NCBI RefSeq assembly: GCF_016862575.1
Contig: NZ_BONF01000045.1
Location: 1 to 64,000, forward strand
Reading direction: 5' to 3'
From: Catellatospora bangladeshensis
GTDB lineage: Bacteria > Actinomycetota > Actinomycetes > Mycobacteriales > Micromonosporaceae
DNA length: 64,000 bases
Within the stretch, counting starts at the first letter, position 1, and each line of letters opens with the position of its first letter. Positions 1 through 64,000 of the stretch are shown here, in pieces. The notes under the pieces were generated by a model that was not told where the DNA came from, searched no databases, and was given only the letters and a program-made list of their open reading frames with translations. The position numbers and the translations under genes were made by a program.

Positions 1-1
1 G

Positions 2-891
2 TCCACCACCATCACCAGGCCCACCGCCACCACGCAGGAGAAGGCCCCGACCCACCGCCGGCGCCGGGTGTTCCGCGCCGATCGCCGGCCGGGCAAGCTC
101 GCCTACCTCGCGCTGGCCGGGCTGGCCCTGTTCTCCGGGTTCCCGCTCTACTGGTCGCTGGTCGTCGCCTCCCACGACAACGGCATCCTGGGGCAGGTCC
201 CGCCGCCGTTCGGGCTGGGCCCGAACCTGTTCGCCAACATCGAGCGGGCGTTCGACACGGTCGAGTTCGGCAAGGCGGTGGTCAACTCGATCGTCGTGTC
301 GCTGTCCATCACGATCAGTGTGGTGCTGTTCTCGACGCTGGCCGGCTTCGCGTTCGCCAAGCTGACCTTCAAGGGCCGCAACCTCCTGCTGGTCAGCGTC
401 ATCGCGACGATGATGGTCCCGACGCAGCTGGGCATCATCCCGCTGTACATGCTGATGGCCAAGATCGAGTGGACCGGCACCATCTACGCGGTCATCGCAC
501 CCGGCCTGGTCACCGCGTTCGGCGTGTTCTTCATGACGCAGTACCTACGCGAGGCCGTGCCGAGTGAGCTGATCGAGGCCGCCCGGGTCGACGGCTGCCA
601 CACGCTGCGCATCTTCTGGCACGTGGTGATGCCGGCGGCCAAGCCGGCCGCGGCGGTGCTGGGCATGCTCACCTTCATGGGGGCGTGGAACGACTTCTTC
701 TGGCCACTCGTGGTGCTCACCCCCGAGGACCCGACCGTGCAGACCGTGCTGTCCACCCTGGCCAGCGGTTACATCACCGACTACTCGCTGTCGCTGACCG
801 GCACGGCGATCGCGACGGTGCCGCTGCTGGTGGTCTTCGCGCTGCTCGGCAAGTACATCATCGGAGGCATCATGCAGGGAGCGGTGAAGTC

Positions 892-895
<4 letters not shown>
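2..895 (+). CDS. Sugar ABC transporter permease (MalG/CebG-like), 5' partial
   Basis: This is the second integral-membrane subunit of a carbohydrate ABC importer. About six hydrophobic segments are visible, and the cytoplasmic EAA loop is clear at EAARVDGCHTLRIFWHVVMP, the site that docks the ATPase. The reading frame is open to the left edge of the window, so the true start probably lies outside; a GTG at 68 is an internal alternative just before the first membrane segment. It overlaps the following beta-glucosidase by 4 nt (GTGA), as in streptomycete cebEFG-bglC operons, which suggests uptake of cellobiose or a related beta-glucoside. The substrate is inferred only from that neighbour. Confidence 0.9.
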
Positions 896-2289
<1,394 letters not shown>

Positions 2290-2304
2290 CCGCTCCACTC
2301 CACC

Positions 2305-2347
2305 CGGGGCCCGTGATCTCGCACGTCCGTCGAGGTCGCGGGCCCCG
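2305..2347 (+). terminator. Rho-independent-type hairpin after the beta-glucosidase
   Basis: A 17-nt inverted repeat with two G-T pairs (arms CGGGGCCCGTGATCTCG and CGAGGTCGCGGGCCCCG) begins 16 nt after the stop codon. There is no long U tract, as is usual in this GC range. Confidence 0.7.
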
Positions 2348-2392
2348 CTGTGTCGGGCCGGACGACCGCGGGGAAGCATCGTTTGGGGCGTT

Positions 2393-2412
2393 TCGACCGT
2401 TATAACCGTCGA
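2393..2412. promoter_or_regulatory. Palindrome upstream of the 2460 membrane protein gene
   Basis: TCGACCGTTATAACCGTCGA is a 20-nt palindrome with two mismatched positions and a perfect GTTATAAC core, 48 nt before the next start codon. The core contains TATAAC, which could serve as a -10 hexamer, so this may be an operator over a promoter. A GC-rich hairpin (CCGCCCG with CGGGCGG) follows at about 2414-2435. Confidence 0.4.
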
Positions 2413-2459
2413 CCCGCCCGCTCGGAGCCGGGCGGCCGACCAGTCGAAACAGGGCCGCG

Positions 2460-3260
2460 ATGAGAATGAACCTGCCGCTTCCCCGCACGCTGCTGCGCTA
2501 CCTGCTCTGCTGCGTGGCCGGCCTGCACGTGCTCAGCCTCGGCGGCAACTTCGTCTACCACGGGCTGGGGCACCACAACGTCGTGCCCGCCTTCGCGTGG
2601 TGGACCACGTTCTTCAACGTGGATAAGGAGAAGAACCTCCCCACCTGGTTCTCCTCGGCGCTGCTGATGCTGGCCGCGTACGTGCTCTGGGAGATCGCCA
2701 ACGACGTACGGAACAACGGCGAGAAGTACGCGCTGCACTGGCGCGTGCTGTCCGGCGTCTTCGCATTCCTGTCCATGGACGAGGTCGCCCAGATGCACGA
2801 GATGAGCCGCAAGACCGGCCTCGTCGAGCTGGGCAAGGCGTCCTACCTCTCCTGGATCGTGGTCGCCGCGCCGTTCGTGCTCGTCTTCTGCGTGTCGTAC
2901 GTGCGCTTCCTGTTCCGGCTGCCGCTGCGCATGCGGCTGCTGGTGGCCGGGGGCGGGGTGCTGTTCATCCTCGGCGCGGTCGGCATGGAGATCATCGGCG
3001 CGTTCGTCGGCCGCGACGTGGGCGGCAACGTCGGCACCGGCCCGGCGTACGTCGAGTACCTGCTCGCGGCGTCCGTCGAGGAGCTGTTCGAGATGCTCGG
3101 CGTGATCACGTTCTGCTACGCGGTCTCCACCCACCTGTACGAGCGCCGGCAGCAGGCCTCGCTCGCCGCGCCGGAAGCGCCGGTGCAGCTGGCCGCCGCG
3201 CGCTCGCGCCGCCAGCCGATGCCCACCGCGGCCGGGCGCGGCGGCAGCGTCGCCCGCTGA
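2460..3260 (+). CDS. Polytopic membrane protein of unknown function
   Basis: The 266-aa product has about six to seven predicted membrane segments. The first is at residues 10-30, and a conserved-looking FFNVDKEKNLPTWFSS segment sits at about residue 50. Later loops carry clustered acidic and histidine residues (FLSMDEVAQMHE near 105, and EELFEM near 207), a pattern of bacterial uncharacterised membrane proteins that could bind metal, but no catalytic family can be assigned. The C-terminal tail is Arg/Ala-rich and cytoplasmic in appearance. The ATG at 2460 has only a weak GGG-type ribosome site; ATG 2466 is an alternative. It appears monocistronic, with a terminator before it and a leaderless gene after it. 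Confidence 0.75.
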   Translation: MRMNLPLPRTLLRYLLCCVAGLHVLSLGGNFVYHGLGHHNVVPAFAWWTTFFNVDKEKNLPTWFSSALLMLAAYVLWEIANDVRNNGEKYALHWRVLSGVFAFLSMDEVAQMHEMSRKTGLVELGKASYLSWIVVAAPFVLVFCVSYVRFLFRLPLRMRLLVAGGGVLFILGAVGMEIIGAFVGRDVGGNVGTGPAYVEYLLAASVEELFEMLGVITFCYAVSTHLYERRQQASLAAPEAPVQLAAARSRRQPMPTAAGRGGSVAR

Positions 3261-3286
3261 CCGCCGATCGGCCCTGCCCGGCCCCC

Positions 3287-3298
3287 TACCCTGATCAC
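3287..3298 (+). promoter_or_regulatory. -10 hexamer placing a leaderless start at 3299
   Basis: TACCCT followed by exactly 6 nt and the GTG start. No Shine-Dalgarno sequence precedes the GTG, so transcript and coding sequence probably begin at the same base. Confidence 0.5.
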
Positions 3299-6103
3299 GT
3301 GGGGTCCGCGCGGCCGGCACTGGTGGGCAGGAGCGCCGAGCTCGAACAGCTGCGTACGGCGGCGCGCCGCGCGGCGGCCGGGCGGGGCCGCGCCGTCGTG
3401 ATCGAGGGCGGGATCGGCCTCGGCAAGACCGCCCTGCTGGGCGAGCTGGCCGCCGAGTGCGCGGCGCTCGGCATGCGTACGCTGCACGGCACCGCCGAGG
3501 AGGTCGAGCAGCGGCTGCCGTTCGCCGCGCTGTCGGCCTGCGCCCGGCCGCTGCAGGGCACCGACGAGGACCTGGCCCGCGTGACGGCGATGCTGCGGGG
3601 CGAGCACGCGCTGGCATACAGCATGAACGCGGCCCACCACGAGCTGGCGGTCACCGAGGCGCTGCTTGAACTCGCCGACCGGTGGCTGAGCCGGGGCCCG
3701 GTCGCGCTCCTGCTCGACGACGCCCAATGGGCCGACCCGTCGAGCATCGTGGTGCTGCACCGCCTCGCCCGCGGCATCGAGCAGGTGCCGCTGCTGCTGG
3801 CCACCGCCGCGCGGGCGCTCGCGCAGGGCGACGCGCTGGAGGGCCTGGAACGCAGCCTGCTGGCCGGTGGTGCCCTGCGGCTGCGGCTGGAGCCGCTGCC
3901 CGAGGCCGCGACCGTCGCGCTCGCGGAGCGGCAGCTGGGCGCACCACCCGGTCCGCTGCTGCGCCGCCTGCTGCGCCGGTCCACCGGCAACCCGATGTAC
4001 CTGGAGACGGTGCTGACGGCATACCTGCGCGACGGCCTGATCACGGTGGCGGGTGGGCATGCCGAGCTGTCCGGCGGCGCCGCCGCCGATCCCGATGCGG
4101 TGCCCGAGCCGCTGGTCGACCTCACCCGCCGCCAGGCCGAGCTGGTGCCCCGGGCGTACCGGGAGGTCCTGCAGACGGCCGCGGTGTTCGGCTCGACCGT
4201 GGACGTCGGGCAGCTCGCGCAGGTGCTCGACCGGCCGGTCATGGAGATCTCCGAGGTCCTCGTCGACGCGCTCGACAGCGGCATGCTGGCCGACCACGGC
4301 GGCACGCTGCGCTTCCGGCAGGGCGTCGTACGCGAACTGCTGGCCCGCAGCGTGCCCCGGGCGGTCCAGACCGCCCTGCACCAGCGGGCCGGCCGGGCGC
4401 TGTCCGGCGGCCCCGGCCTGTCCGAGCGCACCGGCGCGCACCTGCTCGCCGGTGGTGAGCTCGGGCCCGACGGCGTGCAGTGGCTGACCGCCCACGCCGA
4501 CGCGCTCACCGGCCGCGCCCCCGACCTGGCGGTGAAGCTGCTCCGGCGCGCGGTGGCCGAGACGGGGGAGGGGGCGGGCGGGCCGCTGTACGCGTACCTG
4601 GTGCGGGCGCTGCTGTGGGACGGCGAACCGGCGCAGGCCGAGGAGACCGCCCGCGCCGCGCTGGGCGGGGGCGCCGGGCCGGACACCGAACCGGACCTGC
4701 GCTGGCTGCTGGTGCAGGCCTGCTACCGCCAGGGCCGCCTGCCGGAGGCGGTCGCCGAGACGGAGCGGGCGGTGGCCTCGCCGTGCACCTCACCGGGCCA
4801 GGCGGCCCGGTTCCGGGGCATCGCCGCGATGTGCCTGCACCTGCTGGGCCGGGCCGAGGAGGCGGAGGCTGCCGCGGACCGGGCCGTCGCCGAGGGCGAG
4901 GCCGCCGGTGACCGGGCGGCGGTCGCCATCGGCTGCCTGGCCAGAGCGCTCGGCCTGATCGGGGACGATATGGCCGGCTCGCTGGCGCTGACCGATCGCG
5001 GGCTGGCCGAGCTGGGCCACGGCATCCAGCCCGACCTCCAGATCGATCCGTACGTGATGCGCGGGGTGTGCCTGCTGGAGCTGGACCGGTTCGCCGAGGC
5101 CGAGGAGGCGACGGCGATCGCGGTGCGCCACAACCAGCGCACCGGCGGCATGTTCCTGACCACGGCGCACGCGGTGCGGGCGCACCTGCGCTTCCTGCAG
5201 GGCAGGTGGGACGACGCCCTGGCGGAGGTGCGCAGCGGGCTGGACGGCCCGGACCCGGTCGGGCACGGCGCGCGCCTGCTGGCGTTCGCCGACCTGATCG
5301 CGGTGCACCGCGGCGACACGCCGGGCGGGGAGTTCACCGGCCCCGGCCCGGCGGTCGAGGGCGACCGGTACCTGGTGGACTGGGCGCGCTGCCTGGCCGC
5401 CGAGGCGCAGGGCGACGCCGGGCAGGCCGCCGCGCTGCTGTTCCCCCGCTGGGAGCGGGCAGCCGGGCCGTCCGCGCGCCGGAGGATGTATCGCGTCGGC
5501 CCCGACCTGGCCCGGGTGCTGGCCGCGGCCGGCGACACCGGGCGCCTGCGGGCGCTCGCCGACGATCTGGACACGCTGGCCGCGGCGCACGGCACGGCCG
5601 GTCTCACCGGCTGCGCGGCGCTGTGCCGGGCGGCGGCCGACGGCACGGCCGAGCCCGCGCTGGCCGCGGTGACGGCGTTCCAGGAGGCCGGGTGGCCGCT
5701 GTACGAGGCGTACGCGCACGAGGCGGCCGCGCTCGCAGCGGCGGCCGCCGGGGACGCGGCGGCGGCCCGCGAGCGCCTGGCCCGGGCGCTGGACCTCTAC
5801 GCGCGGCTGGATGCGGGCTGGGACGCGGCCCGCGCCAGGTCCCGGCTGCGCGAGGCGGGGGTGCGCGCGGGGGTGCGCGGCCCGCGCGGGCGGCCCAAGC
5901 ACGGCTGGGAGGCGCTCACCGACACCGAGCGCGTGGTGGCCGACCTGGTCGCGCAGGGCATGTCCAACCCGGACGTGGCCGCGCAGCTCTACCTGTCCCG
6001 CCGCACCGTCCAGTCCCACGTGTCCAGCATCCTCGCCAAGCTGGCCCTGACCTCCCGCGTCGAACTCGCGGTGGCCGCCGCCCAGCGCTCCACCCAGGGT
6101 TAG
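3299..6103 (+). CDS. Large ATP-binding LuxR-family (LAL-type) transcriptional regulator
   Basis: The 934-aa regulator has the LAL architecture: an N-terminal AAA-type ATPase with Walker A GGIGLGKT at residues 37-44 and Walker B ALLLDDAQWAD near 136-146, a long alpha-helical TPR-like middle (about 400-850), and a C-terminal LuxR/GerE helix-turn-helix at about 870-925 (LTDTERVVADLVAQGMSN, then LSRRTVQSHVSSILAKLAL). Such proteins switch on secondary-metabolite or sugar-use genes after ligand binding. No pathway cluster is adjacent, so the target is unknown. The GTG start fits a leaderless promoter at 3287. The stop codon lies inside the dyad repeat at 6102. Confidence 0.92.
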   Translation: MGSARPALVGRSAELEQLRTAARRAAAGRGRAVVIEGGIGLGKTALLGELAAECAALGMRTLHGTAEEVEQRLPFAALSACARPLQGTDEDLARVTAMLRGEHALAYSMNAAHHELAVTEALLELADRWLSRGPVALLLDDAQWADPSSIVVLHRLARGIEQVPLLLATAARALAQGDALEGLERSLLAGGALRLRLEPLPEAATVALAERQLGAPPGPLLRRLLRRSTGNPMYLETVLTAYLRDGLITVAGGHAELSGGAAADPDAVPEPLVDLTRRQAELVPRAYREVLQTAAVFGSTVDVGQLAQVLDRPVMEISEVLVDALDSGMLADHGGTLRFRQGVVRELLARSVPRAVQTALHQRAGRALSGGPGLSERTGAHLLAGGELGPDGVQWLTAHADALTGRAPDLAVKLLRRAVAETGEGAGGPLYAYLVRALLWDGEPAQAEETARAALGGGAGPDTEPDLRWLLVQACYRQGRLPEAVAETERAVASPCTSPGQAARFRGIAAMCLHLLGRAEEAEAAADRAVAEGEAAGDRAAVAIGCLARALGLIGDDMAGSLALTDRGLAELGHGIQPDLQIDPYVMRGVCLLELDRFAEAEEATAIAVRHNQRTGGMFLTTAHAVRAHLRFLQGRWDDALAEVRSGLDGPDPVGHGARLLAFADLIAVHRGDTPGGEFTGPGPAVEGDRYLVDWARCLAAEAQGDAGQAAALLFPRWERAAGPSARRRMYRVGPDLARVLAAAGDTGRLRALADDLDTLAAAHGTAGLTGCAALCRAAADGTAEPALAAVTAFQEAGWPLYEAYAHEAAALAAAAAGDAAAARERLARALDLYARLDAGWDAARARSRLREAGVRAGVRGPRGRPKHGWEALTDTERVVADLVAQGMSNPDVAAQLYLSRRTVQSHVSSILAKLALTSRVELAVAAAQRSTQG

Positions 6104-6150
6104 GAAGGGCACCTTCTACTACGGAATCCGATGACAAGGTGCCCTTCCTT
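6102..6150. repeat. Family-1 dyad, copy 1a (bidirectional terminator-like)
   Basis: Arms AGGAAGGGCACCTT (6102-6115) and AAGGTGCCCTTCCT (6136-6149) are perfectly complementary around a 20-nt loop. The element fills the gap between two convergent genes, overlapping the LuxR-type regulator's stop and ending 5 nt from the hydrolase stop. Four more copies occur in the window at 21713, 23891, 35490 and 37567. Confidence 0.85.
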
Positions 6151-6154
6151 TCGG

Positions 6155-7546
6155 TCAGGCGGGGCCGGGGCGCCAGCCGTGGGGGTCCAGGCCGCCGGGG
6201 GTTACGTCGGGGTCGCCGTAGGGTTCCCGGGTGAAGACGAAGCTGCCCAGGTCGAGGTGGGTGACCGTGCCGGACGCGTCGCGGATCACGCGCAGGGTCT
6301 CGCCGGCGTAGTAGCCGTCCAGGCCGAGCCAGGTGCCGTCGGGCTGCGCCTTGAGGCGGGCGGCGCGGCCGGGGCCGGTCAGCGGGCCGAGTTCGAGGTC
6401 GCCGCCGGGGCGCAGCCGGACGGCGACCGCGCCGGGTCCCCAGTACCAGGGGCCGGTCAGCTCGAGCAGGGCCGGGTCGTAGGTGTCCAGCGGCCGCCAC
6501 GGGTCGGGGATGCGCGGCTCGTGCTCGGCGGTGATGCGCAGCAGGTCCGCCGCGAGCCCGCCCACGGCGAGGCCGGTGGTGGTGTTGGCCAGCGCGATCG
6601 CGCCGAGCCGGTCGGCGGGGGAGACCCACAGCGTGCACAGGAAGCCGGGCATCGAGCCGGTGTGGCCCGCGAGCTGCCGCCCGCCGTCCTGCTTCAGCAT
6701 CAGGCCGAGGCCGTATCCGGCGTCCCAGGCCGGGCCGTCGGGCGGCGCGACCGGTGTGCGCATCTCGGTCAGGGTGGCCTCGGCCAGCACGGCGGGGTCG
6801 CCCGCGGCCAGGAACGCGCCGAAGCGGCTCAGGTCCTGCACGGTCGACCAGAGCTGCCCGGCCGGGGCCATCCGCCCGGTGTCCGTGGCGGGCTCGGGCA
6901 GCAGCACGTCGGCCCACGGGTGCACCGCCCAGCCGTGGGCGTGCGGCGCCTGCGGCAGCAGGGAGGTGCGCGTCATGCCGAGCGGCGCCAGGATCTCCTC
7001 GTGGAGCACCTGCCCGAGCGGCGCGCCGCGCAGCTGCTCCACGAGGGCGCCGAGCAGCGCGTAGCCGGGGTTGGAGTAGTGGAAGCGCCGCCCGGCGGGG
7101 TGCTTGACCGGCTCCGGTTCGAGGATGTCGGCCGGTTCGGGGCGTACGCCGCCGTCGGTGCGCTCCCACCACGGCGGCGGGGTCTCCGCGGCGATGCCGC
7201 CGGTGTGCGCGAGCAGCTGGGCGAGGGTGAGCCCGGCGGTGGCGGCCGGGGCCTGCGGGAGGTGGGCGCCGAGGGTGTCGGCGAGGTCGAGGCGGCCCTC
7301 GTCGCGCAGCCGCAGCACCAGCACGGCGACGAAGGTCTTGGTCAGCGAGCCGATGCGGTACTGCGTGTCGGCGGTGGGGGGTGCGCCGTCGACGAGGCCG
7401 CGGCCCTCGGTCCATACCGGAGCGCCGTCGCGCAGGACGGCGCCGACCAGGGACGGTGCCCGGCCCTCGGCCTGGGCGGTGGCGAGGCGGTGCAGCAGGG
7501 CGCGGCGGGTGGCCGGCAGCAGGTCCATCTCAGGCATGGCGATCAT
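6155..7546 (-). CDS. Serine hydrolase, class C beta-lactamase/DD-peptidase superfamily
   Basis: The 463-aa protein has the three penicillin-recognition motifs in order: SxxK as SLTK within YRIGSLTKTF (about residue 69), YxN as YSN in HYSNPGYALLG (about 154), and HTG in AGHTGSMPGF (about 295). An extra C-terminal region of about 120 residues resembles the small beta-barrel tail of such esterases. There is no obvious signal peptide, so an intracellular esterase/hydrolase role is as likely as cell-wall work. The start is uncertain: ATG 7546, 7537 and 7528 are all possible and none has a good ribosome site. It converges on the LuxR-type regulator across the repeat at 6102. Confidence 0.82.
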   Translation of the reverse strand: MIAMPEMDLLPATRRALLHRLATAQAEGRAPSLVGAVLRDGAPVWTEGRGLVDGAPPTADTQYRIGSLTKTFVAVLVLRLRDEGRLDLADTLGAHLPQAPAATAGLTLAQLLAHTGGIAAETPPPWWERTDGGVRPEPADILEPEPVKHPAGRRFHYSNPGYALLGALVEQLRGAPLGQVLHEEILAPLGMTRTSLLPQAPHAHGWAVHPWADVLLPEPATDTGRMAPAGQLWSTVQDLSRFGAFLAAGDPAVLAEATLTEMRTPVAPPDGPAWDAGYGLGLMLKQDGGRQLAGHTGSMPGFLCTLWVSPADRLGAIALANTTTGLAVGGLAADLLRITAEHEPRIPDPWRPLDTYDPALLELTGPWYWGPGAVAVRLRPGGDLELGPLTGPGRAARLKAQPDGTWLGLDGYYAGETLRVIRDASGTVTHLDLGSFVFTREPYGDPDVTPGGLDPHGWRPGPA

Positions 7547-7624
7547 CGTGCCAGTTCCGCCGCGGTGACACGCCGGGCACGGCCGGGCCGGCGGTCGGGG
7601 CCGCCGGTCCGGTTCCAGCCGACC

Positions 7625-7966
7625 TCAGCGGTGGTAGCCGCCGTGGTGGTCGTAGTTGTTGTAGTGCCAGTTGTTCTTGTGGTGGTAATTCTTCTTGTGG
7701 TGCTTGTGGTAGTAGTGCTTGCAGACCCACTTCTTGTGCCACCGGTGCTTCCAGCGGTAGACCTGCTTGTAGCAGCGCCGGTTGCCGTCGAGCGCGGTTG
7801 CCGTCGCGTCCTGCGTGGACACCGACACCTGGTCGGTGAGCGGCGCGGCCGACGCCCGCAGCGGTTGTGCCATGACGGTGAGACCCGCGATCAGGAACAG
7901 CATCAGGCTGGTCATCGCGGTCACCACCCACAGCCGGTGGCCGATGGCCCGAGCCGTCTCCTCCAT
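7625..7966 (-). CDS. Exported or membrane-anchored small protein with His/Lys/Tyr-rich tail
   Basis: The 113-aa product starts METAR-like (MEETARAIGHRL) at an ATG 7 nt after a strong GGGAGGAGG ribosome site. An upstream in-frame start would add 18 residues without such a site. One hydrophobic segment (WVVTAMTSLMLFLIAGLTVM, about residues 12-31) could be a signal peptide or anchor. The last 45 residues hold about 12 histidines, many lysines, tyrosines and asparagines, and two cysteines, a composition seen in metal-binding or wall-associated peptides. The DNA of this tail is visibly lower in GC than its surroundings, because His, Asn, Lys and Tyr codons dominate. No family is recognised. Confidence 0.7.
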   Translation of the reverse strand: MEETARAIGHRLWVVTAMTSLMLFLIAGLTVMAQPLRASAAPLTDQVSVSTQDATATALDGNRRCYKQVYRWKHRWHKKWVCKHYYHKHHKKNYHHKNNWHYNNYDHHGGYHR

Positions 7967-8386
7967 CGGAACCCCTCCTCCCATTGCTGGCCGTGGTGTG
8001 AGATCCTGCTGATCAAACATCCGCCGCGGCTACCTGGTCAACGCCGTGACCTGCGGAAACTCCTTGCCGGGCGGCCGGTCAGGCTACCTTTCACGATGAG
8101 TTCATTTAGCCTCCCTACCGACCGGCAGGTAGAACGCCCAATGCGGGCGAGAACCGGGCGGCGGTCCGCCGCTACTGACCGGGCGGCAGGCAATGATGAA
8201 CATCGGGTTAACCCATGCGTGCGTGCGCATATTTCCTGCGATGTGAGACGGTAATCCTGCGCTCCGGTCGCCCGTCACTGCGCTGATCGCCGTGGTCAGC
8301 GAGGATTCATGCCCGTGCGCGCCGTAACGGACCTGGTGACCGGTGACATATGCCTCCCCGGCCCACCCGCGCCATAGGCTCTGACC
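7967..8386. other. Divergent 420-nt intergenic region
   Basis: No gene is supported here. It holds the upstream region of the His-rich protein (minus strand) and of the antiporter (plus strand). Small dyads are visible: GGTCA/TGACC around 8038-8053, an 18-nt imperfect palindrome CTACCGACCGGCAGGTAG at 8115-8132 that resembles a repressor site, and GGGTTAACCC at 8205-8214. None can be tied to a regulator. Confidence 0.5.
8375..8386 (+). promoter_or_regulatory. -10 hexamer placing a leaderless start at 8387
   Basis: TAGGCT, 6 nt, then GTG. No ribosome site precedes the start. Confidence 0.5.
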
Positions 8387-9952
8387 GTGGAAGCCCTCGT
8401 GGTGGCGGTCGTGCTGACCGTGGTGGTGGTCGCGGTCTCCGGACTGTCGCGCAAGTACGGCCTGCAGGCGCCGATCGCGCTGGTCGTCGTCGGGCTGGTG
8501 CTGGCCCTGGTGCCGGGCTTCCCGGTCATCGTGCTCGAACCGGAACTGGTGCTCATCGGCGTGCTGCCCCCGCTGCTGTACGTGGCCGCGCTGGAGACCT
8601 CGGTGCCCGCGTTCCGGCTCAACCTGCGCCCCATCCTGCTGCTCGCCGTCGGTCTGGTCCTGTTCACCGCGGTCGCGGTCGGGCTGGTGGTGCACGCGCT
8701 GCTGCCCTCCGTGCCGCTGGCCATCTGCCTCGCGTTCGGCGCGGTGGTGGCCCCGCCCGACGCCGTCGCCGCGACCGCCGTGGCCAGGCGGATCGGGCTG
8801 CCCCGGCGGCTGGTGACCATCCTGGAGGGGGAGAGCCTGCTCAACGACGCGACGGCCCTGGTGCTGTTCCGGGTGGCGGTGGCGGTGGCCCTCGGGCTCG
8901 CGGTCGGCCCGGTGGCCATCGGGCAGCAGGTGCTGGTCGCCGCGGGCGGCGGCATCGCGGTCGGCGCGCTCGGCGCGGTCACCGCGGCGTTCCTGCACCG
9001 GCGCACCACCGACCCGCTGCTGGACAACTCGATCTCGCTGCTCACCCCGTTCGCGGTGACCGTGGTCGCCGAGTCGATCCACGCCTCGGCCGTGGTGGCC
9101 GTCGTCGTCGCGGGCCTCTACCTCGGGCACCGGATGCCGACGCTGATGTCGGCCGCGTCCCGGCTGCAGATGGGCGCGTTCTGGCGCATGGTCACCTTCA
9201 TGCTGGAGGGCCTGGTCTTCCTGCTGGTCGGGCTGAACCTGCGGGAGGTGCTGGCGGCCCTGGACACACCTGTGGCGCAGGTCGTGGGGCTGACCATCGC
9301 CGTGCTGGCGACCGTGGTGGCGACCCGGTTCGCCTGGATGTACCCGGCGACGTTCCTGGTCCGGCTGCTGCCCCGGGTGCGCCGCCGCGGCACCGGGCTG
9401 GACTTCCCCGGCGCGACGGTGCTGGCCTGGGCGGGCATGCGGGGCGTGGTCACCCTGGCCACCGCGCTGGCGCTGCCCGCGACCCTGGCCGGGGGCGAGA
9501 CCTACCCCCGGGCGCTGTTCGTCTGGCTCGCTTTCGCGGTCATCGTCGGCACGCTGGTGCTGCAGGGCATGACCCTGCCCCTGGTGGCCCGCATGCTGCG
9601 GGTGCAGGGCGACGACAAGACCGCCGACATCCTGGCCGAGGCGCAGACGCAGCAGCACGCCAGCCGGGCCGCCCGCGAGCGGCTGGAGGAGCGGGCGGGC
9701 GCGGCGCCCCCGGACGTCGTCGACAAGCTGCGCAGCCTTACCGAGCTGCGCGCCAACACGATCTGGGAGCGGCTGGGCGGGGAACGGGAAACCCCATCCG
9801 CCGCGTACGTCCGGCTGCGCCGGGAGATGCTGGAGGCCGAGCGGGACGTGTTCCGCAGCGCCCGCGACGCCGGCCGGATCCCTGAGGACGTGCTGGTCCG
9901 AGCGCAGCGCGACATGGACCTGGAGGAATCGATGCTGGAACGGATGGAGTGA
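8387..9952 (+). CDS. CPA1 family Na+/H+ antiporter (NhaP type)
   Basis: The 521-aa cytoplasmic-membrane protein exchanges Na+ (or K+) for protons. About twelve hydrophobic segments occupy residues 1-410. The ion-binding ND-type motif is seen as EGESLLNDATALVLF (about 146-160), preceded by APPDAVAATAV (about 123) and followed by GMRGVVTLATALALP (about 345-360), all landmarks of the family. The C-terminal 110 residues are hydrophilic and probably regulatory. Its last codons overlap the start of a UBP zinc-finger gene, a pairing common in actinobacteria, so the two are co-translated. Ion preference is not readable from sequence. Confidence 0.93.
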   Translation: MEALVVAVVLTVVVVAVSGLSRKYGLQAPIALVVVGLVLALVPGFPVIVLEPELVLIGVLPPLLYVAALETSVPAFRLNLRPILLLAVGLVLFTAVAVGLVVHALLPSVPLAICLAFGAVVAPPDAVAATAVARRIGLPRRLVTILEGESLLNDATALVLFRVAVAVALGLAVGPVAIGQQVLVAAGGGIAVGALGAVTAAFLHRRTTDPLLDNSISLLTPFAVTVVAESIHASAVVAVVVAGLYLGHRMPTLMSAASRLQMGAFWRMVTFMLEGLVFLLVGLNLREVLAALDTPVAQVVGLTIAVLATVVATRFAWMYPATFLVRLLPRVRRRGTGLDFPGATVLAWAGMRGVVTLATALALPATLAGGETYPRALFVWLAFAVIVGTLVLQGMTLPLVARMLRVQGDDKTADILAEAQTQQHASRAARERLEERAGAAPPDVVDKLRSLTELRANTIWERLGGERETPSAAYVRLRREMLEAERDVFRSARDAGRIPEDVLVRAQRDMDLEESMLERME

Positions 9953-10209
9953 GCATGACCGCGTGTGAGGATCTCAAGAAGGCCGACGACCCGGCGCCGC
10001 GCGCCGAGGGCTGCGAGGAGTGCCTGGCCAACGGGACCAGCTGGGTGCACCTGCGCCGCTGCCTGAGCTGCGGGCACATCGGCTGCTGCGACTCGTCGCC
10101 GAACAAGCACGCCACCGCACACTTCCACGCGGTGGGCCATCCGGTCATCCAGTCGTTCGAGCCGGGCGAGAACTGGCGCTGGTGCTACCTGCACGAGATG
10201 GTCGGCTGA
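9949..10209 (+). CDS. UBP-type zinc-finger protein
   Basis: The 86-aa protein is almost entirely a zf-UBP domain: CEEC at about residue 22, HLRRCLSCGHIGCC near 34-47, then HATAHFHAVGHPV, and a final WRWCYLHE. The Cys and His ligands for two or three zinc ions are all present. In eukaryotes this fold binds ubiquitin C-termini; in bacteria the ligand is unknown. GTG 9949 overlaps the antiporter stop (GTGA); ATG 9955 is the alternative. Co-translation suggests a role with the antiporter, but that is inference. Confidence 0.88.
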   Translation: MSMTACEDLKKADDPAPRAEGCEECLANGTSWVHLRRCLSCGHIGCCDSSPNKHATAHFHAVGHPVIQSFEPGENWRWCYLHEMVG

Positions 10210-10234
10210 CCGGCCCGGTGGCCGGCGCGGCCGA

Positions 10235-10246
10235 TAGTCTTCCCGG
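10235..10246 (+). promoter_or_regulatory. -10 hexamer before the ABC-F leader
   Basis: TAGTCT, 6 nt, then GTG 10247. This would start a leaderless transcript at the mini-ORF described next. Confidence 0.4.
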
Positions 10247-10282
10247 GTGACTTCCGACGAGCGTGGGCAGGTGCGGCGGTGA
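10247..10282 (+). CDS. Candidate 11-codon leader peptide of the ABC-F gene
   Basis: GTG plus ten codons encode MTSDERGQVRR and the stop overlaps the ABC-F start codon as GTGA. The mini-ORF begins exactly where a leaderless transcript from TAGTCT would begin. ABC-F resistance genes are often controlled by leader peptides, so this may be an attenuator or coupling device, or chance. Confidence 0.3.
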   Translation: MTSDERGQVRR

Positions 10283-11916
10283 GCGCGACCCTGGTGGCCC
10301 GGGGACTGACCGCCGGGCACGGTGAGCGGGTCCTGTTCAGTGACCTGGACCTGGTCGTCGCGCCGGGCGACGTGGTCGGCCTGGTCGGCGTCAACGGCGC
10401 CGGCAAGTCGACCCTGCTGCGCCTGCTCGCCGGGCTGGTCCCGGCGGAGCAGGGCACGATCACGCTGAACCCGCCCACGGCCAACGTCGGGCTGCTGCCC
10501 CAGGAGCCCGAACGCCGCCCGGCCGAGACCGTGCGCGACTTCCTGGCCCGGCGCACCGGCGTGGCCCGCGCCCAGCAGGCGATGGACCTGGCCGCCGAGC
10601 AGCTCGCCGTCGGCGCCGCGGGCGCCGACGACCAGTACGGCGAGGCGCTGGAGCGCTGGCTCGCCCTGGGCGGCGCGGACCTGCCCGAGCGTGCCGAGGC
10701 GGTGGCTGCCGAGCTGGGCCTCGACGTGGACCTCGACCACCCGATGACGGCCCTGTCCGGGGGCCAGGCCGCCCGCGCGGGCATGGCGTCGCTGCTGCTC
10801 AGCCGGTACGACATCTTCCTGCTGGACGAGCCCACCAACGACCTCGACCTGGCGGGGCTGGACCGGCTGGAGCGCTTCGTCGGCGAGCTGCGGGCCGGCA
10901 CCGTGCTGGTCAGCCACGACCGCGAGTTCCTGACCCGGACCGTCACCCGCGTGGTCGAGCTGGACCTGGCCCAGCAGCAGATCCGCCAGTACGGCGGCGG
11001 TTACCTGTCCTACCTGCAGGAGCGCGAGACCGCCCGGCGGCACGCCCGAGAGGCCTACGACGAGTACGCCGACAAGAAGGACGAGCTGCTCGCCCGCGCC
11101 CGCATGCAGCGCGCCTGGATGGAGAAGGGCGTCAAGAACGCCCGCCGCAAATCCCCCGACAATGACAAGATCGGCAAGGCGTTCCGCACCGAGTCCACCG
11201 AGAAGCAGGCCGCCAAGGCCCGGCAGACCGAGCGCCTGATCGAGCGGATGGAGGAGGTCGAGGAGCCGCGCAAGGAGTGGGAGCTGCGGATGCACATCGC
11301 CGCCGCCCCGCGCGCGGGCGCGGTGGTGGCCACTCTCAACGGCGCCGTGGTGCGCCAGGGCGGCTTCACCCTCGGGCCGGTGGACCTGCGCATCGACTGG
11401 GCGGACCGGGTCGCCATCACCGGGCCCAACGGCTCGGGCAAGTCCACCCTGCTGCGCGCGATGCTCGGCCGGACCGCGCTGGCCGGGGGCAGCGCCGCGC
11501 TCGGCCCCGGCGTGGTCGTCGGCGAGATCGACCAGGCCCGCGGCCGGTTCCTCGGCCACCAGCCGCTGGTGGACGCGTTCGCGGCGGCGGTGCCCGCGAT
11601 GGCGCCCGGCGACGTGCGCACGCTGCTGGCCAAGTTCGGGCTGCGCGCGGCGCACGTGCTGCGGCCCGCCGCGACGCTGTCGCCGGGCGAGCGGACCCGG
11701 GCCGCGCTGGCGCTGCTCCAGGCGAGCGGCGTGAACCTGCTGGTGCTCGACGAGCCCACCAACCATCTCGACCTGCCCGCGATCGAGCAGCTGGAGCAGG
11801 CGCTGGACTCGTACACCGGCACGCTGCTGCTGGTCACCCACGACCGCCAGATGCTCGACGCGGTCCACACCAACCGGTCCATCACCGTGGACGCGGGCCG
11901 GGTCACCGCGAGCTGA
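10279..11916 (+). CDS. ABC-F family ATPase (ribosome-associated)
   Basis: The 545-aa soluble protein has two ABC nucleotide-binding domains and no membrane segments. Domain 1 has Walker A GVNGAGKSTLL (about 40), signature LSGGQAARAG and Walker B LLDEPTNDLD; domain 2 has GPNGSGKSTLL (about 384), a degenerate signature LSPGERTRAAL and LVLDEPTNHLD. A charged linker of about 70 residues between them (about 240-335, rich in Lys/Arg) is the P-site-tRNA interaction region that defines ABC-F. Members either gate translation factors such as EttA or protect ribosomes from antibiotics; sequence alone does not decide. The GTG start overlaps the stop of a possible leader peptide and has only a weak ribosome site. 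Confidence 0.9.
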   Translation: MSATLVARGLTAGHGERVLFSDLDLVVAPGDVVGLVGVNGAGKSTLLRLLAGLVPAEQGTITLNPPTANVGLLPQEPERRPAETVRDFLARRTGVARAQQAMDLAAEQLAVGAAGADDQYGEALERWLALGGADLPERAEAVAAELGLDVDLDHPMTALSGGQAARAGMASLLLSRYDIFLLDEPTNDLDLAGLDRLERFVGELRAGTVLVSHDREFLTRTVTRVVELDLAQQQIRQYGGGYLSYLQERETARRHAREAYDEYADKKDELLARARMQRAWMEKGVKNARRKSPDNDKIGKAFRTESTEKQAAKARQTERLIERMEEVEEPRKEWELRMHIAAAPRAGAVVATLNGAVVRQGGFTLGPVDLRIDWADRVAITGPNGSGKSTLLRAMLGRTALAGGSAALGPGVVVGEIDQARGRFLGHQPLVDAFAAAVPAMAPGDVRTLLAKFGLRAAHVLRPAATLSPGERTRAALALLQASGVNLLVLDEPTNHLDLPAIEQLEQALDSYTGTLLLVTHDRQMLDAVHTNRSITVDAGRVTAS

Positions 11917-11944
11917 CCGGCCGGCCCGGTCGCGGGCGGCCGTG

Positions 11945-12009
11945 ATGATCGGTGTCTCGTGTCATGATCTGCGGCTGGAGCGCAGATCATGACACGAAGT
12001 CGCGATCAT
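11945..12009. repeat. Family-3 palindrome, copy 3a
   Basis: Arms of 29 nt run 11945-11973 and 11981-12009 around a 7-nt loop. The inner 17 nt (TCGTGTCATGATCTGCG) pair perfectly and the outer ATGATCG ends pair. A related copy lies at 50331. It is 29 nt beyond the ABC-F stop and may also end that transcript. Confidence 0.75.
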
Positions 12010-12070
12010 TGAGGCGCTTCGGGTTGCCGAAAACCTTTTCGGAGTTCATGGTGTGTCCGGGAGCCTTACC

Positions 12071-12118
12071 GGACTCGTCCGCATTGGATGGACTCGTCCG
12101 CATCTGCACGTGACGTCA
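12071..12118. promoter_or_regulatory. Direct repeats and TGACGTCA palindrome upstream of the CBM2 protein
   Basis: GGACTCGTCCGCAT occurs at 12071-12084 and again at 12090-12103, a 19-nt period, and is followed by the perfect octamer TGACGTCA at 12111-12118. These lie 70-120 nt before the start codon, where activator or repressor sites would be expected. No -10/-35 pair is convincing. Confidence 0.4.
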
Positions 12119-12189
12119 CACCGGGCACTCGCGTCACGCGTCCGCACCTGTCCGCGCGCATTTCTGCGCCCGTACCCCCGGAGTCCTTC

Positions 12190-13458
12190 ATGCTTCGAAC
12201 GAGAAAGCGTGCTGCCCTTACCTCGCTGCTCGCCGCCACGGCGGCGGCCGCCGTGGCGGCCTGGAGCCTGGTCGCCACCCCGGCCGGCGCCGCAGCCAGC
12301 GGCTGCCGCGTCGCCTACACCGTCGCGTCCCAGTGGGGCGGCGGGTTCACCGCCAACGTCGCCATCACCAACCTCGGCGACCCGCTCACCGCGTGGACGC
12401 TGAAGTGGACGTTCCCGGCCGCCGGCCAGGCGGTCACCCAGGGCTGGAGCGCCACCTACACGCAGAGCGGCAGCCAGGTCACCGCCGCCAGCATGAGCTA
12501 CAACGGCAGCCTCGGCACCTCGGCCACCACCTCGATCGGCTTCAACGGGGCGTGGACCACGAGCAACCCCGTGCCCACCGCGTTCACCCTGAACGGCGTC
12601 GCCTGCACCGGCACCACCACGCCGACCGGCGGGCCGTCCGCCTCCGCCTCGGCCTCGCCACGGCCCTCCGCCTCGGTGTCGCCGTCGTCGTCCCCGTCGG
12701 CGTCCCCGCCGCCCACCAGCGGCTGGAACCCGCCGTCCAACCTGGTCACGCCGCTCAACGAGGTCCGGGCGCACTACCAGTCGACGTACCCGAACCTGCT
12801 GACCTTCCGCAACTACGGCTGGGACCAGGTGATGGCGGGCGGCGGCCGGATCAACTACTGCGTGCGCTGGGACTCCAGCGCCCGCGTCTCGGCCGCGCTG
12901 CGCGACCAGATCCACGCCGCGCTGGCCCGGCAGTGGAAGAAGTGGATGGACGTGATGGCCGGGCACAACGGCTGGCCATACGCCGAGGTCCCGATCAAGG
13001 TGGTGGGCTGGGCCGTCCGGGACCGGGCCACGCTGGAGTGGACCGACAGCTCAGTGGACGTCTACGTCAACGACATCCGGGAGAACGCGCCGCAGTGCAG
13101 CGAGCCGTGCGGGCGCTTCTTCCACCAGGACGGCAACTACTCCGGCTGCCCCGGCGGCGCGTCGCACCACTACGACATGTCACTGTGGCTGACCTCCGGC
13201 TTCGGCGGCGGCGCGGGCGGCGACTGGGGCCAGCGCGTGGGCAGCGAGTACTTCACCGGCGCGCTCAACGCGGAGAACATGCACATCTACCTGCACGAGG
13301 TAGGACACACGTTCGGCCTTGACGACTTCTACGACTGGACGCCGACGGGCCAGTGCTGCTTCCTGATGAAGGCGGGCAGCGCCAGCAGCATCACCGAGTT
13401 CGACAAGTGGATGCTGCGCGACTTCTGGCGGCTGCTGAAGAGCCGCTGGGGCTACTAG
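12190..13458 (+). CDS. Secreted CBM2 protein with HExxH metallopeptidase-like domain
   Basis: The 422-aa exported protein begins MLRTRKRAALTS with a typical signal peptide ending near GAAA (about 35), chosen because GGAG precedes this ATG. A CBM2 cellulose/chitin-binding module follows (about 38-135; GCRVAYTVASQWGGGFTANV), then a Ser/Pro/Ala linker (about 140-175). The C-terminal 245 residues end with HEVGHTFGLDD, an HExxHxxGxxD zinc motif, followed by a Met-containing turn (FLMKAG), the layout of metzincin-like peptidases. Six or more cysteines suggest disulfides. It probably acts on or near plant cell wall or chitin; whether it is an active protease is unproven. Confidence 0.85.
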   Translation: MLRTRKRAALTSLLAATAAAAVAAWSLVATPAGAAASGCRVAYTVASQWGGGFTANVAITNLGDPLTAWTLKWTFPAAGQAVTQGWSATYTQSGSQVTAASMSYNGSLGTSATTSIGFNGAWTTSNPVPTAFTLNGVACTGTTTPTGGPSASASASPRPSASVSPSSSPSASPPPTSGWNPPSNLVTPLNEVRAHYQSTYPNLLTFRNYGWDQVMAGGGRINYCVRWDSSARVSAALRDQIHAALARQWKKWMDVMAGHNGWPYAEVPIKVVGWAVRDRATLEWTDSSVDVYVNDIRENAPQCSEPCGRFFHQDGNYSGCPGGASHHYDMSLWLTSGFGGGAGGDWGQRVGSEYFTGALNAENMHIYLHEVGHTFGLDDFYDWTPTGQCCFLMKAGSASSITEFDKWMLRDFWRLLKSRWGY

Positions 13459-13465
13459 CCCCGCA

Positions 13466-13499
13466 CCGGCCGGAGGTCCCGTGGCGGGCCTCCGGCCGG
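13466..13499. terminator. Bidirectional hairpin between convergent genes
   Basis: Perfect 11-bp stem CCGGCCGGAGG / CCTCCGGCCGG with a 12-nt loop lies between the stops of the CBM2 protein and the metallo-beta-lactamase. Confidence 0.75.
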
Positions 13500-13506
13500 G
13501 CCGGGG

Positions 13507-14142
13507 TCAGTGGCCGCGGGCGATCCACTCGTCGAGGTGCGGGGCCTCCGCGCCGACGGTGGTGGTGTCGCCGTGGCCGGTGTACACGACCGTCTCCGGC
13601 GGCAGGATCAGCAGGCGGTCGCGGATCGAGCCGATGATGGTGCCGAAGTCGCTGTAGGACCGCCCGGTCGCCCCCGGCCCGCCCTGGAACAGGGTGTCCC
13701 CGGAGAACAGCGCGGTCAGCTGCGGTGCGTGCAGGCACACCGCGCCCGGCGAGTGCCCCGGCGTGTGGTTGACCCACAGCTCGGCGCCCGCCACGGTCAG
13801 GCAGTCGCCGTCCTCCAGCTCGCGGTCGGGCGCCCGGTCGGGGTGGATCGCGTCCCACAGCATCCGGTCCGCGGGGTGCAGCATGATCGGCGCGCCGGTC
13901 CGCCGGGCCAGCTCCGGGGCCGCGTCGATGTGATCGTTGTGGCCGTGCGTGCACACGATCGCGACGACCCGCCGCCGCCCGGCCGCGGCCAGGATCGCGT
14001 CGGCGTCGTGCGCCGCGTCGACGACCAGCACATCGCTGTCGTTGCCGATCAGCCAGACGTTGTTGTCGACCTCCCAGGTGCCGCCGTCCAGGCTGAACGT
14101 GCCCGAGGTGACCACGCGCTCGATCCGCGCCCCGCCGCTCAC
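13507..14142 (-). CDS. Metallo-beta-lactamase-fold hydrolase linked to mscR
   Basis: The 211-aa protein has the MBL metal site: THGHNDHID (HxHxDH) at about residue 57-64, HTPGHSPG near 118, FSGDTLF near 140 and YTGHGDTT near 185. The family includes glyoxalase II and thioester hydrolases. The GTG start overlaps the mscR stop as GTGA. The same pair (adhE2/mscR, Rv2259, with Rv2260) is conserved in mycobacteria, so the likely job is hydrolysis of S-formylmycothiol, the product of MscR, to formate and mycothiol. That specific substrate is inferred from context. Confidence 0.88.
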
Positions 14143-15221
14143 AGCATCACCACCGAGCGCAGCACCTCGCCGCGGCCCATCTTCGCGAACGCCTCCTCGA
14201 CGTCGCCCAGCTCGATGCGCTCGGACACGAACGCCTCCAGCGGCAGCCGGCGCTGCAGGTAGAGCGAGATCATCACGGGGAAGTCGCGGCTGGGCAGGCA
14301 GTCGCCGTACCAGGACGACTTGAGCGCGCCGCCGCGGCCGAACACGTCCAGCAGCGGCAGCTCCAGGCGCATCTGCGGGGTGGGCACGCCGACCAGCACC
14401 ACGGTCCCGGCCAGGTCCCGCGCGTAGAACGCCTGCTCGTACGTCTCCGGGCGGCCCACCGCCTCGATCACCACATCGGCGCCGAAGCCGCCGGTCAGCT
14501 CGCGGATGGACTCGACCACATCGGCCTGCGCGCCGTTCACGGTGTGCGTCGCGCCGAGCTGGCGCGCCCAGGCGAGCTTGTTGTCGTCCAGGTCCACGCC
14601 GATGATGGTGGTCGCGCCGGCCAGCCGCGCTCCGGCGATCGCGGCGTTGCCGACGCCGCCGCAGCCGATCACCGCGACGGTGTCGCCGCGGGTCACCCCG
14701 CCGGTGTTGATAGCCGCGCCGAGGCCCGCCATCACGCCGCAGCCGAGCAGCCCGGCCACCTCCGGCGGAGCGGACCGGTCCACCTTGGTGCACTGCCCGG
14801 CGGCGACCAGCGTCTTCTCGGCGAACGCGCCGATGCCGAGGGCGGGGGACAGCGGCGTGCCGTCGGCCAGGGTCATCTTCTGCTTGGCGTTGTGCGTGGC
14901 GAAGCAGTACCAGGGACGGCCGCGCAGGCAGGCGCGGCAGTGGCCGCAGACGGCGCGCCAGTTGAGCACGACGTAGTCGCCGGGCGCCACCTCGGTCACG
15001 CCTTCGCCGACGGCCTCGACCACGCCCGCGGCCTCGTGTCCGAGCAGGAACGGGAAGTCGTCGTTGATGCCGCCCTCGCGGTAGTGCAGATCGGTGTGGC
15101 ACACCCCGCATGCCTGCACCTTCACCAGTGCCTCACCGGGACCGGGGTCGGGGACCAGCACCGTCTCGATGCTCACCGGCGCGTTCTTCTTCAGCGCTAC
15201 GACTCCGCGAACCTCGTGCAC
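14139..15221 (-). CDS. mscR: S-(hydroxymethyl)mycothiol dehydrogenase (formaldehyde detoxification)
   Basis: The 360-aa zinc-dependent medium-chain dehydrogenase has catalytic-zinc residues in [11 protein letters not shown] (about 36-46) and GHEAAG, the structural-zinc cysteine cluster [15 protein letters not shown] (about 93-107), and the NAD fold [14 protein letters not shown] (about 190). The overall sequence matches the actinobacterial MscR group, which oxidises the formaldehyde adduct of mycothiol with NAD. GTG 15221 was chosen, 7 nt after GGAGG; GTG 15224 is equally in frame. It forms a coupled pair with the MBL hydrolase. Presence of this gene implies that the host makes mycothiol. Confidence 0.9.
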
Positions 15222-15245
15222 CACGCGGCCTCCTTGCACACGTTG

Positions 15246-15264
15246 GACGGATCCGTCGATGCTA
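15246..15264 (-). promoter_or_regulatory. mscR -10 hexamer with adjacent palindrome
   Basis: On the minus strand TAGCAT (15264-15259) is followed by the perfect 12-nt palindrome GACGGATCCGTC (15246-15257), which would cover the transcription start and could be an operator. Confidence 0.45.
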
Positions 15265-15302
15265 CCCGTCCACCCCTTGCCGCCACTCTCAAAGACTCGC
15301 GG

Positions 15303-15381
15303 CCAGATGCGCGCGGGAGGACGCAAGTCCGTAAGAGCTGCCCCGCCGACAGGGGCGGCGGATGTGACCGCGCACATCTGG
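15303..15381. repeat. 14-bp inverted repeat enclosing two small hairpins
   Basis: CCAGATGCGCGCGG (15303-15316) pairs with CCGCGCACATCTGG (15368-15381) with one G-T pair. Between them are GGAC-GCAA-GTCC, a stem with a GNRA-type loop, and CCGCC/GGCGG. The shape is a three-way junction if transcribed, but it lies upstream of both predicted flanking promoters. Confidence 0.4.
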
Positions 15382-15394
15382 CATGCACGTTTCA

Positions 15395-15445
15395 TTGACA
15401 GGTGTCTACGTGCTACGTAGCCTTTGGGATTGGAAAGCGCTTTCC
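15395..15445 (+). promoter_or_regulatory. Sigma-70-type promoter with LacI-type operator for pectate lyase
   Basis: TTGACA (15395-15400), a 17-nt spacer, and TAGCCT (15418-15423) form a near-consensus promoter. The perfect 14-nt palindrome GGAAAGCGCTTTCC (15432-15445) begins at about +2, with the central CG of LacI/GalR-family sites. A repressor bound there would block initiation until an inducer sugar arrives. Confidence 0.75.
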
Positions 15446-15517
15446 GAACCCGCTCACCTTCCACCGCGGAGCAGGTACGCCCATACCTTCCGCGGTCCGA
15501 CCCTCGGAGGACATCCG

Positions 15518-16963
15518 ATGTCAGAAAGCACTCCACGGACCGGCGCCGGACGACGGCGGCGCTGGCGTGCCGCCGCGATCGGCGCGCTCACCTTCGCGCT
15601 CGCCGCGGCCGGCGCGGTCGTCGCCGCCCCCGCCGCGCAGGCCGTCACCATCGACACCGGCGCCTGGTACGTCATCGTGTCGCGGCACAGCGGCAAGGCG
15701 GTCGACCTGTACAACTTCAGCACCGCCGACGGCGCGCCGATCGTGCAGTGGGCCCGCAACGACGGCAACCAGCAGCAGTGGCAGTTCGTCGACGCGGGCA
15801 GCGGCTACTACAAGCTGCGCTCGCGGCTGAGCGGCAAGTTCCTCGAACTGCCCAACGCCAGCGACGGGACGGGGCTGGTGCAGAACCCCGACAACGGCAC
15901 CACCCGCCAGCACTTCGCGGTGCGCGACACCGACAGCGGGTACGTCAAGTTCCTCAACCGGCACAGCGGCAAGGCCCTCGACGTGTGGGAGTGGTCCACC
16001 GCCGACGGCGGCATCATCAGCCAGTACGCCGACCTCAACGGCTGGAACCAGCACTGGCAGCTGGTCCCGGTCGGCTCGGGCGGCGGCGGGGGCGGGGGCG
16101 GCGGTTCGCAGACCGGCCTCGTCGGCTGGGCCACCCAGGGCGGCGGCACGACCGGCGGCGGCAGCGCCTCGGCCACCACGGTGAACAGCTCGTCGGCCCT
16201 GTCCAGCGCCGTCTCCGGCAGCACCGCGCGGGTGGTCCGGATCTCCGGCACGATCTCCTGCTCCGGCATGATCACCGTCGGCTCCAACAAGACCATCCTC
16301 GGCAACTCCGGCGCGGTGATCGCGGGCTGCGGGCTGAACATCTCCAACGCCAGCAACGTGATCGTCCGCAACATCTCGTTCCGCGACTGGAACGACGACG
16401 CGGTCAACGTCCAGTACTCCACCCGGGTCTGGATCGACCACAACAGCTTCACCAACGGGTACGACGGCGCGGTCGACGTCAAGCGCGCCTCGGACTACGT
16501 GACGGTGTCGTGGAACCGCGTCTACGGCCACGACAAGTCCATGCTGCTCGGCCACAGCGACGACAACGGCAGCGAGGACCGCGGCCACCTGCGGGTGACC
16601 TACCACCACAACTGGTTCGACGGCTCGGGCACGCGGCACCCGCGGGTGCGCTTCGGCAACCCCGTGCACGTGTACAACAACTACTACCGCGGCAACGAGT
16701 ACGGCGTGGCGTCGACCATGGGCGCCGGCGTGCTCGTCGAGGGCAACTACTTCGAGAGCGTCGACGAGCCGACCCTGGTCGGGTACGCCGACTCCGCCGA
16801 CGGCGCCGTCGTGCAGCGCAACAACTACTTCACCGGCTCCGGCTCCCCGGAGAGCGGCGGCGGCAGCGTGTCGAGCATCCCGTACTCGTACACGCTGGAC
16901 AGCGCCGGCTCGGTGAAGGCGAGCGTGTCCGCGGGCGCGGGCGCGGGCCGGATCACCGTCTGA
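15518..16963 (+). CDS. Secreted pectate lyase (PL1 type) with ricin-like lectin domain
   Basis: The 481-aa exported enzyme cleaves polygalacturonate by beta-elimination. A long Arg-rich signal peptide ends near AAPAAQA (about 45). A ricin-type beta-trefoil follows (about 48-185) with repeated HSGKAVDLY / RLSGKFLEL / HSGKALDVW units, then a Gly-rich linker, then the right-handed beta-helix lyase domain. The lyase shows [24 protein letters not shown] and the [12 protein letters not shown] segment with the catalytic arginine. The ATG is 7 nt after GGAGG. A LacI-type operator sits at its transcription start. The lectin domain probably anchors the enzyme to pectin or hemicellulose. Confidence 0.92.
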
Positions 16964-16970
16964 CGAACAC

Positions 16971-17008
16971 CCCGGGCGGGCCGTGTCCCCACCTGCGACC
17001 CGCCCGGG
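16971..17008 (+). terminator. Hairpin after pectate lyase
   Basis: Perfect 10-bp stem CCCGGGCGGG / CCCGCCCGGG with an 18-nt loop starts 7 nt after the stop codon. Confidence 0.65.
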
Positions 17009-17019
17009 TCCGTCCAGAA

Positions 17020-17048
17020 TCGACAGACGTCTGTCCGCGGGCTACCGT
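17020..17048 (+). promoter_or_regulatory. Promoter with palindromic operator of the CHAT operon
   Basis: TCGACA (17020-17025), a 17-nt spacer and TACCGT (17043-17048) form a plausible promoter. The perfect 14-nt palindrome GACAGACGTCTGTC (17022-17035) overlaps the -35 and spacer, as a repressor site would. It is not the actinobacterial SOS box. Confidence 0.6.
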
Positions 17049-17084
17049 GAGGTCCCAGGCGTACCGGCGGGCAGGGGGATTGCC

Positions 17085-17873
17085 GTGTTCAAGTGGCTGC
17101 GTCGCGGGCGGGCCGCCCGGCCCGGCGCCACCGACCCCGCCCGGCTGCTCGCCAACGCCGACACCCTGCGCCTGGTCGCGACGCGCAGCGCCGATCCGCA
17201 GTCGCTGCAGCTCGCGATCGTCGCCGCCGACCTGGCCACCAAGGAGTGCCCCGACCCCGCCGACCAGGCCGTCGCCTGGTCGATGCTGTGCGTGCTGCAC
17301 CGGGAGGCGGCGACCCGCGGTGGCGGGCAGGGTGCGTTGCAGAGCCGGCTCGACACCGCCGAGCAGGCCGGGCGGCGCGGGCTCGACCTCGCGCCGGACG
17401 GCTCGCAGGAGTGGTTCCGGTGTGCGTCGGCGCTGGCCACCGTGCTGCTGGAACGCCACCTGCGGCTCGGCGACAGCACCGCGCTGCCCGAGGCGGTCGA
17501 GCTGAACCGCCGGATCGTGGCCGAGCTTGACCTCGACAGCCCGGAGTACCCCGGCGCGCTCGGCAACCTGACCAACGCCCTCAAGCTGCTCTACGGCGTC
17601 ACCCGCGACCCGGCGCTGATCGAGGAGGCGGTGGTCACCGCGCGCGAGGCGGTCGAGCTGGTCCGGCCCGACAGCCCGCACTACGCCAACGTACGGGTCA
17701 ACCTGGCGAGCGCCATCGCCGTGCAGCTGAGCCGCACCCCGTCCCGCGCGCTGCTCGACGAGGCGCGCGGGCACCTGCGCACGGCGCTGGCCGCGCTGCC
17801 TCCCGGCCACCCGCACCGGGCCACCGTGGAGGCGTTCGCCGCCCAGCTGGAACGGGGCGCGAACCTGCTGTGA
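17085..17873 (+). CDS. TPR-like helical protein, first gene of the CHAT operon
   Basis: The 262-aa soluble protein consists of repeated helical units with TPR-like phrases such as ALGNLTNALKLLYGVTRDPALIEEAVVTAREAVEL, shown here only in part: NLTNALKLLYGV (about 155) and NVRVNLASAIAVQL (about 204). There is no signal peptide or enzyme motif. GTG 17085 follows a GGGGG ribosome site. Its stop overlaps the next gene's GTG (GTGA). The repeats resemble the N-terminal half of the neighbouring CHAT protein, so it may be a sensor or adaptor for that protease. The function is inferred only from context. Confidence 0.75.
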   Translation: MFKWLRRGRAARPGATDPARLLANADTLRLVATRSADPQSLQLAIVAADLATKECPDPADQAVAWSMLCVLHREAATRGGGQGALQSRLDTAEQAGRRGLDLAPDGSQEWFRCASALATVLLERHLRLGDSTALPEAVELNRRIVAELDLDSPEYPGALGNLTNALKLLYGVTRDPALIEEAVVTAREAVELVRPDSPHYANVRVNLASAIAVQLSRTPSRALLDEARGHLRTALAALPPGHPHRATVEAFAAQLERGANLL

Positions 17874-20446
17874 CCCAGCCCCTCGACCGCCGGATCGCCG
17901 AGCTGGACCGGCTGCTCGCCGCGGCGGGCACCCCCGAGGAGCACTGGGGCCTGCGCAACGACCGCGCGACGCTGTACTGGACCCGCTACGAGGAGGCCGG
18001 GCGGCTGCCCGATCTGGAGCACACCATCGCGGAGTTCCGGGCGGTGCTCACCGCCGGGGTGCTCACCGGGTCCGCGGCGCTGCCGACCATGTCGAACCTC
18101 GCCGGTGCGCTGACCCTGCGCGCGAAGGCGGGCGGCGGCCCGGCGGACCTGCGCGAGGCCGTCGAGCTGCTGCGCACCGTGGTGGCGGGCACGCCCGCCG
18201 CGGACGCCCGGCACGGCGGCCGGCTGCTCAACCTGGGCGGCGTGCTGCTCGGATACCACCATGCCACCGGTGACTCGGCGGTGCTGCACGAGGCGTGCTC
18301 GGCGTTCCAGGCCGCGCACGACGCCGCGCCCGAGCCGGACACCCCCGAGCGACGCGAGCACTGGGTCGCCACGCGCAGCAACCTCGGCGAGTGCCTGCGC
18401 CTGGTGCACACGGTCACCGGGGAGGCGCAGACCCTGGACCGGGCCGTGGCGCTGGCCCGCGCGGCGGCCGGGGCGCTGCCCACGGGGCACCCGCTGTACG
18501 CGCGGATGCAGTCGAACCTCGCGCTGGCCCTGGTCAGTGCCGCGCATGCCGGGCAGCCGGAGGTGCTCGCCGAGGCGGCCGCCGCGGCTCGAGCCGCCTT
18601 GGCGGCCACGCCCGGCGGGCACCCCAACGAGCCCGAGCGGCACACCGTGTACGCGGGCATCCTGCGTGCGACGTACGCGTCCGATCCGGACCCGGTGCTG
18701 CTCAACCAGTTCCGCCGGGCCGCCCGGGGCGCGGTCCGGGCCACCCCGGCGGCCCACCCGAACGCGGGCTGGGCCCGGCTGCTGCTGGGCCGCGCCGAGT
18801 ACGCCCACGCCGACCGGTCCGGCCAGGAGCCCACCGCGGCCCGCGAGCTGTTCCGCGACACCGCGCAGGACCTCGCACTCCCGCCCGGCGTGCGGGCCGT
18901 CGCGGCACGCCACTGGTCGCTGCTGGCGTTCCTGGACCCCGGCCGCCTCGCCGAGGCCGTGCGCGCGTTCGGGCTGGCGGTGGCGCTGCTGCCGCAGACC
19001 GCGGGCCGGGAGCGGGCCGCCGTGGACGCCGAGCGGCTGCTCGGTGAGCACCGCCACCTGGCCGCCGACGCCGCCGCGTGCGCCCTGACCGCCGGTGACC
19101 CGGGCCTGGCGCTGCGGCTGCTGGAGCAGGGGCGCGGCGTGCTGCTGTCGCAGACCCTCGACACCTGGGCCGACGTCACCGACCTGGCCGCCCGGCACCC
19201 CGCGCTCGCGGCCGAGTTCACCGAGCTGCGCGGCCTGACCCGGGCCGAGCCCACGCCCGCCGAGGGGGTCGCGGCGGGCGTCGCCGCCGCCGAGGAGCGC
19301 GCCCACCTGGCACGCCGCTGGTCGGCGCTGGTGGACCGGATCCGCGCCGTCCCGGGGCACGAGGGCTTCCTCGCGCCGCCGTCGCTGCCCGAGCTGCTGG
19401 CGGCCGGGCGGGACGGGCCGGTCGCGGTGGTGAACGTCAGCGGCCTGCGCTGCGACGCGCTGCTCGTCCGCGACGGCCGCGTCGAGGTCCTGCCCCTGCC
19501 GGAGCTGACGCTGGACGGTGCGGAGGCGGCGGCCCGCCGCTTCCTCGCCGCGGTCACGGCCACCGGCTCGCTGGCCGAGGTCGCCGCGGCGGGGGAGACC
19601 GTACGCGAGATCCTGGGCTGGCTGTGGCGCACGGTCACCGGCCCGGTGCTGGCCGCGCTCGGCGTCACCGGGCCGGGCGGCACCCCCGCCCGGATGTGGT
19701 GGATGCCGTGCGGGCCGCTGGCGTTCCTGCCCCTGCACGCCGCCGAGGACGGGTGGAGCGCGCTCGACGCGGTCGTGTCGTCGTACACGCCGACCCTGCG
19801 CAGCCTGTGCCACCACCGCGACCGGGCGGTGCCGCCGGGCGCGGTGGACGGGCCGCTGGTCGTCGCGATGCCGCACACGCCCGCCGCGCCGCCGCTGCCG
19901 CACGCCGTACGGGAGGCCGAGACCGTGGCCGCGCTCTACCCGGGCGCGCACCTGCTGAGCGGAGCGGCGGCGACCGGCGAGCAGGTGCTGGCCGAGCTGG
20001 CCCGGCGGCGCTGGGCGCACTTCGCCTGCCACGCCGCCGGGCGTGCCGACCAGCCGGGCCTGAGCCGCCTGCTGCTGTACGACCACGACCGGCGCCCGCT
20101 GACCGTGCGGGAGCTGTCCCGCGCCCACCTGCCGCACGCCGAGCTGGCCTACCTGTCCGCCTGCGCGACGAGCCACCCCGCCCGGACCCTGCCCGACGAG
20201 GCGGTGCACCTGACCGGCGCCTTCCACCTCGCCGGATACGGCCAGGTCGTCGGGACACTGTGGCGGGTCGCCGACGACGTCGCCGCCGACGTCACCGCGT
20301 ACGTGCACGAGCGGCTCGCTGCCGACGCGGCCGCGTACCGGCCCCTGGACGCCGCGACCGCGCTGCACGGCGCCGTACGGCGGCTGCGTGACCGATATCC
20401 GGCCGCGGCGGCTCTATGGGCGGCCCACGTCCATGTAGGACGATGA
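17870..20446 (+). CDS. TPR-CHAT protein (caspase-like cysteine protease)
   Basis: The 858-aa protein has about 600 residues of TPR-like repeats (SNLAGALTLRA near 75, RSNLGECLRLV near 168, QSNLALALVSA near 213) and a C-terminal CHAT domain from about 610. The catalytic pair of the caspase fold is visible as His721 in HFACHA and Cys765 in YLSACATS, with the downstream FHLAGYGQVVGTLW strand typical of CHAT. Relatives cleave partner proteins when repeats sense a trigger, as in gasdermin and type III-E CRISPR systems. It is coupled by 4-nt overlap to the TPR gene and followed 4 nt later by a small Cys protein, so the four genes form one operon. Confidence 0.88.
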   Translation: MTQPLDRRIAELDRLLAAAGTPEEHWGLRNDRATLYWTRYEEAGRLPDLEHTIAEFRAVLTAGVLTGSAALPTMSNLAGALTLRAKAGGGPADLREAVELLRTVVAGTPAADARHGGRLLNLGGVLLGYHHATGDSAVLHEACSAFQAAHDAAPEPDTPERREHWVATRSNLGECLRLVHTVTGEAQTLDRAVALARAAAGALPTGHPLYARMQSNLALALVSAAHAGQPEVLAEAAAAARAALAATPGGHPNEPERHTVYAGILRATYASDPDPVLLNQFRRAARGAVRATPAAHPNAGWARLLLGRAEYAHADRSGQEPTAARELFRDTAQDLALPPGVRAVAARHWSLLAFLDPGRLAEAVRAFGLAVALLPQTAGRERAAVDAERLLGEHRHLAADAAACALTAGDPGLALRLLEQGRGVLLSQTLDTWADVTDLAARHPALAAEFTELRGLTRAEPTPAEGVAAGVAAAEERAHLARRWSALVDRIRAVPGHEGFLAPPSLPELLAAGRDGPVAVVNVSGLRCDALLVRDGRVEVLPLPELTLDGAEAAARRFLAAVTATGSLAEVAAAGETVREILGWLWRTVTGPVLAALGVTGPGGTPARMWWMPCGPLAFLPLHAAEDGWSALDAVVSSYTPTLRSLCHHRDRAVPPGAVDGPLVVAMPHTPAAPPLPHAVREAETVAALYPGAHLLSGAAATGEQVLAELARRRWAHFACHAAGRADQPGLSRLLLYDHDRRPLTVRELSRAHLPHAELAYLSACATSHPARTLPDEAVHLTGAFHLAGYGQVVGTLWRVADDVAADVTAYVHERLAADAAAYRPLDAATALHGAVRRLRDRYPAAAALWAAHVHVGR

Positions 20447-20450
20447 ACCG

Positions 20451-20828
20451 GTGACCGACCAGGACGTGCCCCGGATGATCGCCAAGATCTGCCGCGACCT
20501 CGGCTTCCTGACCACCCGCACCGCGGATGATCCGGCCCCGCTGCGCGCGCTCACCGATGCCGTGCGCGCCGGGCGGGCCGACGCGGCCTGGCTCGCCGAC
20601 GCCGTACACCTGCTGCGCGTCCTCGGCATCCCGCTCGTCGTCGGCGAGCGGGGCTGGCCGTTCACGCCCGGCGGCGACGGCGCGCTGCCCGGCGTCGGCC
20701 AGGGCACGGCGGGCACCACCCTGTTCCGCTGCCCGAGCGCGGCCTGCGAGCGCCGCGAGCCGCGCCGCCCCGGCGCGGCCCGCCCGCACTGCGCGATCTT
20801 CGACGCCGACCTGCCGCCGGAAGGGTGA
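20451..20828 (+). CDS. Small protein with C-terminal Cys cluster, CHAT operon
   Basis: The 125-aa protein has no recognisable family. Residues 1-70 look helical and soluble. The tail contains CPSAAC at about residue 94, and further on HCAIF near 113, which could form part of a zinc site, although four clear ligands are not present. GTG 20451 is 4 nt after the CHAT stop, and its own stop overlaps the next start (GTGA). A role as adaptor, regulator or protease substrate is possible but unproven. Confidence 0.65.
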   Translation: MTDQDVPRMIAKICRDLGFLTTRTADDPAPLRALTDAVRAGRADAAWLADAVHLLRVLGIPLVVGERGWPFTPGGDGALPGVGQGTAGTTLFRCPSAACERREPRRPGAARPHCAIFDADLPPEG

Positions 20829-21712
20829 CCCGGATGACCGACAGCCTGCTCAACCTGCTCGGCGCCCGCGCGGGGGAGCGCTGGGTCACCGCGCTCGCCC
20901 TGCCCGGCCTGCTGTTCACCGGGCTCGCCGTGGTGGCGGCCGTGCTGGGCCAGCGGGACTGGGACGACGTCGGCGGTCTGGCGCGCGGCCTCGCCGCCAA
21001 CCCGCTGGACGAACTCGCCGCCACCCCGTCCGGCGTCGCGCTGGCGATCGCCCTGGTGCTGCTGGCGGCGCTGGCCGCCGGGGTGCTCGCGCACCTGCTC
21101 TCCGTGCTGGTGCTGGCCGGGTGGGAGGGCCGCTGGCCCCTGCCCGGTGCGGTGCGGCTGGCCACCGAGCGCCGCCGGCGCCGGTGGAACGCGCTGCAGG
21201 CGCGGTTCGAGCAGGCCCTCGCCGCAGGGGCCGCTCCCCCCACCGCCGAACGGCTCGGCCGCCGCCGCAATGCCATCGCGCTCGCCGAACCCCAGCGGCC
21301 CACCTGGCTCGGCGACCAGCTCGCCGCCGTCGCCACCCGCGTGCACGCCGAGTACGGCGTCGACCTGGGCGCGGCCTGGCCCCGGCTGTGGCTGCTGCTC
21401 GCCGCCGACGCCCGCCACGAGGTCCGCACCGCCCGCGCCGAGCTGGACTCCTCCGCCGTGCTCGCCGGCTGGGGCCTGCTCTACCTGGCCCTGGGCATCC
21501 TCTGGTGGCCCGCCGCCCTCGCCGGCATCGTCGCCCTGCTCGTGGCCTGGGCCGGTGCCCGCCGCACCGCCGCCCGCCTCGCCGAACTCGTCGAGTCCAC
21601 CGTGGACCTGCACCTCGCCGACCTCGCCCGCGCCCTCGGCGAAGCCACCGACCGCGCCGTCACCCCCGAGACCGGCCGCCGCATCACCGCCCGCCTCCGC
21701 AAGGGCGCCTGA
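20825..21712 (+). CDS. Membrane protein, last gene of the CHAT operon
   Basis: The 295-aa protein has two N-terminal membrane segments (ALALPGLLFTGLAVVAAVLG near 21-40 and ALAIALVLLAALAAGVLAHL near 74-95), a charged cytoplasmic region of about 120 residues, and one or two more segments near 215-245 (GLLYLALGILWWPAALAGIV), then a helical tail. No family is recognised. Co-translation with a CHAT protease makes it a candidate membrane-located effector or sensor, by analogy with protease-gasdermin pairs; there is no sequence likeness to gasdermin. A family-1 dyad starts right after the stop. Confidence 0.7.
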   Translation: MTRMTDSLLNLLGARAGERWVTALALPGLLFTGLAVVAAVLGQRDWDDVGGLARGLAANPLDELAATPSGVALAIALVLLAALAAGVLAHLLSVLVLAGWEGRWPLPGAVRLATERRRRRWNALQARFEQALAAGAAPPTAERLGRRRNAIALAEPQRPTWLGDQLAAVATRVHAEYGVDLGAAWPRLWLLLAADARHEVRTARAELDSSAVLAGWGLLYLALGILWWPAALAGIVALLVAWAGARRTAARLAELVESTVDLHLADLARALGEATDRAVTPETGRRITARLRKGA

Positions 21713-21764
21713 AAGGAAGGGCACCTTCTTAACGCTATGCGTAGAAGAAGGTGCCCTTCTTAAC
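21713..21764. repeat. Family-1 dyad, copy 1b
   Basis: AAGGAAGGGCACCTTCTT (21713-21730) pairs with AAGAAGGTGCCCTTCTT (21745-21761). It begins at the base after the last stop of the CHAT operon and probably terminates it. Confidence 0.85.
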
Positions 21765-21850
21765 TGCTCGCCGGTGTGACCGGCCGTCTCGGTGCTCCTC
21801 GGCGTGCGGCCGCCCGCTCCTCATCCGCCGCGCAACGGTGCCGTTGGGGC

Positions 21851-21947
21851 GATGCCGTCACCGTCCCGTTGCGGCCATGCCGTCACCGTCCCATCGCGGC
21901 GATGCGTCACCGTGCCGTCGCGCCGCGGTCGTCACCGTCGCGGCCGG
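21851..21947. repeat. 25-nt tandem repeat within a 410-nt gene-free stretch
   Basis: Three units of 25, 25 and 24 nt and a decayed fourth start at 21851, 21876, 21901 and 21925; the shared core is GTCACCGT. The stretch 21765-22175 has no supported gene. After the repeats come a CATATGGGG segment and the upstream region of the amidase genes, where no clean promoter is seen. Confidence 0.6.
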
Positions 21948-22175
21948 TCGTCGGCGGCTGTCCGCGGACCCGTGACCAGGGATCCTCCGTCCATATGGGG
22001 TGGAGGGGTCCGTGCGGCCGATTGTGAAGGAAATCTTCGCAAGTATCTGGCATGCCGCAAGCTATCGACATAGACGCGTGTGCCGATATATGGTGCCGTC
22101 ACGCGCCCCGGCCGACGACAAACACGCAGGTCCGGGCGTGCGCGAGCGTGTCCCTCCGCACCCCCAGGGAGTCCC

Positions 22176-22328
22176 GTGTCCAAAATCCGCTCGATCAAGG
22201 CCCGCCGCCGAAGGCTGCTCGGCGTGCCGGCTCTGGTCGCCGCCGCCGTCGCCCTCGTGGCCCGCCCCGCCCACGCCGCGACCGCCGCCGAGCCCGAGTG
22301 CGCGGCCGACGTCATCCAGGAGGCGTGA
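22176..22328 (+). CDS. Short ORF encoding a signal peptide, out of frame with the amidase
   Basis: GTG 22176 (after GGGAG) encodes 50 aa: an Arg-rich start, a hydrophobic core (VPALVAAAVALVARPAHA) and an AHA-A cleavage site, then only about 16 residues (ending AADVIQEA). The stop overlaps the amidase ATG as TGATG. This looks like the export signal of the amidase separated from it by a reading-frame change. It may be a real secreted peptide with coupled translation, a programmed frameshift, a natural mutation, or a sequencing error. Confidence 0.55.
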   Translation: MSKIRSIKARRRRLLGVPALVAAAVALVARPAHAATAAEPECAADVIQEA

Positions 22329-23290
22329 TGGCGAACATCCCCTGGCTGGCCGACGTTCTCCGGGCGGCCGGCGTCTCCGTCGTCGAGCACGGCGACTGGC
22401 GCAACCGGTACCGTCCGGGCTCCTTCAGCCCGATCGGCGTGCTCTGGCACCACACCGCGGCCACCTCCAGCGCCAGCAACCCGCACCCCGCGCTCAACGT
22501 GTGCATCAACGGCCGGTCCGACCTGGCTGGTCCCCTGTGCCAGGCGCTGGTGGACTACAACGGCGTCTTCCACGTCATCTCGGCCGGCCGGTGCAACCAC
22601 GCGGGCACCGCCCGCGCCAGCGGCCCCATCCCGGCCGGTGACGGCAACACGATGCTCATCGGCTGGGAGATCGACTACAACGGCGTCAACCAGGAGATGA
22701 CGGCGGCGCAGTACAACGCCTCGCTCAAGGCGACCGCCGCCGTGCTCAAACAGCTCGGCCGCGACTCCAGCTATGCCCGCGGGCACCGCGAGACCAGCAC
22801 CACCGGCAAGATCGACCCTTCCTTCATCGACCTGAACGTGATGCGGGCGGACGTCGCGCGGCTCATGAACCCGACGCCGGGCTGGACGTCCACGGTGGAC
22901 AACACCACGGCCGGGCGGTTCACGGCGAGCACCAACTGGGGCAGCTCGGCGTACTCGGGGCAGCGGTTCGGCGAGAACTACCGGTTCGCCGAGCCGGTCG
23001 CGGCCAGCGACGCCGCCTGGTACAAGTTCGCCATCCCGGAGACCGGCAACTACCGCGTCGAGGCGTGGTGGCCGGCGGATCCGGGATACAACAGCTCCGC
23101 GCCGTACGTCATCGTGACCAGCAGCGGCAACCAGTCCGTGAACGTGGACCAGCGGGCCACCGGCGGGCAGTGGCGGGTGCTCGGCACCTTCAACCTCACC
23201 GCGGGCGACGCCAACAAGGTGGGCGTGAGCCGGTGGACCAACGGCACGGGCCTCGTCATCGCCGACGCGGTCCGGATCAGCCGGGTCTGA
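22328..23290 (+). CDS. N-acetylmuramoyl-L-alanine amidase with golvesin-like C-terminal domain
   Basis: The 320-aa protein has an amidase_2/PGRP-type domain at residues 1-180: GVLWHHTAATSS with the zinc histidine near 39, DYNGVFHVISAGRCNHAG near 78-95, IGWEIDYNG, and ARGHRETSTTGKIDPS near 154-170 with the second histidine and the catalytic-region lysine. Residues 190-320 form a golvesin/Xly-like beta-sandwich carbohydrate-binding domain (NYRVEAWWPADPGYN). The predicted reaction is cleavage of the amide between muramic acid and peptide in peptidoglycan. From ATG 22328 there is no signal peptide; the preceding overlapping ORF supplies one in another frame. Confidence 0.85.
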   Translation: MANIPWLADVLRAAGVSVVEHGDWRNRYRPGSFSPIGVLWHHTAATSSASNPHPALNVCINGRSDLAGPLCQALVDYNGVFHVISAGRCNHAGTARASGPIPAGDGNTMLIGWEIDYNGVNQEMTAAQYNASLKATAAVLKQLGRDSSYARGHRETSTTGKIDPSFIDLNVMRADVARLMNPTPGWTSTVDNTTAGRFTASTNWGSSAYSGQRFGENYRFAEPVAASDAAWYKFAIPETGNYRVEAWWPADPGYNSSAPYVIVTSSGNQSVNVDQRATGGQWRVLGTFNLTAGDANKVGVSRWTNGTGLVIADAVRISRV

Positions 23291-23360
23291 CCTGCTGACG
23301 GGTGCCGGTGGCGGAGGGTGTTCCGCCACCGGCATCGCCGTCTCCGGCGCGTGCCGCGCC

Positions 23361-23420
23361 GCAGTTTCAGGGAAACCGCAGCCGGGGACGGCTTCATGCC
23401 TGCACTTTCCCCGAAACTGC
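23361..23420. repeat. Family-4 60-nt palindrome, copy 4a
   Basis: GCAGTTTCAGGGAAA and TTTCCCCGAAACTGC form the ends of a 60-nt inverted repeat, equal in length to the copy at 30566. The right arm forms the last codons of the DUF2809 gene, whose stop lies in the loop. Confidence 0.8.
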
Positions 23421-23813
23421 CGAGCGGGGGTACGCCCGGCGGCGCAGCAGCCAGTGGGCGGCGGCCAGGGGCAGGACGCCGACGGGGTACCAGAGCAGGT
23501 CGAGCGGGTCGAACTGGACGCCGAGGGCGAGCCGGCCGAGCAGGCTGCGGCCGGAGAGGTACGCGGGCACGCCGGTGAGCTGGGAACACTCCACCAGCCA
23601 GCAGAACGCCACCGCTACCGCGCCCGCCGCCAGGGGGCTGAGCCGCGGCCAGAGGACGTACCCGCCCGCGTACACCATCGACGCGTACAGGGCCGTGCCG
23701 GAGTGCTGCTCCACCGGCCCGTCGAACGCCGCCCGCAGCGCGAGCGCGATCGCCAGGATCACGGCGGCCGAGGCCAGGGCGATCACGCGGGTGGTGCGGG
23801 TGGAGAGCGGCAT
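23394..23813 (-). CDS. DUF2809 family small membrane protein
   Basis: The 139-aa protein has four membrane segments and the DUF2809 pattern: YVLWPRLSPLAAGAVAVAF followed by CWLVECSQL, then FDPLDLLWYPVGVLPLAA near the end. The family has no known function. ATG 23813 lies 6 nt after TAGGCT, a leaderless start. The last nine residues (SAVSGKVQA) are encoded by the repeat at 23361, so an insertion of that element probably replaced the original C-terminus. Confidence 0.8.
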   Translation of the reverse strand: MPLSTRTTRVIALASAAVILAIALALRAAFDGPVEQHSGTALYASMVYAGGYVLWPRLSPLAAGAVAVAFCWLVECSQLTGVPAYLSGRSLLGRLALGVQFDPLDLLWYPVGVLPLAAAHWLLRRRAYPRSAVSGKVQA

Positions 23814-23825
23814 CCCGCGAGCCTA
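23814..23825 (-). promoter_or_regulatory. -10 hexamer placing a leaderless start at 23813
   Basis: TAGGCT (23825-23820 on the minus strand), 6 nt, then ATG, with no ribosome site. Confidence 0.5.
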
Positions 23826-23890
23826 GGCGGGCTCGGCGCGGCACCGGTGGCGGAACCGTGGAGATCCGGTGTGCCCCGTGACCAGGGAGG

Positions 23891-23944
23891 CGTTAAGAAG
23901 GGCACCTTCTTTTACGCATAGCGTTAAGAAGGTGCCCTTCCTTT
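23891..23944. repeat. Family-1 dyad, copy 1c
   Basis: GTTAAGAAGGGCACCTTCT and its complement around TTACGCATAGCG. The right arm runs into the stop codon of the WGR protein (minus strand), so it is that gene's probable terminator. Confidence 0.85.
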
Positions 23945-25365
23945 CAGGCGAGGCGGCGGATTTCGCCGAAGGCGCGGTAGAAGCCGCCGCGGGCGGACTC
24001 GCGGACCTCGGAGACGACGTAGCGGGCGCCCGACTCGCGGATGTTCTTCGGGAACTGGACCTGCCAGGAGCGCTGGTAGCCCTCGGAGACGACGCGTACG
24101 CGCAGGCGGCCGCCGTCCTCGTAGCACTCCAGGATGATGCCGTCGCCCGCGTCGGCGGTGACGATCTCGACGGTGGTGGACGCGGCCACGGCCTCCATCC
24201 GCGGGGCCTTCACGTCGACGACCTCGGGCACGGTGCCCTGCTCGGCGGCGCGGATCGCGGCCTCGGTGGCGTCGATGCAGGCCAGCGAGCCGTCCGTGGT
24301 CACGATGTAGAGGCGCTCATCGTGGTACTGCATCGAGTACGCCGAGCCGCAGCCGGTGCCGAGCTTCCACAGCCGGTTGCCGGAGCTGTCGAAGCAGTAC
24401 ACCGAGGAGCTGTTGTCACCGGCGAACACGTACTGCCCGTCGGGGCTGGTCGCGCAGGAGAACACGGCCGCGTCGGCGCGATAGGTGCGCCGGGCCGAGC
24501 CGTCCTTGCCGAACTCGACGACCTCGCGGGTCGCGGTGCCCGCGTACAGCGTGGTGCTCTCCTGCCAGCCGAACAGCACCGCGCCGGTCTTCTGGTGCCA
24601 GCGCTGCTCGCCGGTGCGCCAGTCGTAGCTGGTCACGCCGCCGGAGTGGCCGTGGTGCACGGCGTCGGCGTCGCAGCGGACCATCCAGCCGGACGAGCCG
24701 GCGCTCTTGCGCCGCCACAGGAACTCGTCCTCGTGGTCGATCGCGGCGACGCCCCCGCCCGCGTCGGACACGCCGAGGATGCCGTCGTGGATGTCCAGCC
24801 AGTAGATGTCGATGTCGGGCGCGATCCGGTACGCCAGGCGGGGCACCTTGCCGGACAGGTCGTACACGTTGCCGTCGTCGCAGCCGGCGTAGAGCCAGGC
24901 GTCGTCGGCGACGATGCACTTGACGCCGTCGGGCAGCTTGAACTGCTGCTGCACCTCGGCGTTGTGGGACAGCGTGGTGATCACACCGGCCTCGTTGCCG
25001 ACCATGCACACCTTGCTGTCGACGAAGATGCCGAACGCGGACGTGCCCGAGCGGTAGCGCCACAGCACCGGCGCGGTCTTCGCGGTGGACCGGGTGCTGA
25101 CGATGGCACGGCGCGACACCGCGCGCTTCGCCCGCTGGCCCTGCACGGCGGGCGCATACCCCTTGCGCACCTTCTCGCCGATCTTCTTGGCCGCGGCGGC
25201 GCGCGCCTTGTCGTGGTCGGCGAACGTGGTCTTCGTCGTGGCACCGGCGTCGCCGATGCGCCCATACCGGATGGTCATCTCGGTGTCGTCGACGATGACC
25301 TCGTAGAACTTGTGCGCGCCGCCGTCTGTTTCGGACAGCTCGAGGTAGGTGGTCTCAACGGCCAT
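23944..25365 (-). CDS. WGR domain protein with beta-propeller
   Basis: The 473-aa protein begins with a WGR domain (about 1-90: TYLELSETDGGAHKFYEVIV, then MTIRYGRIGDAG and the KKIGEKVRKGY end), a nucleic-acid-binding module of PARP-like proteins. Residues 110-400 form a PQQ/WD40-like propeller with repeated strands such as CIVADDAWLYAGCDDGNVYD and FAGDNSSSVYCFDSSG. There is no signal peptide. ATG 25365 was chosen since homology begins there; GTG starts upstream to 25428 exist. It lies 63 nt after an unknown 238-aa gene in the same direction, and the two probably form an operon. A DNA-damage or conflict role is possible but not shown. Confidence 0.82.
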   Translation of the reverse strand: MAVETTYLELSETDGGAHKFYEVIVDDTEMTIRYGRIGDAGATTKTTFADHDKARAAAAKKIGEKVRKGYAPAVQGQRAKRAVSRRAIVSTRSTAKTAPVLWRYRSGTSAFGIFVDSKVCMVGNEAGVITTLSHNAEVQQQFKLPDGVKCIVADDAWLYAGCDDGNVYDLSGKVPRLAYRIAPDIDIYWLDIHDGILGVSDAGGGVAAIDHEDEFLWRRKSAGSSGWMVRCDADAVHHGHSGGVTSYDWRTGEQRWHQKTGAVLFGWQESTTLYAGTATREVVEFGKDGSARRTYRADAAVFSCATSPDGQYVFAGDNSSSVYCFDSSGNRLWKLGTGCGSAYSMQYHDERLYIVTTDGSLACIDATEAAIRAAEQGTVPEVVDVKAPRMEAVAASTTVEIVTADAGDGIILECYEDGGRLRVRVVSEGYQRSWQVQFPKNIRESGARYVVSEVRESARGGFYRAFGEIRRLA

Positions 25366-25428
25366 GGGGGAAGGGCCTCGCTCTCGCGGTGGAGGGGACG
25401 ACGACACGTTAGTCACCGCCCCCGACAC

Positions 25429-26145
25429 TCACGCGACCAGGAACCTATGTGGCTGGAAGATGCAGATGTTCGCCTCGCTCTGCACATTTCCGTCGGTGAT
25501 CTCGACGAACACGCCATAGCCCTCACCAGGCGTCAGCTCGATCGGCAGGTCCACCGCGCCCTTGTTCAGCCCCGCCTGCGGCTCGACGCCGCGGGCGCGC
25601 CGGATGTAGATGTTGTCCCACCACAGCAGCCGCTGCGTGTCGAACTCGCGCAGCGAGCGCGCCTTCGCCAGCCGGTACACGTAGTACGCGTCCGGGCCGC
25701 CCAGCTCCGCGAGGGTGGTCCAGCTGGTCAGGGTGTACGCCAGCCGGTCCTTGAGCGCCAGGTAGCTGTCCACGATCGCCCGCGACGGCGCGTCGCGCTG
25801 CTCCCGCGAGCGGCTGAGCACCTGCCCGTCCTTGGTGACGACCTCGATGGTGTACGTGCCCTCGGGCAGGAAGCCGGTCGGCACGTTGAGCATGTACCAG
25901 TGGTAGTTCAGCGACGGGTCGTAGATCCAGCCGTCGCGGTTGGCGTTGGTGAACATCTGATTGGTGAACACGGCCTCGTAGCCGCCCGGCCCGCGCGCGA
26001 CGATCCGGTCCACCAGATCGGGCACGGGCGTCTCGGACGGGTGGAACGAGACCAGGAACTTGTGCTGCTCACGGGGCAGGCCGAGGGAGTCGTCGAAGTC
26101 CCAGTACACGTTGCAGGCCATGATGTCGTAGATCTGGACCGTCAT
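25429..26145 (-). CDS. Unknown soluble protein upstream of the WGR gene
   Basis: The 238-aa protein is not recognised. It has no membrane segment or signal, is rich in aromatic residues, and has beta-strand-like phrases (YTIEVVTKDGQVL near 106, GYGVFVEITDG near 212) around a helical middle (AYTLTSWTTLAELGG). This suggests a beta-sandwich fold, perhaps of a structural or binding type. The ATG at 26145 fits the start of dense coding pattern; no strong ribosome site is seen. Its position directly before the WGR-propeller gene suggests joint function. Confidence 0.65.
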   Translation of the reverse strand: MTVQIYDIMACNVYWDFDDSLGLPREQHKFLVSFHPSETPVPDLVDRIVARGPGGYEAVFTNQMFTNANRDGWIYDPSLNYHWYMLNVPTGFLPEGTYTIEVVTKDGQVLSRSREQRDAPSRAIVDSYLALKDRLAYTLTSWTTLAELGGPDAYYVYRLAKARSLREFDTQRLLWWDNIYIRRARGVEPQAGLNKGAVDLPIELTPGEGYGVFVEITDGNVQSEANICIFQPHRFLVA

Positions 26146-26259
26146 GGCCGCAGTATTCGCCGCGAGCCTCCGCTGCCGCATCGGCGAGACCACCGGCGCG
26201 CGACGTGATGTCAGCCACGGTGACCTGCGACGGGGCCGCCCGCGCGGGATCATTCTGAA

Positions 26260-26916
26260 GTGACTCCAGCGGCAGTGCTCTTCGACATGGACGGGACCCT
26301 CTTCGACAGCGAGCCGCTGTGGGACATCGCGATCGAGGAGCTGGCCCACGCGTACGGTTCAGCGATCTCCGTCGAGGCCCGGCTGGCCATGGTCGGGCGC
26401 TCGGTCGACGAGTCGATGGTGCTGTTCCACGACAGCATCGGCCAGCCCTGGCGGGAGGCCGCCGCCAGCGCCCGCTGGATCACCGACCGGGTTACCGGGC
26501 TGTTCGCCACCGACCTGGTCTGGCGCCCCGGCGCCCGTGAGCTGCTGCACGAGGTGCGCGCCGCGGGCCTGCCCACGGCGCTGGTCACCTCCACCAGCCG
26601 GCAGTGCGTGGACGTCGCCCTGGACACCCTCGGCCGGCACAACTTCGACGCCGTCGTCTGCGGCGACGAGGTCGCCTTCACCAAGCCGCACCCCGACCCG
26701 TACCAGCGCGCCGCCAAGCTGCTCGGCGTCGACCCCACCGACTGCATCGCCATCGAGGACTCACCGACCGGCGTCGCCAGCGCCCTCGCCGCCGGCGCCC
26801 GCGTCATCGGCATCCCCCACGCCGTCAAGCTCTCCCCGATGACCGGCCTGACCCTCCTCACCACCCTCACCGGCGCCACCCTCGCCACCCTCACCACCGC
26901 CGCCTTCCCCCACTGA
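26260..26916 (+). CDS. HAD-superfamily phosphatase (beta-phosphoglucomutase-like)
   Basis: The 218-aa enzyme has HAD motif I LFDMDGTLFD (about residue 6-15, nucleophile Asp and the following Asp), motif II LVTSTS near 108, the conserved Lys in FTKPHPDPYQ near 145, and motif IV IAIEDSPTG near 164. The small helical cap after motif I places it with the phosphoglycolate phosphatase/beta-phosphoglucomutase group. The substrate cannot be told. GTG 26260 starts the protein just before motif I. A run of CCCGCC-type low complexity follows the stop to about 26970. Confidence 0.88.
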   Translation: MTPAAVLFDMDGTLFDSEPLWDIAIEELAHAYGSAISVEARLAMVGRSVDESMVLFHDSIGQPWREAAASARWITDRVTGLFATDLVWRPGARELLHEVRAAGLPTALVTSTSRQCVDVALDTLGRHNFDAVVCGDEVAFTKPHPDPYQRAAKLLGVDPTDCIAIEDSPTGVASALAAGARVIGIPHAVKLSPMTGLTLLTTLTGATLATLTTAAFPH

Positions 26917-26977
26917 CCACCACCCCCGCCCCCGCCCCCGCCGCCGCCGCTGCCCGCCCGCCTGCCCGCCGGCACTG

Positions 26978-27040
26978 CGTTGATCATGAACTTATGGCCG
27001 TGTTCGACGGTGTGTCGCGACCACAACTTCATGATCAACG
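26978..27040. repeat. Family-2 palindrome, copy 2a
   Basis: Arms CGTTGATCATGAACTTATGG and CCACAACTTCATGATCAACG enclose a 23-nt loop containing GTGTTCGACGG. The same element lies inverted at 28490. The right end supplies the stop codon of the GNAT gene. Confidence 0.85.
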
Positions 27041-27742
27041 AGTCTGGGCCTCGGTGCGCGGGGACGGTGGACCGAGGGTGGGGAAGCCGCCGGTGGGGGA
27101 GAGGGGCCGGGGGAGGCCGCTGTCGGCGGGCAGGCGGGTGGTGTGCAGGTGCGGGCAGCGCACCCGGGCCCGGCGGTCGGTGCGCCACCACCACAGGGAC
27201 TCGATCTCGCGGCCGTTCGGCAGCGTCAGCGCGCCCGCCTGCCCGTCCGTGGTGAACCCGCAGGCGGCGAGCCAGCCGCGGCTGGCCACGTTGCTCACCT
27301 CGCAGCCGGCGTACAGCGTGGTGATGCCGAAATGGCGGTGGGCCAGCTCGCACGCGGCGGTCAGCGCCTCCCGCCCGTACCCCCTGTTGCGGAAGCCGGC
27401 GCGGACGTTGCCGCCGACGAGGTGATGGCCCTCGGGGTTGCGGCTGATGTTGACCGACGCGACCGCGATCCGGGTGCGGCGCTCGACGGCGGTGAAGAGC
27501 AGCAGGTCGAGCAGGGGCGTCACCACGTCGGTATGGTCCGACGGCGGCGCGACGGCCGGGCCGTCCGGCAGCGGGCCGACGTCCTCCGGGGTCCAGCCCT
27601 GCCAGTGAAGCGCCTCGTCGTCGCCGCCGATCGCGCCGTGCTGGGCCAGGTCGGCCAGGCGTGCGCTGATCACCCACAGCCGGCGGGTCGTCACGACGTG
27701 CAGGCCGGTGCGGCGGCATCGGGAAGTCAGGCGGTCGAACAC
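27035..27742 (-). CDS. GNAT family N-acetyltransferase (RimJ/RimL-like)
   Basis: The 235-aa protein has the acetyl-CoA fold with the pyrophosphate-binding segment AGFRNRGYGREALTAACELA (about 125-145), preceded by IAVASVNISRN and followed by LYAGCEVSNVASRGWLAACGF, typical of GNATs acting on N-termini or small amines. GTG 27742 follows GAGGAG by 7 nt. The final residues (AQTR) and the stop come from the repeat at 26978, so the tail was altered or made by that element. The start lies 36 nt from a divergent methyltransferase start. The substrate is unknown. Confidence 0.82.
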   Translation of the reverse strand: MFDRLTSRCRRTGLHVVTTRRLWVISARLADLAQHGAIGGDDEALHWQGWTPEDVGPLPDGPAVAPPSDHTDVVTPLLDLLLFTAVERRTRIAVASVNISRNPEGHHLVGGNVRAGFRNRGYGREALTAACELAHRHFGITTLYAGCEVSNVASRGWLAACGFTTDGQAGALTLPNGREIESLWWWRTDRRARVRCPHLHTTRLPADSGLPRPLSPTGGFPTLGPPSPRTEAQTR

Positions 27743-27778
27743 CGGGTGGCTCCTCACGGCGGCGGGGGAACGCTGATC

Positions 27779-28483
27779 ATGCCTGATCGGTACGGCCGGG
27801 ACGACTCGGGCATGCCCCCGCTGCGCGTCCCGTTCTGGCAGCCTGAGCCGATGGCGGGGATCAAGGACTGGCACGACTGGCATCAGCCGTACGCGGACCC
27901 GGAGTCGCCCCTGTCGCAACGGCTGCGCCTGGTCCAGCGGCACGTCGCGGCGTGGCTCGACGAGCACCCGGAGCCCACCCTCACGGTGGTCAGCGCGTGT
28001 GCCGGTCAGGGGCGGGACCTGCTCGGCGTGCTCGCCGGGCGGGCCGACGCGGGGCGGGTGCGGGCCACGCTGATCGAGTTCGATCCGCGTAACGCCGCCG
28101 TGGCCCGGGAGCTGGCGGCCGGCACCGGCGCGGACGTGACGGTGGTGTGCGGCGACGCGGGAGCCACGGCGGCGTACGCCGACGCGGTCCCCGCCGACCT
28201 GGTGCTGCTCGCGGGCGTGCTGGGCAACATCAGCGACGACGACGTACGCGGCACCGTCACCGCGCTGCCGCAGCTGTGCGCCCCGAACGCGACGGTCGTC
28301 TGGACCCGCACCCGGCGTGCCCCCGACCTGACTCCGGCGATCCGATCCTGGTTCGCCGAGGCCGGCTTCGCGGAGCGGGCCTTCCATGCCCCGGACGATG
28401 TGCTCTTCTCGGTCGGGGTGCACCGGCTCACTGCTCCACCCCGGCGCCTGGATCCGTCCCTGCGCCTGTTCCGGTTCACCTGA
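27779..28483 (+). CDS. Class I SAM-dependent methyltransferase-like protein
   Basis: The 234-aa protein has a Rossmann methyltransferase core: motif I TVVSACAGQGRDLLGVL (about 68-84), motif II ATLIEFDPRN, VVCGDAGATAAYAD (about 123) and the strand LVLLAGVLGNISDDD. The WHDWHQPY segment near residue 30 is typical of a group of actinobacterial small-molecule methyltransferases. ATG 27779 has a GGGGA site; ATG 27812 and 27851 are possible starts. It is divergent from the GNAT gene, and both are bracketed by inverted family-2 repeats. The substrate is unknown. Confidence 0.75.
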   Translation: MPDRYGRDDSGMPPLRVPFWQPEPMAGIKDWHDWHQPYADPESPLSQRLRLVQRHVAAWLDEHPEPTLTVVSACAGQGRDLLGVLAGRADAGRVRATLIEFDPRNAAVARELAAGTGADVTVVCGDAGATAAYADAVPADLVLLAGVLGNISDDDVRGTVTALPQLCAPNATVVWTRTRRAPDLTPAIRSWFAEAGFAERAFHAPDDVLFSVGVHRLTAPPRRLDPSLRLFRFT

Positions 28484-28489
28484 CCCAGA

Positions 28490-28549
28490 TCGATCATGAA
28501 GTTAGGGGTGCCGACACGCCGTCGAACACGCCCATAAGTTCATGATCGA
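28490..28549. repeat. Family-2 palindrome, copy 2b (inverted relative to 2a)
   Basis: Reverse complement of the element at 26978 with a few differences, including the CGTCGAACACG loop. It lies 7 nt after the methyltransferase stop. Confidence 0.85.
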
Positions 28550-28561
28550 CACAGGAAAGAG

Positions 28562-28587
28562 GGGCCCGGCGCGGGTGCGCCGGGCCC
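28562..28587 (-). terminator. Hairpin after the substrate-binding protein gene
   Basis: Perfect 11-bp stem GGGCCCGGCGC / GCGCCGGGCCC with a 4-nt loop; on the minus strand it is followed by CCTCTTTCC. Confidence 0.8.
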
Positions 28588-28603
28588 GGGGCCGGTGGGT
28601 GGG

Positions 28604-29611
28604 TCAGGGGTTGGGGACGAGGGTGCCGTCGGAGGAGAAGACGGTGCCCAGGGTGGCCTTGCCGGTGGTCAGCGCGGTCTTGGTCTGGGCGCCGCCGGCG
28701 TCGGCCTGCAGGAAGTTGCCGAACTTGATGCCGTAGGTCTTGTCCAGGCCGGGCTGGCAGAACGGGCGCTCGGGGCACTCGGCGGGGCCGGCCAGGATCG
28801 AGGCGGTGCCGGAGCACTTCGCGGCGAAGTCCGACAGCGTCTTGAGCTGGTGCTGGTCCGCGAACGCCTTGGTCACCGCGTACGCGTTCTGGTCGGCGGC
28901 CTTGGACGGGGTGCCGACGGTCAGGCCCGCCTTGGCCGCCAGCTCCTTCAGGGCGGTGACGGTCGCGTCGATGTCACCGGTCGCCTTCGGCGCGGCGTCC
29001 TTGCCGTTCTGCTTCTGGTTGAGGAACTCGGTGAGCGTCGCGGCGTACTCGGGGAACACGGTCAGCTCGCCGCGCTCCAGGGCCGCCTCGTACAGCTCGC
29101 GGTTGCCGGTGGTCTGCACGGTGGCCTTGAAGCCCGCGGCGTTCAGCGCGATCTTGTAGAGCTCGGCCAGGGTGCGGCTCTCCGGGAAGTTGGCCGCGCC
29201 GACCGTGACCGGCCCGTTGCCGCCGGACAGGCCGCTGGTCAGGCCCGCCTGCGCGGCGAAGTCCTGTGCCGCGACCTGCGAGGTCTTGCGGTCCACCTCG
29301 ACGGCCTTGTTCAGCGCGACCAGCTTCGGGGTGTCCAGGGCGGCGGCGACCTTGTCGACCGCGGCCAGCAGCGCGGGGGAGGCGGCCTTGGCGTTGGCGA
29401 CCGCGATGACGTTGTCGGCGTTCTGCAGGTGCTTGTCGTCCTCGAGGACCACCAGCTGGTCGCCGGCCACGGGCGCGCAGCCCGCGCCGGAAACGGTGGC
29501 CGGGGCCTCGGTGCCGGAGGAGCCCGCCTGGCCGCAGCCGGCCAGCGCGAGCGCCGCCGTGCTGACAGCGGCCAGGAGGAGGACGGACGCCCTCCGGGTG
29601 TGCGTTGCCAT
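28604..29611 (-). CDS. Glycine betaine/choline-type ABC substrate-binding lipoprotein, circularly permuted
   Basis: The 335-aa lipoprotein has a signal peptide and lipobox LAGC (Cys26). The OpuAC-type domain is present, but its parts are reordered: residues 53-123 (LVVLEDDKHLQNADNV through VAAQDFAAQ) correspond to the usual C-terminal end of OpuAC proteins, while 135-335 (VTVGAANFPESRTLAELY to GTVFSSDGTL) correspond to the usual N-terminal and middle part. The expected role is capture of a quaternary amine for the two permeases and ATPase nearby. ATG 29611 has GGAAGG upstream. The imperfect dyad TTGTGAAATTTCGTGAA at 29681 may be regulatory. Confidence 0.88.
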   Translation of the reverse strand: MATHTRRASVLLLAAVSTAALALAGCGQAGSSGTEAPATVSGAGCAPVAGDQLVVLEDDKHLQNADNVIAVANAKAASPALLAAVDKVAAALDTPKLVALNKAVEVDRKTSQVAAQDFAAQAGLTSGLSGGNGPVTVGAANFPESRTLAELYKIALNAAGFKATVQTTGNRELYEAALERGELTVFPEYAATLTEFLNQKQNGKDAAPKATGDIDATVTALKELAAKAGLTVGTPSKAADQNAYAVTKAFADQHQLKTLSDFAAKCSGTASILAGPAECPERPFCQPGLDKTYGIKFGNFLQADAGGAQTKTALTTGKATLGTVFSSDGTLVPNP

Positions 29612-29812
29612 CTTTATGTCTCGCCTTCCGTCGGGCAGAAGAATGCTCAACAGCCTTCTTAACGGGTACCTGGGACATCCTTGTGAAATTTCGTGAACCG
29701 TGCTCGACCTACCCCGGCCCGATATTTCGCAAACTGTTCACATCCGCAGGTCAACGCGTTCCCGTGCCCGGCGCGAAGTGATCGAGGTCATGCCTGCTGC
29801 CAGGGGGTACGG

Positions 29813-30538
29813 CTAGGCCTCGCCCGGCAGCGCGTCGGCGACCGAGGCCGGCGGCCGGTGCGCGCCCCGGCGCAGCGCCCTGGGCAGCAGCGCCTTCTCG
29901 GCGAGCGCGAGCAGCCCCTCCATACCCAGGCAGAGCACCGCGACCAGCAGCCCGCCGGCCAGCACCTGCCCGCCGCCCGCGTTCATGCCCAGCCCGAAAC
30001 CGCGACTGATGATCATGCCGAGGCCGCCGCCGTTGACGAACGCGGCCAGCGTCGCGGTGGCGATCACCTGCACCGCCGCGATCCGGAACCCGTTGGCCAG
30101 GTACGGCACCGCCAGCGGCAGCTCCACCTTGCGCAGCAGCTGACCGCCGGACAGGCCCATGCCCCGGCCCGCGTCGCGCACCTCGGGGTCCACCTCACGC
30201 AGGCCCAGGTACGCGTTGGCCAGCAGCGGCGGGATCGCGAACAGGGCCAGGGCCAGGATGATCGCGGGCTGGCCGAAGCCGATCGCGGTCAGCGGGAAGA
30301 TGGTCAGCAGCGCCACCGTCGGGATCGCCCGGCTCAGGTTGGTCACCGTCACCACGGCCGGCCCGCCCCGCCCGGCGTGCCCCAGCCAGATGCCCAGCGG
30401 CCAGGCCACCGCGCACCCGAGCGCCACCGCCGCCGCCGAGATCCACAGATGCTCCCCGGTCCGCGCGAGGATCCCATCCGGATTGGTCCAGTTCAGCGGG
30501 TCGTTCAGCCATACCACCGCGTCGTCGATCCCGCTCAT
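29813..30538 (-). CDS. Glycine betaine/choline ABC transporter permease (OpuBB/BD type)
   Basis: The 241-aa permease has about six membrane segments and the family's cytoplasmic loop with AGRGMGLSGGQLLRKVELPL (about 122-141), equivalent to the EAA motif. The segment NLSRAIPTVALLTIFP is typical of OpuB permeases. It forms one half of the transmembrane channel with the permease at 30639. A 100-nt gap with a family-4 repeat separates the two genes, and about 200 nt without a gene follow before the binding-protein gene. Confidence 0.9.
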   Translation of the reverse strand: MSGIDDAVVWLNDPLNWTNPDGILARTGEHLWISAAAVALGCAVAWPLGIWLGHAGRGGPAVVTVTNLSRAIPTVALLTIFPLTAIGFGQPAIILALALFAIPPLLANAYLGLREVDPEVRDAGRGMGLSGGQLLRKVELPLAVPYLANGFRIAAVQVIATATLAAFVNGGGLGMIISRGFGLGMNAGGGQVLAGGLLVAVLCLGMEGLLALAEKALLPRALRRGAHRPPASVADALPGEA

Positions 30539-30565
30539 GCCGCGCCCCCCGCCCGCCGCGTGGTT

Positions 30566-30625
30566 GCAGTTTCGGGGAAACCGCGGGATGGCGGCCGCTC
30601 TTTCGTGCAGTTTCCCCGAAACTGC
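30566..30625. repeat. Family-4 60-nt palindrome, copy 4b
   Basis: GCAGTTTCGGGGAAA and TTTCCCCGAAACTGC bound a 60-nt inverted repeat placed between two permease genes of one transporter. It may attenuate transcription between them or be a recent insertion. Confidence 0.85.
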
Positions 30626-30638
30626 GCCACGGTCGGGG

Positions 30639-31349
30639 TCATGCGGTCCTCCGGCGGGTCCAGGGGGTGACGAGGCGGGTGAGGAGGAGGAGGGCGAGGT
30701 CGAGGACCAGGGCGAGGGCTACGCAGAGGAGGGTGGCGGTCATGATCTGGGGGCGGTAGAAGTTGGTGTTGAAGCCGCCGATGATCAGGTTGCCGAGGCC
30801 GCCGAAGCCGACGATCTCGCCGACGGTGACCAGCGCCACGGTGGAGACCGTCGCGATGCGCAGGCCGGTCATGATGCCGGGCATGGCCAGCGGCAGCTCG
30901 ATGCGCCACAGCAGGGCGCCGCGGCCGTAGCCCATGCCCCGGGCCGCGTCCAGCACCTCGGCGGGCACCTGGCGCAGGCCGGTCAGCGTGTTGCGCACGA
31001 TGGTGAGCAGCGCGTACAGGATGAGTCCGATCAGCACCGTCACCGGGGTGATGCCGGTGAACGGGGCGAGGAACGCGAACAGGGCCAGCGACGGGATGGT
31101 GTAGAGCACACCGGTGAAGCCCAGGATCGGCCCGGTCAGCGTGCCGAACCGGTACGCCAGCACGGCCAGCGGGATCGCGAGCACCGTGGCCACCACGACG
31201 GCGGCTAAGGTCAACAGCAGGTGTTCGCGCAGCGCGGCGAGCAGGGTGTCGGTGTTCTGGCTGACGTAGCTCCAGGAGAACCAGGGATTACGTGGATCGT
31301 CGCCCGCGACGGCCCAGCCGGACACGGCGTAGCTGACCTTGGAGGGCAT
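30639..31349 (-). CDS. Glycine betaine/choline ABC transporter permease
   Basis: The 236-aa permease has about six membrane segments, with GVLYTIPSLALFAFLAP (about 100) and the loop AARGMGYGRGALLWRIELPL (about 154-173) for ATPase contact. Its ATG is only 2 nt from the divergent ATPase start, and no ribosome site precedes it. Instead TACGGT lies 6 nt upstream, indicating a leaderless mRNA whose promoter is inside the ATPase gene. It probably works with the 29813 permease, the binding protein and the ATPase. Confidence 0.9.
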   Translation of the reverse strand: MPSKVSYAVSGWAVAGDDPRNPWFSWSYVSQNTDTLLAALREHLLLTLAAVVVATVLAIPLAVLAYRFGTLTGPILGFTGVLYTIPSLALFAFLAPFTGITPVTVLIGLILYALLTIVRNTLTGLRQVPAEVLDAARGMGYGRGALLWRIELPLAMPGIMTGLRIATVSTVALVTVGEIVGFGGLGNLIIGGFNTNFYRPQIMTATLLCVALALVLDLALLLLTRLVTPWTRRRTA

Positions 31350-31361
31350 AGGTGAACCGTA
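31350..31361 (-). promoter_or_regulatory. -10 hexamer placing a leaderless start at 31349
   Basis: TACGGT (31361-31356, minus strand), 6 nt, then ATG. It overlaps the first codons of the divergent ATPase gene. Confidence 0.5.
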
Positions 31362-32326
31362 CCGCCGCGGTGTCGATCCGGCTGGAGGGTGTCCGCAAGC
31401 AGTACGACGACGGCACCGTCGCCGTCCGTGAGCTGAGCCTGGAGCTGCCCGCCGGGGAGCTGACAGTGCTGGTCGGCCCGTCCGGCTGCGGCAAGTCCAC
31501 CATCCTGCGCATGATCAACCGGCTGATCGAGCCGTCCGCGGGCCGGATGTGGCTCGGCGATGACGAGATCACCGCGGTGGACCCGATCGGGCTGCGCCGC
31601 CGCATCGGGTACGTCATCCAGAACGTCGGCCTGTTCCCGCACCAGACCGTGCGCGACAACGTGGCCACCGTGCCGAAGCTGCTCGGCTGGCCGAAGCAGC
31701 GCGTCGCCGAGCGCACCGCCGAGCTGCTCGACCTGGTCGGGCTGGACCCGGCGCGGTACGCGGCCCGCTACCCGCACGAGCTGTCCGGCGGGCAGCGCCA
31801 GCGGGTCGGGGTGGCCCGCGCGCTGGCCGCCGACCCGGTGGTGCTGCTGATGGACGAGCCGTTCTCCGCGGTGGACCCGATCGTGCGCGGGCGGCTGCAG
31901 GACGAGTTCCTGCGGCTGCAGCAGACGGTGCGCAAGACGATCGTGTTCGTGACGCACGACGTGGACGAGGCGGTGCGCCTCGGCGACCGGATCGTGGTGC
32001 TGTCCGAGGGCGGGAGGCTGGAGCAGTTCGCCCCGCCCGCGGTGCTGCTGTCGCGCCCGGCCAACGACTTCGTGGCCGAGTTCGTCGGGTCCGACCGCGG
32101 CATCAAGCTGCTCGCGGTGACCCCGATCCCGCGCGAGGGCCTGCGCCCGCTGCCGGACGGCCACGTCTCGGCCGCGCAGGCGCCGTCGGTGCCGCTCGGG
32201 GGCTCGCTGCGGGACGCGCTCGCCGCGCTGCTGGAGGGCGACACAGGCTGGGTCGCCGTGCACGACGGCGGCACCGCGCTCGGCATCCTCACCCCGGAGG
32301 ACGTCTACTCCGTGCTGCGCCGCTGA
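31352..32326 (+). CDS. Glycine betaine/choline ABC transporter ATPase with CBS region
   Basis: The 324-aa ATPase has Walker A GPSGCGKST (about 38-46), Q-loop VIQNVGLFPHQT, signature LSGGQRQRVGVARAL (about 143) and Walker B VLLMDEPFSAVD, then H-loop VFVTHD. The C-terminal 75 residues form a short CBS-like region (LEGDTGWVAVHDGGTALGIL), the osmosensing module in OpuA-type ATPases. GTG 31352 has GGAGGG 5 nt upstream, a site that lies within the first codons of the divergent permease. It energises the adjacent importer. Confidence 0.92.
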   Translation: MNRTAAVSIRLEGVRKQYDDGTVAVRELSLELPAGELTVLVGPSGCGKSTILRMINRLIEPSAGRMWLGDDEITAVDPIGLRRRIGYVIQNVGLFPHQTVRDNVATVPKLLGWPKQRVAERTAELLDLVGLDPARYAARYPHELSGGQRQRVGVARALAADPVVLLMDEPFSAVDPIVRGRLQDEFLRLQQTVRKTIVFVTHDVDEAVRLGDRIVVLSEGGRLEQFAPPAVLLSRPANDFVAEFVGSDRGIKLLAVTPIPREGLRPLPDGHVSAAQAPSVPLGGSLRDALAALLEGDTGWVAVHDGGTALGILTPEDVYSVLRR

Positions 32327-32364
32327 CCCGGCCCGCCGGGATCATCCGGCTTGATCGTCCGACT

Positions 32365-32415
32365 TGCCTGGCACATGGGCGTATCTTGAGCGCGCATACG
32401 CCCATGTGCCAGGCA
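32365..32415. repeat. Perfect 20-bp inverted repeat between convergent genes
   Basis: TGCCTGGCACATGGGCGTAT (32365-32384) pairs perfectly with ATACGCCCATGTGCCAGGCA (32396-32415), with an 11-nt loop. It lies between the stops of the ATPase and the FAD monooxygenase and can terminate both. No second copy is seen in the window. Confidence 0.8.
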
Positions 32416-32461
32416 GGTTGAGCGATCTTGTGGGGCGTGGGGGACGATTTCGGATGGGCGG

Positions 32462-34048
32462 TCAGCGGGGTGCGCCGAACCAGCGGGTGAGGGCCTCCGG
32501 GAGGCCGGCGGGGTCGCCGGGGGCGGAGGCGGCCCAGGCGACGTAGCCGTCGGGGCGGATCAGGAGCGCCGGGGGAGCGTTCCGGTCGTGCGACCGGGCC
32601 GCGACGACGGTCACCCGGTCCCGCCACGGCGCGGCGGCCCCGGCGTGAGGTGCGGCGGCCTCCCCGGTGAGGTCGAGCAGCAGGGGGCGGGCATCGCGCA
32701 GCAGGGCGGCCAGGCGGGTGCGCCGGCCGCCGACGACCAGACGCAGATCGGGGACCAGCCGCCCCACGAGCGGGTGGCCGCCGCCCAGGTCGTACGCCGT
32801 GTCGGCACCGGCAAGGCCCGCGGCGATCTCCCGCCGGAACTCCGGCTCGCGCAGGCGCACGGCCAGCGCCTCCCGCCGCGCGGTCACCTCGGCGCCGGGT
32901 GCCATCAGGGCGGCCTGCTCGGCCGTGCGGGCCAGCGCCCGACGGGCCAGCGGAGCCCGTTCGGCCTGGTAGGTGTCGAGCAGGGCGGGGGGCACGTCGC
33001 CGCGCAGCACCGCGGCGAGCTCCCAGGCCAGGTTCACCGCGTCCTGCAGGCCGAGGTTGAGATTGGACCCGCCGAACCCGGCGAACACGTGCGCGGCGTC
33101 GCCCGCGACGAACACCCGGCCCGCCCGGTACGGCTCGGCGACGCGGCTGTTGCGGCCGGTCAGCCTGCGCAGGATCCACGGCCGTCCCTCGGGCGGCGCC
33201 AGCACGGGGATGTCGGCACCGGCCACCCGCCACAGGCTCTCCCGCACCTCCGCGAGGGTGACCGGGCTGTCCCCGCTCGGCACCGCGGCGTCCCACTCGT
33301 GCGTGCTGACCACGTGCACCCCGGGGATGAACGAGGCCAACGTGAACGCTCCGCGCGGCGTGCGGTGCAGCTGGTAGGGCCGGTACACGGCACCGCCCGC
33401 ACGCAGCGCGCCGCCGGCCGTGCGCGCGGACCGGGGCAGCACCACGTGCGCCATCCGGATCACCAGGTCGCGGCTGGTCTCGCCGGGGAAGCCGATCCCG
33501 GCGGCCTTGCGGACCGTGCTGTGCGACCCGTCGCAGCCGACGAGGTAGCGCGCCCGGATCCGGTAGGACCCGTCCGGACCGGTGACGTCGACGGTCACGC
33601 CCGCGGTGTCCTGGGCCAGACCGGTCAGCGTGTGCCCGCGGCGGATGTCGGCGCCGAGCCCGCTCGCGTGCCGGGCGAACACGTGCTCCATGTGCAGCTG
33701 CGGCACGGCGAGCACCTGCAGCGGGTTGGGGCGGACCCGGCGCAGGTCCAGCCGGAACCCGGCGTACGAGAACGCGCGGATCGGGCGGGGGCGGCTGCCG
33801 TACGCGCCGGTGAGCCGGCGCCGCAGCGCCGCGGCCGGTCCGCGGTCGTGGCGGGCCAGGGCGCGGTAGAGGCCCCGGTGGTACATCACCTCGACCACCT
33901 GGCCGACCAGGCCGTTGGCGCGCGGCACCGGATCGGGCTCGGCCCGCTGCTCCAGGACCAGCACGTCCACCCCGGCCAGCCGCAGCTCTGCGGCGAGCAG
34001 CAGTCCGGTCGGCCCACCCCCGGCCACCACCACGTCGACGTCGTGCAC
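32462..34048 (-). CDS. Class A FAD-dependent aromatic monooxygenase
   Basis: The 528-aa flavoprotein has the dinucleotide-binding GGGPTGLLLAAEL (about 10-22), the DG motif GCDGSHSTVRKAAG (about 154-167) and the GD motif FVAGDAAHVFAGFGG (about 272-286), which identify the PHBH/UbiH hydroxylase group that includes polyketide hydroxylases and rifampicin monooxygenase. NAD(P)H and O2 are the expected co-substrates. GTG 34048 was chosen: GGAGG stands directly before it, and an upstream ATG would read through a hairpin. Two operator palindromes cover its promoter. It may modify an aromatic antibiotic or a xenobiotic; the substrate is not known. Confidence 0.9.
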   Translation of the reverse strand: MHDVDVVVAGGGPTGLLLAAELRLAGVDVLVLEQRAEPDPVPRANGLVGQVVEVMYHRGLYRALARHDRGPAAALRRRLTGAYGSRPRPIRAFSYAGFRLDLRRVRPNPLQVLAVPQLHMEHVFARHASGLGADIRRGHTLTGLAQDTAGVTVDVTGPDGSYRIRARYLVGCDGSHSTVRKAAGIGFPGETSRDLVIRMAHVVLPRSARTAGGALRAGGAVYRPYQLHRTPRGAFTLASFIPGVHVVSTHEWDAAVPSGDSPVTLAEVRESLWRVAGADIPVLAPPEGRPWILRRLTGRNSRVAEPYRAGRVFVAGDAAHVFAGFGGSNLNLGLQDAVNLAWELAAVLRGDVPPALLDTYQAERAPLARRALARTAEQAALMAPGAEVTARREALAVRLREPEFRREIAAGLAGADTAYDLGGGHPLVGRLVPDLRLVVGGRRTRLAALLRDARPLLLDLTGEAAAPHAGAAAPWRDRVTVVAARSHDRNAPPALLIRPDGYVAWAASAPGDPAGLPEALTRWFGAPR

Positions 34049-34060
34049 GGCCCCCTCCAA

Positions 34061-34122
34061 GATCTGTTTTTGTGGACGCGCGGTGTCGTCCTGGCAGCAG
34101 CAGGCGTCCACAAAAACGGATC
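34061..34122 (-). repeat. 19-bp stem-loop in the leader of the FAD monooxygenase mRNA
   Basis: GATCTGTTTTTGTGGACGC (34061-34079) pairs with GCGTCCACAAAAACGGATC (34104-34122), one mismatch, 24-nt loop. On the mRNA the stem ends just before the GGAGG ribosome site, so it could affect translation, or be a mobile palindrome. Confidence 0.65.
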
Positions 34123-34134
34123 ACGCCCACCGTG

Positions 34135-34181
34135 TTGTCAACCGTAGTTGACAAACGGGGGCGGCGTCAACCTGGGTTGAC
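34135..34181 (-). promoter_or_regulatory. Double-operator promoter of the FAD monooxygenase
   Basis: Two palindromes lie 29 nt apart: TTGTCAACCGTAGTTGACAA (34135-34154, perfect 8-nt arms) and GTCAACCTGGGTTGAC (34166-34181, perfect 7-nt arms). On the minus strand TTGACG from the second and TACGGT from the first form a -35/-10 pair with an 18-nt spacer. A TetR- or MarR-type dimer on both sites would block the promoter. No such regulator gene is in the window nearby. Confidence 0.7.
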
Positions 34182-34228
34182 AGGCACGCGGTCACGCGGT
34201 CGGCCCGCTCATGAGTGGTCGGGCCGGG

Positions 34229-35404
34229 TCAGGTCAGGATCGGCAGGGCCTCGGTGCCGTGCTGGACGAAGCCGCGGGCGCCGTAGTGGAAGCTGAGCTG
34301 CGCGTCCGGGTCCAGGCGCAGGCCGGGGCAGGCGTCGAGCAGGGCGGTCAGCGCCGCGGCGACCTCGATGCGGGCCAGCGGCGCGCCGACGCAGTAGTGC
34401 GGCCCCAGCCCGAAGCCCAGGTGGGTACGCTCGCGCCGGTCCAGCCGGAAGGACTCCGGCTCGGGGTAGGCGTCCGCGTCGAAGTGCGCCGCCGCGATGC
34501 AGACGTAGGCCAGGCTCCCGGCCGGCAGGGCGTGCCCGGCGACCTCGGTGTCCCGGGTGACCAGGCGGTAGAGCCCGGCAGTCGGGTTGGCCCAGCGGAA
34601 CGCCTCCTCGATCGCGGCCTCGGCCAGGCCGCCGTCCGTCCGCACCCGCGCGAGCGCGTCCGGGTTGAGCAGCAGCGCGGACACCGTCGCCGACATCATC
34701 TGGATGGTGGTCTCGAAGCCGCCCAGCAGCAGGCTCACCACCGCGGTGGTCACCGCCTCGGCCGAGTACGCCCCCTCGGCCTCGAACGCCCGGATGATCT
34801 CGCCCAGCATGTTGTCGCGGTGCTGGTCGTGCTCCTGCCGCACCAGCGCGGCGGTGTACTCGCTCAGCTGCGCGTACGCCGCCAGGCCCGGTGCGGCCGC
34901 GGCCTCGTCCATCGGCGAGCCGAGCCAGGTGATGATCGCGCGTACCCACGCCAGCCCCTGATCGCCCAGCTCGTCCGGGATGCCGAGCAGCGCCAGGAAC
35001 ACCTCCATCGGGTAGCGGGCGATGCTCGCCTCGACCAGCTCCACCTCGGCGCTCGCCGCGAGCGGGCCGAACGTGCGCCGGGCGATCGGCACCACCGCCG
35101 CGGCGTACTTCGCGCTGGCGGCGGCGCTGAAGAAGCGGTTGTGCACGCGGCGCAGCCGGTGGTGCGGCGCGCCGTCGAGCGCGATCATCGCCTCGCTCAT
35201 CGGGCCCATGCCGTAGAACGCGGTGCTGAACGTGGCCGTGTCGCGCAGCGCGGCTGACACGTCCCGGTGCCGCAGGATCAGGGGCGCGTTCATCAGCTCG
35301 TCGAACACGACCGGCTGTCGCCGGCCGAGCGCCGCGAGCGTGCTGCCCAGGGTGGCGGGCGAGGGGGACCGTCGCGCGAAGGCGCTTTCCGCAGCGGGGA
35401 TCAT
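34229..35404 (-). CDS. Cytochrome P450
   Basis: The 391-aa soluble P450 has the heme-ligand region GFGLGPHYCVGAPLA with Cys338, the K-helix ExxR as EEAFR (about 260), and an I-helix LLLGGFETTIQM where the usual AGxxT reads GGFETT. It resembles bacterial CYP enzymes that hydroxylate small lipophilic compounds and need external ferredoxin. The only ferredoxin in the window is at 50517. ATG 35404 was chosen as the protein's homologous part starts here; upstream codons to 35491 lack family likeness. It is followed by the separately controlled FAD monooxygenase. The substrate is unknown. Confidence 0.9.
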   Translation of the reverse strand: MIPAAESAFARRSPSPATLGSTLAALGRRQPVVFDELMNAPLILRHRDVSAALRDTATFSTAFYGMGPMSEAMIALDGAPHHRLRRVHNRFFSAAASAKYAAAVVPIARRTFGPLAASAEVELVEASIARYPMEVFLALLGIPDELGDQGLAWVRAIITWLGSPMDEAAAAPGLAAYAQLSEYTAALVRQEHDQHRDNMLGEIIRAFEAEGAYSAEAVTTAVVSLLLGGFETTIQMMSATVSALLLNPDALARVRTDGGLAEAAIEEAFRWANPTAGLYRLVTRDTEVAGHALPAGSLAYVCIAAAHFDADAYPEPESFRLDRRERTHLGFGLGPHYCVGAPLARIEVAAALTALLDACPGLRLDPDAQLSFHYGARGFVQHGTEALPILT

Positions 35405-35489
35405 ACATCGATTACAGCCACTGTCTCCGGCGTCCCGGCCACACCGACGGATGTCTGACACCCAAGTCACCCCAACGATGCACCGACGC

Positions 35490-35542
35490 AAGGAAGGGCA
35501 CCTTCTTAACGCTTTCCGTAGTAGAAGGTGCCCTTCTTAACG
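35490..35542. repeat. Family-1 dyad, copy 1d
   Basis: AAGGAAGGGCACCTTCTTAA and the complementary arm around GCTTTCCGTAGTAG. It lies 19 nt after the MFS gene's stop (minus strand) and upstream of the P450 gene. Confidence 0.85.
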
Positions 35543-35560
35543 GCCGGAGGCAGGGCGGGA

Positions 35561-36835
35561 TCAGGCGGCGGCCGCGGCCGGTTCGGGCTCGCGGACCGGG
35601 TCCGGGGCGGGGCGGCGGTCCATCTCGCACCAGGTGCGGCGGAAGAGGACCGGCAGCAGGGTCGCGGCCAGGTAGAACGCGCCGAAGATCAGTAGTGTGG
35701 CGGTCAGGTCCAGGCCCTGTACGGCCCAGCCGCCGAGCAGGCCGCCCAGTGGGATGCCCGCGTAGCCGACCGCGCCGGACAGGCTCACGACGCGGGCCTG
35801 GAGCGCGGTGGGCACCCGCTCGAACATGACCGCCGACAGGATCGGGTTGACCGCCGCCATCGCCAGGCCCGCCGCGAACACCGCCGCGAGCACCGGCACC
35901 AGGTCACCGGCGAGCGCCATCACGGCCATCCGGGGCGCGCCGCCGATGAGGAAGCCGAGCGTGAACACGGCGTAGCGGGGCGCCCGCGGCGCCAGCGTGG
36001 TGAAGACGATGTTGCCGAGCACCGCGCCGAGCGAGAACGCGGCGTGCACCCAGCCCAGCGCCACCGGCGAGTGCAGCACGTCGTTCACCCACAGCGGGAT
36101 GAAGACCACCGCGTTGGCCTGGTCCACCAGGTTCGTCACGAACAGCAGCGACAGGATGCCGATCAGCAGCCGGTCGCCGCGCAGGTAGGCGAACCCGCCG
36201 CGGAGCGCCTGCCAGTACGGCTCCCGTACCGTTGCCGGCGCTGTCGCCTCGTCTGCGCCGGCCTGCGTCGTGCTCGCGGCCCGGTTCGCGGGGACGAGTG
36301 CGGCCACTAGTGCGGCGCACACGGCGAAGGTCGCCGCGTCCAGCAGGACCGCCTGGCGGGCGCCCAGCCAGGCGATGAGGATGCCGCCCAGGCCGGCGGC
36401 GAGCAGGCTGGCGAGCCGGTTCAGGCCGTCGTACACCGAGGTCGCGCGGGTCATGTCCACGCCGGACGCGCGGATCGTGGCCGGGAGCAGCACGCGCTTG
36501 GCGCAGTCGCCGAGCCCGCGCAGCACCCCGGCGAGCACCAGCAGCGCGACCAGCAGGGCGAAGCCGCCCGCCTGGCCGAACGCGACGGCCGCCATGACCG
36601 CGACGCTCGCGAGGTCGGCGGCGATCGACACCCGGCGCGGGCCGATCCGGTCCACCAGCGGCGCGCCGAGCGGACCGGCGAGCACGTACGGCAGCATCTC
36701 CGCCGCCGCCGCGACGCCCATCTTCGTCGGGCTGCCCGTGGTGACCAGCACCAGCCACGGGATGGCCAGGAACGTCATCCGGCTGCCGATGACCGAGATC
36801 GTGCCCGCGGTCAGCAGCCCGGCCAGCGCCTTCAC
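35561..36835 (-). CDS. MFS exporter, partner of the ArsR repressor
   Basis: The 424-aa protein has 12 predicted membrane segments and the MFS loop patterns (GPLGAPLVDRIGPRRV near 65). It resembles the MFS_3/enterobactin-exporter type group found beside ArsR regulators and probably exports a drug-like or siderophore-like compound. The GTG start overlaps the ArsR stop (GTGA), so both are translated together. A long in-frame region upstream of this GTG overlaps the ArsR gene and is not part of it. A family-1 dyad terminates the operon. Confidence 0.88.
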   Translation of the reverse strand: MKALAGLLTAGTISVIGSRMTFLAIPWLVLVTTGSPTKMGVAAAAEMLPYVLAGPLGAPLVDRIGPRRVSIAADLASVAVMAAVAFGQAGGFALLVALLVLAGVLRGLGDCAKRVLLPATIRASGVDMTRATSVYDGLNRLASLLAAGLGGILIAWLGARQAVLLDAATFAVCAALVAALVPANRAASTTQAGADEATAPATVREPYWQALRGGFAYLRGDRLLIGILSLLFVTNLVDQANAVVFIPLWVNDVLHSPVALGWVHAAFSLGAVLGNIVFTTLAPRAPRYAVFTLGFLIGGAPRMAVMALAGDLVPVLAAVFAAGLAMAAVNPILSAVMFERVPTALQARVVSLSGAVGYAGIPLGGLLGGWAVQGLDLTATLLIFGAFYLAATLLPVLFRRTWCEMDRRPAPDPVREPEPAAAAA

Positions 36836-37407
36836 GACGCATCCTGCGGGAACGGCATGACCTGCAGCTGCACCACGACCCGGGCGGCGCCGCCGGGGGC
36901 GGGGACCTCCGGCTCGTCCCGGCGGTAGCGGTTGATCACCTCGATCAGCTCGTCCTGCATCGCGGTCGTCTCCTCCGGCGTGAGCCGCCGCGACCAGTCG
37001 CTGAACGTGCCGACGTGGACCCACGGCTCGGGGCGGGTGGCGTACTCGCTGATGGCACGGTCGACGCGGGCGGCGTACTGGGTCGTCACGGCGCGCAGGT
37101 AGATCTCGAAGTCGCCGTAGGACTCCGGTGCGACGTCGCTGACCGTGGTGCGCCGGTGCGCCGCGCGCCACCAGCGCTCGCGGGCGTTGCCGCGCTCGGT
37201 GTCCTCGACGATGAAGCCGTGCTGCGCGAGCTGGCGCAGGTGGTAGCTGGTCGCGGCGCTGGACAGGCCCAGTTGCGCGGCGAGCAGGGTGGCCGTGGAC
37301 GGGCCGCGCTCGCGGAGCAGGCCGAGCATCTGCACGCGTACGGGGTGGGCGAGGCCGCGCAGGGTGCGGGGATCGAGGGAGATGGAGGAGGAGGCGTCGT
37401 CCTTCAT
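36832..37407 (-). CDS. ArsR/SmtB-family transcriptional repressor
   Basis: The 191-aa regulator has a winged helix at residues 10-80: HPVRVQMLGLLRERGPSTAT, LAAQLGLSSAATSYHLRQLA (recognition helix) and the wing. The C-terminal 100 residues are helical, as in HTH_20-type ArsR members that sense organic ligands instead of metals; no CxC metal site is visible. ATG 37407 fits a leaderless start 7 nt after TATGTT. Its promoter is covered by a 28-nt palindrome, so autoregulation of the ArsR-MFS operon is likely. Confidence 0.88.
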   Translation of the reverse strand: MKDDASSSISLDPRTLRGLAHPVRVQMLGLLRERGPSTATLLAAQLGLSSAATSYHLRQLAQHGFIVEDTERGNARERWWRAAHRRTTVSDVAPESYGDFEIYLRAVTTQYAARVDRAISEYATRPEPWVHVGTFSDWSRRLTPEETTAMQDELIEVINRYRRDEPEVPAPGGAARVVVQLQVMPFPQDAS

Positions 37408-37412
37408 GACCG

Positions 37413-37440
37413 CCAACATATCTTTGCAAAGACTTGTTGG
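37413..37440 (-). promoter_or_regulatory. ArsR-type operator overlapping a leaderless promoter
   Basis: CCAACA, 3 nt, CTTTGCAAAG, 3 nt, TGTTGG: a 28-nt palindrome with a perfect 10-nt core. TATGTT (37420-37415, minus strand) forms the -10 and lies inside it, 7 nt before the ATG. Confidence 0.7.
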
Positions 37441-37566
37441 CAATCCGGGTCGGCTGCCGGAGACGACACGGGGCACACGCATCGGCCCTCCGCAGCCACC
37501 GGCACGCCCGCGCCGCACGCCAGTGCCCGACGCCGCACCAGGGCGTCGGGCACTTAGGACGGGGAG

Positions 37567-37620
37567 GCGTTAAGAAGGGCACCTTCCTCTACGCAGAGCG
37601 TTAAGAAGGTGCCCTTCCTT
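37567..37620. repeat. Family-1 dyad, copy 1e
   Basis: GCGTTAAGAAGGGCACCTTC and the complementary arm ending GTGCCCTTCCTTA, which includes the TAA stop of the ABC permease (minus strand). Probable terminator. Confidence 0.85.
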
Positions 37621-40162
37621 AGTCGTGGGCGATGGCGGACAGGACGTTGATGCGGGCGGCTCGGGTGGCGGGGAGGACCGCGGCGAGGACGCCGACCAGG
37701 GCGCCGAGGACGAGGTAGACGCCTACCTGGGACCACGGGATGGCGAGTTCCTTGAGGCCCTCGTCGGCCAGGCCCTGGACCACGGCGGCGCCGAGGCCGA
37801 TGCCGACGGCGACGCCGAGCAGTGCGCCGAAGACCGTGATCACCACGGCCTCCACGGTGACCATGCGCATGGTCGCGGCGCGGCTGAGGCCGATGGCGCG
37901 GAGCAGGCCCAGCTCGCGGGTGCGCTCCAGGACCGACAGGGCCAGGGTGTTGATGACGCCCAGCACCGCGATGAGGATGGCCAGACCCAGCAGCACCTGG
38001 ATCATCAGCAGCAGCTGGGCGCTCTCGCCCAGCTCACGGTCCAGGAACTGGCCGGTGTCCTCGACCAGCATCTCGGGGCTGTCCACCAGCAGCGCCTCCA
38101 GGCCCTTGCGGGCGGCCGCCGCGTCCGCGCCGTCGGCGAGCCGGACGTACGCGAAGGACGGCGCCGGGGTGCGCATCCCGGGCACGATGTCGGGCCCGAA
38201 GATGAACCCGCCGTAGAACGGGGTCGCCTGGTACATGCCGATGATCCGGAACGTGGTGGGCTCGCCCCGGGGCAGCCGTGCGGTGACGGTGTCGCCGACG
38301 GCGAGCCCGGAGTCGGCCGCGTACGACTCGCCGACCACGACCTCGCCCGGCGCCGGCTGGGACAGCACCCCGGCCGCGGCGACCAGCGAGAAGTCCTGCA
38401 CGACGGTGGGCAGGTCGGTGACCGCCGTGGCCATCCGCGGCTCCCCGTCGATGACGGCCTGCTCGTTGTACTCGGCCGCGACCGAGCGCACCCCGGCCAG
38501 CTCGCGCATCTTGGGCAGCAGCGCCTCGTCGAAGGTGGGCAGCATGCCCGGCGAGCCCTGCCCCGAGATGATCAGGTCGGCCTGGAAGGCGTCCGTGGCG
38601 TCGCCGCGCAGGCTGCGGTCGGCCGAGGTGATGATGGTGTTCACGCCGGTGATCAGCGCGACGCCGACCATCAGCGCGGCGGCGGTGATCGCGGTGCGGC
38701 GCGGGTTGCGGCCGGAGTTGAGCCGCCCCAGCTTGCCCGGCACCGACCAGGAGAACAGCCGCCCGAGCACGGACACCGCGGGGCGGGCCAGCGCCGGGCT
38801 GAGCAGCGCCACCCCGACGAACGCGGCCAGCACCCCGCCCAGCAGCAGCCACAGCACCGCGTCGCCGTCGGTGGCCAGGCCGTACGCGATCGCGCCGGTG
38901 CCCAGCGCGCCGAGCACGGTGCCGCTGACGGTGAGCTTGGTGAGCGGCCGGTCCGGGGTGGCCACCTCCTGCAGCGCGGCGACCGGGGGCACCCGGGACG
39001 CCCGCACCGCGGGCAGCAGCGCGGCGATCATCGTGACGCCGATACCGACCACGAACGCGCTGATCACGGCGGCGAGCGGCAGGCCGATGCCGGCCAGCAC
39101 CAGGCTGCTGAAGCTCGCCGCGACCTCGGCCAGCAGCGCGCCGACGCCGACGCCCGCGGCCAGGCCCAGCACGGCGGCGACGAGGCCGATGACCAGCGCC
39201 TCCACCATGACCGAGCCGATGACCTGGCGGCGGCTCGCGCCCAGGGCCCGGCTCAGCGCCAGCTCCTTGGTCCGCTGCGCCACGATGATCGAGAAGGTGT
39301 TCAGGATGAGGAACGTGCCGACGAACAGCGCCACCCCGGCGAAGCCGAGCAGGATGTTGTTGAAGAAGGACAGCGCCTCCTTGAACCCGTCCGCGATCGC
39401 CGCGGCGGCCTCCGCGCCGGTCTGCACCTGGTAGCCGTCGCCGAGCGCGCCGCGGATCGCGTCGCGCAGGGCGGCGGGGTCGGTGCCGGGCGCGGCGGTG
39501 ACGCTGAGGCTGGTGTACGCCCCGGGCGTGCCGAGCATCAGCTCCTGCGCGACGGGCTCGGTGAACCGGACCTCGTGCACCGGGCCGCGGCCGGGCAGGC
39601 CGCCCTCGTAGCCGAAGACGCCGACCAGGGTGAACATCTGCTTGGGCTTGGTGGTGAGCACGCCTACTCGGTCGCCGACCTTGAGCTTGGACAGCTCGGC
39701 CAGGGTCACGTTGATGGCGATCTCGTCGTCGGCGCTCGGGCCGCGGCCCTCGCGCAGTTCCAGGCCGCCGGTCTCGCCGGTCCAGTTGGCGCCGAAGCGC
39801 GGCGGGCCGAACGAGGTGACGACCTTGCCGTCGGCGCCGATGACGCGGGCGCCGTCGGCCTGCACCTCGCCGACGACCCCGGCCACGCCCGGCACGGCGG
39901 CGACGGTGTCGCGGTCGGCGCTGCGCAGCAGGCCCGGCACGGCCTCGCCCTCCAGCTCCGACACGTCGATCGCCGGGTCGGCGGCGACCAGCACGTCGGT
40001 CTCGGCCATCGCCGAGGAGAACATGTTGTCGAACGAGCGGCCCAGCGCGTCGGTCAGCACGAACGAGCCGGACACGAACATCACGCCCAGCAGCACGGCC
40101 AGGCCCGACAGGACCAGGCGCAGCTTGCGGGCGAGCAGGCTCTTCACGGTGGCGCGCAGCAT
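37619..40162 (-). CDS. ABC exporter permease, FtsX/MacB type (transporter 1)
   Basis: The 847-aa protein has an N-terminal membrane segment (LVLSGLAVLLGVMFVSGSFV, about 15-34), a periplasm-side domain, three membrane segments about 255-400, another pair near 430-460, a second outer domain, and three C-terminal segments: the duplicated FtsX layout. Conserved stretches RTKELALSRALGASRRQV and ERTRELGLLRAIGLSRA mark the cytoplasmic loops. It works with the ATPase whose stop overlaps its ATG (TGATG). Such exporters handle peptides, lipids or antimicrobial agents; the substrate is not readable. Confidence 0.9.
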   Translation of the reverse strand: MLRATVKSLLARKLRLVLSGLAVLLGVMFVSGSFVLTDALGRSFDNMFSSAMAETDVLVAADPAIDVSELEGEAVPGLLRSADRDTVAAVPGVAGVVGEVQADGARVIGADGKVVTSFGPPRFGANWTGETGGLELREGRGPSADDEIAINVTLAELSKLKVGDRVGVLTTKPKQMFTLVGVFGYEGGLPGRGPVHEVRFTEPVAQELMLGTPGAYTSLSVTAAPGTDPAALRDAIRGALGDGYQVQTGAEAAAAIADGFKEALSFFNNILLGFAGVALFVGTFLILNTFSIIVAQRTKELALSRALGASRRQVIGSVMVEALVIGLVAAVLGLAAGVGVGALLAEVAASFSSLVLAGIGLPLAAVISAFVVGIGVTMIAALLPAVRASRVPPVAALQEVATPDRPLTKLTVSGTVLGALGTGAIAYGLATDGDAVLWLLLGGVLAAFVGVALLSPALARPAVSVLGRLFSWSVPGKLGRLNSGRNPRRTAITAAALMVGVALITGVNTIITSADRSLRGDATDAFQADLIISGQGSPGMLPTFDEALLPKMRELAGVRSVAAEYNEQAVIDGEPRMATAVTDLPTVVQDFSLVAAAGVLSQPAPGEVVVGESYAADSGLAVGDTVTARLPRGEPTTFRIIGMYQATPFYGGFIFGPDIVPGMRTPAPSFAYVRLADGADAAAARKGLEALLVDSPEMLVEDTGQFLDRELGESAQLLLMIQVLLGLAILIAVLGVINTLALSVLERTRELGLLRAIGLSRAATMRMVTVEAVVITVFGALLGVAVGIGLGAAVVQGLADEGLKELAIPWSQVGVYLVLGALVGVLAAVLPATRAARINVLSAIAHD

Positions 40163-40953
40163 CAGTGCTCCGCCCCGGCGGGCGCGACGCGGTCCAGGCT
40201 CTTGAGGGTGTCCAGCACCGACTCCGGGGTGGGCTGGGTCAGCTCGGCGACGAGCTGCCCGTCGGCGAGGAAGACGACCCGGTCGGCGTACGCGGCCGCG
40301 TTGGCGTCGTGGGTGACCATGACGATGGTCTGGCCGTACTCCGTCACGCTGCGCCGCAGGAAGCCGAGCACCTCGGCGCCGGAGCGGCTGTCCAGGTTGC
40401 CGGTCGGCTCGTCGGCGAAGATGACCTCGGGGCGCGACACCAGCGCGCGGGCGCAGGCGACGCGCTGCTGCTGGCCGCCGGAGAGCTGGCTGGGGCGGTG
40501 CCCGAGCCGGTCGCCGAGGCCCACGGTGTCGATCACGGTGCGGAACCACTGCTGATCCGGCTTGCGCCCGGCGATCGCCAGCGGCAGCAGGATGTTCTCC
40601 TCCGCGGTGAGCGTCGGCAGCAGGTTGAACTGCTGGAAGATGAAGCCGATCTTCTCGCGGCGCAGCCGGGTCAGGCCGGCGTCGTTCAGGCCGGTCAGCT
40701 CGGTGTCACCGACGTGCACCTGCCCGCGGCTGACCGCGTCGAGCCCGGCCAGGCAGTGCATCAGGGTGGACTTGCCCGAGCCGGACGGGCCCATGATGGC
40801 GGTGAAGCGGCCACGTTCGAGCTCGACGTCGACGCCGCGCAGCGCGATGACCTGCGCCTCGCCGGTGCCGTACACCTTCCACAGGCCGGTGGCGCGGGCG
40901 GCGGCGGTCTCCACCCGCTGGCGGGTCAGGGGCGGGGCTGCTGCTGGAGTCAT
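40162..40953 (-). CDS. ABC exporter ATPase, MacB/LolD type (transporter 1)
   Basis: The 263-aa ATPase has Walker A MGPSGSGKST (about 54), Q-loop FIFQQFNLLPTLTAEENI, signature LSGGQQQRVACARALVSRPE (about 159) and Walker B VIFADEPTGNLDSRS, then H-loop VMVTHD. It powers the 847-aa permease. GGAAGG precedes ATG 40953. It is very similar to the ATPase of transporter 2, so the pairs arose by duplication. Confidence 0.92.
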   Translation of the reverse strand: MTPAAAPPLTRQRVETAAARATGLWKVYGTGEAQVIALRGVDVELERGRFTAIMGPSGSGKSTLMHCLAGLDAVSRGQVHVGDTELTGLNDAGLTRLRREKIGFIFQQFNLLPTLTAEENILLPLAIAGRKPDQQWFRTVIDTVGLGDRLGHRPSQLSGGQQQRVACARALVSRPEVIFADEPTGNLDSRSGAEVLGFLRRSVTEYGQTIVMVTHDANAAAYADRVVFLADGQLVAELTQPTPESVLDTLKSLDRVAPAGAEH

Positions 40954-40982
40954 GGGGTCCTTCCTCGGCCGGATGACATGGA

Positions 40983-41026
40983 CCGGCCGGCCTGGACGCC
41001 AAGGCGGGGGCGTCCGGACCGGCCGG
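40983..41026. repeat. 18-nt imperfect inverted repeat between the two exporters
   Basis: CCGGCCGGCCTGGACGCC and GGCGTCCGGACCGGCCGG pair with two mismatches and an 8-nt loop, just upstream of the transporter 1 ATPase. A smaller GTGAACC/GGTTCAC hairpin lies at 41074-41093. Confidence 0.55.
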
Positions 41027-41113
41027 TGTACTCATCGTCGCGGCGGAAAGAGCCGCATCCCTCGACCCGTGGGGTGAACCCTCCCCGGTTCACGACGCGG
41101 GGAAAGGCCCCAC

Positions 41114-41143
41114 GTCCGGGTCAGGGTCGCCCCTGACCCGGAC
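41114..41143 (-). terminator. Hairpin after transporter 2 permease
   Basis: Perfect 13-bp stem GTCCGGGTCAGGG / CCCTGACCCGGAC with a 4-nt loop, 6 nt past the permease stop on the minus strand. Confidence 0.85.
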
Positions 41144-41149
41144 GGGCGC

Positions 41150-43702
41150 TCACTCGTACGAGATGGCCTCCAGCACGTTGAGCCGGGCCGCGATGCGGGC
41201 CGGGAGCACCGCCGCGGCGATGCCGGCCACGACCGCGATCGCGAGGTACTGCAGCAGGTCCAGCCACGGGATCGCGATCACGGAGGCGAACTCGATGGTG
41301 ATCAGCGCCTTGGTGAACGCGGCCCCGAGACCGACCCCGAGAGCCAGCCCGAGGGCGACGCCGAAGACGGTGATCAGCACCGACTCGACGGTCACCATCC
41401 AGACCAGCCCGCCCCGGCTGAGCCCGACCGCGCGCACCAGGCCCAGCTCGCGGGTCCGCTCCACGATGCTGAGCAGCAGCGTGTTGAGGATGCCCAGCAC
41501 CGCGATGACCAGCGCCACGATCAGCAGCCACTCGACCGCCGTCAGCAGCAGGTCGTAGGAGGCCGTGGCCTGCTCCACGTAGGACTGCCGGTCGCCGACC
41601 TGGACCCCCGGGTAGTCCTTCATGATCTTCTCGATCTGGGCCACCACCGGCGCCGCGTCCACGCCCTCGTTCAGCGACACGAAACCCTGGAACGCCAGCG
41701 GGCCGGGGAAGTCCTCGACCGCGGGCAGGCCGACCAGGATGCCCAGGATGATCGGCGTGGTCTTGTAGACCCCGACCACGGTGTAGTCGCGGGTCACCCC
41801 GCCGATCACCACCGGCGTGCGGTCACCGGCCTTGAGCTTGAGCGTTTCGGCGGTGTTGTCGTCGACCACCAGCTCCTGCGCGGCCAGGGTGCGGATCGAG
41901 CCGTCGACGGCGTCCATCGGGAACATCCGCGAGGCCTGGCCGACGTCGGTGGCGAAGATGCCGAAAGCGGACGGCTGGTTCGCCACGCTCACGTTGAGCG
42001 CGTCGAAGTGCCACGCCGCGGCCTCCTTGACGCCGGGGATGGCGCGCACCTGGTCCAGCGCCTTCGGGTTGAAGCCCTGGCGGCCGTCGGGCGCCGCGGT
42101 GACGCTCGCCTGGATCATCACCTCGACCCCGATGCTGTCGCCCATGATGTCCTCCAGGCTGGTCTTGAAGGACTGGACCACGGTCGCGGCGGTGCCGATC
42201 ACGGTGACGCCGATGATGATCGCGGCGGCGGTGACGGCGGTGCGGCGCGGGTTGCGCACCGCGTTGCGTACGCCCAGCTTCCCGGCCGAGCCGCGGCCGA
42301 TCAGCGCGCCCAGCCCGCGCACCAGCGGGCGGGCCAGCAGCGGCGACAGCAGCAGGGTGCCCACGAACAGCAGCACCGCCCCCGCCAGCAGCACCAGGAA
42401 CGCGGTGCCGCCCATGTCGGCCAGCGCGCCGGTCAGCACCAGCGCCAGGCCGGGCACGGCCAGCACCGCGCCCACGACCGACAGCGCGACCAGCGACTTG
42501 TCCGGGCGCACCACGTCGCGCATCGCGGCCACCGGCGGCACCGACGAGGCGCGTACGGCGGGCACGAACGCCGCGATCAGCGTCACCAGCACACCCAGCG
42601 CGTACGCCAGCACCACCGTGATCGGCTTGACGATGATGCCCGCGCTGGGCAGCTCGAACTCGCCGATCAGCATGTGCTCCACCCACGCGCCGAGCCCGGC
42701 GCCGATGGCCAGGCCCAGCGTGGCGCCGAGCACGCTGACCACCAGCGCCTCCAGCAGCACGGACCCGGCGACCTGGCCCCAGCTCGCGCCCAGCGCGCGC
42801 AGCAGCGCCAGCTCACGGGTGCGCTGCGCGACGATGATGTTGAACGTGTTGAAGATCAGGAACACGCCCACCACGGCCGCGAGCACCGCGAACCCGATCA
42901 GGATGTACTTGATGAAGTCGAACACGACCCCGATCTGGGCCGACTGCTCCTCGCTGCTCTCCTCGCCGGTCAGCGCCTTGAACCCGGACGGCAGCTTCTC
43001 GGCGATGCGCTGCTTGAGCACGGTGTCGCTGACGCCCTCGTCGGCGGCGAACGACGCCCCGGCGTAGCGGCCGGTCGCGCCGTAGAACGTCTCCTGCGCG
43101 TACGCCTGCTGGAACATGACCACCGACTCGCCGGCCAGGCTGTCCCGGCCGCCGGAGTAGCCGGCCACGCCGACCACCTTGAACGTGCGCGGCTCGTTGA
43201 GCACGGGCACGTACACCTTCAGCGAGTCGCCGCGCTTCACCCGGGCCAGCTCGGCCGTGTACGCGGTGACGGTGACCTCGTCGGCGGCCTGCGGCCAGCT
43301 GCCCTCCCGCAGCTCGACCAGGCCCAGCGGGTCGTCCTTGCCGTCCACGCCGAAGCCCAGCATGGCGTCGGCGCTGACCGGCTCGCCGTCGTCGGACCGG
43401 AACGGGATCACGCCCTGCGCGCTGACGTCGGGCGACACCGCCCGTACGCCGTCGACCTCGGACAGGGTGCGCAGCTGGTCGTCGGTCAGCCGGACGGGGT
43501 CCACCGCCTGCGGGTCCTTGGGCTGCACCACCACTGCGACGTTGGCGTTGATGGTGCTGAACAGCGACCCGAACCGGGCGTTGAGGGTGTCGGAGAGCAC
43601 CAGGCTGCCGGCGAGGAAGCCCACCGACAGCACGATGGCGATGAGCGCGAGCGACAGCCGCAGCTTGCGCTGCAGCAGCCCGCGCAGGCTGGCCTTGATC
43701 AT
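41150..43702 (-). CDS. ABC exporter permease, FtsX/MacB type (transporter 2)
   Basis: The 850-aa protein has the same plan as transporter 1: N-terminal segment LRLSLALIAIVLSVGFLAGS, two FtsX cores with RTRELALLRALGASWGQV and ERTRELGLVRAVGLSRG, and outer domains that differ most from transporter 1. This suggests different substrates. The ATG overlaps the ATPase stop. The two-component system upstream is likely to control it, since response-regulator and exporter pairs of this kind answer to cell-envelope antibiotics. Confidence 0.9.
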   Translation of the reverse strand: MIKASLRGLLQRKLRLSLALIAIVLSVGFLAGSLVLSDTLNARFGSLFSTINANVAVVVQPKDPQAVDPVRLTDDQLRTLSEVDGVRAVSPDVSAQGVIPFRSDDGEPVSADAMLGFGVDGKDDPLGLVELREGSWPQAADEVTVTAYTAELARVKRGDSLKVYVPVLNEPRTFKVVGVAGYSGGRDSLAGESVVMFQQAYAQETFYGATGRYAGASFAADEGVSDTVLKQRIAEKLPSGFKALTGEESSEEQSAQIGVVFDFIKYILIGFAVLAAVVGVFLIFNTFNIIVAQRTRELALLRALGASWGQVAGSVLLEALVVSVLGATLGLAIGAGLGAWVEHMLIGEFELPSAGIIVKPITVVLAYALGVLVTLIAAFVPAVRASSVPPVAAMRDVVRPDKSLVALSVVGAVLAVPGLALVLTGALADMGGTAFLVLLAGAVLLFVGTLLLSPLLARPLVRGLGALIGRGSAGKLGVRNAVRNPRRTAVTAAAIIIGVTVIGTAATVVQSFKTSLEDIMGDSIGVEVMIQASVTAAPDGRQGFNPKALDQVRAIPGVKEAAAWHFDALNVSVANQPSAFGIFATDVGQASRMFPMDAVDGSIRTLAAQELVVDDNTAETLKLKAGDRTPVVIGGVTRDYTVVGVYKTTPIILGILVGLPAVEDFPGPLAFQGFVSLNEGVDAAPVVAQIEKIMKDYPGVQVGDRQSYVEQATASYDLLLTAVEWLLIVALVIAVLGILNTLLLSIVERTRELGLVRAVGLSRGGLVWMVTVESVLITVFGVALGLALGVGLGAAFTKALITIEFASVIAIPWLDLLQYLAIAVVAGIAAAVLPARIAARLNVLEAISYE

Positions 43703-44484
43703 TCGGCGGCCCCCGCGACCGGGGCGGCGTCCAGGCGCTTGATCCGGTCCAGCACCGCGTCCGCCGTGGGGGCGGTCAGCTCGTCGACGATCTGCCCGTC
43801 GGCCAGGAAGATGACCCGGTCGGCGTGGCTGGCGGCGTTGGCGTCGTGGGTGACCATGACGATGGTCTGGCCGTGCTCGGTGACGCTGCGGCGCAGGAAG
43901 TTCAGGATCTCCGCGCCGGAGCGGCTGTCCAGGTTGCCGGTCGGCTCGTCGGCGAAGATCACCTCGGGGCGGGACACCAGCGCGCGGGCGCAGGCGACAC
44001 GCTGCTGCTGGCCGCCGGAGAGCTGGCTGGGGCGGTGGGTCAGCCGGTCGGCGAGCCCGACCGTGGTGATGACCGTCCGGTACCACTCCGGGTCCGGTTT
44101 GCGCCCGGCGATGGCCAGCGGCAGCAGGATGTTCTCCTCGGCGGTCAGCGTCGGCAGCAGGTTGAACTGCTGGAAGATGAAGCCGACCTTCTCCCGGCGC
44201 AGCCGGGTGAGCCCGCCGTCGTCCAGGCCGGTCAGCGCCGTGTCGCCGACGGAGATCTGGCCCCGGGTGGCCGTGTCCAGCCCGGCCAGGCAGTGCATGA
44301 GGGTGGACTTGCCGCTGCCGGAGGGGCCCATGATGGCGGTGAAGCGGCCGCGTTCGAGCTCGACGTTCACGCCGCGCAGCGCGATCACCTGTGCCTCGCC
44401 CGAGCCGTACACCTTCCAGAGATCGGCGGCGCGGGCGGCGGCGCCGGCGCCCGCGGCGGGCGCGTCGGAAACCTGAGAAGTCAT
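43699..44484 (-). CDS. ABC exporter ATPase, MacB/LolD type (transporter 2)
   Basis: The 261-aa ATPase has Walker A MGPSGSGKST, Q-loop FIFQQFNLLPTL, signature LSGGQQQRVACARAL and Walker B VIFADEPTGNLD. The sequence from KVYGSGEAQVIALRGVNVEL onward is about four-fifths identical by eye to transporter 1's ATPase, including the first variable region. Its ATG lies 75 nt beyond the response-regulator gene end, so readthrough or a separate promoter is possible. Confidence 0.92.
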   Translation of the reverse strand: MTSQVSDAPAAGAGAAARAADLWKVYGSGEAQVIALRGVNVELERGRFTAIMGPSGSGKSTLMHCLAGLDTATRGQISVGDTALTGLDDGGLTRLRREKVGFIFQQFNLLPTLTAEENILLPLAIAGRKPDPEWYRTVITTVGLADRLTHRPSQLSGGQQQRVACARALVSRPEVIFADEPTGNLDSRSGAEILNFLRRSVTEHGQTIVMVTHDANAASHADRVIFLADGQIVDELTAPTADAVLDRIKRLDAAPVAGAAE

Positions 44485-44558
44485 GCCCCACAGGCTGTCA
44501 GCGCGTGTCCAGCCCTCCCTCAGACCCTGGGACGGTCTTGCCCGCGCCGCTCTCCTCC

Positions 44559-45230
44559 TCAGGTAGGAGAGCCGGGTCGTACCAGGCCCGTCTCGTACGC
44601 CAGCACCACCGCCTGCACCCGGTCGCGCAGGCCCAGCTTGGTCAGCACGTGCCCGACGTGCGTCTTGACCGTGGTCTCGCTCACCGTCAGCGCCCGCGCG
44701 ATCTCCGCATTGGACAGGCCCCGGGCCACGTGCACCAGCACCTCGCGCTCGCGCTCGGTCAGCGTGCTCAGCGAGTGCGGCACCGTCGCCTCCGGGTCGG
44801 GCAGCAGCCCGGCGAAGCGGTCCAGCAGCCTTCGCAGGATGCGCGGCGCGACCACGGCCTCGCCCGCGGCCACCGTGCGGATCGCCGCCACCAGCTCGTC
44901 GGCGGGCACGTCCTTGGCCAGGAAGCCGCTGGCCCCGGCGCGCAGCGCGCCCACCACGTAGTCGTCCAGGTCGAACGTGGTCAGGATGAGCACCCGCACG
45001 GGTAGCTTCGCCACGGTGATGTCGCGGGTCGCGGCCACCCCGTCGCGGCGCGGCATGCGCACGTCCATCAGCACCACGTCGGGCAGCAGGCGCCGGGCCA
45101 GGTCCACCGCCTCCGCGCCGTCGGCCGCCTCGCCCACGATGTCCAGGTCGGGCTCGGCGCCGAGCACCATGCGGAACCCGCTGCGCAGCAGGGGCTGGTC
45201 GTCGGCGAGCAGCACCCGGATCGGCTTCAA
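44559..45230 (-). CDS. NarL/FixJ-family response regulator
   Basis: The 223-aa regulator has a receiver domain (ADDQPLLRSG at about 9-18, phosphoacceptor Asp in VVLMDVRMP at about 54, Lys in FLAKDVPADE near 105) and a LuxR-type HTH (LTEREREVLVHVARGLSNAE, SETTVKTHVGHVLTKLGL). It pairs with the histidine kinase just upstream (3 nt gap). The probable target is the adjacent exporter operon. Confidence 0.92.
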   Translation of the reverse strand: MKPIRVLLADDQPLLRSGFRMVLGAEPDLDIVGEAADGAEAVDLARRLLPDVVLMDVRMPRRDGVAATRDITVAKLPVRVLILTTFDLDDYVVGALRAGASGFLAKDVPADELVAAIRTVAAGEAVVAPRILRRLLDRFAGLLPDPEATVPHSLSTLTEREREVLVHVARGLSNAEIARALTVSETTVKTHVGHVLTKLGLRDRVQAVVLAYETGLVRPGSPT

Positions 45231-45233
45231 CGT

Positions 45234-46526
45234 TCAGACCTCCGCCTGCGTCTCGGCGACCACCCCGGCGTGGCCTGCCTGCTCCATGGGGATCCGCGCG
45301 TGCACCCGGAAACCGCCGCCCGGACGGGGGCCGGTGCGCAGCGTGCCGCCGTACACGGCGACGCGCTCGCGCATGCCGAGCAGGCCGTGGCCGCTGGTGC
45401 CCGGCGTGACCCCGTCTGCGGTGAGGGTACGCGTGTGCGGTCCGCGCCCGGTGTCGAACACCTCGATGGTCAGCTCCCGCCCGTCGGCGCTCAGCCGCAC
45501 CTCGGCGCGCGCCGGCCCGGCGTGCTTGAGCGAGTTGGTGAGCGCCTCCTGCACGATCCGGTACGCCGTCAGCGCCACCCCCGGATCCACCACGTCCACC
45601 TCCCCGTCCACCCGCAGCGAGGTGGACAGCCCCGCCTCGCAGACCTGGTCCACCAGCGTGCGCAGACCGGACAGGCCCGGGGTGGGGCTCAGCCCGTCCG
45701 CGTCGTCGGCCTGCGCGCTCTCCGAGCGCAGCACGAACAGCAGCCGCCGCAGCTCGCGCAGCGTGGTGCGGCTGGTCTGCTCGATGGTGGCCAGCGCCTC
45801 GTCGGCGGCGGCCGGGTCGCGGTGCAGCATGCGGCGCGCGCCGGTGGACATCACGCCGATCACGCTGACGTGGTGGGCGACCACGTCGTGCAGCTCGCGG
45901 GCGATGCGGCGGCGCTCCTCGGCCACCGCCTGCTCGGCGTGCGCCTGCTGGTTGGCCTCGGCCGCGAGCGCCCGCTCGGCCAGCGCGGCGGACGCCTCCC
46001 GGCGCGCCCGCACGGTGCGGCCGGCCAGGAACGTGATCACCATCACCGCGAGGTTGACGATGATCCCGGCCGACAGGGAGATGAGCTGGCGGCCGTCGGC
46101 GTCGCGCATCAGGCCGTGCTGGAACGCCCATACCCAGATCAGGTCGTTGACCAGCCACAGCACGGCGGTGCCGAGCACCGCGCGCCACCACGGCTCGTAC
46201 GCCGCCACCGTGTACGCCAGCACCCACAGCGCCACGCCCTGCCCGCCCAGCAGCGCGTCCGGCCACACCGTGCCGACGGCGGTGAGGAACGCCGTCAGCC
46301 CGATGGCGAACCACAGGTGGGTGCGGCGCAGCACGATCGGCGCCAGGCTGACCGCGCTCCACAGGAACGTGACCAGCGTCGTCTGCATCAGCCAGGACGG
46401 CTGGGCGTACGCCAGCAGCACCTGCACCACGAACAGCCCCGCCGCCAGCGCCGCGTCGGCGCGCAGCGGCGTCCACCAGGTGGGCTTCCACCAGCGGAAA
46501 CGCGACGGCGCGGGGGTCAGGGGCAC
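45234..46526 (-). CDS. Sensor histidine kinase, HisKA_3 type
   Basis: The 430-aa kinase has about five to six membrane segments in residues 20-160, which leave almost no outer sensor domain, then the HisKA_3 helix with RRRIARELHDVVAHHVSVIG (phosphoacceptor His in ELHD, about 211) and an ATP-binding end with GHGLLGMRERVAVYGG. The membrane part suggests sensing of envelope stress in the bilayer. GTG 46526 follows TAGCCT by 6 nt, a leaderless start. The kinase and response regulator are co-transcribed. Confidence 0.92.
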   Translation of the reverse strand: MPLTPAPSRFRWWKPTWWTPLRADAALAAGLFVVQVLLAYAQPSWLMQTTLVTFLWSAVSLAPIVLRRTHLWFAIGLTAFLTAVGTVWPDALLGGQGVALWVLAYTVAAYEPWWRAVLGTAVLWLVNDLIWVWAFQHGLMRDADGRQLISLSAGIIVNLAVMVITFLAGRTVRARREASAALAERALAAEANQQAHAEQAVAEERRRIARELHDVVAHHVSVIGVMSTGARRMLHRDPAAADEALATIEQTSRTTLRELRRLLFVLRSESAQADDADGLSPTPGLSGLRTLVDQVCEAGLSTSLRVDGEVDVVDPGVALTAYRIVQEALTNSLKHAGPARAEVRLSADGRELTIEVFDTGRGPHTRTLTADGVTPGTSGHGLLGMRERVAVYGGTLRTGPRPGGGFRVHARIPMEQAGHAGVVAETQAEV

Positions 46527-46538
46527 GCGGCGAGGCTA
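46527..46538 (-). promoter_or_regulatory. -10 hexamer placing a leaderless start at 46526
   Basis: TAGCCT (46538-46533, minus strand), 6 nt, then GTG, in a 22-nt gap after the RecB-like gene. Confidence 0.5.
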
Positions 46539-46548
46539 CCGGATCGGG

Positions 46549-47487
46549 TCACCCCTCCGGCTGGGCCGCCAGCAGCCGGGCCTGCCTGCTGTCCACCGTC
46601 TGCGCGGTGACCTGCACCGGGAACGGCGGCAGCGTGCCACCGAACTCGGGGCAGCGCTGCTGGTGGCTGCACCAGCCGCAGAGCTTGCTCGGCTTGGGCC
46701 GGAAGTCCTGCGTCTCGATCGCGTTCTCGATCGCCCGCCACAGCGCGAACAGCGTCTTCTCGAAACGCGTCAGCTCCTCGGCGTCGGGCGTGTAGTCGCA
46801 GATCTCGGCGTCCTTGAGGTAGAGCAGCCGGAGCACCCGCGGCACCACGCCCCGGGTGCGCCACAGGACCAGGGCGTAGAACTTCAGCTGGAACAGCGCC
46901 CGCGCCTCGAACGCCTCCCGCGGCGCCCCGCCGGTCTTGTAGTCGACCACCCGCAGGTCGCCGCCCGGCGACACGTCCAGCCGGTCGATGTAGCCGCGGA
47001 TCAGCAGCTGCTCGCCCCCCTCGGCGCCCAGCACCGCCTCGATCAGCTGCTCGCGCTCGGCGGGCTCCAGCCGGCGCGGGTCCTCGACCGCGAAGTAGCC
47101 GCCGAGCAGATCCTGCGCGGAGCTGAGGAACTGCTCGCGGGTCATCGCGCCCTCGGCCTCGAAGATCGTGCCGAACTCGGGCTGCTCCTCGACCAGCCGG
47201 TCCCACTGCGGCTCGACCATCTCCTCCGCCAGCGGACGGGTGCGGGCCGTGGCCGGGGAGTCGAACAGCTTCTCCAGCACGGCGTGCACCAGGGTGCCGC
47301 GTACCTGCTCGGCGGTGGGCTGCTCCGGAATGCGGTCGATGCTGCGGAAACGGTAGAGCAGGGGACAGGTCTTGAAGTCCGCCGCCCGCGAGGGCGACAG
47401 CGAGGGGAGGGGGCGAACGCCGTCCGCGCCGGGCGCGGCCGCGGCGCTCGGTGACGAAACGTGTTCGGTGGGCACCTGCTCTGTCAT
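46549..47487 (-). CDS. RecB-family (Cas4-like) PD-(D/E)XK exonuclease
   Basis: The 312-aa nuclease has LSPSRAADFKTCPLLYRFR near its start with the first iron-sulfur Cys, GTLVHAVLE, the catalytic core DLRVVDYKTGGAP (Asp and Lys of the nuclease motif, about 168-180) and the C-terminal cysteine cluster KLCGWCSHQQRC. These match RecB/Cas4-type nucleases with a [4Fe-4S] cluster. ATG 47487 fits a leaderless start 7 nt after TACTGT. An orthologue (Rv2119) lies in the mycobacterial trmI region, so the neighbourhood is conserved. The biological role is unknown. Confidence 0.88.
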   Translation of the reverse strand: MTEQVPTEHVSSPSAAAAPGADGVRPLPSLSPSRAADFKTCPLLYRFRSIDRIPEQPTAEQVRGTLVHAVLEKLFDSPATARTRPLAEEMVEPQWDRLVEEQPEFGTIFEAEGAMTREQFLSSAQDLLGGYFAVEDPRRLEPAEREQLIEAVLGAEGGEQLLIRGYIDRLDVSPGGDLRVVDYKTGGAPREAFEARALFQLKFYALVLWRTRGVVPRVLRLLYLKDAEICDYTPDAEELTRFEKTLFALWRAIENAIETQDFRPKPSKLCGWCSHQQRCPEFGGTLPPFPVQVTAQTVDSRQARLLAAQPEG

Positions 47488-47551
47488 GACCCACACAGTA
47501 GGGGAGCCGTACGACTCGGTACGCGTGCCGCTCGGCCGTAGCATGGTCACG
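47488..47551. promoter_or_regulatory. Divergent promoter region with two -10 hexamers
   Basis: Minus strand: TACTGT (47500-47495), 7 nt, ATG of the nuclease. Plus strand: TAGCAT (47539-47544), 7 nt, ATG 47552, which would start a 5-codon ORF (MERTL) whose stop overlaps the M50 protease start as GTGA. That ORF includes the GGAGAGG ribosome site, so it may be incidental. Confidence 0.45.
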
Positions 47552-47565
47552 ATGGAGAGGACGCT

Positions 47566-49699
<2,134 letters not shown>

Positions 49700-49707
49700 G
49701 AGACGCC

Positions 49708-50268
49708 GTGAACGTGCCCCCGGCCGTGTTCCCCGACTGGTCGCCGTACCCGGACCTCGACTCGGCGGCGCGGGCCTACCTGCGCGATCCCGAGGTCGCC
49801 CTGGACGCCCTGGAGGGCGTGCTGCGCGGCACCCAGGTGCTCGGGTTCACGCTGGAGCGCTTCGTCAACGAGTACAACGGCGTGTGGCAGGAGGTCGTCG
49901 TCTGCGACGGCTCCCGGCTGCTGCTGTGGCACGGCGAGGACGTTCCGCCCGGGGAGGGCCCGGCGGGCTCGATGATCTCGTCGTTGCGGGTGGTGCCGCT
50001 CTCGGTGATCACGGAGGTCGGCTGCCGCCGCCGCCTGAGCCGCACCCCCGCCAACCACCTGCGGGTCGACAGCGTCGACGTCTACCTGCTGCTCAGCTCG
50101 CTGGACGAGTCGAACAACGGCCACCCCCTGGACGACCCGCACCACGTGGTCCGCCAGGACGCCCTGCGCTTCGGCAAGACCCTGGAGGACGGCGGCACCG
50201 GCCAGATCGCCAGGCTGGAGGAGTTCGCCCAGCTCGTCGCCTCCCTGGCCGGCCGCCCCATGCTCTGA
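49708..50268 (+). CDS. Conserved hypothetical protein next to trmI (DUF5998-like)
   Basis: The 186-aa soluble protein has no catalytic motif. It reads as alternating strands and helices, with GVWQEVVVCDGSRLLLWHGE near 65-85, SLRVVPLSVITEVGCRRRLS near 100 and a helix-rich end. Its place between trmI and the ferredoxin/mpa genes is typical of an actinobacterial protein thought to be DUF5998; this name is from memory of the neighbourhood and not confirmed. GTG 49708 is 8 nt after the trmI stop, so they are co-translated. The function is unknown. Confidence 0.7.
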   Translation: MNVPPAVFPDWSPYPDLDSAARAYLRDPEVALDALEGVLRGTQVLGFTLERFVNEYNGVWQEVVVCDGSRLLLWHGEDVPPGEGPAGSMISSLRVVPLSVITEVGCRRRLSRTPANHLRVDSVDVYLLLSSLDESNNGHPLDDPHHVVRQDALRFGKTLEDGGTGQIARLEEFAQLVASLAGRPML

Positions 50269-50330
50269 CGCCCGCGCTCTGGGGCCGGTCCGCCCGGTCG
50301 GGGCCCCAGCTCCGCGACGCCTGCCCCGCC

Positions 50331-50395
50331 ATGATCGCGGTTTCGTGTCAAGATCTGCGGCCCTACCGCACCTTGTGACACGAAACCCCGATCAT
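50331..50395. repeat. Family-3 palindrome, copy 3b
   Basis: ATGATCGCGGTTTCGTGTCA (50331-50350) pairs with TGACACGAAACCCCGATCAT (50376-50395), one mismatch. It shares TCGTGTCA, GATCTGCG and the ATGATCG ends with the copy at 11945. Confidence 0.8.
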
Positions 50396-50416
50396 CGCGG
50401 TCCCAACGGCCAAGAT

Positions 50417-50496
50417 CGCGTCGATCTTGCACTCGGCGGGGGTGTTCTGTCCCGGTTTGGGCGTGTCGTCCCCACAGTTCATGCAAGATCGCCGCG
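50417..50496. repeat. 15-nt inverted repeat near the ferredoxin gene
   Basis: CGCGTCGATCTTGCA (50417-50431) pairs with TGCAAGATCGCCGCG (50482-50496), one mismatch, 50-nt loop. With copy 3b it fills the 250-nt gap between convergent genes. Confidence 0.55.
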
Positions 50497-50516
50497 GGAG
50501 GGGGCGGGCGGGAAGG

Positions 50517-50801
50517 TCAGCGGAGGGCGGTGCGTTCTTCCTCGGACAGGGGTTCTCCGTCGTGGGTGCGCTGGATGTGGATGCACTCGCCGGGGCATTC
50601 CTGGGCGGCGTCGATGACCTCTAGTCGGAGGTGGGGCGGGATCTCGACGGTCGCACCCGGGGTCATCAGCAGTTCGCCGGAGTCGTCCTTGACGTAGGCG
50701 AGGCCGTCTACGTCGAACTCGAACACCTCGGGGGCGTACTGCACGCACAGGCCGTCGCCCGTGCAGAGGTCCTGATCTACTCGCACCCTGAGCTCACTCA
50801 C
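50517..50801 (-). CDS. Ferredoxin of the actinobacterial P450 type
   Basis: The 94-aa ferredoxin has cysteines CTGDGLC at about 13-19 and CPGEC near 69-73, the arrangement for one [3Fe-4S] or [4Fe-4S] cluster, with APEVFEFDVDGLAYV typical of this group. It can donate electrons to P450s or other oxidases; the only P450 in the window is 15 kb away. GTG 50801 lies 7 nt after TAGGGT, a leaderless start. It is divergent from mpa, an arrangement also seen in other actinobacteria. Confidence 0.9.
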   Translation of the reverse strand: MSELRVRVDQDLCTGDGLCVQYAPEVFEFDVDGLAYVKDDSGELLMTPGATVEIPPHLRLEVIDAAQECPGECIHIQRTHDGEPLSEEERTALR

Positions 50802-50814
50802 GGACTCGACCCTA
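50802..50814 (-). promoter_or_regulatory. -10 hexamer placing a leaderless start at 50801
   Basis: TAGGGT (50814-50809, minus strand), 7 nt, then GTG. Confidence 0.45.
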
Positions 50815-50899
50815 GCGCCCCGGCGCGCGTGAATGCGGGGGAGGTCGGCCGCACGGCCAGATTCTCGATCCAGTTCTTGGGTACGGGGGTGTCGGGAGG

Positions 50900-50942
50900 G
50901 TTCAACTGAGGCGATCAGCCGCTAGTGTTAGGAGCACCCTAA
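50900..50942 (+). promoter_or_regulatory. Probable mpa promoter with small dyad
   Basis: TAGTGT (50923-50928) forms a -10; a weak -35 (GTTCAA, 50900-50905) is 17 nt upstream. TTAGG/CCTAA (50928-50942) lies at the likely transcription start. The mpa ribosome site GGGGAGG follows about 45 nt later. Confidence 0.5.
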
Positions 50943-50996
50943 ACGTCGGCCGAACGAGGTAGGACCGACGGGAGGACACCCCCGGGGAGGTGGGAC

Positions 50997-52763
50997 GTGG
51001 CAAAGAGCGACGACGCGGATGCGCGCGCCGCGCGGTGGGAGAAGGAAGCCAACGATCTCTCCACTCAGGTCGCGTTCCTGCAAGAGGAGCTCGCCCTGTT
51101 GCGGCGCAAGTTGAGCGAGAGCCCGCGGCACGTACGGCAGCTTGAGGAGCGGCTCGCCGCCACTCAGGCCCAGCTGTCGCGGCTCACGGAGAACAACGAG
51201 CGGCTGGTGGCCACGCTGAAGGAGGCGCGCGCCCAGATCGTGACGCTCAAGGAGGAGATCGACCGGCTGGCGCAACCGCCCAGCGGGTACGGCGTCTTCC
51301 TGGCGCGGCATGAAGACGGCACGGTGGACGTCTTCACGGGTGGACGGAAGCTGCGGGTGGCGGTGTCGCCGTCGCTGGACGTCGACGCGCTGCAGCGTGG
51401 GCAGGAGGTCCTGCTCAACGACGCCCTCAACATCGTCGACGCGCTCGGCTTCGAGCGGGCCGGCGAGGTGGTCCTGCTCAAGGAGATCCTCGACGGCGGG
51501 GACCGCGCACTCGTGGTCTCGCACGCCGACGAGGAGCGGATCGTGTTCCTGGCGGAGGGCCTGATCGGCGGGACGCTGCGTTCCGGCGACTCCCTCATGA
51601 TCGAGCCGCGCTCCGCGTACGCCTACGAGCGCATCCCCAAGAGCGAGGTCGAGGAGCTGGTCCTCGAAGAGGTGCCGGACGTCGACTACCACGACATCGG
51701 TGGCCTGGTGCACCAGATCGAGCAGATCCGCGACGCGGTGGAGCTGCCCTTCCTGCACGCGGACCTGTTCCGCGAGCACCACCTGCGCCCGCCGAAGGGC
51801 GTGCTGCTCTACGGTCCTCCCGGCTGCGGCAAGACGCTCATCGCCAAGGCGGTGGCGAACTCGCTGGCCAAGAAGATCGCCGAGCAGCGCGGCGAGGAGA
51901 AGAAGACCAGCTACTTCCTGAACATCAAGGGTCCGGAGCTGCTCAACAAGTACGTCGGCGAGACGGAGCGGCACATCCGGCTGATCTTCCAGCGGGCCCG
52001 TGAGAAGGCCTCGGAAGGCACCCCGGTGATCGTGTTCTTCGACGAGATGGACTCGATCTTCCGGACCCGCGGCTCGGGTGTCTCCTCGGACGTGGAGAAC
52101 ACCATCGTTCCCCAGCTCCTCAGCGAGATCGACGGTGTGGAGGGCCTGGAGAACGTCATCATCATCGGCGCCTCGAACCGCGAGGACATGATCGACCCGG
52201 CCATCCTGCGCCCGGGGCGGCTCGACGTCAAGATCAAGATCGAGCGCCCGGACGCCGAGGCGGCCAAGGACATCTTCAGCAAGTACATCCTGCCGACCCT
52301 GCCGCTGTCCCCGGACGACCTGGCAGAGCACGGCGGCTCCACCGACGCGTGCGTGCACGCGATGATCAATTCGGTGGTGCTCCGGATGTACTCGGAGACC
52401 GAGGAGAACCGCTTCCTCGAGGTCACCTACGCCAACGGTGACAAGGAGGTCCTGTACTTCAAGGACTTCAACTCCGGCGCCATGATCCAGAACATCGTGG
52501 ACCGCGGCAAGAAGATGGCGATCAAGGAGTTCCTGTCCTCGGGCAAGAAGGGCCTGCGCCTGCAGCACCTGCTGGACGCCTGCCTGGACGAGTTCCGCGA
52601 GAACGAGGACCTGCCGAACACCACGAACCCGGACGACTGGGCACGGATCTCCGGCAAGAAGGGCGAGCGGATCGTCTACATCCGCACGCTCGTCTCCGGC
52701 GGCAAGGGCACCGAGTCGGGCCGGTCCATCGAGACGGCCAGCAACACCGGCCAGTACCTGTAA
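50997..52763 (+). CDS. mpa: Proteasomal AAA ATPase (Mpa/ARC)
   Basis: The 588-aa ATPase unfolds Pup-tagged proteins for the 20S proteasome. An N-terminal coiled coil (about 15-85) binds Pup, an OB-type domain follows, then the AAA core with Walker [18 protein letters not shown] (about 270-286) and Walker [13 protein letters not shown] (about 344-355), and the Arg-finger region [11 protein letters not shown]. The last residues GQYL are the C-terminal docking tail of Mpa. GTG 50997 follows GGGGAGG. The usual neighbours dop, pup and prcBA are not found in the window. Confidence 0.96.
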
Positions 52764-52775
52764 CACGAGCACGCG

Positions 52776-52807
52776 AAAGGGGCGCCCGGTCCGCCGGGCG
52801 CCCCTTT
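52776..52807. terminator. Bidirectional hairpin between mpa and lhgO
   Basis: Perfect 14-bp stem AAAGGGGCGCCCGG / CCGGGCGCCCCTTT with a 4-nt loop and T/A runs on both sides, placed between convergent stops. Confidence 0.9.
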
Positions 52808-52820
52808 CCGCTGCGTGAGG

Positions 52821-54017
52821 TCAGGCCGCCAGGTCGGCGGGCAGCCGCGACACGATGTGCTTGGCGATCTCGAACGAGCTGGTCGCCGCGGGGGAGGGCG
52901 CGTTGAGCACGTGCACCTGCCGCTCCGCCTCCACGATCAGGAAGTCGTCGACCAGGCCGCCGTCGGGGCGGATCGCCTGGGCGCGCACCCCGGCACCGGC
53001 CGGCACGATGTCCTCGCCGGTCAGCACGGGCACCAGCCGGGCCAGGCTGGCCGCGAACTTCTTGCGCGACAGCGAGCGGTGCACCTCGGTCAGGCCGTAC
53101 CGGTAGTGCTTGCGGGCCAGCGCCCAGAGCCCGGAGTAGGTCACCTCGTCCCAGACGTCCCGCGGGCTGATCTTCCCCCACGAGTAGCCCTCGCGGGCGG
53201 TGGCCAGCACCGCGTTCGGGCCCGCGTGCACGGTGCCGTCGATCATCTTGGTCAGGTGCACGCCCAGGAACGGGAACTGCGGGTCCGGCACCGGGTAGAT
53301 CAGGCCCTTGACCAGGTCGCGGCGCTGCGGGGTCAGCTCGTAGTACTCCCCGCGGAACGGGACGATGCGCACCGGGGTGTCGACCCCGGCCATCCGGGAG
53401 ATCCGGTCGGCGTGCAGGCCCGCGCAGTTGATCAGCACGTCGGCGATGATCTCGCCCTTGGTGGTGGTCACCACCACGCCGCCCGCGCGCTGCCGGATCG
53501 CGGTGACCTCGGTCTCGGTACGCAGGTCCGCGCCGCCCTCGGCGAGCAGCTCGGCGATGCGGCGGCACACCGCGCCGAAGTCAACGATGCCGGTGGAGGC
53601 GACGTGCAGCGCGGCGACGGCGGCCACGTGCGGCTCGTACTCGGCGGCCTCGGCCTGGCCGATGAGCTTCACGGGCAGCCCGTTGGCGACCGAGCGCTGG
53701 TGCAGGTCCTGCAGGCGGGGCAGCTCGGACTCGTCCGTCGCCACGATCAGCTTGCCGCAGATGTCGTACGCCAGGCCCTGCTCCTTGCAGAACTCGACCA
53801 TCGACGCGCTGCCGGCCTTGCACAGGGTGGCCTTGAGGCTGCCGGGCTTGTAGTAGACGCCCGCGTGGATCACGCCGGAGTTGTGGCCGGTCTGGTGCGC
53901 GGCCCAGCCCGCCTCCTTCTCGACCACCGTGACGGAGTCCTCAGGACGGTCCGTGAGCAGGCGATGCGCGACGGCAAGACCCACGATTCCGCCACCGACC
54001 ACCACAAACCTAGTCAT
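52821..54017 (-). CDS. lhgO: L-2-hydroxyglutarate oxidase (FAD-dependent)
   Basis: The 398-aa flavoenzyme of the DAO/GlpD superfamily has FAD-binding FVVVGGGIVGLAVAHRLL (about 4-21), HNSGVIHAGVYYKPGSLKA (about 45-63), which is the LhgO signature, and the C-terminal RAQAIRPDGGLVDDFLI. It oxidises L-2-hydroxyglutarate to 2-oxoglutarate. GGAGGAG precedes the ATG by 6 nt. It is divergent from the aminotransferase gene, and a -10 hexamer (TAAGCT) precedes it at 54054-54049. Confidence 0.9.
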   Translation of the reverse strand: MTRFVVVGGGIVGLAVAHRLLTDRPEDSVTVVEKEAGWAAHQTGHNSGVIHAGVYYKPGSLKATLCKAGSASMVEFCKEQGLAYDICGKLIVATDESELPRLQDLHQRSVANGLPVKLIGQAEAAEYEPHVAAVAALHVASTGIVDFGAVCRRIAELLAEGGADLRTETEVTAIRQRAGGVVVTTTKGEIIADVLINCAGLHADRISRMAGVDTPVRIVPFRGEYYELTPQRRDLVKGLIYPVPDPQFPFLGVHLTKMIDGTVHAGPNAVLATAREGYSWGKISPRDVWDEVTYSGLWALARKHYRYGLTEVHRSLSRKKFAASLARLVPVLTGEDIVPAGAGVRAQAIRPDGGLVDDFLIVEAERQVHVLNAPSPAATSSFEIAKHIVSRLPADLAA

Positions 54018-54048
54018 TTCACTCCTCCGCCCGGCCGCAACGGCGTCG

Positions 54049-54108
54049 AGCTTAGGCCATTCGGACCTCCGGCCGACTGGCGACCGCCCTGGTCCGGTGG
54101 CCTACACT
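54049..54108. promoter_or_regulatory. Divergent promoter region of lhgO and the glycan genes
   Basis: Minus strand TAAGCT (54054-54049) for lhgO; plus strand TACACT (54103-54108) for the aminotransferase. No palindrome is evident. Confidence 0.45.
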
Positions 54109-54138
54109 TCTCGGGTCGCTCACAAGGGGAGGTCCCAC

Positions 54139-55284
54139 ATGTCTGACGTCATCGCGCTCGGCCAGCCCACGGTCGGCGAGCCGGAGCTCGCCGCCATCGC
54201 CGAGGTGTTCGCGTCAGGCTGGCTGTCGGGGGCCGGTCCCACCTGCAAGAAGTTCGAGGAGCGCTTCGCCGCCGCGATGGGCGTGCAGCACGCGCTGACC
54301 ACGAGCAACTGCGGCTCGGCGCTGCACCTGGCGCAGCTGGTGCTGGGCGTGAAGCCGGGCGACGAGGTGATCGTGGGCGACTACACCTTCCCGGCGACCG
54401 GCCACTCGGTGATGTGGACCGGGGCCCGCCCCGTCTTCGCCGACGTGCGCCCCGACACCTGGACCATCGACCCGGCCGTGGTCGAGTCCCTGATCACCCC
54501 GCGCACCGTGGGCATCATCGCGGTCGACGCGTTCGGCCAGCCGGCCGACTACGACGAGCTGCGCGCCATCGCCGACAAGCACGGCCTGTTCGTCATCGAG
54601 GACGCGGCCTGCTCGGCCGGTGCGACGTACAAGGGCCGCCCGGCGGGCAGCCTGGCCGACATCGCCACGTTCAGCTTCCACGGCCGCAAGGGCATCACCT
54701 CGGGCGAGGGCGGCGCGCTGGTCACCGACCGCGCCGACCTGGCCGCCAAGGCCCGCAAGCTGCACACCTACGGCGTCGAGGGCGCGCTGACCCGCGCCGA
54801 GCTGTCCAAGCTGCCCATCCCGACCTTCGACGAGCTGGGCTACAACTACCGGCTCTCCGACATCCAGGCCGCGATCATGCTGGCCCAGCTGGACCGGCTG
54901 CCCGAGCTGCTCGCCGTCAAGCGCCGCATCGCGGCCCGCTACGGCGAGCTGTTCAAGGACCACGAGCTGATCACCGTCCCGTTCGAGGCGCCCGACCGCG
55001 AGCACCCCTGGCAGTCGTACGTGGTGACGCTGGACCCGGCGGTCAGCCGCGCCGAGGTCGCCATGGCGCTGCGCGAGCGCGGCGTGCAGTGCACCTTCGG
55101 CACCTACGCCTCGCACCTGCAGCCGCTGTACGGTGAGACCAACCCCTGCCCGGTCTCGGCGGACCTGTTCGACCGGCACCTGGCCATCCCGATGCACGCG
55201 AACCTGACCGACGCGCAGGTCGAGACGGTCGCGGCCACCCTGATCCAGGTCGTCGACTCCCTCGCCGCCGGCCGCGCCAACTAA
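54139..55284 (+). CDS. DegT/DnrJ/EryC1/StrS-family sugar aminotransferase
   Basis: The 381-aa PLP enzyme converts a nucleotide-linked keto-sugar into an amino sugar. The PLP lysine is in FSFHGRKGITSGEGGAL (about 177-193). TSNCGSALHLA and VIVGDYTFPATGHSV match the family's PLP-phosphate region, and LGYNYRLSDIQAAI is near residue 233. GGGGAGG precedes the ATG. It heads a run of genes for glycan modification on the same strand: epimerase, acetyltransferase and glycosyltransferase. Confidence 0.92.
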   Translation: MSDVIALGQPTVGEPELAAIAEVFASGWLSGAGPTCKKFEERFAAAMGVQHALTTSNCGSALHLAQLVLGVKPGDEVIVGDYTFPATGHSVMWTGARPVFADVRPDTWTIDPAVVESLITPRTVGIIAVDAFGQPADYDELRAIADKHGLFVIEDAACSAGATYKGRPAGSLADIATFSFHGRKGITSGEGGALVTDRADLAAKARKLHTYGVEGALTRAELSKLPIPTFDELGYNYRLSDIQAAIMLAQLDRLPELLAVKRRIAARYGELFKDHELITVPFEAPDREHPWQSYVVTLDPAVSRAEVAMALRERGVQCTFGTYASHLQPLYGETNPCPVSADLFDRHLAIPMHANLTDAQVETVAATLIQVVDSLAAGRAN

Positions 55285-55292
55285 GATCACTT

Positions 55293-55333
55293 CTGCGGCC
55301 CAGGCCGTTCCCCTCGTAACACCGCGGCCGCAG
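55293..55333 (+). terminator. Possible attenuator between aminotransferase and epimerase genes
   Basis: CTGCGGCC and GGCCGCAG form an 8-bp stem with a 25-nt loop in the 80-nt gap; CAGGCCGT is also repeated directly. Weak evidence. Confidence 0.35.
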
Positions 55334-55364
55334 GCCGTGCTCCTCCCTCCCAGAAAGGTCCGCA

Positions 55365-56297
55365 ATGTCAAAGAAGACCGTCTTCATCACCGGAGGCGCC
55401 GGTTTCATCGGCCTGCACGTGGTCCGGCTGCTGCTGGAGAAGGACTACCAGGTCCGGATCTTTGACAACATGTCGCGCGGCGACCGCGAGCGCATCGACG
55501 AGCTGGTCAAGACCGGCAACGTCGAGCTGGTGGAGCAGGACGTGCGCTACGGCGGCGCCGTGCACGCGGCCATGAAGGGCTGCGAGTCGGTCATCCACCT
55601 GGCCGCGGTGTCGATCAACAAGAGCCAGGCGGACCCGTACGAGTCGATCGACATCAACGTCGTCGGCAACAACAACGTCTTCGCCGCCGCCGCCGACCAC
55701 GGCGTGCGCCGCATCGTGTTCGCCTCCTCGGCGTCGGTCTACGGCGACCCGAAGAAGCTGCCGATGCACGAGGACGACGAGCTCAGCCCGCTCACCCCGT
55801 ACTGCATCGCCAAGCGCACCGGCGAGGACCTGCTCGGCTTCTACCAGCGCAGCAAGGGCCTGAACTGGGTCGCCCTGCGCTTCTTCAACGTGTACGGCCC
55901 CGGCCAGAAGCCGACCGCGTACTACACCTCGGTCATCAACCACTTCGTCAAGCGCCTCAAGACCGGCCAGCCGCCGATCATCGACGGCAAGGGCGAGCAG
56001 TCGATGGACTTCATCCACGTGCACGACATCGCGCGCTCGGTCGTCGCGGCGCTGGAGTCGGAGCAGGGCAACGTGCCGGTCAACATCGGCACCGGCATCG
56101 ACACCACGGTGGCGTCGCTGGCCGAGATCCTGATCAAGGCCGTGGGCGTGGACGTGGAGCCGCAGTTCAACCCGCGCGAGGTGCTGGTCAGCCGCCGCGC
56201 GGCCGACATCACCCGGGCCAAGGAGGTCCTCGGCTGGGAGCCGACGATCACCGTGGGCGACGGCATGACCGACCTGATCAAGTCGGAGATCGGGTGA
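55365..56297 (+). CDS. NAD-dependent epimerase/dehydratase (extended SDR)
   Basis: The 310-aa enzyme has TGGAGFIGLHVVRLL (GxxGxxG, about 9-23), ASSASVYGDPKKLP near 125 and the catalytic YCIAK (about 150), features of nucleotide-sugar 4-epimerases and 4,6-dehydratases. The exact reaction is not readable. Its stop overlaps the acetyltransferase start (GTGA). A strong ribosome site (AGAAAGG) precedes the ATG. Confidence 0.9.
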   Translation: MSKKTVFITGGAGFIGLHVVRLLLEKDYQVRIFDNMSRGDRERIDELVKTGNVELVEQDVRYGGAVHAAMKGCESVIHLAAVSINKSQADPYESIDINVVGNNNVFAAAADHGVRRIVFASSASVYGDPKKLPMHEDDELSPLTPYCIAKRTGEDLLGFYQRSKGLNWVALRFFNVYGPGQKPTAYYTSVINHFVKRLKTGQPPIIDGKGEQSMDFIHVHDIARSVVAALESEQGNVPVNIGTGIDTTVASLAEILIKAVGVDVEPQFNPREVLVSRRAADITRAKEVLGWEPTITVGDGMTDLIKSEIG

Positions 56298-56743
56298 CCC
56301 AGCCGCATCCCGGCCTGCCGGAGAACCCGTACAACCCGCACGCGTGGATCATCGGGGAGCCGGTCATCGGGCCGGGCACCTGGATCGGCGCGTTCACGGT
56401 GATCGACGGGTCCGGCGGGCTGACGATCGGCTCCGGCTGTGACATCAGCTGCGGCGTGCAGATCTACACCCACTCGTCTGCACGCCGCTGCGTGTCCGGC
56501 CGCGCCTACCCCCAGGTCGACCGCGCGCCGGTGACCATCGGCGACCGCGTCTTCATCGGCGCGAACGCGACGATCATGATGGGCGTGACCATCGGCGACG
56601 GCGTCGTGATCGGCGCCGGCGCGGTGGTCACCAAGGACGTCCCCGCGGGCACCGTGGTGGCCGGCGTGCCGGCCCGCCCGGTGGCCGCGGTGGAGGTCGA
56701 CGGCACGGACGTACGCTTCACCCCCCTCGCGGCACACAGCTAG
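56294..56743 (+). CDS. Hexapeptide-repeat acyl/acetyltransferase
   Basis: The 149-aa protein is a left-handed beta-helix transferase with repeated hexapeptides (IGEPVIGPGTWIGAFTVIDG, IGSGCDISCGVQIYTHSS, IGDRVFIGANATIMMGV, IGDGVVIGAGAVVTKDVPAG). It likely N- or O-acetylates the amino sugar made by the two preceding genes. It is coupled by a 4-nt overlap. Confidence 0.9.
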   Translation: MTQPHPGLPENPYNPHAWIIGEPVIGPGTWIGAFTVIDGSGGLTIGSGCDISCGVQIYTHSSARRCVSGRAYPQVDRAPVTIGDRVFIGANATIMMGVTIGDGVVIGAGAVVTKDVPAGTVVAGVPARPVAAVEVDGTDVRFTPLAAHS

Positions 56744-56755
56744 GAGCCAGCGCCG

Positions 56756-57943
56756 GTGCGTATCGCGGTAGTCAACAACTTCTTCCCCCCTCGCGCGGGC
56801 GGCAGCTCGCACCTGTCGGAGTCCCTCGCCAAGGGCTACGCCGAGCAGGGCCACGAGGTCCTCGTCCTCACGGCGGCGTACCAGAACGCCCCCGCGGTGG
56901 AGGAGCGCGACGGCATGCGCATCGTGCGCCTGCCCGCCTGGATGCTCCCGCAGACCAGGCTCGCGGTCAGCTTCGACATCTCGTTCACCAGCCGGCCCAC
57001 CCTGCTGCGCGCCGTGCGCAAGCTGCTGGACGAGTTCAAGCCGGACGCCATCCACCAGCACGGCCAGTTCTTCGACCTGACCTGGGCGACCGCGCTCTAC
57101 GCGCGCAAGCGCCGGGTGCCGGTGCTGCTGTCCATCCACACCCGGCTGGAGAACCCCTCGGCGAGCTACGCCAAGGTGTTCCGCGGCCTCGACGCGCTGA
57201 TGGTCAAGCCGTTCATGCGCCGCTCCAAGCCCCGCCTGGTGGTCATGGACGTGCTGATGGACGAGTACATCCGGGACCGCTACCGCGGCGCGTACTCCGG
57301 CCTGGACTACATCCCGGTGGGTGTGGACCCGACCTGGGTGCGCGGCGGCGACGGCCGGGGCGTGCGCGAGAAGCACGGCCTGGGCGACGCCCCCGTGATC
57401 CTGTCGGTGGGCCACATCATCCCGCTGCGCGACCGGCTGATGCTGGTCGAGGCGCTGCCGAAGGTGCTCGCGGCGGTGCCGGACGCGAAGCTGCTGGTCG
57501 TCGGGCAGGTCTACTACCCGCTGTTCCTGGAGCGGGCCAAGGCCCTCGGCGTGGACCACGCGGTCATCAGCACCGGCCCGGTGGCCAAACGGGAGATCCC
57601 GGACTACCTGGCCGCGGCCACCGTCGAGTGCCACGAGCAGGGCTTCGGCATCGGCACGGCGAGCCTGGAGGCGATGGCCGGCGGCGTGCCGGTGGTCGTG
57701 CCGGCCCGCCCGGACAACTTCCCCGGCATCGGCCTGGAGGACGGGCAGAACATCCTGCTCTGCGCCCCCGGCGACGTGGAAGCGATGGCCGAGCGCCTCA
57801 TCGCGGGCCTGACCGACCCCGCCGTGGCCAAGCAGGTCGGCGCGAACGGCCAGGACCTGATCGACCAGCACTTCACCCTCCAGCGTGTGCTGGAGCGGCA
57901 CCTGGAAGTGCTCGGCACCATGGTGGCGGCCCGGGGCCGCTGA
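56756..57943 (+). CDS. GT4-family glycosyltransferase
   Basis: The 395-aa retaining glycosyltransferase has a GT-B fold: AVVNNFFPPRAGGSSHLSES at the N-terminus, VGHIIPLRDRLMLVEALPKV near 220 and the EX7E-type donor site HEQGFGIGTASLEAMAGGVP (about 293-312). GTG 56756 is 10 nt after GGAG. It probably transfers the modified sugar to a lipid or polysaccharide acceptor. A hairpin terminator follows. Confidence 0.9.
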   Translation: MRIAVVNNFFPPRAGGSSHLSESLAKGYAEQGHEVLVLTAAYQNAPAVEERDGMRIVRLPAWMLPQTRLAVSFDISFTSRPTLLRAVRKLLDEFKPDAIHQHGQFFDLTWATALYARKRRVPVLLSIHTRLENPSASYAKVFRGLDALMVKPFMRRSKPRLVVMDVLMDEYIRDRYRGAYSGLDYIPVGVDPTWVRGGDGRGVREKHGLGDAPVILSVGHIIPLRDRLMLVEALPKVLAAVPDAKLLVVGQVYYPLFLERAKALGVDHAVISTGPVAKREIPDYLAAATVECHEQGFGIGTASLEAMAGGVPVVVPARPDNFPGIGLEDGQNILLCAPGDVEAMAERLIAGLTDPAVAKQVGANGQDLIDQHFTLQRVLERHLEVLGTMVAARGR

Positions 57944-57962
57944 CCCCGAACGAAAGCTGAGG

Positions 57963-57987
57963 GGCCGTCCGCACATCGCGGGCGGCC
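57963..57987 (+). terminator. Hairpin after the glycosyltransferase
   Basis: GGCCGTCCGC / GCGGGCGGCC (one G-T pair), 5-nt loop, 20 nt past the stop. Confidence 0.7.
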
Positions 57988-58085
57988 TCGCCGCTTATCC
58001 GGGCTGATTCCCGTCGATCGCCCATGCGACGCGGGATGTTCAGCCCGCGTACACCAAGGCTGCAACAGGCCGTATACCAGCCGCG

Positions 58086-58097
58086 TAGGCTCGGCTC
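58086..58097 (+). promoter_or_regulatory. -10 hexamer before the ACP operon
   Basis: TAGGCT, 6 nt, then ATG 58098, so a leaderless transcript would begin at the mini-ORF described next. Confidence 0.45.
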
Positions 58098-58181
58098 ATG
58101 GCTCACGGTTCGGGGTATTTGCCCGGACTGTCCGAGCCGTACCCGCCGCGAGGATCTGGAGAACGACCGCCATGCCCCTGA
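58098..58181 (+). CDS. Candidate 27-codon leader ORF of the ACP operon
   Basis: ATG 58098 encodes 27 residues (MAHGSGYLPG..., Gly/Pro-rich) and its stop overlaps the ACP coding start by 10 nt. It starts where a leaderless transcript would start. It may couple translation to the ACP gene, or be chance. Confidence 0.3.
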   Translation: MAHGSGYLPGLSEPYPPRGSGERPPCP

Positions 58182-58411
58182 CCGAGCGCCTGCGCACCGT
58201 GTTCGCCGACGCCCTGCAGCTGCCGCCCGGCACCGACGTGGACCAGCTGAAGTACCGCGACATCGAGCAGTGGGACTCGCTGGGCCACATGACGCTCGTC
58301 GCCGCGATCGAGGACGAGTTCGGCGTGCAGCTCGACACCGACCAGGTCATCGACCTGTCCTCGTTCAAGGTCGCGGCCGACATGCTGCGCGACGCCGGCG
58401 TCGATGAGTGA
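58172..58411 (+). CDS. Acyl carrier protein
   Basis: The 79-aa protein has the 4'-phosphopantetheine serine in WDSLGHM (about 30-36), with helix II following, and acidic composition. It is a standalone ACP opening a five-gene operon of acyl activation and reduction, so it probably carries the acyl chain used by the ligase and reductase. GGAGAA precedes the ATG at a longer spacing. The stop overlaps the SDR start. Confidence 0.9.
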   Translation: MPLTERLRTVFADALQLPPGTDVDQLKYRDIEQWDSLGHMTLVAAIEDEFGVQLDTDQVIDLSSFKVAADMLRDAGVDE

Positions 58412-59159
58412 GCTGACCGGCCGCGTCGCCCTGGTCACGGGGGGCACCCGGGGCATCGGCCTGGCCACCGTACGCGCCCTGCGCGCGGCCGGGGCCACGG
58501 TCGTGCTCACCGGGCGTGACCAGGCCGCGGCCGAGAAGGTCGCCGCCGAGCACGGCGCGCACGGCCTGGCCCTGGAAGCGGGCGACTTCGCCGCCACCGG
58601 CGATCTCGTCAAGCGGGTCGCCGCCGAGCACGGCGGCCTGGACGTGCTGGTGGTCAACGCCGGGATCATGGAGAGCGGCCTGCTCGGCATGATCCGGGCC
58701 GCCGACGTGGCCCGCACGCTGGACGTCAACGTGGCCGGGGCGGTCGCCGCGGTGCAGGCCGCGAGCCGTGCGATGGCCCGCCGCCGCACCGCGCCCGACG
58801 GCACCACCCGCACCGGCGGCGCGATCGTGCTGCTCGCCTCCGTCGTCGGCACCCACGGCGCGGCCGGCCAGAGCGTGTACGCCGCCTCCAAGGCCGCCGT
58901 CGCCGCGCTGGCCCGCTCCGCCGCCCGCGAGCTGGGCGGGCGCGGCATCCGCGTCAACGCCGTGGCCCCGGGCGTGATCCGCACCGAGCTGACCGCCGCG
59001 CTGCCCGCCGAGGTCCTGGACAGGCAGGCCGCCGCCGCGCCGCTGGGCCGCCTCGGCGAGCCGGACGAGGTCGCCGACGTGATCCGCTTCCTGGCCGGCG
59101 ACGGCGCCCGCTACGTCACCGGGCAGGTGCTCGGCGTCGACGGAGGGCTGCTCCCGTGA
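58404..59159 (+). CDS. SDR-family oxidoreductase (FabG-like)
   Basis: The 251-aa enzyme has TGGTRGIGLATVRALRAAG (about 12-30), VNAGIMESG near 86 and the catalytic YAASK (about 158), and ends with VTGQVLGVDGG, all classical SDR features. It could reduce a 3-ketoacyl-ACP or oxidise a hydroxyl in the product. It overlaps the ACP and ligase genes at both ends. Confidence 0.9.
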   Translation: MSELTGRVALVTGGTRGIGLATVRALRAAGATVVLTGRDQAAAEKVAAEHGAHGLALEAGDFAATGDLVKRVAAEHGGLDVLVVNAGIMESGLLGMIRAADVARTLDVNVAGAVAAVQAASRAMARRRTAPDGTTRTGGAIVLLASVVGTHGAAGQSVYAASKAAVAALARSAARELGGRGIRVNAVAPGVIRTELTAALPAEVLDRQAAAAPLGRLGEPDEVADVIRFLAGDGARYVTGQVLGVDGGLLP

Positions 59160-60577
59160 CCCTGGTGGCGCCCACGGCCCGGCTCGTCGACGCGGCGACC
59201 GGGGCGGTGCTGGCCGGGGCGGAGCTGTCCGCCGAGGTCGCGCGGCACGCGGCCGGGTACACCGACGCGCCCGCCGGGGTCGTCTTCGCGCGCAGCGCGC
59301 TGACCACCGCGTCGGTGCTGCGCTACGCGGGTGCGTTCCGGGCGGGCCGCCCGGTGGCGCTGCTCGATCCGGCGCTGGCTCCCGCCGTGCTGGCCGACTT
59401 CGTGACCCGCTTCGAACCCGCCGTGGTGGTCGGGGTCGGCGAGGGCGGCGCCGGGGCGGAGTTGTGCGAGCTGCCCAAGGGCTACGACGACACCGAGCAC
59501 CCGGTCCTCGGCCGCTGCTGGGTGCGCCGGACCGCGCCCGCCGCACTGCCCCACCCGGACCTGGCCGTGCTGCTGGCGACGTCCGGCTCCACCGGCGATC
59601 CCAAGTTCGTGAGGCTGTCGCGGGCGGCCGTGCTGGCCAACGCGCACGCCATCGGCGACGCGCTGGCCCTGGGCCCGGACGAGATCGCCCCGACCAGCCT
59701 GCCGCTGTTCTACAGCTACGGCATGTCCGTGGTGAACAGCCACCTCGCGGCGGGCGCGACGCTGCTGGTGGTCGACGGCGGCGTGCTGGCCAAGGAGTTC
59801 TGGCAGGCCGTGGACGCCCACCAGGCGACGTCGCTGGCCGGGGTGCCCTACAACTACGAGATGCTGCACCGGATCCGGTGGCGGCCGGGGCGGCACCCGT
59901 CGCTGCGTACCCTCACCCAGGCCGGCGGGCGGCTGCGCGACGAGCTGATCCTGCACTTCCACGAGCAGATCAGCGCCTCCGGCGGGCGCTTCCACGTGAT
60001 GTGGGGCTGCACCGAGGCCGCGCCCCGGATGAGCACCCTGCCCGCCGACGGCCTGCCCGGCAGCGTCGGCTCGGTCGGCCCCGCGCTGCCCGGCGGCGCG
60101 TTCACGGTGCTCGCCGACGACGGCACCGAGTCCGCCGACCCGCACGTCACCGGCGAGCTGGTGTACCGCGGCCCGAACGTGATGATGGGCTACGCCACCG
60201 CCGTGGCCGACACGGCGCGCGGCGACGACCAGGCGGGCGCGCTGCGCACCGGCGACCTGGGCTACCTCGACGAGCGCGGGTTCGTGTGGCTCAAGGGGCG
60301 GCTCAAACGGTTCGGCAAGATCTTCGGGATCCGGGTCAACCTGCACGATATCGAGGACCTCGTCCGCGCCGACGGCCCGGCGGTCGCGGTGTCCGGCCCG
60401 GACAGGGTGGTGGTCTTCGTCGTGGGCATCGACGCCGAGGCCGCGCAGGCGCTGGCCGGGCGGCTGTCCGAGCGGCTCAGGGTGCACCGCACCGGCTTCG
60501 ACGTACGCCCCGTGGACGCGCTGCCGCAGCTGCCCAACGGCAAGATCGATTACCGTGCCCTGGAGGCCCTGGCATGA
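59156..60577 (+). CDS. AMP-dependent acyl/aryl ligase (ANL superfamily)
   Basis: The 473-aa enzyme has the ATP-binding loop LLATSGSTGDPKFVRLS (about 139-155), GELVYRGPNVMMGYA (about 336), the A7 core RTGDLGYLDERGFVWLKGR (about 363-381) and the A10 lysine in LPNGKIDYRAL (C-terminus). It activates a carboxylic acid as acyl-AMP and probably loads the ACP of the operon. It is shorter than typical acyl-CoA ligases at the N-terminus. GTGA overlap with the SDR gene. Confidence 0.88.
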   Translation: MTLVAPTARLVDAATGAVLAGAELSAEVARHAAGYTDAPAGVVFARSALTTASVLRYAGAFRAGRPVALLDPALAPAVLADFVTRFEPAVVVGVGEGGAGAELCELPKGYDDTEHPVLGRCWVRRTAPAALPHPDLAVLLATSGSTGDPKFVRLSRAAVLANAHAIGDALALGPDEIAPTSLPLFYSYGMSVVNSHLAAGATLLVVDGGVLAKEFWQAVDAHQATSLAGVPYNYEMLHRIRWRPGRHPSLRTLTQAGGRLRDELILHFHEQISASGGRFHVMWGCTEAAPRMSTLPADGLPGSVGSVGPALPGGAFTVLADDGTESADPHVTGELVYRGPNVMMGYATAVADTARGDDQAGALRTGDLGYLDERGFVWLKGRLKRFGKIFGIRVNLHDIEDLVRADGPAVAVSGPDRVVVFVVGIDAEAAQALAGRLSERLRVHRTGFDVRPVDALPQLPNGKIDYRALEALA

Positions 60578-61623
60578 CCGTGTTCACGCTCACCCAGCCC
60601 GAGCGGGAGGCACGGCTGCTGCCCGAGCTGGCCGAGCTGACCGAGCACCACCGCGCGCACAGCCCCGAGTACGCCCGCCTGCTCGCGGCCCTGGGCCACG
60701 GGCCGGGGACCGCGTACGACACGGTCGCGGACCTGCCCTGGCTGCCGGTGCGCCTGTTCAAGCATCACGAGCTGCGCAGCATCCCGGCCGGCGACGTGTT
60801 CAAGGTGCTCACCTCGTCCGGCACCACCGGCGACGTGAGCCGGATCTACCTGGACCGCGACGCCGCCGCGCTGCAGCAGCGCATGCTCTCGGTGACGATG
60901 CAGACCGTCATCGGGGCCAAGCGGCTGCCGATGCTGCTGGTCGACACGGTGTCGCTGTTCAAGAACCGCAGCTCCTTCTCCGCACGCGGAGCCGGGGTGC
61001 TGGGCATGATGAACTTCGGCCGCGACCACGTCTTCGTGCTCGACGAGCACGACCAGCCCGACCTGGACGCGGTCAAGGGCTTCCTGGCCAAGCACGGCGA
61101 CCAGCCGTTCCTGATCTTCGGTTTCACGTTCATGGCCTGGCAGTTCCTCTACGAGCTGGCCCGCGACAACGGGCTGGATTTGAGCAACGGCATCCTGATC
61201 CACAGTGGCGGCTGGAAGAAGCTGGCCGACCGCGCCGTCGACAACGACGAGTTCCGCCGCCGCTTCGCCGCCGACACCGGCCTGCGCCGCATCCACAACT
61301 TCTACGGCATGGTCGAGCAGATCGGGCTGACCTTCCTGGAGGGCCCGGACGGCGGCGGCCTCTACTGCCCCGACTTCTCCGACGTGATCGTGCGCGACCC
61401 GCACACCTGGGAGCCGGTGCCGCACGGCACGCCCGGCGTGGTCGAGGTGATCAGCACGCTGCCGCGCTCGTACCCGGGACATGTCCTGCTCACCGAGGAC
61501 CGAGGCGTGATCCACGGCGTCGACGACGGCGCCTGGCCCGGCAAGCGCTTCTCCATCCTGGGGCGGCTGCCCCGGGCCGAGGCGCGCGGCTGCAGCGACA
61601 CGTTCTCGGAGGCGAAGGCATGA
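60574..61623 (+). CDS. LuxE-like acyl-protein synthetase
   Basis: The 349-aa protein has the LuxE family's adenylation loop FKVLTSSGTTGDVSRIY (about 71-87) and VSLFKNRSSFSARGAG near 123, YGMVEQIGLTFLEGPDGGG near 242 and the ending PRAEARGCSDTF. LuxE activates fatty acids and hands them to LuxC for reduction. Together with the next gene it is an acyl reductase complex. ATGA overlaps join it to the neighbours. Confidence 0.88.
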   Translation: MTVFTLTQPEREARLLPELAELTEHHRAHSPEYARLLAALGHGPGTAYDTVADLPWLPVRLFKHHELRSIPAGDVFKVLTSSGTTGDVSRIYLDRDAAALQQRMLSVTMQTVIGAKRLPMLLVDTVSLFKNRSSFSARGAGVLGMMNFGRDHVFVLDEHDQPDLDAVKGFLAKHGDQPFLIFGFTFMAWQFLYELARDNGLDLSNGILIHSGGWKKLADRAVDNDEFRRRFAADTGLRRIHNFYGMVEQIGLTFLEGPDGGGLYCPDFSDVIVRDPHTWEPVPHGTPGVVEVISTLPRSYPGHVLLTEDRGVIHGVDDGAWPGKRFSILGRLPRAEARGCSDTFSEAKA

Positions 61624-62855
61624 GCAAGGTGCTGGAGCGGTTCCCGGCCGGGGGCGAGGTCGCGGTCGAGGACCTGCTCGCGGCGGTGCGGCAGACCCCG
61701 GACGGCGGCCCGCTGCGGGTCGGCGACGAGCGCGTCACCGACTTCCTCGTCGCGTTCGCGCGGCAGCTGCTCAAGCCGGTTGTGGCGCGCCGTTATCCGG
61801 AGCTGGGCTCGCTCGGGTTCTTCCTGCGCCGGGGCGAGCTGGCCAAGGCCGCCGCCCGGGTCGCCGACCAGCCGGGACAGCTCCGCTTCCCGCGCGGCCT
61901 GGTCTTCCACGTGCCGCCCGCGAACGTCGACACCATCTTCGTGTACTCCTGGGCGCTGTCCGCGCTGGCCGGCAACGCCAACGTGGTCCGCATCTCGTCC
62001 CGCTCGGCCGGGGCGGCCACCGCCGTGCTGGAGGCGCTCAACGAGACCCTGGACGGGGCGCATCCGGCGCTGCGGCAGACCCAGCGCATGGTCACCTACG
62101 GCCGCGACGACGCGGTCACCGCCGCGCTGTCCGCCGCCGCCGACCTGCGGGTCATCTGGGGCGGCGACGCCTCGGTGCGCGAGATCCGGCGGCACCCGCT
62201 CGCCCCGCACGCCCGTGACCTGACCTTCCCGGACCGCTCTTCGTTCACGGTGATCTCCGCTGCGGGCTGGCTGAGCGTGTCCGAGGCGGCGCGGGACGCC
62301 GGGGCGCGGGGGCTCTACAACGACGCGTACTGGTTCGACCAGGCCGCCTGCTCCTCCCCGCGCGCCGTGTACTGGGTGGGCACCCCGGAGCAGGCCGCCG
62401 CGGCCCGCACGGACCTGCTGGCCCGGCTGCGTACCGTGCTGGACGCCGTCGGGGTCGAGGTCGACGCGGCGATGGCCGTCGAGAAGCGGGTGGCCGCCTA
62501 CGGCCTGGCGCTGGAGGGCGACGCCACCGGCATCGCCTTCGACGGCAACGAGCTGGCCACGGTCGACCTGGCCGACCCCGGCGCGATCCCGCGCCGCTGG
62601 CTCGGCGTGGGCACGTTCCCGCAGGCCGTGGTGCCGTCGCTGGACGCGCTCGCCGCCGTGGTGGTGCGCCGGGACCAGACCGTCGCCCACTTCGGCTTCA
62701 GCGCTGAGGAGCTGACCGCGTTCGCCCACCGCCTGGCCGGGCGCGGCGTGGACCGGCTCGTGCCGCTCGGCGACGCGCTCAGCTTCGCCGGGATCTGGGA
62801 CGGCTACGACCTGATGCACGAGTTCACCCGCATCACCACCGTGCTCGCCCGCTGA
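61620..62855 (+). CDS. LuxC-like acyl-CoA/acyl-protein reductase
   Basis: The 411-aa enzyme is of the aldehyde dehydrogenase-related LuxC family: FHVPPANVDTIFVYSWALSA (about 98-117), NVVRISSRS, VIWGGDASVREIRRHP near 180, and the catalytic Cys in FDQAACSSPRAVYW (about 240). It reduces an activated acyl group to an aldehyde with NADPH. No luciferase (luxAB) gene is present, so the product must serve another purpose. A terminator follows. Confidence 0.9.
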   Translation: MSKVLERFPAGGEVAVEDLLAAVRQTPDGGPLRVGDERVTDFLVAFARQLLKPVVARRYPELGSLGFFLRRGELAKAAARVADQPGQLRFPRGLVFHVPPANVDTIFVYSWALSALAGNANVVRISSRSAGAATAVLEALNETLDGAHPALRQTQRMVTYGRDDAVTAALSAAADLRVIWGGDASVREIRRHPLAPHARDLTFPDRSSFTVISAAGWLSVSEAARDAGARGLYNDAYWFDQAACSSPRAVYWVGTPEQAAAARTDLLARLRTVLDAVGVEVDAAMAVEKRVAAYGLALEGDATGIAFDGNELATVDLADPGAIPRRWLGVGTFPQAVVPSLDALAAVVVRRDQTVAHFGFSAEELTAFAHRLAGRGVDRLVPLGDALSFAGIWDGYDLMHEFTRITTVLAR

Positions 62856-62869
62856 CCCCGGCAGACGGC

Positions 62870-62903
62870 GGAGCCCCCGCCGAGGCGTCTCGACGGGGGC
62901 TCC
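62870..62903. terminator. Bidirectional hairpin after the luxC-like gene
   Basis: Perfect 10-bp stem GGAGCCCCCG / CGGGGGCTCC with a 14-nt loop, between convergent stops. Confidence 0.85.
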
Positions 62904-62920
62904 GGCTGTGCAGAAAGCGT

Positions 62921-63979
62921 TCAGGCGGTTTTGGCGAGGGTGCGCTTGGCGGCCAGGGCCGCGGCACCGGCGCCCAGCAGGTCCGCCGCGGTGAAGACCA
63001 GGCGGGAGGCGACCGCGATGCCCATCGCCGCGCCCACGCCGCCCGCGTCGGCCAGGAACGGCGCCATCGCGGCCACCAGGACCGCCTCGCGCACGCCCAG
63101 CCCGGACGGGGACAGGAACGCGAACATGCCCACGATCATGGCGATGGCGAACGCCCCGACGCACAGCAGCAGGCCCTTCGCGCCCGGTGCGGCCTGGGCG
63201 TTGGTCAGCAGCCACAGGTGTACGCCGAACAGCGTGTAACCCAGTGCGCTCCAGCCGATCACCCGGCCCACGCCGGGGAAGGTCAGGCTGTGCTGCAGCG
63301 GCGGCCGGCGCAGCACCTTCAGCACCAGCTGCACCAGGCGGGTCAGCACCGCCGGGATCGAGCAGATGATCGCGATCGGCACCAGCACCGCCACGATGAT
63401 CAGCGCCACCTTCACCGAGCCCGCGTAGTCCGAGTCGGTGCTCTCCGCCGCCGACAGCAGCTGCGGCAGGCTCAGCAGGCCCAGCGCGAGCGCCGCGGCC
63501 ACGGTCAGGCCCAGCGACACCAGCGTGGCCAGGAACGCCCGCGCCCGGGGCAGGCCCGCGCGCTTGCCCAGCTCGACCTGCAGCACGTACGCCCAGACGC
63601 TGCCCGGGATGTACTTGCCCAGCTGGCCGACCATGCAGATCTGCAGTGCCGCCGGCACCGAGATCCGGTGTTCGAGATCACGCGCCGCGGCCCGCCACGC
63701 CATCGAGTTCGCGAACATGCCCGCGAGCGCGAACAGCACGGACAGCGCCACCGACTCCCAGGCGAGTCCGAGCCAGGTCTCACGGACCTTGGGCCATTGG
63801 CTGACGATGCTCCAAGCGATACCCGCCACGATGGCGGCGATGACGACCAGGCGGATCGCCAGGGAGACCCACCGGGGAAGGCCCCGGGACGCCGCTGCGG
63901 GCGCCGCCTCGGGATCGGGCCGGGAGGGGGGAACCGGCTCGGCGCCGGGCCGAGTCGCGGTCTTGGCCACGGTTTCCAT
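62921..63979 (-). CDS. UPF0104/lysylphosphatidylglycerol-flippase-type membrane protein
   Basis: The 352-aa protein has a Pro/Glu-rich cytoplasmic tail (1-35) and about eight membrane segments. The family phrase SVWAYVLQVELGKRAGLPRA (about 125-144) and AFLSPSGLGVREAVLVAA (about 285) mark the PF03706 group, which includes MprF flippase domains and glycan-lipid flippase-like proteins. It may move a glycolipid across the membrane, fitting the nearby glycan genes, though it is on the opposite strand. ATG 63979 is 21 nt from the window edge, so its promoter is not visible. Confidence 0.85.
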   Translation of the reverse strand: METVAKTATRPGAEPVPPSRPDPEAAPAAASRGLPRWVSLAIRLVVIAAIVAGIAWSIVSQWPKVRETWLGLAWESVALSVLFALAGMFANSMAWRAAARDLEHRISVPAALQICMVGQLGKYIPGSVWAYVLQVELGKRAGLPRARAFLATLVSLGLTVAAALALGLLSLPQLLSAAESTDSDYAGSVKVALIIVAVLVPIAIICSIPAVLTRLVQLVLKVLRRPPLQHSLTFPGVGRVIGWSALGYTLFGVHLWLLTNAQAAPGAKGLLLCVGAFAIAMIVGMFAFLSPSGLGVREAVLVAAMAPFLADAGGVGAAMGIAVASRLVFTAADLLGAGAAALAAKRTLAKTA

Positions 63980-64000
63980 GTTTTCGTAACGCTCTCGACT

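Follow-up and report, generated by a model that had tools for sequence, protein, structure and literature searches.

A block of five overlapping genes in the actinomycete Catellatospora bangladeshensis probably yields a small hydroxy-acid tag with which an amino sugar in a surface glycan is decorated. The genes encode an acyl carrier protein (ACP), a FabG-like SDR, an AMP-forming (ANL) ligase, a LuxE-like acyl-protein synthetase and a LuxC-like acyl reductase, and lie in the window, that is, the whole stretch of 64,000 nucleotides that was analyzed (GCF_016862575.1, NZ_BONF01000045.1, positions 1-64,000 of the forward strand). The explanation that we favor, with a probability of roughly 60%, is that this cassette is a transferable acyl-donor module for amino-sugar acylation that supplies a short hydroxyacyl group made from a small acid. 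The five-gene block is not unique and has already been described in other bacteria.

The open reading frames of the block overlap successively by 8, 4, 4 and 4 nt, span positions 58172-62855, and match the Pfam families expected from a first-pass annotation of the window; the range of 58086-62903 given in that annotation brackets all five genes but fits them loosely. The DegT aminotransferase, epimerase, acetyltransferase and GT4 glycosyltransferase that it placed upstream on the same strand are confirmed by coordinates and Pfam matches (Table 1). Given the 228 nt gap between the GT4 and ACP genes, the five-gene block may have its own, putative promoter.

Table 1. Genes of the cassette, of the acceptor cluster and of its surroundings (positions in the window, except for the last line; the Pfam and NCBIfam cut-offs are in parentheses)
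Feature	Coordinates	Strand	Matches and motifs
L-2-hydroxyglutarate oxidase (LhgO), cluster edge	52821..54017	-	NF008726 575.3 bits (cut-off 299)
DegT/DnrJ/EryC1 sugar aminotransferase, acceptor cluster	54139..55284	+	PF01041 359.8 bits
NAD-dependent sugar epimerase/dehydratase, acceptor cluster	55365..56297	+	PF01370 189 bits
Hexapeptide (LbH) acetyltransferase, 149 aa, acceptor cluster	56294..56743	+	PF14602/PF00132
GT4 glycosyltransferase, acceptor cluster	56756..57943	+	PF13692, PF13579
Acyl carrier protein (ACP), 79 aa	58172..58411	+	PF00550 31.0 bits; DSL motif at residue 35
FabG-like SDR, 251 aa	58404..59159	+	PF13561 (adh_short_C2) 191.5 bits; TGGTRGIG, YAASK
ANL (AMP-forming) ligase, 473 aa	59156..60577	+	PF00501 133.5 bits; TSGSTGDPK, PNGK
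LuxE-like acyl-protein synthetase, 349 aa	60574..61623	+	PF04443 169.5 bits (cut-off 24.9); C340
LuxC-like acyl reductase, 411 aa	61620..62855	+	PF05893 97.3 bits (cut-off 21); C244
PF03706 membrane protein, acceptor cluster	62921..63979	-	PF03706 51.2 bits (cut-off 33.4)
Own LpxA-like gene	contig C45:66313-67032	-	Past the window, not adjoining the ACP gene

Both the LuxE-like and the LuxC-like protein pass the gathering scores of the respective Pfam families, and the catalytic motifs of the ACP, the ligase and the SDR are kept. C340 of the LuxE-like protein, which we take to be its acyl-accepting cysteine, is invariant in all 10 aligned rows, as is C244, the sole cysteine of the LuxC-like protein. 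When aligned with 7xc6, the former falls on the GCS close to the LuxE C-terminus and the latter on the LuxC cysteine in DQQAC. The scores for the long-chain NCBIfam equivalogs are far too low (60.9 of the required 550 bits for LuxE and 41.5 of 750 bits for LuxC), and the ANL ligase is below the cut-off for all 25 NCBIfam models listed. Side matches to the NCBIfam models of cispentacin AmcB and AmcH are far under the cut-off as well.

The block is common, with at least 570 stretches containing LuxE relatives in named genomes. Among the 80 loci with the best LuxE relatives, all from Actinomycetota, the ACP-SDR-ligase-LuxE-LuxC order is intact in 80 and DegT is present in 78, although the counts over these loci are not independent because the loci are best matches and 36 of them come from Amycolatopsis. 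The genome of C. bangladeshensis (8.83 Mb) contains nine DegT-family matches, only three of them full length, and two of these three flank the block. Taken together, the conserved order and the small number of full-length DegT genes indicate that the five-gene grouping is more than chance. The five families thus travel together beside amino-sugar genes, a co-occurrence on which the first-pass annotation had made its interpretation depend.

A sugar acyltransferase is encoded within 10 kb in 67 of the 80 loci, and the two types, which are unrelated, never occur together: an LpxA-like protein, accompanied by GnnA/DegT genes, in 56 loci, and a PseH-type GNAT in 11. In 53 of the 56, the LpxA-like gene ends less than 250 nt upstream of the ACP gene on the same strand, and in one locus (L013) the two genes overlap by 4 nt. 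Pseudaminic-acid genes adjoin the cassette in 11 loci. The 13 loci with neither type of acyltransferase in reach are Micromonospora L024-L027, L034, L051 and seven of the 11 Pse-type loci; in L024-L027, a hexapeptide protein precedes the ACP, and in L034, as in L176, ATP-grasp and HAD genes lie ahead of it. Similar overlaps of 4 nt link a PglD-type gene with LuxC in Deinococcus (L021) and a PseH-like gene with LuxE in Ponticoccus (L022). Across a set of 397 genomes from this order, 33 contain LuxE and 39 the LpxA-like protein; both are found in 22, at a distance of at most 7 kb in all but one of these (21/22). The active-site histidine is kept in 56 of the 57 rows of LpxA-like proteins, the remaining row having a gap. 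The chain-length position is occupied by Met in 52 of the 57 rows and otherwise by Leu; a Met limits chain length in one LpxA. As a mark separating cassette-linked from cassette-less LpxA, the residue is weakened by the counts, because Met is equally common without the cassette (9/9 cassette-less rows, compared with 50/55 cassette-linked rows, the other five having Leu).

The acceptor cluster is kept in relatives that lack the cassette. In 17 cassette-less LpxA loci, GnnA and DegT are retained in 13, PF03706 is near LpxA in eight, and LpxA is directly joined to PF03706 in seven. We therefore assign the PF03706 protein to the acceptor cluster; the earlier suggestion that it moves the product of the cassette in particular is not supported. 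Two other cassette-less loci encode LpxA beside FkbH and an ACP; FkbH gives rise to glyceryl-ACP, a short hydroxyacyl-ACP. Homologs of the window genes are likewise found in cassette-less relatives, namely, those of the DegT enzyme (66-69%) and of the epimerase (71-75%) in L172, L175, L184 and L185, those of the hexapeptide acetyltransferase (72-76%) in five relatives, and those of the GT4 enzyme (57-63%) in L170, L183 and L188. Homologs of LhgO occur in 13/80 cassette loci and 5/17 cassette-less LpxA loci.

Under the favored explanation, LuxE would adenylate a small acid, probably a C4 dicarboxylate (for example, malate), on one of its carboxylates and hold the acyl group on C340; LuxC would accept it on C244 and reduce it with NADPH to a semialdehyde, which the SDR would turn into an alcohol. 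The ANL ligase would then activate the other carboxylate and load the ACP. From there, the acyl group would be passed on to a nucleotide amino sugar, at its free amine, by a sugar acyltransferase whose type (LpxA-like or PseH-type) varies with the host cluster. This order would explain the two activating enzymes, given that LuxE, LuxC and the SDR would act first, on a carboxylate other than that of the ligase. The genes for a GnnA-like and a second DegT enzyme lie just past the window, and the sugar that these would supply as the acceptor in C. bangladeshensis is most likely of the UDP-GlcNAc3N type. The GnnA-like gene adjoins a DegT gene and its product has UDP-GlcNAc 3-dehydrogenase as the best NCBIfam match (129.1 bits, cut-off 450). 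Which acyltransferase receives the acyl group in this genome is uncertain: in a phylogenetic tree, the LpxA-like protein falls in a clade with four of the nine cassette-less rows, apart from the main cassette-linked group, which weakens the case for it as the dedicated partner of the cassette.

The same five families in the same order have been described in the Aeromonas group II flagellin glycosylation islands (PMC7874193), and the five families, with no order given, in islands of Enterobacteriaceae (PMC4875605). In Aeromonas, the five ORFs adjoin pseH. Among the actinomycete loci, those of the Pse type (L017 and L099-L102, for example) are similar to these islands. The Aeromonas flagellin carries unexplained units of 102 Da, reported as a terminal carbohydrate, and 376.14 Da. 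In line with the favored explanation, a C4 dihydroxyacyl would fit both masses (calculated 102.032 for the C4H6O3 acyl and 376.148 for Pse5Ac7(C4H6O3)), as would its isomers O-methylglyceroyl, propionyl plus glyceroyl, and formyl plus dimethylglyceroyl. In contrast, the genome of C. bangladeshensis encodes no flagellin (PF00669), which rules out a flagellin role there, no Pse model is over the cut-off in the cluster, and the acceptor cluster is of the GnnA/DegT/LpxA type. Among the open-access papers listed, no actinomycete version or assigned chemistry of the cassette is named in titles and abstract openings, and we encountered neither a product nor an enzyme activity measured for it; in the parts available, PMC4481668 contains no word beginning with lux, PMC7371886 none beginning with acyl or acyl carrier, and PMC9290775 does not give masses.

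A possible functional parallel is the wbe/rfb region of Vibrio cholerae O1, in which we take RfbN to be a LuxE-LuxC fusion, RfbK an ACP, WbeL a ligase and RfbM an alcohol dehydrogenase; to our knowledge, the tetronate genes include no SDR. RfbN contains a LuxE domain and belongs to the pathway to 3-deoxy-tetronic acid, the N-acyl group of perosamine in O1; the end product, as described in the literature, is an N-acylated 4-amino sugar. WbeL, which is needed for the O1 antigen and predicted to act on tetronate, is close in length to the window ligase (471 and 473 aa). The acceptor cluster itself is reminiscent of GnnA-GnnB-LpxA of 2,3-diamino-glucose lipid A in that the GnnA-like, DegT and LpxA-like genes are likewise together. 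Unlike that system, however, the host here is an actinomycete, a group in which we know of no lipid A, the LpxA-like proteins (173.8 bits in C. bangladeshensis and 185.3 in L013) miss the equivalog cut-off of 226 bits, and the acyl donor would come from the cassette rather than from fatty acid synthesis. The functions of GnnA and GnnB are as given in the available parts of PMC7663294 and PMC5644692.

The cassette has so far been interpreted in terms of lipid synthesis, and an alternative, proposed in the Aeromonas and Enterobacteriaceae papers, is that its product is an acyl group, aldehyde or alcohol of fatty or hydroxy-fatty type by which the sugar is anchored or lipidated (a liposugar). In luminous bacteria, LuxC and LuxE have fatty acids as substrates, Gram-negative LpxA is known as a family to use hydroxy-fatty acyl-ACP, and the available parts of the Aeromonas (PMC7874193) and Enterobacteriaceae (PMC4875605) papers treat the cassette genes as fatty-acid genes with a lipid function. 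However, the Pfam scan of the cassette detects neither a ketosynthase nor a dehydratase, the long-chain LuxE and LuxC models are missed, and Pse bearing hexanoyl (372.19) or octanoyl (400.22) would differ from 376.14; Met or Leu at the chain-length position of LpxA also argues against long acyl groups, although about C10 could still fit. We consider this lipid route unlikely. Even less probable is the order of reactions in the first-pass annotation, whereby the acid is loaded on the ACP by the ligase and processed there by the SDR before LuxE and LuxC release an aldehyde or alcohol for the glycan. The gene order and the FabG-like character of the SDR are compatible with it, but LuxE, as a family, activates free acids rather than ACP thioesters, and the recurrent partner is an acyltransferase from families that use acyl thioesters. 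The neighbors (LpxA-like in 56/80, PseH-type in 11/80, never both) suggest acyl-ACP for a sugar acyltransferase as the end point. The earlier interpretation is partly supported: the five genes do travel together beside amino-sugar genes, but the neighbors argue against an aldehyde or alcohol end point.

It seems very improbable that the cassette serves a small-molecule (secondary-metabolite) pathway and merely adjoins glycan genes. The patchy spread of the cassette (3 of 396 genomes of the phylum, including that of C. bangladeshensis) would be in line with such a role, as would the distant LuxE/LuxC pairs that occur elsewhere, one case being a Streptomyces plasmid on which DUF692, MBL-fold and YcaO genes accompany them. 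Against it stand the presence of DegT in nearly all loci, compared with three full-length DegT genes in the entire C. bangladeshensis genome, and the placement of the cassette between LpxA and PF03706 (contiguous in 37/80 loci), two genes that form a junction without the cassette in 7/17 cassette-less loci.

More tentatively, and with odds clearly below even, LuxE/LuxC could be a general carboxylate reductase and the cassette a plug-in that converts a C4 dicarboxylate to dihydroxybutanoyl-ACP and that amino-sugar clusters of different phyla gain and lose. Dihydroxybutanoyl would then take the place of the N-acyl group found on the surface glycans of relatives and would account for the Aeromonas 102-Da and 376-Da units. 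If the cassette is indeed a short hydroxyacyl donor, the N-acyl group would become predictable for many glycan clusters of actinomycetes and Gram-negative bacteria, the unassigned flagellin-glycan mass would become testable, and a natural experiment would be at hand in relatives that have or lack the cassette; LuxE/LuxC would then be a small-acid carboxylate reductase outside luminescence.

With luxCDE of luminous bacteria, the window shares the LuxE and LuxC families and both cysteines, but it has an additional ACP and ligase. As noted in the first-pass annotation, luxAB is missing: no luciferase family was detected among the ten window proteins and the four next downstream proteins scanned. 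Together with the far too low LuxE and LuxC equivalog scores, this rules out a role in bioluminescence. A luciferase-like (PF00296) gene is found near many of the Amycolatopsis loci, outside the cassette and beside a HAD gene.

The gene calls and Pfam families agree on a block of five overlapping genes encoding an ACP, an SDR, an AMP-forming ligase, and LuxE-like and LuxC-like proteins, as the first-pass annotation had claimed; the DegT, epimerase, hexapeptide acetyltransferase and GT4 genes that it placed upstream of the block are likewise present, and the PF03706 gene is oriented toward the block. On inspection of the sequences, the catalytic residues of the block proteins are all present. 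C244 is the only cysteine of the LuxC-like protein: it is conserved in all 10 rows of the alignment, and in the comparison with structure 7xc6 it falls on the LuxC cysteine. C340 of the LuxE-like protein, also invariant in 10/10 rows, aligns with the GCS close to the LuxE C-terminus in the same structure. In luminous bacteria, it is these two cysteines that hand on the acyl group. Elsewhere in this genome (L002, C16:51987-52658), PF05893 gives one more match, a weak one of 24.7 bits.

Coordinates of the five-gene block in the window and of two FkbH-containing loci of relatives (L168, L171)
Feature	Coordinates	Remarks
ACP	58172-58411	8-nt overlap with SDR
SDR	58404-59159	4-nt overlap with ligase
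AMP-forming ligase	59156-60577	4-nt overlap with LuxE-like
LuxE-like	60574-61623	4-nt overlap with LuxC-like
LuxC-like	61620-62855	last gene of block
LpxA-like + FkbH + ACP	L168:5927-8852	without GnnA or LuxE
LpxA-like + FkbH + ACP	L171:8530-11199	without GnnA or LuxE

A LuxE-alignment scan of named bacterial genomes yielded at least 593 stretches, at least 570 of them relatives. The proposal that the five genes travel together holds in all of the best 80 of these at least 570 relatives (all Actinomycetota, 36 from Amycolatopsis), where they share a strand, keep the order of the window and fit within 6 kb. In samples drawn without best-hit selection and including this genome, LuxE (E <= 1e-20) was present in 3/396 genomes of the phylum, 33/397 of the order and 57/200 of the family; the cassette is therefore patchy and clustered in some families. 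The exceptions among the fetched actinomycete relatives are L016, with a different gene order, and L015, with LuxE-LuxC alone; L177 gave no ACP match. Outside Actinomycetota, a Deinococcus plasmid (L021) contains the five genes in the same order. Ponticoccus (L022) retains ACP-SDR-ligase-LuxE, with LuxC displaced and reversed, and in Rhizobium the cassette families are rearranged (plasmid L023:2176-14359: split transketolase, LpxA-like, ACP, ligase, DegT, LuxE, LuxC, SDR, GMC oxidoreductase, FabZ). A Pantoea plasmid (L178:6902-10283) encodes LuxE, LuxC and a FabG-like protein; an AAA ATPase gene and a TssD gene lie close by, and neither ACP nor ligase is annotated in the vicinity. On a Streptomyces europaeiscabiei plasmid (L180:932-9390), DUF692, MBL-fold and YcaO-like genes accompany a distantly related LuxE and LuxC, possibly as a peptide modification set in which the two serve as carboxylate reductase. 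A record labelled Rhodococcus rhodnii (L039, JOAA01000035.1) and the Kibdelosporangium aridum locus L040 share their gene order and have almost identical LuxE proteins (end branches 0.004); mislabelling or contamination of L039 is possible.

The neighbours in the best 80 loci include DegT (78), PF03706 (58), GnnA-like (58), LpxA-like (56) and pseudaminic-acid genes (11). In 53 of the 56 LpxA-bearing loci, fewer than 250 nt separate the end of the LpxA-like gene from the ACP gene that follows it on that strand. In Actinoplanes and its kin, the cassette adjoins PseB, PseC-type DegT, PseF-like and PseG-like genes; 4 of the 11 pseudaminic-acid loci contain a PseH-kind GNAT and some a PseI-type NeuB. 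Seven loci without LpxA, GnnA or Pse genes (L029, L030, L032, L033, L037, L041, L052) all encode a PseH-kind GNAT adjoining the ACP gene, divergently. One of the two acyltransferase types, LpxA-like or PseH-kind, is thus found in 67 of the best 80 loci, and neither in 13. In print, the five ORFs stand next to pseH in Aeromonas.

In the order sample of 397 genomes, LpxA-like genes were found in 39, LuxE in 33 and both in 22, with 21 of the 22 pairs within 7 kb (Fisher p 8e-18, uncorrected for kinship). All six LpxA-bearing genomes of the family sample (200 genomes) contain LuxE, five within 6 kb; the sixth LpxA copy (G479) is far from LuxE and contains a stop. All 17 loci with LpxA alone in the order sample were fetched: no LuxE was seen in them, 13 retain GnnA and DegT beside LpxA, and in two (L186, L187) DegT alone was seen. 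Given that PF03706 follows LpxA within 240 nt in seven of the 17 (L170, L173, L175, L182, L183, L184, L188), and that a contiguous LpxA-ACP-SDR-ligase-LuxE-LuxC-PF03706 run was called by a simple gene caller in 37 of the best 80 cassette loci, the cassette appears to behave as an insertable unit within a fixed acceptor cluster. In two LpxA-only loci (L168, L171), LpxA is paired with FkbH (308.3 and 249.9 bits; cut-off 146.65) and an ACP. FkbH forms glyceryl-ACP, likewise a short hydroxyacyl-ACP, and FkbH with ACP may be another source of short acyl groups for the LpxA-like family.

The cassette is best read as a putative module that supplies a short hydroxyacyl-ACP for the acylation of amino sugars; the published lipid reading is the main rival. 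Aeromonas strain AH-3 is reported to have a pseudaminic derivative of 376.14 Da and, at a terminal position, an unknown unit of 102 Da, and a mutant of fgi-1 alone retains only the 376-Da sugar (PMC7874193); as we read that paper, the five genes are intact in this mutant. The calculated mass of a C4H6O3 acyl is 102.032, and that of Pse5Ac7Ac with one acetyl swapped for it 376.148; isomers match too, and none of the fatty acyls tried did. Two other sources describe 3-deoxy-tetronic acid as the N-acyl of perosamine in V. cholerae O1 (PMC3441752) and a LuxE domain in RfbN of the V. cholerae tetronate pathway (PMC4772473). The arithmetic and the literature thus converge to suggest that a C4H6O3-type acyl occurs, or would fit, in two LuxE-gene systems; the likeness of the actinomycete cassette to the Aeromonas and Vibrio genes is drawn from gene families and literature. 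The block is a variant of an already known kind, for which the literature searches found no chemical assignment.

Several observations count against the donor reading. The LpxA-like protein of this genome (C45:66313-67032, other strand, beyond the window) shares a clade with 4 of the 9 cassette-less rows in the tree and with two copies, from Umezawaea and Lentzea, located away from their cassettes; the main cassette-linked group lies elsewhere in the tree, so that this protein is an uncertain candidate for the receiving acyltransferase here. The Met at the chain-length position of LpxA is present in both cassette-linked and cassette-less sets and would still allow about C10. Four Micromonospora loci have no LpxA in reach, a hexapeptide protein preceding the ACP, and a PylC-like ATP-grasp and HAD pair occupies the usual LpxA place before ACP in L034:5913-7555 and L176:12768-14410.

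Beyond the window (L019), the cluster extends to a second DegT, one of three full-length DegT genes in the genome, two of them in this cluster, and an enzyme of the Gfo/Idh/MocA kind whose best match is UDP-GlcNAc 3-dehydrogenase; Dop, Pup, PrcB and PrcA come after the LpxA-like gene. The glycan cluster (window 50997-63979 and C45:62000-80000) is flanked on one side by the proteasome ATPase gene (ARC/Mpa) and on the other by Dop-Pup-PrcB-PrcA. In nine of nine cassette-less sister genomes, this interval holds a GT2 gene, and none of the cluster genes was detected in it; a 65% GT2 relative is kept on a different contig of this genome. An L-2-hydroxyglutarate oxidase gene (window 52821-54017) recurs in 13 of the best 80 cassette loci and in five of the 17 LpxA-only loci (L167, L169, L170, L174, L188). 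Because WbpB-type dehydrogenases form 2-hydroxyglutarate while recycling NAD, this oxidase may remove the 2-hydroxyglutarate by-product of the GnnA-like enzyme.
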